Shown piece by piece: positions 1 to 33,242 of a DNA stretch of 33,242 nucleotides. How positions within the stretch are numbered: the first letter of the stretch is position 1; each line of letters starts with the position of its first letter. The notes under the pieces are model-generated. The model was not told where the DNA came from. It did not search any database and worked only from the letters and a program-made list of their open reading frames with translations. This DNA comes from Synechococcus sp. AG-670-F04 (GTDB lineage Bacteria; Cyanobacteriota; Cyanobacteriia; PCC-6307; Cyanobiaceae). Both the position numbers and the translations under genes were made by a program. The stretch spans positions 1 to 33,242 of the forward strand of contig QCSN01000020.1 in the NCBI GenBank assembly GCA_003211515.1, written 5' to 3'.

Positions 1-389
1 AAAATAAGAGATGGTCAGCGCCTCAACCACTGGCAACATTGCTTTACGGCTGGCTGAAGTCCATCCACGGAATAGGGCAGCGACTTGGTTTCGAACAATT
101 AGGTCATTGGCTTGGCGGGCGTGTTCTGGCCACTGAGGCAGCATCTCTCAGGATCGGTTAGATGAGATTGTGCTGTTTGTTGATCCGAATTTCCCCCATT
201 TGCATTGATTTCTGCGATCGCCATCATTTCTGCTTCCACAAGCCCCGTTTCCTCCACGGCCATTGTTCCTGTGAGTGAGTGAATCATCCCCACTCGAACC
301 TTCTTCAGTTCAGCCCCATGACTTGACTGTAATACAGCTGTAAAAGAAAGAATTGCAACTGAAAGCAATTTGAGTGTTGTTGATATCAA
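1..389 (-). pseudogene. urtA: urtA-like urea/amide ABC transporter binding protein, decayed and cut by the left edge
   Basis: Three different reading frames of the minus strand each encode a consecutive piece of a UrtA/FmdD-type periplasmic binding protein. From 389 down to about 190 the frame gives a signal peptide and then a stretch with VRVGMIHSLTGTMA and EAEMMAIAEINANGG, which is the N-terminal hallmark of the family. At 157-134 a second frame gives PILRDAAS, directly after a TAA. From 135 to the window edge a third frame gives QWPEHARQANDLI and then FRGWTSASRKAMLPVVE, matching the family's conserved FGxWTSASRKAVLPV segment. The order is collinear with UrtA, so at least two frameshifts have broken one gene. 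An intact protein would be about 420 residues; only the first 130 or so lie in the window. Urea or amide uptake is the family role. The copy cannot make a full protein unless the sequence has errors. Confidence 0.8.
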
Positions 390-721
390 AGCTGATTACA
401 TTTGCAACGTGGACATCATGAACTAAGTATTTTTTGATTTTAACCATTTTTCTTCCATTTGTTATTTTGTGCATTCATGTGTTGACTTTTGCAGTCAAAC
501 CAGATTTTAGGGTGTCGTATTCATGATGAAATTCTTGGTTTCTATGAGAGTCAAAAGCCGCTCTTGAGACGCCCAGGGCGTTGAAGTGACCAATCAGTCG
601 TTTTATTCGTTGATTGAATGTGTGAAGATAAAGGGTCGGCATGTTCTTCAGATGGAATGTGAATTCATGCGATGCGCCCATGGAGTTGTTTCAACCTGAA
701 TATTAAAATGTTTGTTTGCTA
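390..721. other. Intergenic region, weak ORF only
   Basis: AT-rich spacer between the urtA remnant and the PepSY-like gene. A 68-codon minus-strand frame (681 to 475) has no recognisable motif, no clear ribosome binding site and no family resemblance, so I do not call it a gene. Positions 500-512 form one arm of a distant inverted repeat whose other arm is at 1880-1892. Confidence 0.5.
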
Positions 722-982
722 TCAATTTCTATTCTGATGTTTTCTTGGCAACCAAAGAAGGGAGCCAGATACAATAACAATACATGAAAGTACACCTAGA
801 ATGATGGAATATGCCGGCTGCAGGTTAATTGCCCCAAACCTGCCAGTGTGTATTTTCAACAGCCAAAATGCATCAATGTTGAATTCCAGAAGGCCGCTGT
901 AAATCGATCCCGTCAAGGTAGTGATCAGGAGGGGGGCTGCTGCAATGGGTACTAAGAGCCGATGGAGTCTACGGACTTTCAC
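722..982 (-). CDS. Small PepSY-like two-helix membrane protein
   Basis: An 86-residue membrane protein. The N-terminal HRLLVPIAAAPLLITTLTG is typical of the first transmembrane helix of PepSY-associated proteins (the 'LHR..aP....PL..T..TG' pattern). A second helix is at about residues 57-77 (YSIILGVLSCIVIVSGSLLW) and is followed by a basic tail, so the topology is probably two helices with a short external loop. Its start codon overlaps the stop of the upstream DUF3721 gene (ATGA-type overlap at 979-982), which argues for co-translation. Function is unknown. With DUF411 and DUF3721 upstream, a role in envelope metal handling is inferred only. Confidence 0.65.
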   Translation of the reverse strand: MKVRRLHRLLVPIAAAPLLITTLTGSIYSGLLEFNIDAFWLLKIHTGRFGAINLQPAYSIILGVLSCIVIVSGSLLWLPRKHQNRN

Positions 983-1212
983 TGTTTTCGAAGTGCCTTG
1001 TGCAGGTCTGCTTCATCGCGACATGGCATCCATTTTCCGTTGTTTTCATGTGTTCCTTCACAATTGAGTTCTTTGGCTCGTTCCTCTGCGGCTGCTTGTG
1101 TTGTATACATTCCTTTCCCATGGGCATGAGCGTATTCAATATTTACTGCATATGCACAAGTGAGGAACGCAATTGTTTTGATGCAAGTATTTGTTAATGC
1201 CAAATTTTTCAT
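979..1212 (-). CDS. DUF3721 domain secreted protein
   Basis: A 77-residue protein with a signal peptide (residues 1-30, ending near EYAHA) and a compact mature domain. The mature part starts HGKGMYTTQAAAEERAKELN and contains a C-x12-C pair around GTHENNGKWMPC, which is the DUF3721 signature seen in marine cyanobacteria. The function of DUF3721 is unknown. It lies 49 bp downstream of the DUF411 gene and overlaps the PepSY-like gene, so the three form an operon. The two cysteines and His residues would allow a disulfide or metal site in the periplasm; that is inference. Confidence 0.8.
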   Translation of the reverse strand: MKNLALTNTCIKTIAFLTCAYAVNIEYAHAHGKGMYTTQAAAEERAKELNCEGTHENNGKWMPCRDEADLHKALRKQ

Positions 1213-1261
1213 GTTGGTTGTTTGCTAAATAGAGTTTTGGATTGAGTATGTTTTGGCTTTT

Positions 1262-1777
1262 TCATTTTACGAGGGTCGACCCCACGTAGGAGTTGTACAC
1301 CGCTTTATCTCCCTGATTGGAGACTGCGATGACTGAATAGGAATCTCCCTTCACCATTGGTGCTTCCATCCCGGGAGAACCGAGTGGCATTCCAGGAACT
1401 GTCAAACCTGCAATGTTCGGCATTTCATCTAACAACCTATCAATAGATTCAATTGGCACGTGTCCTTCAATGAAATAACCGCCAACAAATGCTGTGTGGC
1501 ATGACGACATGTCGCCCGAGATTCCTTCGCTTTTCTTTAGTTCTTGCATGTCGTCTGTGACATGGTCAACAACCTGGTAACCGCCTTTCAGCATTGAATT
1601 CCCCCATTTTGTGCAGCATCCGCACGATGCCTCTCTATAGAGATGAATGACGGGCCCGTTGTTGTTGTGTTCTGTATCCAATGTTGTCCCGCCACCATGT
1701 TCATTGCCGTGGCTGTGCGCTGCTGTACTTAGAAGCATGCTTCCAAGGCAGGCGATCATGACGATTTTCATGTTCAT
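1262..1777 (-). CDS. DUF411 family metal-binding protein, secreted
   Basis: A 171-residue protein. Residues 1-22 are a signal peptide and a His-rich segment (HSHGNEHGGG) follows. The DUF411 domain then runs to the C terminus with its diagnostic parts: REASCGCCTKW (CxCC) near residue 50, the SCHTAFVGGYFIEGHVP block, and PGMPLGSPGMEAP. DUF411 proteins often sit beside copper-resistance genes and are thought to bind copper or another soft metal in the periplasm. Here the gene leads a three-gene operon with DUF3721 and a PepSY-like membrane protein. Family assignment is firm; the metal is inferred. Confidence 0.88.
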   Translation of the reverse strand: MNMKIVMIACLGSMLLSTAAHSHGNEHGGGTTLDTEHNNNGPVIHLYREASCGCCTKWGNSMLKGGYQVVDHVTDDMQELKKSEGISGDMSSCHTAFVGGYFIEGHVPIESIDRLLDEMPNIAGLTVPGMPLGSPGMEAPMVKGDSYSVIAVSNQGDKAVYNSYVGSTLVK

Positions 1778-1869
1778 GCAGATCTAATTTGCTAATCCTA
1801 GCTGATTCATCTTTCATATGTTTTATTTCTCTCCGATCGGTTGATTTTAGTGATTTGGTTATTATGACA

Positions 1870-1892
1870 TGACGTCAAACCCTAAAATCCGG
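1870..1892. repeat. TGACGTCA palindrome and one arm of a distant inverted repeat
   Basis: An 8-bp perfect palindrome TGACGTCA lies at 1870-1877, about 90 bp upstream of the DUF411 start. It is followed at 1880-1892 by CCCTAAAATCCGG, which is the reverse complement of 500-512 at 12 of 13 positions. Both arms are preceded by GTCAAAC. An operator or a recombination relic are both possible; chance is not excluded. Confidence 0.3.
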
Positions 1893-2304
1893 CTGTCGTT
1901 TGTTGGCCCTAAGTATTTCATACCTTGAATAGAGGTTTTTCCCGATTACTGGTTTTTGAATCCATCTTTGAGCCAGTCTGTTTGTTGTCGATTTATCTTG
2001 TTTAATTTGTGATTTTTTCCCTTTGTTTAGCAATCGATGCACGGCAACTTGTCTCAATGTTCAAAAATGTATCTTGTATCGTCACTTCAATCGTTGTTTT
2101 GGGGCCTGGTTGATCCTTTCGAATCAATGCGTGCATTGGAACCGCGTCAATTGCTGCTTTCCTGATTGTTTTGCCTCTTGTCTCTCGGTTCTATTCTGGA
2201 TGGTTGCCTTTGATCCAGTCTTGTCTTCTATTAATTGTTTCGTTCTCCAAGCTTTTTGTTGAACCTGAGGTCTTGATAAGCATTTGTTGCCGTCAATTCG
2301 AAAT
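1893..2304. other. Intergenic region before bmtA
   Basis: Low-GC spacer of about 400 bases. Short frames exist on both strands but none has a family motif or plausible initiation site. The bmtA promoter is expected at its right end, around the palindrome at 2305-2317. Confidence 0.4.
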
Positions 2305-2317
2305 GAGAATCATTCTC
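2305..2317. promoter_or_regulatory. Fur/Zur-type operator upstream of bmtA
   Basis: GAGAAT-C-ATTCTC is a perfect 6-1-6 inverted repeat. Including the preceding T it fits the 7-1-7 Fur-family pattern TGANAATNATTNTCA at all but the last base. It lies about 90 bp upstream of the metallothionein start. In marine Synechococcus, Zur is known to control znu, cobW and bmtA from such boxes, activating bmtA when zinc is high. The distance is compatible with activation from upstream. The assignment to Zur rather than Fur rests on the downstream gene. Confidence 0.7.
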
Positions 2318-2406
2318 CCGTTGAATGAATTTTGTATGAGGATTTTGCTGTTTTCTGCTTACGATGCTGTAGGGTTTTAGAAAATCAATTAGGGGTCTCG
2401 TTTCAA

Positions 2407-2580
2407 ATGTCAGCAGTTCTCTCAAAGTGCGCATGTCCCTCTTGTTCCTGTGATGTGCAGGAGTCAAGTGCTGTTGTTAGTCATGGACAAAGCTTTTGTT
2501 CCGATGCCTGTGCAACGGGTCACCCCAATGGTGAGCCCTGTCATGGGACCGGTTCCTGTGGCTGTACTTGCGGTGATTGA
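2407..2580 (+). CDS. bmtA: SmtA/BmtA-type bacterial metallothionein
   Basis: A 57-residue protein with ten Cys and three His. The N-terminal half has CACPSCSC, the middle has FCSDACATGHPNGEPCHG and the end has CGCTC. This is the arrangement of cyanobacterial SmtA, which folds as a Zn4 cluster protein with a zinc finger-like site. It buffers and detoxifies zinc in the cytosol. I chose the ATG at 2407 because the product then begins MSAVLSKCAC, as in known homologues; the frame is open further upstream but without similarity. A Fur/Zur-type palindrome lies at 2305-2317. The gene is separate from the znu island 15 kb away but probably belongs to the same regulon. Confidence 0.93.
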   Translation: MSAVLSKCACPSCSCDVQESSAVVSHGQSFCSDACATGHPNGEPCHGTGSCGCTCGD

Positions 2581-2611
2581 TTGTTTCAAGCAAGCACGTC
2601 TCTCATGACAT

Positions 2612-2640
2612 AGCCCTTTTCTTGCGGGGGCTTTATTGCT
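2612..2640. terminator. Weak hairpin between convergent bmtA and DUF3050 genes
   Basis: AGCCC (2612-2616) pairs with GGGCT (2628-2632) and is followed by a T-rich run on the plus strand. It sits between the ends of two convergent transcription units, so it could end either. The stem is short. Confidence 0.35.
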
Positions 2641-2662
2641 TTGTTCGCCATGCAGTTGGCCT

Positions 2663-3385
2663 TCAATTTGGTTGTTTCGCTTTCTTAATGGTTTCTGAGA
2701 TCCTGTTCCAGAATTCTGCTCGAGCAAAGAGTGTCTTTTTTTTGATGACTTCAACGCGCTTTTTCGCTTCAGGGTCGTTGCCTATTAGCTTCTCGACGAG
2801 TTGGATCGCTAGCGGACCATGGGTTTCCCCATCAAGACTGATGTGGCGCTCCAGGTACCAGTTCAGTGTTGGACAGGGAAGTTGAAGTTGGATGAGCCGA
2901 TTTCGAAGCTCTGCAAACAGCTTTGGCATCAGTAACTCTCGGCCGTAGGTGTAAGCGCCAGCAACCACTTCAGGCTGTCCGTCTTCCAAGCAGTTTTGCG
3001 TGTTGGTCATGAAAGCACGGCTTGCCTCAGGCACTGTTGGATCAGCAAGCATCTCCTTCAAACTGCATCGCCGCATGTTGTCGATCCTTGACGTCATTGC
3101 CCCTGTATCTGCCTCGATTTCACGCATGGCACAAACATAAATCTCAAAATGACTCAGTTCAGCTGGTCCGCCCAAGCCAACCGGTAAGTGATCGCTTTCT
3201 TCTTCTGTGATGAGTTCATCGACCAGAGTCTTTAATTCAGGTTGATGTTTGCCAACCGTCCGCTGAAGCCCTTTGAGGAGATGCATGAAATCCCACACGG
3301 CATAAACATGCAAATCCATGAAGACTCTCAGATCATCGACATCGTTGATTTGCTGAACCAGCCGACTGAACGGGTCTCCAGCCAT
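2663..3385 (-). CDS. DUF3050 family haem-oxygenase-like protein, possible diiron oxidase
   Basis: A 240-residue all-helical protein that matches DUF3050 (haem-oxygenase-like fold), for example the N-terminal HVYAVWDFMHLLKGLQR. Possible metal ligands are E63-x2-H66 in EEESDH, E139 in QPEVVAGAYTYGRE, and H181-x3-D185-x3-H189 in ERHISLDGETHG. That spacing resembles haem-oxygenase-like diiron oxidases and oxygenases such as UndA and SznF. The ligand of the first helix is not clear (H26 or D32 are options). It is the last gene of the nitrilase operon: its start overlaps the stop of the DUF1348 gene by one base (TAATG), so translation is probably coupled. An oxidative tailoring step in the nitrilase pathway is inferred, not shown. 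Confidence 0.75.
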   Translation of the reverse strand: MAGDPFSRLVQQINDVDDLRVFMDLHVYAVWDFMHLLKGLQRTVGKHQPELKTLVDELITEEESDHLPVGLGGPAELSHFEIYVCAMREIEADTGAMTSRIDNMRRCSLKEMLADPTVPEASRAFMTNTQNCLEDGQPEVVAGAYTYGRELLMPKLFAELRNRLIQLQLPCPTLNWYLERHISLDGETHGPLAIQLVEKLIGNDPEAKKRVEVIKKKTLFARAEFWNRISETIKKAKQPN

Positions 3386-3852
3386 TAAAGGCCCAGTTCG
3401 GTGAGACCTGGAAAATCCTCAGGTCGTGCACCATCTCCCCAAGTGAATTTTCGATCTTCCAATTTGATCGGTATGTCGTTGATGCTTGCTTCGCGTCTTC
3501 TCATCAAACCGTTGTCTGAAAACTCCCAGTTTTCATTCCCATGGGCTCGAAACCACTGATCAGCACCATCATGCCACTCATATTGAAACCGAACAGCTAT
3601 TCGGTTGTCGGTGAAAGCCCAAACTTCTTTGATTAGTTTGTAATCAAGCTCTTTGGCCCATTTGCGTTTCAGAAATTCTAGGATTTCCTTCCGACCATAA
3701 ATGAATTCACTGCGGTTTCTCCATACGCTGTCTTCTGTATAGGCCAGAGATACTTTGTCAGGGTCTTTGCTGTTCCAGGCATTTTCAGCCATTCTTGCTT
3801 TTTGTTTGGCAGTTTCAAGGGTGAAGGGGGGGAATGGTGGCTTTCCAGTCAT
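3385..3852 (-). CDS. DUF1348 / NTF2-like protein (SnoaL fold)
   Basis: A 155-residue protein. I chose the ATG at 3852 ([18 protein letters not shown]) because the longer frame would run into the upstream gene. It is nearly full-length DUF1348: [60 protein letters not shown] and a C-terminal [12 protein letters not shown]. These proteins have the NTF2/SnoaL cone fold with a hydrophobic pocket, and most have no assigned reaction. It starts 14 bp after the MSMEG_0570-family gene and overlaps the DUF3050 gene. The tight packing makes it part of the nitrilase operon. It might bind or isomerise a small pathway intermediate. Confidence 0.82.
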
Positions 3853-3866
3853 TGAAGAAGATTTGT

Positions 3867-4148
3867 TTAGGGGAGTTGGTTCATGACACGTACGATCGCT
3901 TTGGGGTCGTATCGAGCGACCCATTCGCGGAGTTGTGCTTCCTGTTCGTCCGTGCGTGTGCAGGAAAAACCAAAACGTTCTCGAACCCGTTCAGAGGCTT
4001 GTCGTAAAGCTTTTGTCCCTAACGATTCGAGTTCGGTGACACTCATTGAGTCACCAGTTTTGAAATAGTTAAGGATCACTGTTGATGGCGAATACAATGT
4101 ACTGCATTGCCCATCAGGCCACTCAAGTTCGAGTTGAACCTCGGGCAT
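3867..4148 (-). CDS. MSMEG_0570 family nitrogen starvation response protein
   Basis: A small protein of 93 residues from the ATG at 4148 ([14 protein letters not shown]); an in-frame ATG at 4166 would add six residues. The family pattern is clear: a beta-rich start with WPDG, then [11 protein letters not shown], and a helical [19 protein letters not shown]. The family occurs almost only in the Nit1C nitrilase cluster. Its biochemical role is unknown; the size suggests a structural or carrier partner. It lies 57 bp downstream of the AIR-synthase-like gene, the widest gap in the operon. Confidence 0.85.
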
Positions 4149-4205
4149 TGAATCCATGAATCTCACTGTAACTATCGCTGCTATCTGCTCCCACCTGCTG
4201 TCGCA

Positions 4206-5180
4206 TCAAGCACATCCAAAACCGGTAAGACCCTCGTCCGATCTCCACAATGTGTGTGTGCTGTCGCCATCGTTAATGAATACCCCTGCTTCCCCCGCGG
4301 AGAAGCAACCAATTGGGCAGTAGGTCAGGTTGTTGGTTCGATTCAGGTGCCCTCGAAGCTGATTCGTTTTTGATGGCTGAACGGCCAGCAAGAATCCGAA
4401 ACTTGGAAAGCAAGTTAACCATTTTAGTTCACCCACCCCTGATGGTCGTCTGATGGCGTTTCGATTCAACGTGATGGTCAGTCCGCAAGCTTCGGCAAAC
4501 ATCGCTGTTGTACCTGTAATGCCACCCATGCTGATGTCTTTCGCAGCGTGAATTGTCTTGTCTTTGGCCAATGCGGGTAGAAGTGCCAAATGATCGCGCA
4601 GCTGTTCTCCAGGCGCTGCTGTTGCTGCATCCCAGAACGGATAGTGCTTGTAAAACGAGCCGTTGTGGTTGATCAGCCACCAAAGCTCATCTCCAGGTTC
4701 AGCTGCTCGCGCTGAAAGTATTGGCCCCTCCGTTACTCCCAGCACGGCGACAGATAGTGCGTCGTAAGGGCTTTGTTGGTTTGAATGCCCTCCCACCATT
4801 GGGACGGCAAAGCGTTCACAAGCCGTTTGCATGCCGGCTTGCATTCTTTCGAGTTCCCCCCGTCTGCGCGTCCAGATGCTGTTCAGCACCGCGATTGGCC
4901 GCCCCCCCATCGCAGCGATGTCGGAGAGATTCACCAACACCCCGCACCAGCCTGCGAACCAGGGATCGTTTGCCACCAGGGTGGGATGCATCCCCTCACA
5001 GGCCATCAGCAAGCTGCCGTTTTGGGCCGGTAAGACAGCGGCATCGTCTCCCAGTAGCGCTGCATGGCCCAGGTTTGGAAACGGCTGATGGGGAAAGATC
5101 TGAGCTGCGGGCTGAATGTCCCTCTTTGAACGCAGTCCCTTGTTCTGACGCAGTTGCTGAATCAAGCGTTCAACGTTCAT
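4206..5180 (-). CDS. Sll0787 family AIR-synthase-like protein (PurM/SelD superfamily)
   Basis: A 324-residue protein starting MNVERLIQQLRQNKG at 5180, with an ATGA overlap to the upstream GNAT gene (5177-5180); longer starts would lie inside that gene. The N-terminal PurM-like domain has LGDDAAVLP near residue 42, the conserved acidic ATP/metal loop of AIR synthases, and AKDISMGGITGTTAMFAEA in the middle forms the second conserved Gly-rich block. The superfamily (PurM, ThiL, SelD, HypE) makes phosphorylated intermediates or aminoimidazole rings from ATP. In Nit1C clusters it is invariant, but its substrate is not known. Confidence 0.88.
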   Translation of the reverse strand: MNVERLIQQLRQNKGLRSKRDIQPAAQIFPHQPFPNLGHAALLGDDAAVLPAQNGSLLMACEGMHPTLVANDPWFAGWCGVLVNLSDIAAMGGRPIAVLNSIWTRRRGELERMQAGMQTACERFAVPMVGGHSNQQSPYDALSVAVLGVTEGPILSARAAEPGDELWWLINHNGSFYKHYPFWDAATAAPGEQLRDHLALLPALAKDKTIHAAKDISMGGITGTTAMFAEACGLTITLNRNAIRRPSGVGELKWLTCFPSFGFLLAVQPSKTNQLRGHLNRTNNLTYCPIGCFSAGEAGVFINDGDSTHTLWRSDEGLTGFGCA

Positions 5181-5812
5181 GCAACTGAGAGCTGATGGGG
5201 GCGGCGTTCGTTGGAGGGTGTGTAGTAGTTCAAATCGGCTTGCATCAGGTGATGGCGAATGCCCCTTATCTCGATTTCCCGGATCGATGTCCAATGCAAC
5301 CGTTTGAAAAAACGCACATTCTGGATTTGGACAGTGGCCAGAAATTCAGCACAACCCCAGCCATTGGCCCGGGTGACTGCTTTCCAGATCAAGCCTTTTC
5401 CAATTTGGTTGTGGCGCCGATAAGCGCTGTGAACGCCGAGGCGGCCTCCATACCAGAGACCTGGTTCTGTTTCGACAATCCGAACGACGCCCACGACCCT
5501 TGCCGTGTCTTCCTCTCCGTGATGTAGCGCGGCAATGGGAATGGCGGTGGCGTCGTGCCCATCTCGGTCTGATGTCTCAAAGACATGTTGCTCGTCGCAA
5601 AAAATTTTTCGACGAAGCTTCCAGTAGCCCTGCAGAAGAGGGGTATTGGGCCCCAGCACATGGAAGGTGAATTGTTCTGAGGTCGCCGTTGGTGACAACC
5701 GAAAGTCATCGGCATCGATGCCAACACCGCAACGCACCGATGGGGTGAACAGGTGCGGGGCAGAGCTGAAGCTGCTGCCAATGTCGCGACTGCTGGGATC
5801 AAGGAAGACCAT
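5177..5812 (-). CDS. MSMEG_0567/Sll0786 family N-acetyltransferase (GNAT)
   Basis: A 211-residue GNAT protein. Residues 60-85 (LRRKIFCDEQHVFETSDRDGHD) are the conserved family segment, GVVRIVETEPGLWYGGRLGVH covers the central strands, and RRHNQIGKGLIWKAV is the acyl-CoA pyrophosphate loop. The C terminus has TVQIQNVRFFKRLHW. In many bacteria this domain is fused to the AIR-synthase-like domain; here they are separate but overlapping genes. The acceptor amine is unknown. It starts 5 bp downstream of the radical SAM gene. Confidence 0.88.
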   Translation of the reverse strand: MVFLDPSSRDIGSSFSSAPHLFTPSVRCGVGIDADDFRLSPTATSEQFTFHVLGPNTPLLQGYWKLRRKIFCDEQHVFETSDRDGHDATAIPIAALHHGEEDTARVVGVVRIVETEPGLWYGGRLGVHSAYRRHNQIGKGLIWKAVTRANGWGCAEFLATVQIQNVRFFKRLHWTSIREIEIRGIRHHLMQADLNYYTPSNERRPHQLSVA

Positions 5813-5817
5813 GGTGT

Positions 5818-6912
5818 TCAGGTGTGGTCTTCAAACAGCGATAGAGCCGAACATGCACCGCATTTCGCACAACCGGCTTGCATTTGATCAGATCTCAGAT
5901 TTCCGTCTCGCAGGATTTTGGCGACGCCTTGGTAGACGTTGATCATGAAGTCTGTGCTCGGTGCGGGGTGATGTTCGAGTGGCGTTCCAGAGATGGGAAC
6001 AAATGGCACCACGAAGGGATAAACCCCGATCTCAACGAGCCGACTTGAGCATGCAAGCAGAGCGTCATGACTATCCCCCAATCCGGCGAGCAGATAGGTC
6101 GACACCTGCCCTCGTCCGAACACCTTCACCGCATCAGCAAAGGCGTTGTAGTAGCGCTCCAGAGTGAGTTCCGACTTTCCTGGAAGAATGCGGCGACGCA
6201 CATCCGGTTCCACCACCTCGAGGTGCATGCCAAGGCTGTCGATTCCCGCCTGTTTCATGCGGTCGTACCAGAGCGGATCATCCGGGGGTTCGCACTGACC
6301 CTGGATCGGAAGATTCACCCGTTGTTTTACGGCGGTAGCCGTCTCAGCCATCATCCGTGCGCCCCTGTCGTCGCTGTTGGGCGTGCCGGTCGTCATCACC
6401 AGTTGGCGCACACCGTCGAGACGTACCGCAGCCTCGGCTACTTCAGCAACGTGTTCCGGGCTTTTCCGCACAACGGTGCGGGCATCCTCCAACGATTGTT
6501 CAATGGCGCAGAATTGGCATGACTGACTGCGGTCTCGGAAGCGAATGCAGGTCTGCAGCAACGTTGTTGCCAGCACATCCCGACCGTGCAACAACGCAAT
6601 CGATCGGTAAGGAATTCCATCCGCCGTTGAGAGCTCATAGAACGCCGGCTGTTGTGTTGTGGAGATCTGATCAGTGATGCCAGCCTGCGGTCCTTCAAGC
6701 TCCACACCTCCCTGGGAGGAGGCATTCAATCTGTATTGAGAGGTCGATGCGGAGGCGTTGTACACCGGTACCATCACCGTGGTTCCATCGAGGGTGAGCG
6801 CCCTGTGGTCTGAAGGGCCTGCTCCACCGCGACGACCACGGTTCCCCTCAACCGATTCTGTCTGCACCCCTTTGACCTGCAGTTCGGTTACCAGTCGCCC
6901 CAATTCAGACAT
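5818..6912 (-). CDS. MSMEG_0568 family radical SAM protein
   Basis: A 364-residue radical SAM enzyme. The iron-sulfur motif is C122-x9-C132-x2-C135 (CIRFRDRSQSCQFC), not the usual CX3CX2C, and is typical of this family. Further matches are MTTGTPNS, LPIQGQCEPPDD, GIDSLGMHLEVVEPDVRRRILPGK and YLLAGLGDS, which follow the TIM-barrel layout seen in biotin-synthase-like enzymes. A C-terminal CX2CX2C (C348, C351, C354) could hold an auxiliary cluster. It would use SAM to start radical chemistry on an unknown substrate. The start overlaps the nitrilase stop by 8 bp. Confidence 0.9.
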   Translation of the reverse strand: MSELGRLVTELQVKGVQTESVEGNRGRRGGAGPSDHRALTLDGTTVMVPVYNASASTSQYRLNASSQGGVELEGPQAGITDQISTTQQPAFYELSTADGIPYRSIALLHGRDVLATTLLQTCIRFRDRSQSCQFCAIEQSLEDARTVVRKSPEHVAEVAEAAVRLDGVRQLVMTTGTPNSDDRGARMMAETATAVKQRVNLPIQGQCEPPDDPLWYDRMKQAGIDSLGMHLEVVEPDVRRRILPGKSELTLERYYNAFADAVKVFGRGQVSTYLLAGLGDSHDALLACSSRLVEIGVYPFVVPFVPISGTPLEHHPAPSTDFMINVYQGVAKILRDGNLRSDQMQAGCAKCGACSALSLFEDHT

Positions 6913-7909
6913 GGTTCATGTCCTCGTGCTGGGGTGTCGCCGATGTAATCGGGCCTGGATCAATACGTCTTGTCGATGGAGCCGTCATGGTTTGCATCGG
7001 CGAGTTTTCTGCGTTGTTGATCTGCAACGACAAAAGCTCCGGGCGGCTGTAATGCCCAACACTGTCCATCATCCGTTTGCGCTTGGTGATTAAGGAGAGA
7101 TCAAGCTCGGCGACGGCTAAGCCTTCTCCATCGGGTAGCGGACCGGCCAGGTATCGACCCTCCGGACTGATCACTGCCGTGTGACATCCCCCGCGGAAGG
7201 CTCTGTGAAGAGATTCGTCTGATGTGATTAGGGTGTGGTCACTGGGATCCAGCCAGCCGGAGGAACAGATCACGAAACAACCGGCCTCTAAAGCGTGGTG
7301 GCGCATGGTGACGGCCGTTTGTTCGCTGAAAATCGGACCGACCAGCGAACCAGGAAACTGCGCACAATGCAGTTCTTCTCCCTGAGCCATCAGGGCGTAG
7401 CGAGCTAGGGGGTTGTAGTGCTCCCAGCAAGCCAAGGCTCCAATGCGTCCAATCGCGGTCGGCACCACCTTCAAACCGGAGCCATCGCCTTGGCCCCACA
7501 CCATTCGCTCGTGATACGTGGGTGTGATTTTGCGCCGCTTCAACACAAGCTCACCACAACTGTTGAACAGCAGTTGCGTGTTGTAGAGAGTGCCCCCGTC
7601 CCGTTCGTTCACTCCCAGTAACACCTGCATGCCGTGTTGCTGGGCAGCACTCGACACTGCATCAGTTATTGGCCCAGGAACAACAACCGCTTGCTCGTAC
7701 AGCGCCAAATGTGCTTTCCCCATGCGAACAGGAGGTTCAACGAATGAGAAATAGGGGTAATACGGGAGAAATGTTTCTGGAAAGACAATCAGTTCAACAC
7801 CCTGAGCCGCAGCTTCGGCCATGGCATCCAGAACTCTTTGTAGAGATCCATCCAGGTTGAATAACACTGGACGGATCTGGGCTGCAGCAACTTTCAATGG
7901 GGAAACCAT
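6905..7909 (-). CDS. Nit1 subfamily nitrilase
   Basis: A 334-residue carbon-nitrogen hydrolase, starting MVSPLKVAAAQ at 7909; further upstream the frame enters the previous gene. The catalytic triad is visible: Glu45 in IVFPETF, Lys127 in KRRKITPTYHERMVWGQGDG, and Cys161 in ALACWEHYNPLARYALMAQ, all in the nitrilase branch pattern (CWEHYNPL). It hydrolyses nitriles to carboxylic acid and ammonia, and perhaps cyanide: in Pseudomonas fluorescens NCIMB 11764 the orthologous cluster is needed for growth on cyanide. It is the second gene of the operon and defines the Nit1C cluster (Sll0784 in Synechocystis). Confidence 0.93.
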   Translation of the reverse strand: MVSPLKVAAAQIRPVLFNLDGSLQRVLDAMAEAAAQGVELIVFPETFLPYYPYFSFVEPPVRMGKAHLALYEQAVVVPGPITDAVSSAAQQHGMQVLLGVNERDGGTLYNTQLLFNSCGELVLKRRKITPTYHERMVWGQGDGSGLKVVPTAIGRIGALACWEHYNPLARYALMAQGEELHCAQFPGSLVGPIFSEQTAVTMRHHALEAGCFVICSSGWLDPSDHTLITSDESLHRAFRGGCHTAVISPEGRYLAGPLPDGEGLAVAELDLSLITKRKRMMDSVGHYSRPELLSLQINNAENSPMQTMTAPSTRRIDPGPITSATPQHEDMNHV

Positions 7910-7928
7910 GAATGCAAACTGTTTTGAA

Positions 7929-8426
7929 TCAGAGAGTCCACGTGTCAAGAATGAAGGCACCTTCCTTCCGGTGCATCAGGACGATATCCAGAACATCCAA
8001 TGGATTAACAGGAGTAATCCCAGGCATCAATGCACCTTCCCCATGGCCGTAAAGCGCCTGTAGAGCAAAACGGCACGCATAAACTTTCCCCCCCTGATCC
8101 ATAAATTTTTGAAGGCGTGCATTGAAATTGAGATGTCCGTCAAAGGCGGCATCACCGAGCTTCGGGAATCCTCTTTGAACTCCCAAGGTCACACCAGGAC
8201 CGTAGAGCAGAACTGACGTTTCAAATCCCTTGGTAATTAATCGGCTGGCTTGCAACAGGTTGACCAGCCCGATCGAACCTTCAAATGCCACGGTGTGAAA
8301 AGTGACCAGGGCCTTTTCGCCGGGATCTGCCTTCACATCAGGAAAAACCTTTTCTTCGTAGTCAACGAGAAAATCACCCGGTTGATTGGCAGGACGCTCA
8401 ACGGAGGGCATGTCACAAAACTCCAA
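7929..8426 (-). CDS. MSMEG_0572/Sll0783 family nitrogen starvation response protein
   Basis: A 165-residue protein, first gene of the nitrilase operon. Conserved parts are [57 protein letters not shown] and [19 protein letters not shown]. The fold is probably DsrE-like, judging from the mix of a sulfur-relay-like core and conserved Cys. In Synechocystis the homologue Sll0783 is strongly induced by nitrogen starvation and is required for polyhydroxybutyrate accumulation. The true start may be 8411 ([12 protein letters not shown]). The promoter lies in 8427-8583 next to an NtcA-type box. Confidence 0.9.
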
Positions 8427-8517
8427 GTAAGTTCAGGCTGACTCGCCCCGGCGCCAAAAAAAGTTTCTAATGCGACAAAATGCTGCGTTTCACATGCGGA
8501 TTGACCGTCGATAAATT

Positions 8518-8531
8518 GTATTTACTGCTAC
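8518..8531. promoter_or_regulatory. NtcA-type box GTA-N8-TAC in the divergent nitrilase promoter
   Basis: GTA at 8518-8520 and TAC at 8529-8531 are separated by exactly 8 bases, the consensus for the cyanobacterial nitrogen regulator NtcA. The site is in the 157-bp region between the divergent operons. On the plus strand a TAAAAT at 8560-8565 could be the -10 box, 28 bases after the site (22-23 is usual). On the minus strand no convincing -10 was found. Chance occurrence of the six fixed bases in 157 bp is a few percent; the nitrogen-starvation genes on both sides make it credible. Confidence 0.65.
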
Positions 8532-8583
8532 ATCTTTTGGCTGTTGAATGGGGCAAAGTTAAAATGTAATCTTATGTCTTTTC

Positions 8584-9888
8584 ATGACTCAATCGTCCGA
8601 TAGCTGCAAGCTGAAGACGGTTGTTGTGATTGGCGCAGGCCAGGCTGGCCTTTCCGTTGCCGAAGCATTACATCGCCAAGGCCTTCGGCCCCTTGTCTTG
8701 GAGAAAAACAAGATTGGTTTTGCATGGGATCAGCAACGCTGGGACTCGTTTTGCCTGGTCACGCCGAATTGGCAATGCCGGTTGCCGGGATTTCCCTACG
8801 ACGGTCACGACCCCGATGGCTTTATGGACAAAAGGGCGATCGTTGATTTTTTGAGGCGCTTCGCTCAACACGTGGGTGCCGATGTCCGTGAGGGTATCGC
8901 TGTTCGCCGACTCACGCACAGCGGCGGTCGTTATCGCCTGCACACCACCGAGGGTGTGATCAACGCTGATCACGTGGTTGTGGCAACAGGCGGTTATCAC
9001 ATCCCCAAGCGCCATCCTTTGGCTGAACGTCTACCAACTACCGTTCGGCAACTCGATGCTTGCGACTACCGCAATCCTGAATCGCTGCCCTCGGGTCCGG
9101 TCCTTGTTGTTGGTAGTGGTCAGTCCGGAAGTCAGATCGCAGAAGACCTGTTTCTTGCCGGCCGGGAGGTGCACTTGAGTGTCGGCAGTGCACCTCGTTC
9201 TCCCAGGCGTTATCGCGGTCGTGACGTTGTTGATTGGCTCGATCGTATGGGGTACTACGCCATGCCAATCAGTGAGCACAGCGACCCCCGTTCTGTTCGC
9301 GCCAAAACCAATCACTACCTCACTGGCAGGGATGGTGGTCGTGAGATTGACCTTCGCCGACGCGCTCTCGAGGGCCTCAATCTGCATGGTCGTCTCTCCA
9401 CGATTGAAGCCGATCACATTGGCTTCGCCATGGATCTGGCTGAAAATCTCGATCATGCTGATGCCGTGTATTGCAGGATTCGTAGCAGTATTGATTCGTG
9501 GATTGAGCAGCAGGATTTCGAGCGATCCATCCCTGAGGAGGATGTTTATTCACCGTGTTGGCATCCATCCACGGCAACAGACCCAGGTTTGGATCTAAGG
9601 CATACACCCCTTGCTGCAGTGATCTGGTGCATGGGCTATCGCAGCGACTTCAGTTGGGTTGATGTGCCTGTTTTCGATGGTTCAGGACAACCCGCCCATG
9701 AGCGGGGCGTCACGACCAGTTCCGGGCTCTACTTTTTAGGGCTGCCCTGGTTGCATACCTGGGGTTCAGGTCGATTCTGTGGGATTCAAGAGGATGCCAA
9801 CTACCTGGCCAAGCTGATCAGTCTTCGGGTGCAACGACGGGATGCCAGTCAGGAACGCTTGGAATGTACGGCGATTCTGGGCAGTTAA
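8584..9888 (+). CDS. MSMEG_0569 family flavin-dependent monooxygenase-like protein
   Basis: A 434-residue flavoprotein of the class B monooxygenase type. The FAD site is VVVIGAGQAGLSVAEAL at about residues 13-29 and the NADPH site is VLVVGSGQSGSQIAEDL at about 170-186. WDQQRWDSFCLVTPNWQ and FPYDGHDPDGFM are family segments, and the C-terminal FLGLPWLHTWGSGRFCGI with DANYLA closes the FAD domain. It is the seventh conserved member of the Nit1C set and probably oxygenates a pathway intermediate. It is transcribed away from the operon but shares its promoter region. Confidence 0.92.
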   Translation: MTQSSDSCKLKTVVVIGAGQAGLSVAEALHRQGLRPLVLEKNKIGFAWDQQRWDSFCLVTPNWQCRLPGFPYDGHDPDGFMDKRAIVDFLRRFAQHVGADVREGIAVRRLTHSGGRYRLHTTEGVINADHVVVATGGYHIPKRHPLAERLPTTVRQLDACDYRNPESLPSGPVLVVGSGQSGSQIAEDLFLAGREVHLSVGSAPRSPRRYRGRDVVDWLDRMGYYAMPISEHSDPRSVRAKTNHYLTGRDGGREIDLRRRALEGLNLHGRLSTIEADHIGFAMDLAENLDHADAVYCRIRSSIDSWIEQQDFERSIPEEDVYSPCWHPSTATDPGLDLRHTPLAAVIWCMGYRSDFSWVDVPVFDGSGQPAHERGVTTSSGLYFLGLPWLHTWGSGRFCGIQEDANYLAKLISLRVQRRDASQERLECTAILGS

Positions 9889-9912
9889 ACCCAACCTGAG
9901 CTGTTTGGGTCT
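9889..9912 (+). terminator. Weak hairpin after the flavoprotein gene
   Basis: ACCCAA (9889-9894) pairs with TTGGGT (9905-9910) right after the stop codon. There is no good T run behind it, so this may be only a pause or RNA-stability hairpin. Confidence 0.35.
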
Positions 9913-10334
9913 CTATCGACCTTTGTCTCTTGTTTGGTTCCGTTGAGGTTCATTTTTCGATTTCACTGTTTTAAATTCAACTTGTTTGCCTTGAATCGAT
10001 ATGTTCAGCTTTTTTCTAAGAAAAATCAGCAATTCATTACTACTGTCGGGCGGCTTGGCAAAAATGGCAATCAGCCTTAATACGGGTTGTCTTTTACTCT
10101 TGAGCAGCCAATAGTGAGTGTCTGATAGGCGGAGCTGCCATGAATGATAGGAGATTTAAACCATCGTTTTGCCATCTGATCTTGCATGGATCACACCACT
10201 CTTGATCAGCGAAGATTGGGTCTAAACCATTCTTTGCCCTTTCATTGCAGATGGTTCGGATCCTGAATCGGATCCTGAATCGGATCCTTTGTAATCAACG
10301 CGATGCCAGTTCTGTTCACCCCGGAGTGTTAATC
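9913..10334. other. Intergenic region with short tandem repeat
   Basis: About 420 bases without a convincing gene. At 10257-10288 a 12-bp unit (CGGATCCTGAAT) is repeated 2.7 times, just upstream of the cupin-like gene. The rest is AT-rich and probably holds the cupin promoter. Confidence 0.45.
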
Positions 10335-10868
10335 ATGCGACTTCACTTCATACCAATTCATGTTTTCAGGGAAACACCTTCTGTGACCTTTTTTGATGCT
10401 GGCGTTCCAGGTAGCAATGGCACGGATGTTGTTGCGCACTATGGCGCTGCCATCTCTCCTCCAGATCTGGATGGCTCGGAGCAGTATTACGTCCACCAAC
10501 ATCAAGTGGACCATAATCTTGTCATTGAAGGCGAACGTATTTTCACTCTTCTGAATCCAGCCTGGCCCCAGCCCCACCATGTGATTCATCTTGTTCGTGC
10601 CATGGGTGCTTTGCAAATTCCTGTTGGTACCTATCACCGGTCAGTCTCTGGTGATGCTGGCAGCCTGGTGCTCAACCAGTCCTTGAGAGATCCTGCATTC
10701 AATTACGCTACGGAATTTATTCCTGTCTGCCTTGGCGATCACCATTGTTTGAGTTGGGTGCGCCGCAGCCTTCCTTGGGTTTGGAGATGGAATGATGGGC
10801 ATATCTGCAGGCAACATGAACGGAAAGGAGCTCAATGTGATGCCATTATTGATCCAATTTTGGCTTGA
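10335..10868 (+). CDS. Cupin-like conserved hypothetical protein
   Basis: A 177-residue protein from the ATG at 10335 (MRLHFIPIHVFRE); the frame is open upstream through the 12-bp repeats but has no similarity there. A single cupin barrel is suggested by YVHQHQVDHNLVIEGERIFTLLNPAW (the HxH...E block with a Gly turn) and by GALQIPVGTYHRSVSG (the P-G-x-x-H block). The metal ligands would be the His pair near residue 53 and His in TYHRS. The 3' part (CLGDHHCLSWVRRSLPW) is less cupin-like. The substrate is unknown. It reads in the same direction as the flavoprotein gene but 450 bp away. Confidence 0.65.
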   Translation: MRLHFIPIHVFRETPSVTFFDAGVPGSNGTDVVAHYGAAISPPDLDGSEQYYVHQHQVDHNLVIEGERIFTLLNPAWPQPHHVIHLVRAMGALQIPVGTYHRSVSGDAGSLVLNQSLRDPAFNYATEFIPVCLGDHHCLSWVRRSLPWVWRWNDGHICRQHERKGAQCDAIIDPILA

Positions 10869-11073
10869 TTTTATATTTCATCCATGCATAGAGTATTGGC
10901 ACAATTGGAACCGTAGCAATGCGATTTGTTGCTATTGATTTAGTGATTTAAATGCGCCTGTAAAGTTTGGAGTATTTAGAAATCGAATGCATTAATCTAA
11001 AGTTTGTGATTTAACTGTTGCTTTGGATATTGAGAATGAAGGAGAGGTTGTTCTGGAACATATTTTTGCGTTT
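10869..11073. other. Short AT-rich spacer between convergent genes
   Basis: About 200 bases between the 3' ends of the cupin-like and VOC genes. I see no strong terminator and no gene. Confidence 0.4.
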
Positions 11074-11676
11074 CTAGTCTATGGAACTGCGGAATTGTTG
11101 TGCGGCAGCGGAGAAATTTGTGTCAGCATTGCATTTTCCTTTGGGGATTTGGTTGAACTCGATGCGTTCACCATTGGGACCAGACATAAAGAAGCAATTC
11201 CAACCACCAAGGGCTCCATCCGGACCGAGGTGATGCAAATCATCCTTATTGAGTGACACATATGGCATGTCTTTTGTCGCTTCGCATAGCTTTTTGAGGA
11301 ACTCTTTGGCATTAATATCTTCAGCTAAGTTGAACGAAATATGCTTTCCAGCCACGCCCTGTTTGTTGGCATCCATGCATGGGTGAGCACTGTGGGTCTT
11401 GCCGGTCTCTTTGTTGTAATAGCGAAGCAATTCAATTGCAGAATTGCCGAATGAATAAAAGCAAACGTCTAATGCATCGCCAGAACCCAGTTGTGGTGCT
11501 GAATCAACCAGACCATTCAAGATCGTTGTCCACTCTTCTCCATCGATTCCCGTGATCTCTGCAATGAAAACTCCACCGAGAATCTCGCCATAAAATTTCT
11601 TTGATACATCCATATCATCTACATTTACACCGACATGCTGAATAGCATCGTTGGCGAGGTAGCTGCGCAGTGACAT
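11074..11676 (-). CDS. VOC superfamily protein (glyoxalase/dioxygenase-like)
   Basis: A 200-residue protein from the ATG at 11676; two codons upstream there is a TTG that could also serve. The N-terminal IQHVGVNVDDMDVSKKFYGEILGG is a typical first VOC module with a metal-binding His. The second module has KHISFNLAEDINAKEFLKKL and ends MSGPNGERIEFNQIP, where the Glu would be the last metal ligand. Members include glyoxalase I, extradiol dioxygenases and isomerases; the reaction cannot be assigned here. Two inverted repeats upstream (11718-11746, 11762-11795) may regulate it. Confidence 0.85.
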   Translation of the reverse strand: MSLRSYLANDAIQHVGVNVDDMDVSKKFYGEILGGVFIAEITGIDGEEWTTILNGLVDSAPQLGSGDALDVCFYSFGNSAIELLRYYNKETGKTHSAHPCMDANKQGVAGKHISFNLAEDINAKEFLKKLCEATKDMPYVSLNKDDLHHLGPDGALGGWNCFFMSGPNGERIEFNQIPKGKCNADTNFSAAAQQFRSSID

Positions 11677-11717
11677 GTTCAACAGAGTGTTACGTGAAAG
11701 AACAGGGCTTTACCAAT

Positions 11718-11795
11718 ATCATCATCCCCAGTCTTAGGACGATGATCTTTGACCAAGATTAGTTGCCAACCCTACTTGTTTTATAGGGCTGCAAC
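11718..11795. promoter_or_regulatory. Two successive inverted repeats upstream of the VOC gene
   Basis: The first repeat pairs 11718-11727 with 11737-11746 (ATCATCATCC against GGACGATGAT, 9 of 10). The second pairs GTTGC (11762-11766) with GCAAC (11791-11795) and CCCTA (11770-11774) with TAGGG (11784-11788). They lie 42-120 bp upstream of the VOC start and could be operators or leader-RNA hairpins. Confidence 0.35.
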
Positions 11796-12127
11796 GTCAT
11801 TCTGATTGTACAAATAGCTACAGACAAGTGCCTCGGTTCAACAGGCCTTGATGAATTGAACGTGTATTAATCAATCAGAGTGATCTCTGTGAATTGACAA
11901 AATTTTTTGGAACTCCAGCTTTGCATACAGTAAACCGTCTACTTGTTAAGCAATCGTGTGATGATCCGTTTTTGGGTCCCTCCTTGATTTTTTTATGGAT
12001 TACCAGTTGTACACGTTGGTAGACCACTCCCATCATTCCCTTTGTCGTTATTGATGTGTTCCGATGCTAATTGCCCATCAGGTTGGTTCACAATGGTTGA
12101 ATAGGCGTTGATCCATTGCTAAAACAC
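11796..12127. other. Intergenic region between divergent genes
   Basis: About 330 bases between the VOC hairpins and the lipoprotein start. It presumably holds the lipoprotein promoter. No ORF with coding features and no clear repeat were seen. Confidence 0.4.
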
Positions 12128-12364
12128 ATGAAATTCAGTCGTCCTATGATTCGTGCTGTTTATGCCTCTCTTGCTGTCGCTGCCGTTATTACGGGTTGTA
12201 GTTTTGATGTGGATAGCATCAAACAAGAGGCTGAGAAGCTGCAAAAAGAAATTGATTCATCCAATTTGAAGGACTGTAAGGATGAAGAAGGCAAGCCTTT
12301 GCCGAAATGGATGTGCCGCAAAGATGAAAATCCTGATGATAGTAAAGGTCAATCCCCAAAATGA
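12128..12364 (+). CDS. Small lipoprotein with C-x12-C motif
   Basis: A 78-residue protein starting at the ATG at 12128 (MKFSRPMIRAVYASLAVAA). The lipobox VITGC places the lipidated Cys at residue 24. The mature part has a helical stretch (KQEAEKLQKEIDSSNLKD) and then C-x12-C with the end PKWMC. The same kind of C...[KR]W...C element occurs in the lipoprotein at 22209 and the DUF3721 protein at 979. Function is unknown. Confidence 0.7.
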   Translation: MKFSRPMIRAVYASLAVAAVITGCSFDVDSIKQEAEKLQKEIDSSNLKDCKDEEGKPLPKWMCRKDENPDDSKGQSPK

Positions 12365-12549
12365 GAACCGAATCAGATTCAGATAAATATTGAATATTCA
12401 CTAAAATAATATCAGAGTATGCAGTAGAATTTTATAATTCTTATGTTTTAAATTTGAGTACTCATAATTATTTGATACTCATCGGGGTAATAGTTGAATT
12501 GTCACTCAATAATATTGTTTGAATTTTCTGCGGTTGATTTGATCTTTCC
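12365..12549. other. Very AT-rich spacer
   Basis: About 185 bases of high-AT sequence between the ends of the lipoprotein gene and the convergent secreted-protein gene. No terminator hairpin is evident. Confidence 0.4.
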
Positions 12550-12807
12550 TCAACTCTCGGTTGTGGCGAGCTGATGAATTTTTACCATGGTGTTATCAAG
12601 TTCTGCAATATCAGTCAACCCATGGGCATCAAACCATGGTGCACTTGCCCAGTTGAAACCCTCACCAAATGTATTGTCAGGAGCAACGATGTACCAATGG
12701 CAACTTGCATCGGGTACGTCGACGGCACACCTCGACCAATCATCTTTCCATTGCGGTACCTGTACCCACATAACGGCTGCGAAAAAAATGGCGATGATCG
12801 ATTTCAT
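12550..12807 (-). CDS. Small secreted protein, hypothetical
   Basis: An 85-residue protein with a short signal peptide (MKSIIAIFFAAVMWVQV). The mature part is rich in Trp and acidic residues and contains two Cys (SRCAV, SCHWYIV), which could form one disulfide. No family recognised. The signal peptide and the length make it more likely real than spurious. Confidence 0.55.
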   Translation of the reverse strand: MKSIIAIFFAAVMWVQVPQWKDDWSRCAVDVPDASCHWYIVAPDNTFGEGFNWASAPWFDAHGLTDIAELDNTMVKIHQLATTES

Positions 12808-13033
12808 GATGATCGGAAGCGGTCGTCAATTATAACGAAAATTGCGACTACAGTATGGTCAAAATGGACTTTTAAATGTTGAAGCAATTAATGCGACCAA
12901 TGATTGAACTCATCCTTTTATATTGATGCACTAAAGTTGTTATTGAATTATTGGATTAAAGTATTTGTAATTGCAGAATGTTAGCAAAAAGCTGTTCTTT
13001 AACTTATAATTATTTGATCTTTCATATGTTCTA
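12808..13033. other. AT-rich spacer
   Basis: Spacer of about 225 bases between two minus-strand genes. It should hold the promoter of the secreted-protein gene; no specific site stands out. Confidence 0.35.
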
Positions 13034-13492
13034 CTAGGCGTAGCAGAGATCTCCGTTACCAACGCCAGCAGCTGTTGACATGCTCCCTGAAGCGACTCCA
13101 CTTAAACCATCCAGATAATTTGCGATTGCTTGGCAGTTACCTGTGGATAATGCATTGGATAAGATGTTGGCATACGTCGTGTCTTCATCAAAAATACTAC
13201 GGAGATGTTTGGCACTCTTTTTAAAGCTTTTGTTGTTTTCTAGCTCGAATGAATGCGTAAAACCAATTCCGTCGGAATCTCCAATGGAAAATCCATATGA
13301 TGTTACACCGCCTTTTTTGTTGAAATCATATGAGCCAGTCACAATTGTTCCAGTTAAAGAGTCAAATCCTTCGAAATAGACAGAATTTTCGTCAAAATCT
13401 GATGAAAAATAAACTTCTCCTTGATTGCCGAGCAAATCTTTCTCAACAATTTTATTCGATTTCTTGATTTTTTTCTTGAGCTTTTTAGTCAT
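13034..13492 (-). CDS. Hypothetical protein with Lys-rich N terminus
   Basis: A 152-residue protein. The first 20 residues are very basic (MTKKLKKKIKKSNK). A beta-rich region with many Asp, Gly and Ser follows (VYFEGFDSLTGTIVTGSYDF), and the last 30 residues are small and Gly/Ser/Ala-rich, ending NGDLCYA. No signal peptide or catalytic motif is visible. It could be a surface or modified peptide-like protein; no function assigned. Confidence 0.6.
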   Translation of the reverse strand: MTKKLKKKIKKSNKIVEKDLLGNQGEVYFSSDFDENSVYFEGFDSLTGTIVTGSYDFNKKGGVTSYGFSIGDSDGIGFTHSFELENNKSFKKSAKHLRSIFDEDTTYANILSNALSTGNCQAIANYLDGLSGVASGSMSTAAGVGNGDLCYA

Positions 13493-13740
13493 TTGAATTC
13501 TTATTTTAAGTACTATATGCTGTTTTCATATTTTCTGCAAGGCGTTTTGCTTTTTGCTTCAATATTGGTTTGAAGAATGCAACCGCTCATCACTTCTCTG
13601 GTGAGTGTCGTGTGGGTGGTTATAGGACGGTTATGCTGCTCGACAATTCACGCCCTTTCGGCGTTAATGAATCGGGAGTCTTTGTTTTTGCATGGTAACG
13701 ATCCCTACTGTTATTTCTGTTTGTCGTTCGTTGTTGAGCC

Positions 13741-13909
13741 TCAAATCGATGAACCCCTACATTTGTAGGATGTATTTCAAGTTAAGCCAAGGCATGATGG
13801 TATTGTCAGATATTTAGCATTGGTATCTGAAAAGCCACCATTATTTTATGGTGGTTGTGTTGAGTTTGCGAGGCGTTGGGGGGCTAGGTCAAACTAGCCT
13901 CTTTTTTTT
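13741..13909 (+). ncRNA. Candidate structured small RNA ending in a strong terminator
   Basis: Three hairpins follow each other on the plus strand: CCTACA/TGTAGG (13756-13769), CCACCAT/ATGGTGG (13835-13854), and GGCTAG/CTAGCC (13882-13899) with a T8 run behind it. No convincing protein gene on the plus strand precedes the terminator: the only long frame (13577-13768) lacks family features. A short untranslated transcript is the simplest reading. The 5' end is not defined. Confidence 0.4.
13882..13909 (+). terminator. Rho-independent terminator
   Basis: Six-bp stem GGCTAG/CTAGCC with a 6-nt loop, followed by TCTTTTTTTT. This is one of the clearest intrinsic terminators in the window. It ends a plus-strand transcript from 13500-13880 and faces the end of the minus-strand AllA-like gene. 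Confidence 0.75.
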
Positions 13910-13945
13910 GGACGGCTATTGCGTATCGCATGTTTTCAACCACTT

Positions 13946-14422
13946 TCAATCTATTCTGAGTTTTATGGGAGTTGGTAAGGGATGCGAATTGTGGTCTGTG
14001 AGGTTCGTATCACTTAACTCCAGGTTGAAGAACAATGCACTTGAAGCAAGAAAAAATGGACCCGCATGCCATGTTCCCTGGTGTAACTTCATGGCTTCAC
14101 CCGCTTCAACCCTCACCAAAAGTGTTGTTGCTTCGCTGAGTTGCTCCCCAGCCAACCCAGGTTCAGCTACAACCATCCACCATGGTTGAGCATCGGCTGA
14201 CCCCAAGCATTGCGTTGCTTTTTGATGACGGGTCATGCTTGACACTTTCGCTGGTCGTCGCCGAAGGCGCATGATGTAGTACCTCAAGTTTTCATCATCA
14301 AATTTGAGGATTGCGTCCTTATCACTGTGGGGGGTCATGTCTTCGATCGGCAGTATTGCAGTACCAAAACGTTCAAAACAACAGTCGCTCAGATTCACTG
14401 CCGAAAGCATAAATTTTGACAT
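13946..14422 (-). CDS. Ureidoglycolate lyase (AllA)-like protein
   Basis: A 158-residue protein that fits the cupin-like ureidoglycolate lyase family. Matches are YYIMRLRRRPAKVSSMTRHQKATQCLGS (the R/H-rich entry strand), WWMVVAEPG, RVEAGEAMKLHQGTWHAGPFF (the catalytic K-x-H-x-G-x-W-H block) and a final strand FFNLELSDTNLTDHN. AllA releases urea and glyoxylate from ureidoglycolate in purine breakdown. No other allantoin-pathway gene is in the window, so the substrate is uncertain. Picocyanobacteria often keep this family alone. Confidence 0.82.
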   Translation of the reverse strand: MSKFMLSAVNLSDCCFERFGTAILPIEDMTPHSDKDAILKFDDENLRYYIMRLRRRPAKVSSMTRHQKATQCLGSADAQPWWMVVAEPGLAGEQLSEATTLLVRVEAGEAMKLHQGTWHAGPFFLASSALFFNLELSDTNLTDHNSHPLPTPIKLRID

Positions 14423-14660
14423 TCTCAGACGGCAAAGGTGGATTCACCAACACTAGAATTCTATCAAGGAGGAATGCGTTGTTCGGCAAACAGAAGAACA
14501 AACTTCTATGAACCATAGATATCGGTCGAAAAAATGAATTTTGATTGCATGATAATTTTGTGCAATGGCTATTCGCTAAAACAATGATAAGACTTCTTTT
14601 TGATGTTCCTGGTGTTCAATAGCTTGAGTTTGAAGCGTGTTGTGAAGCCTTCTGGATTTA
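14423..14660. other. Spacer between two minus-strand genes
   Basis: About 240 bases, AT-rich, probably with the promoter of the AllA-like gene. No repeats or RNA gene seen. Confidence 0.35.
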
Positions 14661-14870
14661 TTATTTGCCCTCAAGAACAAAGCCAAAGCTTGTAAATACC
14701 TCTTTGTTCTGATGCTTAATGACTCGACTGCCTTGATGATTCTCTAACTGAAAACCACTTTGATCCAGTTGGCGCATCAGGGCGGCTGCTTCTTCAAAGC
14801 GCTGTGCCATGGATGCAAGGCTTGGACAGTCTGCGGAAAGTGTGGATTCGTCCCAAGTGAATGAGGCCAT
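14661..14870 (-). CDS. Small hypothetical protein
   Basis: A 69-residue cytosolic protein starting MASFTWDESTLSADCPS. It has an amphipathic helix (MAQRFEEAAALMRQLDQSG) and then a short beta-rich part (FQLENHQGSRVIKH, FTSFGFVLE). The composition looks genuinely coding. No domain recognised and no functional neighbour. Confidence 0.5.
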   Translation of the reverse strand: MASFTWDESTLSADCPSLASMAQRFEEAAALMRQLDQSGFQLENHQGSRVIKHQNKEVFTSFGFVLEGK

Positions 14871-15071
14871 GGCTTCCTGGAGAGGTGTACGGGTTTTATT
14901 CGCTCTATCAATTATAGGTGATTCTTTTGGTTTTCTTTGGATTGCATGCGCAGCTTGACTGTTGGTGTATCGCTTACTACTTATTTGTCCTGATATTGTT
15001 CAAAGGGTTTTGATTTAACCTTCATTTTAAAATAATCTCGTCGTTATTATCCGCTGAGTTATTGATTGCGG

Positions 15072-16133
15072 TTAGGAGTTTTTTCCCTCTCTGATTTTAA
15101 AATCCCACACATTGATGCCCCCTTCTGCATCGATGGCTGCCAAGGCGCTGTCGTTCGGCTTCCAGCACACTTCACTGACGCGTTCACCCACGAACGCCCC
15201 TCCTAAAGGGTTCCCATCGCCGTTTTTATCTAGAAACCACACAAACACTGAGCCGTCTCTTGAACCTGAAGCAAGGACTAATCTTTGATTTGCAAAGGCA
15301 AGGCTTGAGATTGGCTCCGGATGAAGGACGAGTTGCCCGGGCAGTGACCCTTCAGGGCCCTTCCCCTGAAAATTCCAGACGATGATTTGATCACTTCCAC
15401 CGGTTGCCAAAAACCGGCCGCTTTGATCAAAGGCAAGTTGACTTGGCTTGCCTGGATAGCCTGTCATTTCAGCATCCATTCCTGTTGTCCGCCGCCAGAA
15501 ATGAACAGAGTTGTCCTGACTTCCACAAGCGACAATGTCACCATCGGGGCTTAGCACCATGGAAACAAGTGATCCTTGCCATTCAAGTTTCTGATCTTCT
15601 TGCTGTTCGGTGAGGTTGAAGAATGTGACCCGGCCATAACAGGCCGATGCCAGCTCATCAGGCTTCGACCAAGAGATTGCGCTAACGGTGCTTGGATGCG
15701 CATCTGTTTTCCATTGTTCTATGCCATCGCTGCTGTAAAGGTGAACGTGTCGTCCAGAAGCGACTGCCAGCGTTTGTCCATTGTCCGACCAGGCAAGATG
15801 TTCTACCCAGCTCTTGCCGGGTTGAATTTGGTGGAGTACATCCCCGGTTGTTGCATCCCACACCACGACAGATCCATCTTGTCCGGATGTTGCGACTCGA
15901 TCTCCCTCTGGGTGAATCGCTAAGGCGAGCAACCCTCCTTGATGGACCTCTTTCTTGGTCCAAATTAAGTTGCCCGAATCAGCATTGAATGCATAAAGTC
16001 CCCCAGCAACGTCTCCAACGAGAAGTGTTTTGCCTTTCTCCCCCCATCCACAGGTGAGGGCATAGTCATCTGCTTGTGCGCTCCAACCCTCATGAAGCAT
16101 GCCCTGAGGGGCAAAGGCTTTCATATCAGGCAT
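15072..16133 (-). CDS. WD40 repeat protein paired with the COG0523 GTPase
   Basis: A 353-residue protein made of seven or so WD40 repeats. Clear repeat ends are VATSGQDGSVVVWD, VACGSQDNSVHFWR, LATGGSDQIIVWN, LASGSRDGSVFVW and IDAEGGINVWD, giving a complete beta-propeller. There is no signal peptide, so it is cytosolic. Its start overlaps the end of the CobW-like gene by 13 bp, so translation is coupled and the expression should be zinc-controlled. A scaffold for the metallochaperone or its client is the simple inference. Confidence 0.9.
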   Translation of the reverse strand: MPDMKAFAPQGMLHEGWSAQADDYALTCGWGEKGKTLLVGDVAGGLYAFNADSGNLIWTKKEVHQGGLLALAIHPEGDRVATSGQDGSVVVWDATTGDVLHQIQPGKSWVEHLAWSDNGQTLAVASGRHVHLYSSDGIEQWKTDAHPSTVSAISWSKPDELASACYGRVTFFNLTEQQEDQKLEWQGSLVSMVLSPDGDIVACGSQDNSVHFWRRTTGMDAEMTGYPGKPSQLAFDQSGRFLATGGSDQIIVWNFQGKGPEGSLPGQLVLHPEPISSLAFANQRLVLASGSRDGSVFVWFLDKNGDGNPLGGAFVGERVSEVCWKPNDSALAAIDAEGGINVWDFKIREGKNS

Positions 16134-17497
16134 TGATCGAAGTCCTTGCGTATTTGATCTTCATCGAGATTACGGCCGATAAATACAAGCTGGTTGCGCC
16201 GTGGTTCATCCCCCCACTCTTGACCAGGTTGGGCAGTGAACAGCATATGCACCCCTTGGAAAACGATTCGTCTGGATTCATTTGGGTAGCTGATAAAACC
16301 TTTGGTTCGGAAGATATCCACTCCCTTCTCGGCTAGGAGTTGCCCGATCCATTGATCCAGTTTGTCTGGATCCACGTTGCCAACGCGTTCAATTGCCATT
16401 GAACCCACTTCATCATCATGCTCATGCTCTGCCACCCACACACGTTCTTTGATGGGCTTGATCGGGGTAAAGGATTGTTCTGCTGCGGATGTTTTCATTC
16501 CAGAGGAGGTTTCTTTGATGATCTTCAAATCGAATTCTTCGGCAGTATGCTGTGCATAAAAACCAATAGTTGTGTTTGTTTTTGAATTAAAGTGAAATGT
16601 TTTTGAGCCACTTGATTTAAGTTGAAGACTTAGATGCTGTTTCATCGAAATCGAATCACCAGGATTGATAGCCGTGGCAGGAAGGGCATACAATCGAACG
16701 CATTGCTCCGCACTCTCCTTTAAAGACTCCTCATCCTCTTTCTGTTCAGGTATGCCTACGAGTGACATTTCTGGGTCAGGGCCCTCCTCCAGAATCATCT
16801 GATAATGACCCTCCTCTAATTGATAAACACCTGTCCACTCAAACGGATATTCAGGTTCGAGAAATGTCGGACGCCGTTCTAATACTTGATCTAAGTCGAA
16901 TGCGCTCAAATTTAGGACGCTTTCTACCGATACATCAGCTTGTGTACTTCGCACAACCTGCGCCATTGAATTCATATCGCGTAACCTCGATTCCAATTTG
17001 ACCAACGAATCCTCTTTGACTAAATCTGATTTATTCAGAATCAGTACATCGGCAAATGCAACTTGTTCCGAACTCTCTTGACTGCGTTCGAGCTGTTGAT
17101 CAATATGGGCGGCATCAATAAGTGTCACGATGCCATCCAGGGTGAACTCTTCTCGAATCTCCTCATCCATAAAAAATGTTTGAGCAACAGGGCCCGGGTC
17201 CGCCAGTCCAGTTGTTTCAACAAGGACGTAGTCGAACTTGTCTCTTCGCTTCATTAGATTGCCCAAGACTCTTATTAAATCACCTCTGACTGTGCAGCAT
17301 ATACATCCATTGGACATCTCAAATACCTCCTCATCTGCATTGATCACGAGCCCTTGATCAATGCCAACTTCTCCATATTCATTTTCGATTACTGCGATCC
17401 GCTTTCCATGTTCTTCGCTTAATATTTTATTTAACAATGTAGTTTTTCCGGATCCAAGATAGCCCGTCAGAATTGTAACTGGTACTTTTTGATACAT
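16121..17497 (-). CDS. COG0523/CobW family GTPase, putative zinc metallochaperone
   Basis: A 458-residue G3E GTPase from the ATG at 17497 (MYQKVPVTILTGYLGSGKT); longer starts (GTG 17545, ATG 17527) would leave the operator overlapping or crowding the ribosome site. Walker A is GYLGSGKT at 12-19 and the metal site CxCC is at 65-68 (GCICCTVRGDL). NKSD is the guanine motif, and the C-terminal CobW_C domain follows. A linker has HEHDDE. Zur-controlled COG0523 proteins (ZagA-like) deliver zinc to client proteins when zinc is scarce. The gene faces znuA across a Zur-type box. Confidence 0.9.
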   Translation of the reverse strand: MYQKVPVTILTGYLGSGKTTLLNKILSEEHGKRIAVIENEYGEVGIDQGLVINADEEVFEMSNGCICCTVRGDLIRVLGNLMKRRDKFDYVLVETTGLADPGPVAQTFFMDEEIREEFTLDGIVTLIDAAHIDQQLERSQESSEQVAFADVLILNKSDLVKEDSLVKLESRLRDMNSMAQVVRSTQADVSVESVLNLSAFDLDQVLERRPTFLEPEYPFEWTGVYQLEEGHYQMILEEGPDPEMSLVGIPEQKEDEESLKESAEQCVRLYALPATAINPGDSISMKQHLSLQLKSSGSKTFHFNSKTNTTIGFYAQHTAEEFDLKIIKETSSGMKTSAAEQSFTPIKPIKERVWVAEHEHDDEVGSMAIERVGNVDPDKLDQWIGQLLAEKGVDIFRTKGFISYPNESRRIVFQGVHMLFTAQPGQEWGDEPRRNQLVFIGRNLDEDQIRKDFDQCLI

Positions 17498-17547
17498 CGT
17501 TGGATCACATCCTTTTGATGCCACCATAATGATGCTGGCGTGCACCT

Positions 17548-17570
17548 GTGAGAATGATTAACATTCTTAC
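17548..17570. promoter_or_regulatory. Zur-type operator between cobW and znuA
   Basis: GTGAGAATG-ATTAA-CATTCTTAC is an imperfect 23-bp palindrome centred on 17559; nine of eleven pairs match. TGAGAATGATTAACA (17549-17563) fits the Fur-family pattern TGANAATNATTNTCA with one mismatch. It lies 51 bp from the cobW start and 53 bp from the znuA start, so one bound Zur dimer could repress both directions. The half-site TGAGAAT is shared with the bmtA box at 2305. Confidence 0.8.
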
Positions 17571-17623
17571 AAGTGCTGTTAAGCATCTTTTTCGATTTCA
17601 CTTTCTCTGACTTTCTTCGCTGA

Positions 17624-18709
17624 ATGGCTTCTTTGTTTTCTCGGTTAAGTGCGGTTTCAATCCTTTTAAGCATTGTCGCATGCGGGACGCCTGCCACCAC
17701 CGAAGATGTTGCTTCCAAAGATGAGGGGTTGAAGGTCGTAACGACGTTTCTTCCAATTACATTGTTTACTGAAGCTGTTGCTGGAGAATGTGCAGAGGTC
17801 ACTTCCTTGATTCCTCCGAGTCTGGGTCCTCATGACTTTCAGGCTTCACCCTCAGACTTAGCTGCTTTAAGCCAGGCGTCGGTTCTTGTTCAGAACGGAT
17901 TGGGTATCGAGGAGTTCTTGGAAGATCTGGTTTCTTCTGCTGGAAATCAGAATCTTGTTGTAATTGATTCCAGTCAGGGTGTGGCCACGATTAAGGCGGC
18001 TGGGGGAGGTCATGAAGATCATGAAGGTCATGAAGGTCATGAAGGTCATGAAGGTCATGAAGATCATGAAGATCATGAAGATCATGAAGATCATGAAGAT
18101 CATGAAGATCATGAAGATCATGCTGAGGCCCATGATGATCAGAGTGTCGCTGCTGGCGATAGTGGTGGGCACTCACATGGTCATGGCGAGTTTGACCCGC
18201 ACATCTGGTTGGATCCTCTGCGCGCTGTTCAACAGGTTGAAAACATCAGAGATGGTTTAGTTGCAGCTGATCCAGCCTGTGCAGATGGGTACAAGAAAAA
18301 TGCTGAATCCTTTACGGCAAAGCTGGAGGATTTGAATACCGAACTGACAGTCTTGTTGAAGCCCTATAAGGGAAAGACCTTTGTTGCATTTCACGATTTT
18401 GCAACATATTTTGCCAATCGTTATTCACTGAAGGCTGAATTTTTGGTTGATCTCCCCGAAATGAACCCAAGTCCTGCTGACCTCCAGCGTGTGAGTGCGC
18501 AGGTTAAATCTTCAGGCCTCAAGGCTCTACTCACCGAACCGCAAGAGGGGAACCGATCTTTCAACGCGTTGGCGAAAGACCTGGGGGTGAATATCGTTGA
18601 ATTCAACCCATTGGAGACCGGCTCTGAAGATTCGTCAAAGCTTCCAGACACTTACCTTGATGTAATGCGCTCCAACGTCAACAACCTTGTCAAGGCCATC
18701 GGGAACTGA
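17624..18709 (+). CDS. znuA: Zinc ABC transporter substrate-binding lipoprotein ZnuA
   Basis: A 361-residue cluster A-I binding protein. The lipobox SIVAC places the lipid anchor on Cys20. Zinc ligands are expected at His in IPPSLGPHDFQAS, His in GEFDPHIWLDP, His in FVAFHDFATYF, and Glu/Asp near TEPQEGN. Between the first two lies the His-rich loop: twelve HE[DG] triplets from a 9-bp DNA repeat at 18011-18118, then HSHGHGEF. The loop is the usual place for zinc capture in ZnuA. It begins the znuA-znuC-znuB operon, with 6 bp to znuC. Confidence 0.95.
   Translation: MASLFSRLSAVSILLSIVACGTPATTEDVASKDEGLKVVTTFLPITLFTEAVAGECAEVTSLIPPSLGPHDFQASPSDLAALSQASVLVQNGLGIEEFLEDLVSSAGNQNLVVIDSSQGVATIKAAGGGHEDHEGHEGHEGHEGHEDHEDHEDHEDHEDHEDHEDHAEAHDDQSVAAGDSGGHSHGHGEFDPHIWLDPLRAVQQVENIRDGLVAADPACADGYKKNAESFTAKLEDLNTELTVLLKPYKGKTFVAFHDFATYFANRYSLKAEFLVDLPEMNPSPADLQRVSAQVKSSGLKALLTEPQEGNRSFNALAKDLGVNIVEFNPLETGSEDSSKLPDTYLDVMRSNVNNLVKAIGN
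18011..18118 (+). repeat. 9-bp minisatellite (12 units) in znuA
   Basis: Twelve copies of CATGAAG[AG]T encode HED or HEG: one HED, four HEG, seven HED. The grouping of identical variants suggests stepwise tandem duplication. Units are in frame, so copy changes alter only the length of the His-rich loop. Confidence 0.95.
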
Positions 18710-18715
18710 CCTTTG

Positions 18716-19486
18716 ATGCAGAGCCCAGTTCTTGTCGTGAGCGACCTCTCGGTCGAACGTTCAGGTCGTCTTGCTGTCGAGAAGGTCTCGTTTGAACTTG
18801 CGAGTGAAAGCGAGACCGCTGTCGTCGGTCCAAACGGTGCTGGCAAAAGCACCTTGGTTGCTGCCTTGCTAGGTCTGCTGCCAAGGTCTGCTGGTGATGT
18901 TGAGATCCTTGGCCGTTCCCTGGCTTCCAACGGCCACCTTCCGGGTTTTATCAGATCAAAGATTGCTTATGTGCCCCAGAGTTTGTCTCTGCAGGGCCGT
19001 TTCCCACTGACGGTTGCAGAGTTTGTCGGTTTTGGCTTTGATCCCCCTGGCCCCCGTTGGCCCTGGCGCCAGACGATGCAACGGCTTGAAGCGGTTGAGA
19101 CCGCCCTTGATCGCACTGGATGTCTTGATCTCCAACATCGTTTGCTCAGTGAATTATCCGGGGGCCAACTGAAACGTGTGATGCTGTCGTTCTGTGTTGT
19201 GCGGCCTCGCCAACTTTTGGTGCTTGATGAGGCACAGGCAGGGCTTGATGTGCCATCAAACGAACGATTTCAGCAACTACTGCTTGAGTTGCGTCGTGAA
19301 GAAGGATGGACTGTTTTGCATGTTTCCCACGATCTGGACATGGTGCGTCGCAGCAGTGACCAGGTTCTCTGCTTAAACAGGCGCCTCTGCTGTAGCGGCA
19401 CACCGGACAACACACTCACTCCGGAACGGCTAACTGAGCTGTATGGGTCCAACGTCGTTCCCTATCGACACCAGTGCCATGGTTGA
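18716..19486 (+). CDS. znuC: Zinc ABC transporter ATP-binding protein ZnuC
   Basis: A 256-residue ABC ATPase from the ATG at 18716; a TTG one codon earlier is also possible. Walker A is GPNGAGKST near residue 41, the Q-loop is YVPQ, the signature is LSGGQLKR, and Walker B is LLVLDEAQAGLD with the H-loop HVSHD. It powers zinc import with ZnuA and ZnuB. Its 3' end overlaps znuB by 44 bp. Confidence 0.93.
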   Translation: MQSPVLVVSDLSVERSGRLAVEKVSFELASESETAVVGPNGAGKSTLVAALLGLLPRSAGDVEILGRSLASNGHLPGFIRSKIAYVPQSLSLQGRFPLTVAEFVGFGFDPPGPRWPWRQTMQRLEAVETALDRTGCLDLQHRLLSELSGGQLKRVMLSFCVVRPRQLLVLDEAQAGLDVPSNERFQQLLLELRREEGWTVLHVSHDLDMVRRSSDQVLCLNRRLCCSGTPDNTLTPERLTELYGSNVVPYRHQCHG

Positions 19487-20360
19487 TGCCGGTTCCTTGC
19501 AGTTGATTCTCGCTGAACCGTTTATGCAGCGTGCGTTGCTGGGTGGGTTATTGACGGGAGCGCTGGGTGGAGTGCTCGGCAGCATTGCCGTTTTGCGGCA
19601 GTTGTCGTTCTTCAGTGATGCTCTTGGTCACTCAGCTTTGTTGGGCATCACCATCGGAATCTTGATTGGTGTCAATCCAACGCTGATTCTCATTCCGTTT
19701 GCGGTGGTTTTTGCCATTCTTGTCAACCAACTCGTTGAACGCAGTTCACTCCCAACAGATGCCCTTCTGAATATCGTTTATTCGAGTTCCCTGGCGGCTG
19801 CGATTCTTGCCCTGAGCCTTGTAAAACACTATCGCGGTGGTATTCGTCAGCTGCTTTTTGGAGACATCCTTGGCGTCAGCAATCTTGATCTTGTTGTTAT
19901 TGGCGTTCTGCTCACAGCTGCCGTGATCTATGTCGGCGTTAGTTTGCGTGCTCAGGTTCTTCTTACGTTGAACGAACAACTTGCTGGTGCTGTTGGTGTA
20001 CGCACTGGCTGGCACCGGCTTGCTTTCATTGTGTTGTTGGCCGTGGTGGTTGCTGTTTCCATTAAGGCAGTCGGCGTTTTGTTGATCAGTGCTTTCGTGG
20101 TCATTCCGGCCTGTGCCGGTCGTTTGCTGTGCCGTCGTTTTCCTTATTACATCTCTGCTTCCGCTGCCTTGGGGGGAAGTTGCGCACTCCTCGGTTTGCT
20201 TGTTTCCGGACTCACCAATCTTCCCTCGGGTCCATCTGTGGTGATGGTTCAGTTTTTGGGGTTTGTGATGGCGCTGATTTTGAGTTCGAGTTTGCTCAGT
20301 GGGAGATCAAGGCAGCCAGCTCGGCCCCGAATTCCTGGTGCAGGCCCAATCGACCTTTGA
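19443..20360 (+). CDS. znuB: Zinc ABC transporter permease ZnuB
   Basis: A 305-residue ABC-3 type permease with eight or so transmembrane helices. Typical segments are GGVLGSIAVLRQLSFFSDALGHSALLG (the coupling helix with D and H) and SIKAVGVLLISAFVVIPA. The start may be 19443 or 19479 (MVDAGSLQL); the second would reduce the overlap with znuC to 8 bp. The last 65 bases are shared with the convergent hydrolase gene. The C terminus ends in a basic, Pro-rich tail. Confidence 0.93.
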   Translation: MGPTSFPIDTSAMVDAGSLQLILAEPFMQRALLGGLLTGALGGVLGSIAVLRQLSFFSDALGHSALLGITIGILIGVNPTLILIPFAVVFAILVNQLVERSSLPTDALLNIVYSSSLAAAILALSLVKHYRGGIRQLLFGDILGVSNLDLVVIGVLLTAAVIYVGVSLRAQVLLTLNEQLAGAVGVRTGWHRLAFIVLLAVVVAVSIKAVGVLLISAFVVIPACAGRLLCRRFPYYISASAALGGSCALLGLLVSGLTNLPSGPSVVMVQFLGFVMALILSSSLLSGRSRQPARPRIPGAGPIDL

Positions 20361-21177
20361 TCACAGAGACTCGATCGGCTTTGCTGGCCAGTTCTCGCAT
20401 CTCCCCCTTTGATCGTGGCGGCGCCTGTTCAGCCAAAACAACATGCAGCGGACAGTGCAATTTTTCAGCCTTGTCCAACCACCAGTCGCTGTGCGTGGCA
20501 GGGTCAAATCCTCCACTGACAAATGACACGCTGGCGAAGCGTGCACCCTTCATGCGACTCAGACGTTGTTGTTCTCGAACCTGTGCCGGGCTGAGCATTT
20601 CCGGGTTGACCCACACGTGTCGGCTCAGCATCAGCTTCAGAACGGCACGGCTGGTGTTCAGTCTGTAAAGAAGCGAACCGATCACCGGCAATGACACCAG
20701 TTGCCGAAGCCAATGGAATCGTTCTGGATTCCAGCCCGTCATTGTTGGCAACGGTCCACGCCAGGTTGGCGCCACAAGAACCAGTTGTTTCCACTGCTTT
20801 GAGCGCTCTTCCGCGAGGCCCAGTGCAATGGATGCACTGTGACCAGCCGCCATCACATTGATTTGGGTTGTTCCGTTGCTTACCAGATAATCCAGAACAG
20901 CATTCAATGCGATGCTAAGCGTTGAAGCGTCATAGTTGATTGCAGGGCGATCGCTTTCACCAAAGCCTGGCCAATCGAAGCTCAACAACTGAGCCTTTCG
21001 GTCAATATTATCGGCCAAGGTGTCCCATTCACTTTGGCTGGAAACGGTGCTTAAAGCAGGGAGAAGTAGCCAGATCTCATTCGGTTCCGATCCCCGTCTT
21101 TCAAGGGCAAGTCGCACCTTTTTGCCGGCCAGGCTGATCTCGAGCTCTTCGGCCTCCGTCTGGGATTGTAGTGTCAT
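20296..21177 (-). CDS. Alpha/beta hydrolase
   Basis: A 293-residue protein from the ATG at 21177 (MTLQSQTEAEELEISL). FDWPGFGESDRP marks the strand 4 region and the nucleophile elbow is AGHSAS with Ser114. Candidate His280 is in GLHQEFG, and an Asp in the GGFDPATHSDW region could be the acid. This resembles plastid and cyanobacterial hydrolases of the lipase/esterase type. The substrate is unknown. Its last 65 bp overlap znuB tail to tail. Confidence 0.85.
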   Translation of the reverse strand: MTLQSQTEAEELEISLAGKKVRLALERRGSEPNEIWLLLPALSTVSSQSEWDTLADNIDRKAQLLSFDWPGFGESDRPAINYDASTLSIALNAVLDYLVSNGTTQINVMAAGHSASIALGLAEERSKQWKQLVLVAPTWRGPLPTMTGWNPERFHWLRQLVSLPVIGSLLYRLNTSRAVLKLMLSRHVWVNPEMLSPAQVREQQRLSRMKGARFASVSFVSGGFDPATHSDWWLDKAEKLHCPLHVVLAEQAPPRSKGEMRELASKADRVSVIKGRLGLHQEFGAELAALISH

Positions 21178-21578
21178 CACAATGTTGAAGTTGTCGGTGT
21201 ACTTGTTGCGTTGATGTCGTTTTGTTTGTGTGGGTGCGGAGTCACTCTTTTGGGACTTTTGCGTTTGTCTACAAGTGTATCTGTAGCTGTTTTTCATGGC
21301 CTATCGCGATTTCATAGTTATAGTTGAGTGGTCAAGCATCTGGCTTGCAATGTTTGTCTTTGAGGTCGATCGATCCGATTAAATTATGATGCTTAATGCG
21401 TGGCGTGCCAACACTGAAATGATGGCTGAGCCCATCACTGTTGATCTCATTGTTAGTGATTGTTCTTGCCTTGGTAAGGATTGCCGTCTTTGGTTTGTTC
21501 TTGTGTGGTGTCAGCAGCTGATGCCTCCCCGGGAGTTGATTCGGCATTAGCCTGTGAAACAGTCAATACTCCAATCCT
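21178..21578. other. Intergenic region with one doubtful small ORF
   Basis: About 400 bases. A 54-codon plus-strand frame at 21386-21550 contains DCSCLGKDC but has no other coding sign. The region must hold the hydrolase promoter on the minus strand. Confidence 0.4.
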
Positions 21579-21836
21579 TTGAACATTAAAACTGTGCGTG
21601 TTTCACTTGATGGGTCTTTGCGCACCGATACTCGCCACCTGTCGAAGCGGGGATCAGGGATTCTCTGCGATGAACATGGTTGTGTGCTTGATCCTGGGGA
21701 GCAAGGTTTGATGGAGGCTCTGGGCAAGCAACTTGGATTCGCTTACATCGACTGCACGGATGGCTTGGGAGAATGCGCCGAGCTCACCACCCAGAATCAT
21801 GACGCATCAGAGATGGATCGAGAGCAGCATGGTTGA
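21579..21836 (+). CDS. Small hypothetical protein, non-ATG start
   Basis: An 85-residue frame starting at a TTG (21579) or a GTG (21594). The product VRVSLDGSLRTDTRHLSKRG followed by GILCDEHGCVLDPGEQGLMEALGKQLGF looks like a real soluble domain with a C-x4-C pair (CDEHGC). No family recognised. The last 20 residues are charged and probably flexible. The unusual start lowers confidence. Confidence 0.5.
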   Translation: MNIKTVRVSLDGSLRTDTRHLSKRGSGILCDEHGCVLDPGEQGLMEALGKQLGFAYIDCTDGLGECAELTTQNHDASEMDREQHG

Positions 21837-22208
21837 TCTGATCGGTATTTTCAGACAAGTTGGGAAATAAGGTTTCAATATTTAGACAGGTTTTTTTAGA
21901 TAATCGTCTTAATCAATTTTCAATCTAGCCTGTCATGGATTGATTCAACCAAATACCTGTTACTTTCTATTTGCCTCTTTGTGCTTTCCCACTGTCTGAA
22001 TGAATGAATTGTTCTTCGACTTTTGATTTTTAATGTTTTTCGATCCTAGAAGCTGCGTAAGAGGTGGCTATGGGTGATTGGGTGGTATGCAATAAATAAC
22101 CTTTTTAACCACCTAAAAATCCTGATAAATGACCTATGACATTTTCAACTGGTTCAGCTCTTCGGCTATATAATTGTGTTTAGCGGATAAGAGAATGTGA
22201 GAAGACCC
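21837..22208. other. AT-rich intergenic region
   Basis: About 370 bases with no coding sign or clear repeat. It should hold the promoter of the lipoprotein gene at 22209. Confidence 0.4.
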
Positions 22209-22445
22209 ATGAATTTCGTTTTGCTGCTGAGCGTCCTTCTGTTGACGGGCTGTAAAGCACTCAACCCCAACGCTTATGCGGATCAATCCGCAGCCATGAA
22301 TGCATGTCAGGAGAAGGGGCAGGACATGCCGGTGAAAAGATGGACGTGTCAATACGACAACACGAAGGGGAGTTATTACGAACTACTGGTCCCACCAAAA
22401 AGCTCTGGCTTGGGATTGGAACCACATCAACGCTTTTGGTTCTAA
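22209..22445 (+). CDS. Small lipoprotein with C-x13-C motif
   Basis: A 78-residue protein starting at the ATG at 22209 (MNFVLLLSVLLLTGCKAL), with GAGAAG upstream as a likely ribosome site. LLTGC is the lipobox (Cys15). The mature part has NACQEKGQDMPVKRWTCQYD, a C-x13-C pair with a conserved [KR]W before the second Cys, like the lipoprotein at 12128. Function is unknown. Confidence 0.7.
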   Translation: MNFVLLLSVLLLTGCKALNPNAYADQSAAMNACQEKGQDMPVKRWTCQYDNTKGSYYELLVPPKSSGLGLEPHQRFWF

Positions 22446-22479
22446 TCACGCCGTGACAAGGATAACTTGCAGGCATCAA

Positions 22480-22806
22480 CTAGTGAAGAGGTTTAATTGG
22501 ACAATTCGGATATCTTTTTAAAGCAAATTTTATTCCGGCAATCGCCAAAGTGCTCTCGGTCCCAAAACCTCTGCTAATTACCTCCCAGTTTCTAATTATA
22601 TCCTCTGCTGCAATCATGCCATCCCGATAAAAATCACAAAGCGTAAGTACCGCCATTCCTGAACCAACGTAATCAGCAACTCCTTGACATATTTCACTAA
22701 TCTCTTTTTTTGCTGCACAAGCACTTTGTAATTCCTCCCATGTCTCATATGCCTGAACTGGTGCTGCTGAAAGGAGCAGAGCACCGATGATTGGGTAGAG
22801 TTTCAT
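22480..22806 (-). CDS. Small secreted protein of the tandem leader family, intact (copy a)
   Basis: A 108-residue protein from the ATG at 22806. The leader MKLYPIIGALLLSAAPVQA is shared with the neighbours. The mature part YETWEELQSACAAKKEISEIC begins a helical domain with LCDFYRDGMIAAEDI and ends YPNCPIKPLH. The broken copy at 24129-24460 has the same start (FETFEE) and end (YPNCPIKPIP), so the two are paralogues. A secreted helical protein with several Cys is all that can be said. Confidence 0.75.
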   Translation of the reverse strand: MKLYPIIGALLLSAAPVQAYETWEELQSACAAKKEISEICQGVADYVGSGMAVLTLCDFYRDGMIAAEDIIRNWEVISRGFGTESTLAIAGIKFALKRYPNCPIKPLH

Positions 22807-22829
22807 TTTTGCTGTACACCTCTTAATTG

Positions 22830-23144
22830 TTAGCAATCAGGATATTTTTTTGCTTTCTCAAGCTCACTTTTTAATTGATTAATTTGTGATTGTATAAAAG
22901 TTCGCGCTTTAGAACTTTTCTCTTCTTGACTCAAGCCTGCTGCGAATTGACGAGCTTCTTCCAATTGGTTAGCAAGATGCTCAACACTCGCAGGATTTTG
23001 TAAATGTTGCGCTGCCATTTACATTGCTTTCTCTGCCTCTTGTATTTGACTATCTTTATTCCCAATGCAACATGTGAATTTAATTTGTGCTGAAACAGGT
23101 TGCGCTGAGATGAGCAGTGCACCGATGAGTGGAAATAGTTTCAT
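22830..23144 (-). pseudogene. Tandem leader family member with an in-frame TAA (copy b)
   Basis: From the ATG at 23144 the frame gives leader MKLFPLIGALLISAQPVSA and then IKFTCCIGNKDSQIQEAEKAM, stopped by TAA at 23021-23019. The same frame goes straight on with MAAQHLQNPASVEHLANQ to the stop at 22830, 63 codons later, ending AKKYPDC. A single C-to-T change from CAA (Gln) would explain the stop. The part after the stop has its own ATG but no leader. It could be a pseudogene, a readthrough case or a sequencing error. Confidence 0.7.
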
Positions 23145-23172
23145 AGGGTTTTCTGTTTACAGCTGATGCCTG

Positions 23173-23589
23173 CTACATCTCCATGCCATTGTAGATACCA
23201 GCTTCTGGAAAGATAGATTTGTGTGTAGCGCAGAAGTCAGCTGCGAATTGATCCGTTTGCTTAGTAAGCTCATTAGAGTCTTTAAGAAGCTGGTCATTGG
23301 TAGCCTCAGGCACAATCCACCCACCGATAGTTGCTACAGTTTTGCATTCAATAATACTAAGCGAAGGCATACGCAGATCCCATCTAACAGCACTACCTGA
23401 ATAGATAAAAGCAACTGCAAATTCAGACCCATTTCCCAGAAACTTGTAAGAGGCAAATTGTTTTTTATCCTCCCACTGGAATGCACCTCGGTGCCAAGTT
23501 TGAGTTACATCTTGTTTCGACAATTGTGCATTCATAGGAATGGCAAGGGCTGAAAGAACTAGTGCACCGATGAGTGGAATGAGTTTCAT
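23173..23589 (-). CDS. Small secreted protein of the tandem leader family, intact (copy c)
   Basis: A 138-residue protein from the ATG at 23589 (MKLIPLIGALVLSALAIPM). The mature part is different from copies a and b: LSKQDVTQTWHRGAFQWEDK, FAVAFIYSGSAVRWDLRMP and a C-terminal Cys-containing helix (FAADFCATHKSIF). The upstream 40 bp are almost identical to those of copy d (23578-23617 and 24086-24125). No function known. Confidence 0.72.
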   Translation of the reverse strand: MKLIPLIGALVLSALAIPMNAQLSKQDVTQTWHRGAFQWEDKKQFASYKFLGNGSEFAVAFIYSGSAVRWDLRMPSLSIIECKTVATIGGWIVPEATNDQLLKDSNELTKQTDQFAADFCATHKSIFPEAGIYNGMEM

Positions 23590-23654
23590 AGGTCTAGCCT
23601 GAAAGAACTGATGATGCTGAAGAGTAGAGCACCCAAGAGCATTGATAGTTTCAT
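23588..23654 (-). pseudogene. Orphan leader of the same family
   Basis: From the ATG at 23654 the frame reads MKLSMLLGALLFSIISSFRL and stops at 23588, overlapping the start of copy c. This is the family leader without any mature domain. Its ATG overlaps the TGA ending copy d (ATGA). It is either a truncated gene or a very short translated leader. Confidence 0.5.
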
Positions 23655-24097
23655 TTGCTCGCCTCATAGGCAGAAGCATCCGATGCTTCACAACTTCCAC
23701 TGAGAGTGCCCCCGTATTCCAGATTGCGGTCTCTATCCTTTTGGAACAATGTGCCAACAACTTCACCTGGAGGGTCGTATTGAAGATGTGTAATGTCTTC
23801 ACTAAATGTGCTTCCCTTTGTATTCACTGCTTTCCACGCAGCTCATCCAGGCCAATTTAAATCCGTATCAAACTGATTTGCAATCTCAGGTTCTGGTGAA
23901 ACAAACACTATTTTCTTATTGATATCTAATTTGTAAAAGATTACAGCGTCTTGCCCCCATTCTTTGACCTGCTTGATGAGGTTCCAATCAAACACAGTAC
24001 TTTTAATGGTTGCCTTGCACTTAACGTATACAAAGTCATCAGCAATGACAGGTGACGCTGAGAGGAGCAGTGCTCCGATGTGTCGAATGAGTTTCAT
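23651..24097 (-). pseudogene. Tandem leader family member with an in-frame TGA (copy d)
   Basis: From the ATG at 24097 the leader MKLIRHIGALLLSASPVIA is followed by 65 residues ending TDLNWPG, then TGA at 23845-23843. The same frame stays open for 64 more codons (AAWKAVNTKGSTFSEDI, LQYDPPGEVVGTLFQKD, ending SDASAYEASK) to the TGA at 23651. The sequence on both sides of the stop looks like one protein. A change from TGG or CGA would restore it. An 84-residue product is still possible. Confidence 0.68.
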
Positions 24098-24128
24098 AGG
24101 ACTAGCGTGAAAGAACTGATGATGAAAA

Positions 24129-24460
24129 CTAGGGAATAGGTTTAATGGGGCAATTCGGATAACTATCTGGCAGCTCTTTAACTGCTCGATTCCAAGCCAT
24201 CTTTTCAATTTCTTCTGTCATCGATCCCGCAAGATCTCTTAGTGCCTCAGTAAACGTCTTTTGGGTTATGTCACCGACTTCCCTTTGACGACAAAGGATC
24301 AAAAGACTGTAAAGCGAAGCAAAATAAACAGCCGATGCAAAACATGCTTCCATTGTTTTTCTGATGCTTCACAAGGTTTCACTATTTCTTCAAATGTTTC
24401 AAAAGCCTGAACTGGTGCCGCTGAAAGAAGGAGAGCACCAAAGAGTGGAAAGAGCTTCAA
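24129..24460 (-). pseudogene. Tandem leader family member, frameshifted and without ATG (copy e)
   Basis: TTG at 24460-24458 stands where the family has ATG: it is followed by KLFPLFGALLLSAAPVQA and FETFEEIVKPCEASEK. At 24353-24360 the frame is lost in an A5 run; one extra A would join it to MEACFASAVYFASLYSL and the rest to the end YPNCPIKPIP at 24129. The mature part is a paralogue of copy a. Its 5' end abuts copy f head to head. Confidence 0.75.
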
Positions 24461-24777
24461 AATTAACTACTTCAGTAACTCTGTCCATCCTAATCCCTTT
24501 CTATGCCTTAGTGGCCTACGCCAGCGCTCGAACTCAATCGCATCTACCACTCAATCCATGGAAAAGATGGTTCTTGGTCTACGCATACGCATATTCTGCT
24601 GGTGCTTTTGCGCAATTATGTGACCTATATCTGAACGAAGAAATTTCAATGGACAATCTCCATGTAGCCCAGAAGGGCTACATGGAGGACAAAGTAGAAT
24701 TTGTATCCAAGAAGCAAGCAATCGACGCTGTTCTGGCTGAAGAAGTTTTTAAGGACTGTCCCTTGCTGCGTTATTGA
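24457..24777 (+). pseudogene. Divergent member of the tandem leader family without start codon (copy f)
   Basis: On the plus strand KLTTSVTLSILIPFYALVAYA is a signal peptide that lacks its Met: the expected ATG position (24457-24459) is TCA. The mature part ends in AQLCDLYLNEEISMDNLHVA and FKDCPLLRY, related to the CDFY...NCP pattern of copy a. The frame is open upstream to 24364 but that part runs antisense to copy e, so the upstream ATG is probably not a natural start. Confidence 0.55.
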
Positions 24778-25344
24778 TTGAGCGGCTGGCCATTCCTTTC
24801 ATCTACTATCTACGTGCCTTAAGTTCTAGTGAGTTCGTGAAAGCCTTCGTCTCATATGAACCTAACAAGTGCTATGTAAAAATTTTTAGTTATATGCGGA
24901 GACCCCCTTTCTGTGTCAGCATCTGTCAGAAGTTAGGGCTTTCCCGAACTTAAGTTGCGATGACGCTTGGCTGGCAATAAAAATACTACTGCTGGTGTTT
25001 TCCCGAAGTAAAAAAACCTATAGAACCCTAAATGTGCTGTGAGATTTTTTAGACATTAAACCCCCTCTGTTCCTCTGGGGTGGCTCAAACAAAAAAATAA
25101 ACTAGTGGAGGGATTAATTGTAGACAACTTATTGTCACTTGCTTGTGACGTGAGCGCAAGTCATCAGCAAGAAACTTCAGCGTAACTTTTATTCAGCAAA
25201 AGTTTTACAGCAAAAGTTTTCTGCAGTTCCTTTTTGTTTGATAGCTTTCGCTTTGAAGCGAGGCAAGTATGATTGCAAGAATGGCTTGACGTCGAGGGCT
25301 AATAACTTAGGACTTTGCTAGAAAGGACAAGCTGATTACTCAAA
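24778..25344. other. AT-rich region without genes
   Basis: About 570 bases with no coding sign. A 13-bp unit CAGCAAAAGTTTT occurs twice at 25194-25206 and 25208-25220. No tRNA, insertion sequence or strong hairpin was seen. Confidence 0.4.
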
Positions 25345-25626
25345 TTGAATTCGGATAAGGTTGCAATAGCTTTAACTCTTGGAATTGCCGCAGTCGAACT
25401 AGTAATCCTTTTAAGCAAAGGAATAGATATAGGCAGTGATTGGCTCTTTTATCTTCTCTATGCTATACTTTGTTATGTATTATTCCAAGGATTGCGACCC
25501 ATAGCTGATGTAATCACTGGGAAGGCGACAGCGGCAGTGAGCACTGCTGGGCTCGTATTGGTAATAACTCAATGGAATATATTCGAAATAACAAATACGA
25601 TAAAACTGGATTCACAGCATTCATGA
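25345..25626 (+). CDS. Small three-helix membrane protein, hypothetical
   Basis: A 93-residue frame starting at a TTG. It has three hydrophobic segments: VAIALTLGIAAVELVILLS, WLFYLLYAILCYVLFQGL and AAVSTAGLVLVITQW. The pattern is that of an integral membrane protein and is unlikely by chance. No family recognised. Base composition is low in GC like the following gene. Confidence 0.5.
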   Translation: MNSDKVAIALTLGIAAVELVILLSKGIDIGSDWLFYLLYAILCYVLFQGLRPIADVITGKATAAVSTAGLVLVITQWNIFEITNTIKLDSQHS

Positions 25627-25880
25627 ACTGCTCCACTCGCCACCTTAAAGCGACTGTCATAATTCACAATCGAGCAGGAACCATCGAATAGTCGCAAACT
25701 GCATCTCTTGCCTTTTGGGCCACAACAATGTTATCTTTATAAAACAACAATTATAAATGGGGTTCAAAGAAGTGATGTTGCCTAGCCAATGGTCGATTCT
25801 AGATTTTTCGACTGAGGACATAAATGTAGGCAACCGAGAATGGTCACCGATCATTCAAGCAACTGTTTCCGAATGATTTT
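25627..25880. other. AT-rich spacer before the sulfotransferase-like gene
   Basis: About 250 bases with no gene on either strand that I would support. It presumably carries the promoter of the next gene. Confidence 0.35.
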
Positions 25881-26909
25881 ATGTTTTGGATTCATGCTGG
25901 ACCACACAAAACAGCTAGCAGCTATATCCAAGACATCCTTCAAGTTAATAGACAACACCTACAGCAAAGAGGTGTTTTTGTTGCCAAAAAGTCGGACGCG
26001 AAAACGTTTGCTCGTCACTTCAATAATGGAGAGATAGACGCCATTCAACAGTTAAAGTTTATTCGTAAAAAGGGAAATAAATGCAAATTACTGAGTTCTG
26101 AATGGCTACACCCAACAATCCTAAACAGTGGAAGCATCTCAAAGCTGGAACTTCTTTCCAACAAAATAAATTCGAAAATAGGTCTTATCTTTTTCATAAG
26201 AGATCAAGCAAGCTGGATCAATTCAATGTATTGCCATACCATTAGACGTTTGTATCACCGAAGAGACTTCGCAGAATTTGCGAAGTCTTGGTGCGTACAA
26301 AAAAACTACTGGACACTTGATTGGTGTACGAAATTCGAGAATCTCAATACCAGTGGAATTGATCATAAATATATTGTGATGAGCAGCATTAAAAGTAGTG
26401 ATCCAGTTGAGGATCTCATGCAGGCAATCGGTTTCAACTATCCACAAAACGAATGGCAAACGAAAACAATCAATAGCGTCAACATACAACCCGGAACAAG
26501 AGGTATTTGGCTATCAAAGATCTGCAAGGAAATTTGTGACAGCTTGGATGTAAATACTGAGGAATTAAAGAATAGGGGACAAGAAATAAGGGATATTGCA
26601 ATCAAAAAACGTTGGCATTTAGAAAAATTTTATGGATTCAATCAGGATCTCTACAATGAAATAACAGCAAATTTTGATCAAAGCAATAGGACGTTTGCCG
26701 ACAACCACCTGAACAATGAGTGGCGGCATTTCTTTCCACACAAATCAGTTGTCAAGAGTGTTTACCATTACCCCAAAGATGAATATGAACTGATCGAGCT
26801 TGAGAAGAGTCTGTTGGGGGCATTAGAGCGTATGAACTTCCCAAGATCAAAATTAAAAGAAGCCTCAAGCTTATTTCAGGACTATGCAACTAGAGAGCAA
26901 CCTAGCTGA
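25881..26909 (+). CDS. Sulfotransferase-like P-loop protein
   Basis: A 342-residue protein. HAGPHKTASSYIQDIL at residues 5-20 is the PAPS 5'-phosphosulfate loop (family pattern HxGxxKTGTTxLQ), and IGLIFFIRDQASWINSMY at about 100-117 is the 3'-phosphate site (R and S). The rest is helix-rich with many Lys and Asn. Such enzymes sulfate cell-surface glycans or small molecules; the acceptor is unknown. Low GC and AT-rich flanks suggest it was acquired separately from the neighbours. Confidence 0.8.
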   Translation: MFWIHAGPHKTASSYIQDILQVNRQHLQQRGVFVAKKSDAKTFARHFNNGEIDAIQQLKFIRKKGNKCKLLSSEWLHPTILNSGSISKLELLSNKINSKIGLIFFIRDQASWINSMYCHTIRRLYHRRDFAEFAKSWCVQKNYWTLDWCTKFENLNTSGIDHKYIVMSSIKSSDPVEDLMQAIGFNYPQNEWQTKTINSVNIQPGTRGIWLSKICKEICDSLDVNTEELKNRGQEIRDIAIKKRWHLEKFYGFNQDLYNEITANFDQSNRTFADNHLNNEWRHFFPHKSVVKSVYHYPKDEYELIELEKSLLGALERMNFPRSKLKEASSLFQDYATREQPS

Positions 26910-27363
26910 TCGTAAATGCCATTAAAATACTGAAGAAGATTTGGCTTAGAACAGCAACAGTGTCGTTATACTGACAAGGTTTTCAATTAATTGATGATAG
27001 AAAGCGAGAGAAAAATAAGACCAATACAGATGATGACGACATAGCACAATCAAAACCGCACAATCAAAACCCCGTCTTGCGACGGGGCAGACATGATGAA
27101 ATAAGCTGCTGAAAGAATCAGTTGTTCGTCAGGCCAAGGTGTTCGTTAGACAAGGTGTTGGAAGAACTTATCAACGAGATGAAAGAGTGATGGTTGGAGT
27201 TCCAATCAGACTTGGGTGTAAAACAACCATTTACTATCTCTTCTTACTATTAAGGATTAGAGCGCTCTCTCCCGTTCACTCTTTGGATGATGACTCTCTT
27301 GGAAGCATCAGCGATATTAGATTTGTCCAAAGGTTTCACCCATGACCTTTTTGCTGATTGTTT
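26910..27363. other. Intergenic region with repeat and hairpin
   Basis: Holds a 14-bp tandem repeat (GCACAATCAAAACC at 27044-27057 and 27058-27071) and directly after it a hairpin CCCCGTC/GACGGGG (27070-27087). A 68-codon plus-strand frame at 27139-27345 has no family features and is not called. Confidence 0.5.
27066..27087 (-). terminator. Hairpin with T run on the minus strand
   Basis: Seven-bp stem CCCCGTC/GACGGGG with a TTGC loop. Read on the minus strand it is followed by TTTTG, so it could be an intrinsic terminator for a leftward transcript. No obvious leftward gene ends here. Confidence 0.5.
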
Positions 27364-27600
27364 ATGGATGCCATCGCGATCAGTGGGGTGGATATCAGCG
27401 GTATTGCGGCTCTGAAGGATCTTCATCGGAAACGGAAGGAACGCCGCATCCACCTGGTTTGGGTTTGTCGAAAGAGTGAGATCGTCGACAGTCTGAAACC
27501 GATGGGACTTTTCAGCGAGCGTGCGAAGAAGGTGACCTATCCCAGCTTGAGACAGGCTGTGAAACCTTCAAGGCTCGCTGATTCAAGGACAGGCCTCTAA
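27364..27600 (+). CDS. STAS-domain-like protein, possibly a SulP C-terminal fragment
   Basis: A 78-residue frame from the ATG at 27364 (MDAIAISGVDISGIAALKDL). The segment SGVDISGIAALKDLHRKRKERRIHL and then VDSLKPMGL follow the STAS domain pattern found at the C terminus of SulP anion transporters and in anti-sigma antagonists. The Ser/Thr normally used for phosphorylation lies in VDxSG. No transporter helices are encoded upstream, so this is either a free-standing domain or a remnant. It converges on the DUF3764 gene with a 4-bp overlap. Confidence 0.5.
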   Translation: MDAIAISGVDISGIAALKDLHRKRKERRIHLVWVCRKSEIVDSLKPMGLFSERAKKVTYPSLRQAVKPSRLADSRTGL

Positions 27601-27875
27601 GCCAGCCAGCGGGTGATCACAGTGCCGTCGTACACATGACCGGAGGCTTCCACGACAGGTTTGGTTTCTGGGTTCATAAAGACGTCGTACAGGACATTTT
27701 CCGGTCCCTGGAACATGACCGTTGCCCTCTTTGGGTTGTCCTTGCAAACTCCGATGTAGAAGGTTTTGACCCCCATCTCCGTAAACATAGCTTGCTGTTC
27801 AGGTGCATTCATATGTGCTTGATACTCTTCAAAGGTGTTGCTGAGTGTGAAGTCCAGAACAGTGGTTTCAGTCAT
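27597..27875 (-). CDS. DUF3764 family protein
   Basis: A 92-residue protein from the ATG at 27875 (MTETTVLDFTLSNTFEEYQ). It matches DUF3764, a small alpha+beta barrel-like family common in picocyanobacteria: SNTFEEYQAHMNAPEQQAMFTEMGVKTFYIGV and RATVMFQGPENVLYDVFMNPE. Function is unknown. It faces the STAS-like frame. Confidence 0.85.
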   Translation of the reverse strand: MTETTVLDFTLSNTFEEYQAHMNAPEQQAMFTEMGVKTFYIGVCKDNPKRATVMFQGPENVLYDVFMNPETKPVVEASGHVYDGTVITRWLA

Positions 27876-28028
27876 GGCCAGAGGGCGTTCAGCTCGAGTA
27901 CAACACAACAAACCGTTTGATGCTGCTGTCCAAGGCACAGCTGGGTTCCTGGGCCAACAACTCCACCACTTTGGGTTGATGGCGGCGGGCACTACATTTG
28001 TCGAGGTTTTATATCAGGGCAAGATCGC

Positions 28029-28229
28029 GTGCCAAAACTCGGTGAGATCAAGCTCAAGCAGATCCAACAACTCAATACTGCTGATAGTCCACTTCTCATT
28101 CGAAAGCACAAAGAAGTCCTCAACCTGATGATGCGTACCTTTCAACTGGATACGTATGGGTTGACCTGGGCTCAGTTCTTTAAAGGAGTCGTTCTGGGCG
28201 GTGCTGTTGTTTGGCTTCTGATGCGTTGA
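28029..28229 (+). CDS. Small membrane-anchored hypothetical protein, GTG start
   Basis: A 66-residue frame starting GTG at 28029 (VPKLGEIKLKQIQQLNT). An amphipathic basic N-terminal part is followed by one membrane helix at the C terminus (FFKGVVLGGAVVWLLMR). This layout suggests a tail-anchored protein. The frame on the opposite strand (28412 to 28014) is judged a shadow. No family named. Confidence 0.5.
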   Translation: MPKLGEIKLKQIQQLNTADSPLLIRKHKEVLNLMMRTFQLDTYGLTWAQFFKGVVLGGAVVWLLMR

Positions 28230-28464
28230 ATCATCTCTCAATCGGCAGGAAAATCTTTCAATCGGTGTTGAAGCGTTTTGAAGATTTCCATGAAAGGTTT
28301 CATTGAATTGGCCCATTCCATCGCCAGCAAGTTTTTTGCCCTCGTCATTGTTCACTAAAAAACGTTGTTGTTCGTGTTCCAATCCATTGAAGAAGCCCTC
28401 GCAGCTGCTCACCAGTCGCGGCCCTGGCTTGAATCCCTAGGTTGAACTCCTGCAGGACCCACCC
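28230..28464. other. Spacer without supported gene
   Basis: About 235 bases before the FAD oxidoreductase. Several short frames exist (for example ATG at 28289 giving 22 codons) but none is convincing. A Shine-Dalgarno-like CAGGA precedes the ATG at 28465. Confidence 0.35.
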
Positions 28465-30105
28465 ATGACCGAGGCGGATGTTCGGGGATCAGAGCCATCC
28501 CATGTTGTTGTCATCGGTGCTGGCTGGGCAGGCTGGGGCGCGGCCAAGGCGCTTTGTCAGGCCGGGGTTCGTGTCACCCTCATCGATGGGATGGCAGATC
28601 CAACCGGACGTGAATCGCTTGAAACGGCAAGCGGCAAGCCGTTCGAGGCTGGAACACGGGGATTCTGGAAGGACTATCCCAACATCAATCAACTCACCAC
28701 TGAGCTGGGTTTGGGGACCATCTTCACGGAGTTCACCACCAGTGCGTTTTGGTCGCCAGATGGTCTGGAAGCAACAGCACCTGTTTTTGGTGATGCGCCC
28801 ATGCTGCCGAGCCCGTTGGGCCAGGCTTTTGCAACCCTCAACCATTTTCAACGACTTCCTGTTCAGGATCGGCTCAGCATCGCGGGACTTCTCTACGCCA
28901 TGCTCGATCTGAATCGCAGCGAAGACACTTACCGAAAGTACGATTCGATTAGTGCGCTAACGCTGTTTAAAAAGATTGGAATCACTGATCGGATGATCAC
29001 TGATTTCCTGAGACCGATTCTTCTCGTTGGTCTGTTTAAACCGCCGGAGGAGTTGTCAGCCGCCGTAACAATGGAGCTTCTTTATTACTACGCACTGGCT
29101 CATCAGGATTCTTTTGATGTTCGTTGGATTAAATCCAAAAGTATTGCTGAGCATATCTTCGCTCCTCTGCACCGGCAGTTGTCTGAAAAGCACCAACTTG
29201 AAGTGATCGCCGGGACTCTCGCTACTCGGTTGCATGTATCGCCGGAGACCCGCGCGATTCACTCGATCGAGACGCGCAACTTGAAGTCAGGGAACAGCGG
29301 TGTGCTTGAGACGGTCGATGCTGTGGTGCTTGCGGTGGGCGCCAAAGGGATGGGTGCCCTGATGTCGCAATCACCAGTATGTAGCGAACTGGCTTCGGAG
29401 CTTGTGCGTGCGGGATCGCTCGGTTCCATCGATGTGGTGTCGATCCGTTTGTGGTTGGATCGGTTTGTGTCGGTGTCAGATCCCGCCAATGTGTTGTCGA
29501 GGTTTGACTGTTTGAAAGGTGCCGGAGCCACCTTTTTTATGCTGGATCAATTGCAGCGTGATTCCCAACAGGCCCTCTGGGGCAGGGATTCAGCGCAAGG
29601 GTCCGTGATTGCCAGCGATTTTTATAACGCCTCAGCGATTGTTGAATTAACTGATCAGGAGATCGTTGATTGCCTGATGCAGGACCTGTTACCCAACACT
29701 CAACCCACCTTCCGCACTGCTCGCGTTGTCGATCAGGAGGTCCGGCGTTATCCGAGCTCGGTGTCACTGTTTTCCCCTGGAAGTTTCAGCAAGCGGCCAC
29801 CGCTAGAAACTGCGCTGGATGCGGTGGTCTGTGCCGGTGACTGGGTGCGTATGGGTGAGAAGGAACATGGCGCCAAAGGGCTCTGTCAGGAGCGGGCTTA
29901 TGTGAGCGGCCTGGAAGCGGGGAACTCACTGCTCAGGCGCGGAATTGTGAAAGGTCGCACGTCATCCGCCAACCAACAGCATCCGGTGATTCCCATCCGC
30001 GCCGATGAACCTCAAGTGGTGCTCGGCCGTGCCCTCAACAAGTTGGTGATGGATCCTCTTGATGCCCTGGGGCTTCAGTGGCCCTGGCTTAGAAGCGCTT
30101 TTTGA
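28465..30105 (+). CDS. FAD-dependent amine oxidoreductase / carotene desaturase-like protein
   Basis: A 546-residue flavoprotein. The FAD motif is HVVVIGAGWAGWGAAKALCQ near residue 13, with LIDGMADPTGRE after it. The middle has GLFKPPEELSAAVTMELLYYY, as in plant-type phytoene/zeta-carotene desaturase relatives, and the FAD-closing segment is VVCAGDWVRMGEKEHGAKGLCQERAYVSGL. It is soluble or peripherally bound. The extra 50 residues at the end are not part of the core. A carotenoid or other polyene substrate is plausible but not shown. Confidence 0.88.
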   Translation: MTEADVRGSEPSHVVVIGAGWAGWGAAKALCQAGVRVTLIDGMADPTGRESLETASGKPFEAGTRGFWKDYPNINQLTTELGLGTIFTEFTTSAFWSPDGLEATAPVFGDAPMLPSPLGQAFATLNHFQRLPVQDRLSIAGLLYAMLDLNRSEDTYRKYDSISALTLFKKIGITDRMITDFLRPILLVGLFKPPEELSAAVTMELLYYYALAHQDSFDVRWIKSKSIAEHIFAPLHRQLSEKHQLEVIAGTLATRLHVSPETRAIHSIETRNLKSGNSGVLETVDAVVLAVGAKGMGALMSQSPVCSELASELVRAGSLGSIDVVSIRLWLDRFVSVSDPANVLSRFDCLKGAGATFFMLDQLQRDSQQALWGRDSAQGSVIASDFYNASAIVELTDQEIVDCLMQDLLPNTQPTFRTARVVDQEVRRYPSSVSLFSPGSFSKRPPLETALDAVVCAGDWVRMGEKEHGAKGLCQERAYVSGLEAGNSLLRRGIVKGRTSSANQQHPVIPIRADEPQVVLGRALNKLVMDPLDALGLQWPWLRSAF

Positions 30106-30932
30106 TCACAGCGGAAATGCGGGCGGGGCTGGAGTTCTTTCCATGTTCAGATCGATGCGCTGCGATGAGACGGTTATTGGTATGCAAGCCTGTAATTAGC
30201 AGTTAATTCAATTCGCGAAGCGATTGAAACCAAAGGTGGTGAGCGGTTGAATCAATATTTTGATTACCCCAGGCTTCGTGAGGATCTGAAAGCTTATGGG
30301 GTGTTCAGTCTGGCTCAAGCAGCTGCTGCAGAGTCCGAGGAAGATGGCGATGAAGGCATGGCTGCACTTGGTACCACTATTGCAATTCCAATTGCAAATA
30401 CATTGCTCGACTCGTATTTGAGCTGCAATGTGGTTGCGGGTTTGATTGATTCCACTGGCGAGAAAGATGTGCCACAAAAAAGATGTCGTCGAATTATTGC
30501 GTTTCAGGACATATAAGATGAAATCATCAAGAGTAGGCAACAGATTGATGGTAAAATAAATCAGGTTGCCGATGTTAAAATGGAATAGTAGGGTGTGAAC
30601 AATTATTTGGTTTCTGGTCGATTCGAGCCTGGCATCAAACTTGGATTTGAAATGTCGAGGCAGGGGATTGGAAATTGGAAGATCGCTGGTTTGATTCTCC
30701 CTGCTTATCAACATTTGCAGGCATTGGCCCCCCAGACTGATTCACCTTTCGATGCTAGGTAATCATGTCTTGCGCAACTGAAAGTCTTAAGTCGTCATGC
30801 TGTTGGCTGAATGAGGAGAAGGCACATTGCTCAGCTACAATAGTCTCTCTAATTGATCTGTTTTTCTGCGTGATTTACAACTGGCAACTTTTGACTAACC
30901 TTTGAGTTGACACATGGATAAGGACACAAGAG
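30106..30932. other. Long intergenic region with one doubtful ORF
   Basis: More than 800 bases. A plus-strand frame from the stop before 30190 to 30516 reads IREAIETKGGERLNQYFDYP and RLREDLKAYGVFSLAQAAAA, which looks protein-like, but its only start codon would be TTG at 30247. It may be a decayed gene. The minus-strand frame 30714-30208 is probably its shadow. The rest is AT-rich and holds the SDR promoter. Confidence 0.45.
30247..30516 (+). CDS. Possible degenerate small gene, TTG start
   Basis: An 89-residue frame, Ala-rich near the start and with Cys, Arg and Lys at the end (KRCRRIIAF). Protein-like sequence also precedes the TTG (SIREAIETKGGERL), so the true start may be lost. No family recognised. 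Low confidence. Confidence 0.3.
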   Translation: MNQYFDYPRLREDLKAYGVFSLAQAAAAESEEDGDEGMAALGTTIAIPIANTLLDSYLSCNVVAGLIDSTGEKDVPQKRCRRIIAFQDI

Positions 30933-31595
30933 ATGTCTGTTTTTTTGGTCACAGGCGCAAACCGTGGAATTGGTCTTGAATATTGCCGCCAACTGAAGTC
31001 TCGCGGGGACACTGTCATAGCAGTTTGCCGTGAAACCAGCGCCGATTTGGGGGAGTTGGATGTACGGATTGAGCAGGTTCCTGATCTGAGTCAGCAGGAG
31101 TCAATTGCCGATCTGATTGGCCGCCTTAATGGCCTTGAAATCAATACAGCAATACTCAATGCAGGTATTAACCATGTTATGGATTTGAACAATCTTGATC
31201 CTTCAAGTATTCGTCAGCAATTTGATGTGAATGCCTTGGCACCTCTCCTTCTTGCGAGTGCATTGATTCCCTCCATGTCTGCAGGCGGTAAGCTCGTGTT
31301 TATGAGCAGCCGTATGGGCTCAATTCAAGACAATACCTCGGGTGGTGAATATGGTTATCGGATGTCGAAGGCGGCGCTTAATAGTGCTGTCAAATCTTTG
31401 TCAATTGACCTGAAGGATCAAGGAATTTCAGTTGGTGTTTTACACCCAGGGATGGTTCAAACGCGTATGAATTTGAACTCAGATGGCATCCCTCCACAAG
31501 AGGCTGTTTCCAATCTCTTGGATAGAATTGGTCAATTATCTCTGGAAACGACTGGTTCGTTTTGGCATGCTGAAGGGAAGGTTTTGCCGTGGTGA
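30933..31595 (+). CDS. Short-chain dehydrogenase/reductase (C-factor-like)
   Basis: A 220-residue SDR. TGANRGIG at 7-14 binds NAD(P), the NAG motif is at residues 76-78, Ser125/126 in FMSSRMGS and Y142-x3-K146 (YRMSK) make the catalytic set. HPGMVQTRMN is the usual post-catalytic loop. The short length and missing C-terminal part resemble the C-factor/CsgA-like group. The substrate is unknown. A strong terminator follows at 31707-31745. Confidence 0.92.
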   Translation: MSVFLVTGANRGIGLEYCRQLKSRGDTVIAVCRETSADLGELDVRIEQVPDLSQQESIADLIGRLNGLEINTAILNAGINHVMDLNNLDPSSIRQQFDVNALAPLLLASALIPSMSAGGKLVFMSSRMGSIQDNTSGGEYGYRMSKAALNSAVKSLSIDLKDQGISVGVLHPGMVQTRMNLNSDGIPPQEAVSNLLDRIGQLSLETTGSFWHAEGKVLPW

Positions 31596-31706
31596 TTGGT
31601 TAATTCCAACAATTAGATGTACTGTCATTATTGGCAGGCTTTAGCTTGGTTGGTCTTGATCATTAGTCAACCACCTTTTAATTCAAGCTAAATCTTCCAA
31701 CGGCTG

Positions 31707-31745
31707 AATCGATCCGGCCGGTTTTGCTTGCCGGATCGATTTTTT
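31707..31745. terminator. Strong rho-independent terminator between convergent genes
   Basis: Stem ATCGATCCGG (31708-31717) pairs perfectly with CCGGATCGAT (31731-31740), followed by TTTTT on the plus strand. It ends the SDR transcript and lies just past the end of the convergent surface-protein gene. Confidence 0.85.
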
Positions 31746-31761
31746 GCACTGTTGGTCTTTG

Positions 31762-33242
31762 TTAAATGATATGGATCGATTCAGCTGCGAATCCATTTGG
31801 GTTGTCGAGGATGGCGACCAGGCCTTTCCCATTCCCAAAACCAGGAATTGAACCATTGTCGTTGACCATCAACATCGACATGGGCTTGTGTTTCTGATCC
31901 CAGATGACAAGATCAACATCCGTGCGGCTGATTTGTTTTAACTCCCGCCTATTGTCGACTCTGGCGATCTCGATATCTGTTTGGCCATCGAACAGCTCTG
32001 CAGACAGCTCGATGACATCTCCCTGCTCTCCCCTGAAATCGAGGATTCTGTCTGCATGGCGTTTGCCAAACCGCTTGTGAGCTTCCAGGCTGAAGACATC
32101 ACGCCCACGGGTTTCGTTGAAATGCCCGTTCTCAGCTGAGCTGTGGTGCCGGGTGATCTGATCCTTTAGGCGTTCCGGACCAGTGACGATCTCCAGGGGC
32201 CGACTTGAACCCCCAGCTCGGCTGAAAAGGGTAAGGTCGTCGATAGAGAAAATGTCGCGATCTCCGGCACGATCGCCGTTGCCATCGTATTCCTCCCTGA
32301 GCACGAATCGTCCGACATCCTCTTCCTGTTCACACACATGGAATGCAATGTATTCAATGGCTGCATCGCTGGAGGAGACCCCTGCTCCGTGGGTTAATTC
32401 GCTGGTGATTAGATTGTCATTAACGTCATAAACGTCGAGATAAACATCGCGTTTGTCCTCACGGCCCATCAGGTAGAAACCAAAGCCATAAACGGGGTTT
32501 TCCCAGGCCGTGCCTCTGAAGTCTGTCCCTGAGAAGCGCACTTCCAGGCTTCCTTCGGCTGATTCACTTGGGGCAACCTCGAGAAATTGGTTGTAGGCCT
32601 CACCACTCACTGAATCGAATCCTTGGGTGGTGTTGATGCCTCGATCGATATTGCTTCCCGACTGTTCGCGGGCGAGACCTGGCTCGTCGGGGCCACCAAC
32701 GTTTCCAATTTCGCTGAGGCTGAAATCAACTTTGAAATCACTTCCCACATCCAAGAAGCGAACGGTTCCTTCTGCGTTGGCATCTGGGTTGTGAACACCG
32801 CTGAAACTGCCGACCACTCCCGTGGTGCGTCCATTGGCTCCAATCGCATAGGGACTCATTGATGCGTAAGGAGACACCGAACCTGTCATGGGCTGATATG
32901 TCGCACTTGGATCCGCTGCATCCACATCGAACCAGCCATTGTTCATTTCGAAGTTGATCAGCTGCTCTTTGAAGCCACCGGAGGAGCGAAGCTGCGTGGT
33001 GAAGAACTTTTCAAGGTTGTAAGCGTTCTGATAATCAGTGGTTCTGATCGATGCCACCGGAGTCGTTCTTGAGATGTCGTCGGTTCGGCTCAGGAGCATG
33101 AACGTGCTGCCTTCAGGGCAGCATTCGCCATAGTCTTCGCCTTCGGTGTCGCCATGGCCAGCGTGATCCGGGCCGTGATTGTCGTGGTGGCCAGCATGGA
33201 GATGAGGACGCTCCTCCCTCAATCCGTGGCCGAGGTGTTCTG
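31762..33242 (-). CDS. His-rich, RTX-like surface protein, N terminus beyond the right edge
   Basis: The frame is open to the window edge (EHLGHGL precedes the TTG at 33222), so the gene is partial. The visible 490 residues begin with a His-rich segment (HLHAGHHDNHGPDHAGHGD) and then have a beta-rich extracellular domain with many Asp, Gly and Asn (GVVGSFSGVHNPDANAEG, VYLDVYDVNDNL). The C terminus DRILDFRGEQGDVIELS followed by DLVIWDQ resembles the end domain of haemolysin-type calcium-binding proteins. A secreted or cell-surface role is likely; no enzyme motif is seen. The His-rich part may bind metal, which fits the zinc theme but is speculation. Confidence 0.72.
   Translation of the reverse strand, partial: EHLGHGLREERPHLHAGHHDNHGPDHAGHGDTEGEDYGECCPEGSTFMLLSRTDDISRTTPVASIRTTDYQNAYNLEKFFTTQLRSSGGFKEQLINFEMNNGWFDVDAADPSATYQPMTGSVSPYASMSPYAIGANGRTTGVVGSFSGVHNPDANAEGTVRFLDVGSDFKVDFSLSEIGNVGGPDEPGLAREQSGSNIDRGINTTQGFDSVSGEAYNQFLEVAPSESAEGSLEVRFSGTDFRGTAWENPVYGFGFYLMGREDKRDVYLDVYDVNDNLITSELTHGAGVSSSDAAIEYIAFHVCEQEEDVGRFVLREEYDGNGDRAGDRDIFSIDDLTLFSRAGGSSRPLEIVTGPERLKDQITRHHSSAENGHFNETRGRDVFSLEAHKRFGKRHADRILDFRGEQGDVIELSAELFDGQTDIEIARVDNRRELKQISRTDVDLVIWDQKHKPMSMLMVNDNGSIPGFGNGKGLVAILDNPNGFAAESIHII

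What the first reader, a model, noticed from the sequence alone, without database searches (positions are those of the whole stretch)
2663..8426. Nit1C nitrilase operon extended by DUF1348 and DUF3050 genes
Six conserved Nit1C genes are followed, with 14-bp spacing and a 1-bp overlap, by an NTF2-like and a haem-oxygenase-like protein. The tight packing suggests two additional enzymes or binding proteins in a pathway whose product is still unknown. Together with the divergent flavin monooxygenase this would be a nine-protein system with radical SAM, flavin and possibly diiron chemistry.
Basis: partly seen in the sequence, partly recalled or inferred. Interest (0 to 1): 0.78.

Follow-up and report, generated by a model that had tools for sequence, protein, structure and literature searches.

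The report
Cyanide-use operon with two extra genes
A marine cyanobacterium's cyanide/nitrile-use gene cluster carries two extra genes, a probable two-iron oxygenase and a small pocket protein; relatives carry the second one beside their cyanate-use genes as well, which gives a concrete lead to what it does.

Summary
A complete Nit1C cluster (nitH divergent; nitBCDEFG) is followed, tightly packed, by DUF1348 (14-bp gap) and DUF3050 (1-bp overlap). Among 250 sampled genomes of the window's order (its own included), 17 have DUF3050: 16 of 17 also have nitC, 13 of 17 have it 3.6-3.8 kb from nitC, and 17 of 17 have DUF1348 beside it. In two genomes nitG, DUF1348 and DUF3050 sit together away from any nitBCDEF run, so the three look like a separable module. 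DUF3050 keeps every predicted diiron ligand; its model matches HamA best. DUF1348 is no Nit1C specialist: 20 of 49 genomes have it near nitC, but 12 of 44 order genomes and 7 of 20 other cyanobacterial loci have it beside cyanase (cynS), in several arrangements. The glycosyltransferase of other Nit1C clusters was found in 0 of 56 sampled nitC genomes of the order. Best reading: DUF1348 is an accessory shared by cyanide and cyanate use, DUF3050 an O2-dependent diiron oxidase at the NitG stage; substrates unknown. A 2022 figure legend (PMC9716671) already lists both genes, without discussion in the passages read. New variant of a known kind.

The parts
8584..9888 (+). nitH, MSMEG_0569-family flavin-dependent oxidoreductase, divergent
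   Evidence: TIGR04046 632 bits, cut-off 498
7929..8411 (-). nitB, MSMEG_0572/Sll0783 family
   Evidence: TIGR04044 273 bits; frame
6905..7909 (-). nitC, Nit6803-family nitrilase
   Evidence: TIGR04048 565 bits, cut-off 503
5818..6912 (-). nitD, MSMEG_0568-family radical SAM protein
   Evidence: TIGR04043 578 bits
5177..5812 (-). nitE, GNAT N-acetyltransferase
   Evidence: TIGR04045 221 bits
4206..5180 (-). nitF, sll0787-family AIR synthase-like protein
   Evidence: TIGR04049 401 bits
3867..4148 (-). nitG, MSMEG_0570 family; partner of the DUF1348/DUF3050 pair
   Evidence: TIGR04042 105 bits; module in L056 and L157
3385..3852 (-). DUF1348, NTF2-like protein
   Evidence: PF07080 218 bits; solved relative 2imj, E 3.2e-69
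2663..3385 (-). DUF3050, haem-oxygenase-like diiron protein (predicted)

Best explanation
The window holds the cyanide/nitrile-use cluster Nit1C of a picocyanobacterium, extended by a two-gene accessory that looks to be read in the same unit. Shown here: the gene order, the tight packing kept across relatives, the near-constant pairing of DUF3050 with DUF1348 and with nitC genomes, the nitG-DUF1348-DUF3050 module that can stand apart, and a second home of DUF1348 beside cyanase. Inferred: (1) DUF1348, a small pocket protein of the NTF2/SnoaL fold, binds or turns over a reactive small C-N species that arises in both cyanide and cyanate use (a cyanohydrin, cyanate itself, or a carbamoyl or cyano adduct); (2) DUF3050 is an O2-dependent, non-haem diiron oxygenase/oxidase that acts on the intermediate present at the NitG stage, after nitrilase, radical SAM, acetyl transfer and AIRS-type steps; (3) in this order the pair sits on the far side of nitG, where other Nit1C clusters have a glycosyltransferase on the near side, so the end of the pathway differs. 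Likelihoods: functional coupling of the three genes about 0.8; diiron oxygenase chemistry about 0.75; a shared C-N species as DUF1348's ligand about 0.45; any one named reaction under 0.2.
For: Cluster and families. Order sample of 250 genomes: nitC over cut-off in 56, DUF3050 in 17, DUF1348 in 49; DUF3050 in 16 of 56 nitC genomes against 1 of 194 others (raw Fisher 8.7e-11), 13 of 17 at 3.6-3.8 kb from nitC, 17 of 17 beside DUF1348. Modules: G073 has nitG-DUF1348-DUF3050 (L056) while its nitHBCDEF run (L159) lacks nitG and the genome has no second nitG; G303 has DUF1348-nitG-DUF3050 (L157), no nitC at E 1e-100 and no other Nit1C gene on that 18-kb stretch. DUF1348 lies in Nit1C at three positions: after nitG, between nitF and nitG (L156), between nitC and nitD (L155); its tree needs 7 changes of the 'in Nit1C' label, at least 6 forced by well-supported branches. 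cynS beside DUF1348: 8 of 44 order genomes at 79 bp (profile match to profile match) and 4 of 44 at 1.2-3.3 kb; 7 of 20 other cyanobacterial DUF1348 loci, same strand. Among nitC genomes DUF1348 is in 29 of 31 with cynS and 7 of 18 without (raw p 6e-5). Diiron site: E61-E63, D65, H79, E150, H181, D185, H189 invariant in 17 of 17; nearest folds HamA, CADD, then SSO2700, FlcD, HrmI. Glycosyltransferase TIGR04047: 0 of 56 order nitC genomes, 7 of 11 other cyanobacterial nitC genomes.
Against: Corrected for kinship, the DUF1348-cynS link among nitC genomes is only suggestive (about 5.8 pairs against 1.0, median p 0.125); DUF1348 in the cluster against cynS gives 3.3 to 0.0, median p 0.25; DUF3050 against cynS 3.6 to 1.0, median p 0.375. 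DUF1348 stands away from both nitC and cynS in 16 of 44 order genomes, in 13 of 20 other cyanobacterial loci cynS is not on the stretch, nor in L155, L156, L157 and L174, and some loci have glutathione S-transferase and TetR-like genes instead, so its role may be broader. 43 of 56 nitC genomes lack DUF3050 in the cluster, so it is optional. G142, G073 and G120 group together on the DUF3050 and DUF1348 trees but not on the nitBCD tree, so the pair has moved or been lost independently of Nit1C there. Near relatives of DUF3050 outside cyanobacteria share no frequent neighbour and 0 of 79 have Nit1C genes nearby. G303's DUF3050 falls in another part of the tree, but one origin with the picocyanobacterial clade is not rejected (p-AU 0.137), so convergent assembly is not shown. 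No expression or chemical data.
Confidence: 0.55

Rival explanations
1. Tailoring swap in a biosynthetic pathway: Nit1C makes a small metabolite; many bacteria glycosylate it at the NitG stage, picocyanobacteria oxidise it with DUF3050 helped by DUF1348. Cyanide use is secondary.
For: Glycosyltransferase TIGR04047 adjacent to nitG in 7 of the 8 cyanobacterial genomes that have it and in the two proteobacterial plasmid clusters read, but found in 0 of 56 order nitC genomes; the glycosyltransferase-nitG pair and the nitG-DUF1348-DUF3050 module can each stand away from the cluster. HamA-type DUF3050 proteins belong to a metabolite pathway (PMC5878181, passages).
Against: G263 has both the glycosyltransferase and DUF1348 in its Nit1C, so they do not exclude each other; 36 of 56 order nitC genomes have neither near the cluster, nor does the Picosynechococcus plasmid cluster L233; it does not explain DUF1348 beside cynS.
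Confidence: 0.25
2. DUF3050 oxidises cyanide or a cyanohydrin to cyanate, which cyanase then splits; DUF1348 guards or channels cyanate.
For: Diiron site; cynS present in 14 of the 16 DUF3050 genomes among the 197 searched; the two Nit1C genomes of the window's genus in the sample that lack the pair, G044 and G157, also lack cynS; L083, a gammaproteobacterial MAG, has cynS, DUF1348 and DUF3050 within 3.4 kb.
Against: The DUF3050-cynS link is not significant after kinship correction; G022 and G120 have DUF3050 and no cynS; of 79 non-cyanobacterial DUF3050 loci only L083 and L110 show cynS on the stretch; in P. pseudoalcaligenes cyanate is reported not to be an intermediate of cyanide use (PMC6627978, passages), though its cluster as described has no DUF3050.
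Confidence: 0.1
3. Hitch-hiking: the two genes sit behind Nit1C by chance and spread with it; no shared function.
For: Optional: 13 of 56 clusters have DUF3050; DUF1348 split or reduced in G022 and G127.
Against: DUF1348 in Nit1C at three positions; nitG-DUF1348-DUF3050 together away from the cluster in G073 and G303; intact ligands in 17 of 17.
Confidence: 0.1

Closest known systems
Nit1C cluster (Podar et al. 2005, PMC1199592; passages read)
   Same: All seven genes, six in the canonical order on one strand, flavoprotein divergent as described there for cyanobacteria
   Different: Two more genes behind nitG; no MSMEG_0565 glycosyltransferase
Nit1C contig of Ca. Regnicoccus frigidus (PMC9716671; passages incl. 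Fig. 8 legend)
   Same: Legend names nitB-nitH genes together with a DUF3050 gene and an ntf2 gene on that contig
   Different: No function or co-occurrence of the two genes is discussed in the passages read; gene order in the figure not seen
HamA / MgoB / PvfA (DUF3050) of the ham, mgo and pvf clusters
   Same: Same Pfam family for MgoB (PMC3298696); HamA is the best structural match and aligns over nearly the whole length
   Different: Those clusters encode an NRPS and an AurF-type or diiron N-oxygenase (PMC5878181, PMC10194917, passages); the Nit1C locus has neither among the ten proteins scanned
cynABDS cyanate operon
   Same: DUF1348 is a frequent neighbour of cynS in cyanobacteria
   Different: No cyn gene in the Nit1C locus of the window; the genome's cynS is on another contig (G000:C8)
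CADD, UndA, FlcD, HrmI, PolF (haem-oxygenase-like diiron enzymes)
   Same: Fold and the ligand layout described for CADD (PMC4520260)
   Different: 10-17% identity in the alignments listed; substrates differ

Membership tests
Nit1C cluster | Seven conserved genes nitB-G plus nitH in conserved order | tested here: met
   All above NCBIfam cut-offs; order and frames
Nit1C cluster | Use of cyanide or nitriles as nitrogen source | not testable with these tools
   Reported for Pseudomonas (PMC11049912, passages)
DUF3050 (PF11251) | Profile match over cut-off | tested here: met
   197 bits against 22
Haem-oxygenase-like diiron oxidase/oxygenase | Helical fold of the superfamily and complete metal-ligand set | tested here: met
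Haem-oxygenase-like diiron oxidase/oxygenase | Iron content and O2-dependent catalysis | not testable with these tools
   Needs protein
DUF1348 / NTF2-like | Profile match and solved relative | tested here: met
   218 bits; 2imj, E 3.2e-69
ham/mgo/pvf diazeniumdiolate cluster | NRPS and AurF-type N-oxygenase next to DUF3050 | tested here: not met
   None among ten proteins of the locus
cynABDS cyanate operon | cynS in the same locus | tested here: not met
   The one cynS match of the genome lies on G000:C8, not on the window's contig C20

The most novel reading that the evidence does not exclude
Picocyanobacteria have a cyanide-to-cyanate branch: DUF3050 is a new diiron oxygenase that oxidises cyanide or a cyanohydrin-derived product, and DUF1348 is a cyanate/cyanide-adduct handling protein shared by the Nit1C and cyn loci, so that two nitrogen-scavenging routes thought separate are joined.
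Probability: 0.1. Interest if true: 0.85.

Novelty: new variant of a known kind. Interest (0 to 1): 0.52.

Why it matters
No product of Nit1C appeared in anything I read here. A second locus (cyn) that shares the uncharacterised protein DUF1348 narrows its likely ligand to small C-N compounds, and the movable nitG-DUF1348-DUF3050 module singles out NitG, whose predicted fold matched nothing well in the PDB search, as the step at which the pathway varies. Both lead to direct tests in culturable marine Synechococcus.

Tried and rejected
NtcA control: a strict GTA-N8-TAC site lies at window 8518-8531 in the nitB-nitH gap, but only 8 of 58 nitB-nitH gaps held have one (duplicate loci among the 58), so nitrogen control by that site is not supported across relatives.

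Conserved neighbours of DUF3050 outside cyanobacteria: in 79 loci no family beyond DUF3050 itself occurs in more than 9 of them, and those look like housekeeping genes by eye.

Convergent recruitment of DUF3050 by the G303 module: suggested by the tree, not established (p-AU 0.137). The 62-row tree used 40 of the 79 non-cyanobacterial loci (every second).

Product of Nit1C: the listings of searches named none (lists capped at 10-30 papers). Viridisamide, a recalled lead, appears there with cyanobactins and was dropped. DUF1348 with cyanate or cyanide in print: the listings showed none beyond PMC9716671. Kamennaya & Post 2011 is not held, Espie et al. 2007 was not looked up, and PMC6627978 (passages) says that cynABD and cynS may be 'separated by other putative genes', so the gene between them may have been seen before.

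Plasmids: four records appear in both listed top 40s of nitC and DUF1348, the listed places being far apart in each (one record has a second DUF1348 place that is not listed); seven annotated stretches read.

Rows dropped: the G133 duplicate locus L067; for G022 only the longer frame piece was used. In one search four nitC genomes without known cynS state were left out of the pair tests (49 of 53 rows used), and three more of the 56 had no locus.
Full report
Observation. The seven Nit1C proteins, DUF1348 and DUF3050 are at the stated places. The window is contig C20 of a 2.25-Mb, 68% complete genome of a picocyanobacterium; the nearest named locus is L075, Synechococcus sp. AG-670-B23, with the same nine genes in the same order.

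Co-occurrence in the order. In 250 genomes, the window's included, nitC passes its cut-off in 56, DUF3050 in 17 and DUF1348 in 49. DUF3050: 13 of 17 lie 3.6-3.8 kb from nitC, one (G120) 7 kb away on the other strand, two (G073, G126) on another contig, one (G205) in a genome without nitC; 17 of 17 have DUF1348 69-95 bp away, profile match to profile match. DUF1348: 20 of 49 within 6 kb of nitC, of which G127 is a remnant and G022 is split over two frames; 29 of 49 elsewhere. Raw Fisher values for co-occurrence with nitC are 8.7e-11 and 1.8e-21 and ignore kinship.

Beyond the order. In 292 genomes of the phylum, 21 have nitC at E 1e-100 or better, 11 of them outside the window's family; one of these, G423, is under the cut-off and shows no other Nit1C gene on its 18-kb stretch. 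DUF3050 is in 0 of these 11. DUF1348 is inside Nit1C in 2 of 11: between nitC and nitD in G263, between nitF and nitG in G368.

The nitG module. G073 keeps nitG-DUF1348-DUF3050 on one contig and nitHBCDEF without nitG on another (L056, L159). G303, of another family, has DUF1348-nitG-DUF3050, no nitC, and no other Nit1C gene on the 18-kb stretch (L157). Elsewhere nitG travels with the MSMEG_0565 glycosyltransferase: it is adjacent to nitG in 7 of the 8 genomes that have it (not in G260), and G410 and G430 (L175, L177) have the pair away from the rest. That glycosyltransferase is in 0 of 56 order nitC genomes, 7 of 11 others and in G380, and in the two proteobacterial plasmid clusters read; the Picosynechococcus plasmid cluster L233 shows neither it nor DUF1348. 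NitG is thus the constant partner at the variable end.

DUF1348 and cyanate. Scanning the loci in hand for cyanase showed it beside DUF1348. A search of 197 genomes of the order found cynS in 99. Of the 44 DUF1348 genomes among them, 8 have cynS 79 bp away, convergent, and 4, all of the small-genome genus g2, 1.2-3.3 kb away; 4 of the 8 also have Nit1C on the other side. Of 20 DUF1348 loci fetched from other families (29 such genomes), 7 have cynS on the same strand, three with DUF1348 before and four after it; four further loci (L155, L156, L157, L174) have none. Before these genes lie ABC transporter genes: in L204 two pass the NCBIfam nitrate-transporter cut-offs, and the same transporter clusters recur in 12-13 of 33 DUF1348 loci compared. 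That this is the cynABDS layout is my label from recall; no profile names CynABD. In the 197 genomes cynS is in 36 of 44 with DUF1348 and 63 of 153 without (raw p 2e-6); within nitC genomes DUF1348 is in 29 of 31 with cynS and 7 of 18 without (raw p 6e-5). On a nitBCD tree the independent-pair test gives about 6:1, median p 0.125: suggestive only. Other DUF1348 loci stand with glutathione S-transferase genes and TetR-like genes (by eye; annotated), so a broader role in handling reactive small molecules is open.

Trees. On the DUF1348 tree (39 rows) the Nit1C label needs 7 changes, at least 6 forced by well-supported branches (shuffled mean 13.0; 1 of 500 as low); G263's two copies, one in Nit1C and one not, are sisters. 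On the DUF3050 tree (62 rows) the 18 rows of the window's family form one clade (100/100); the window's row has a long branch. Within it the window groups with the same genomes as on the nitBCD tree, but G142, G073 and G120 stand together on the DUF3050 and DUF1348 trees and apart on the nitBCD tree: the pair has moved, or been lost, as a unit there.

What is in print. PMC9716671 (passages) lists DUF3050 and ntf2 in the legend of its Nit1C figure; PMC10119275 (passages) speaks of a seven-gene unit in picocyanobacteria; PMC1199592 (passages) defines Nit1C and notes a glycosyltransferase between ORFs 5 and 6 in two beta-proteobacteria. The ten paper searches (capped lists) showed no other paper whose listing ties DUF1348 or DUF3050 to cyanide or cyanate use.

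Judgement. The coupling of the three genes is well supported; DUF1348's tie to cyanase is the most useful new clue; the chemistry is inference. A sensible name is Nit1C with a nitG-linked DUF1348-DUF3050 accessory.

Noticed in passing
L167, L168, L169, L196, L197, L200, L203, L204, L210, L212: DUF1348 next to cyanase, in several arrangements, in cyanobacteria without Nit1C or away from it.
   Followed up: yes
L083:7393-10708: A gammaproteobacterial MAG has cynS, DUF1348 and DUF3050 within 3.4 kb, with an unknown 106-aa ORF and an opposite-strand 91-aa ORF between cynS and DUF1348.
   Followed up: partly
L110:4610-5050: cynS about 5 kb from DUF3050 in Hymenobacter coccineus.
   Followed up: no
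L175:6791-8294, L177:8582-10060: Glycosyltransferase MSMEG_0565 and nitG together, away from the rest of Nit1C.
   Followed up: partly
L062:8394-8859: DUF1348 of G022 is split over two frames (or a sequencing error) inside an otherwise whole Nit1C; G127 (L074) keeps only a piece.
   Followed up: no
window 2663-3385: The window's DUF3050 is only 35-46% identical to relatives whose nitC is about 75-87% identical, with a very long branch, yet keeps every predicted metal ligand.
   Followed up: partly
window 2410-2580: Prokaryotic metallothionein gene (PF02069), convergent with the operon's end.
   Followed up: no
window 15072-20360: WD40 protein and CobW-type GTPase divergent from a ZnuA, ABC ATPase and ABC-3 permease set: probably a zinc uptake locus.
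   Followed up: no
L198, L201, L237: DUF1348 with glutathione S-transferase and TetR-like genes (by eye; annotated).
   Followed up: no
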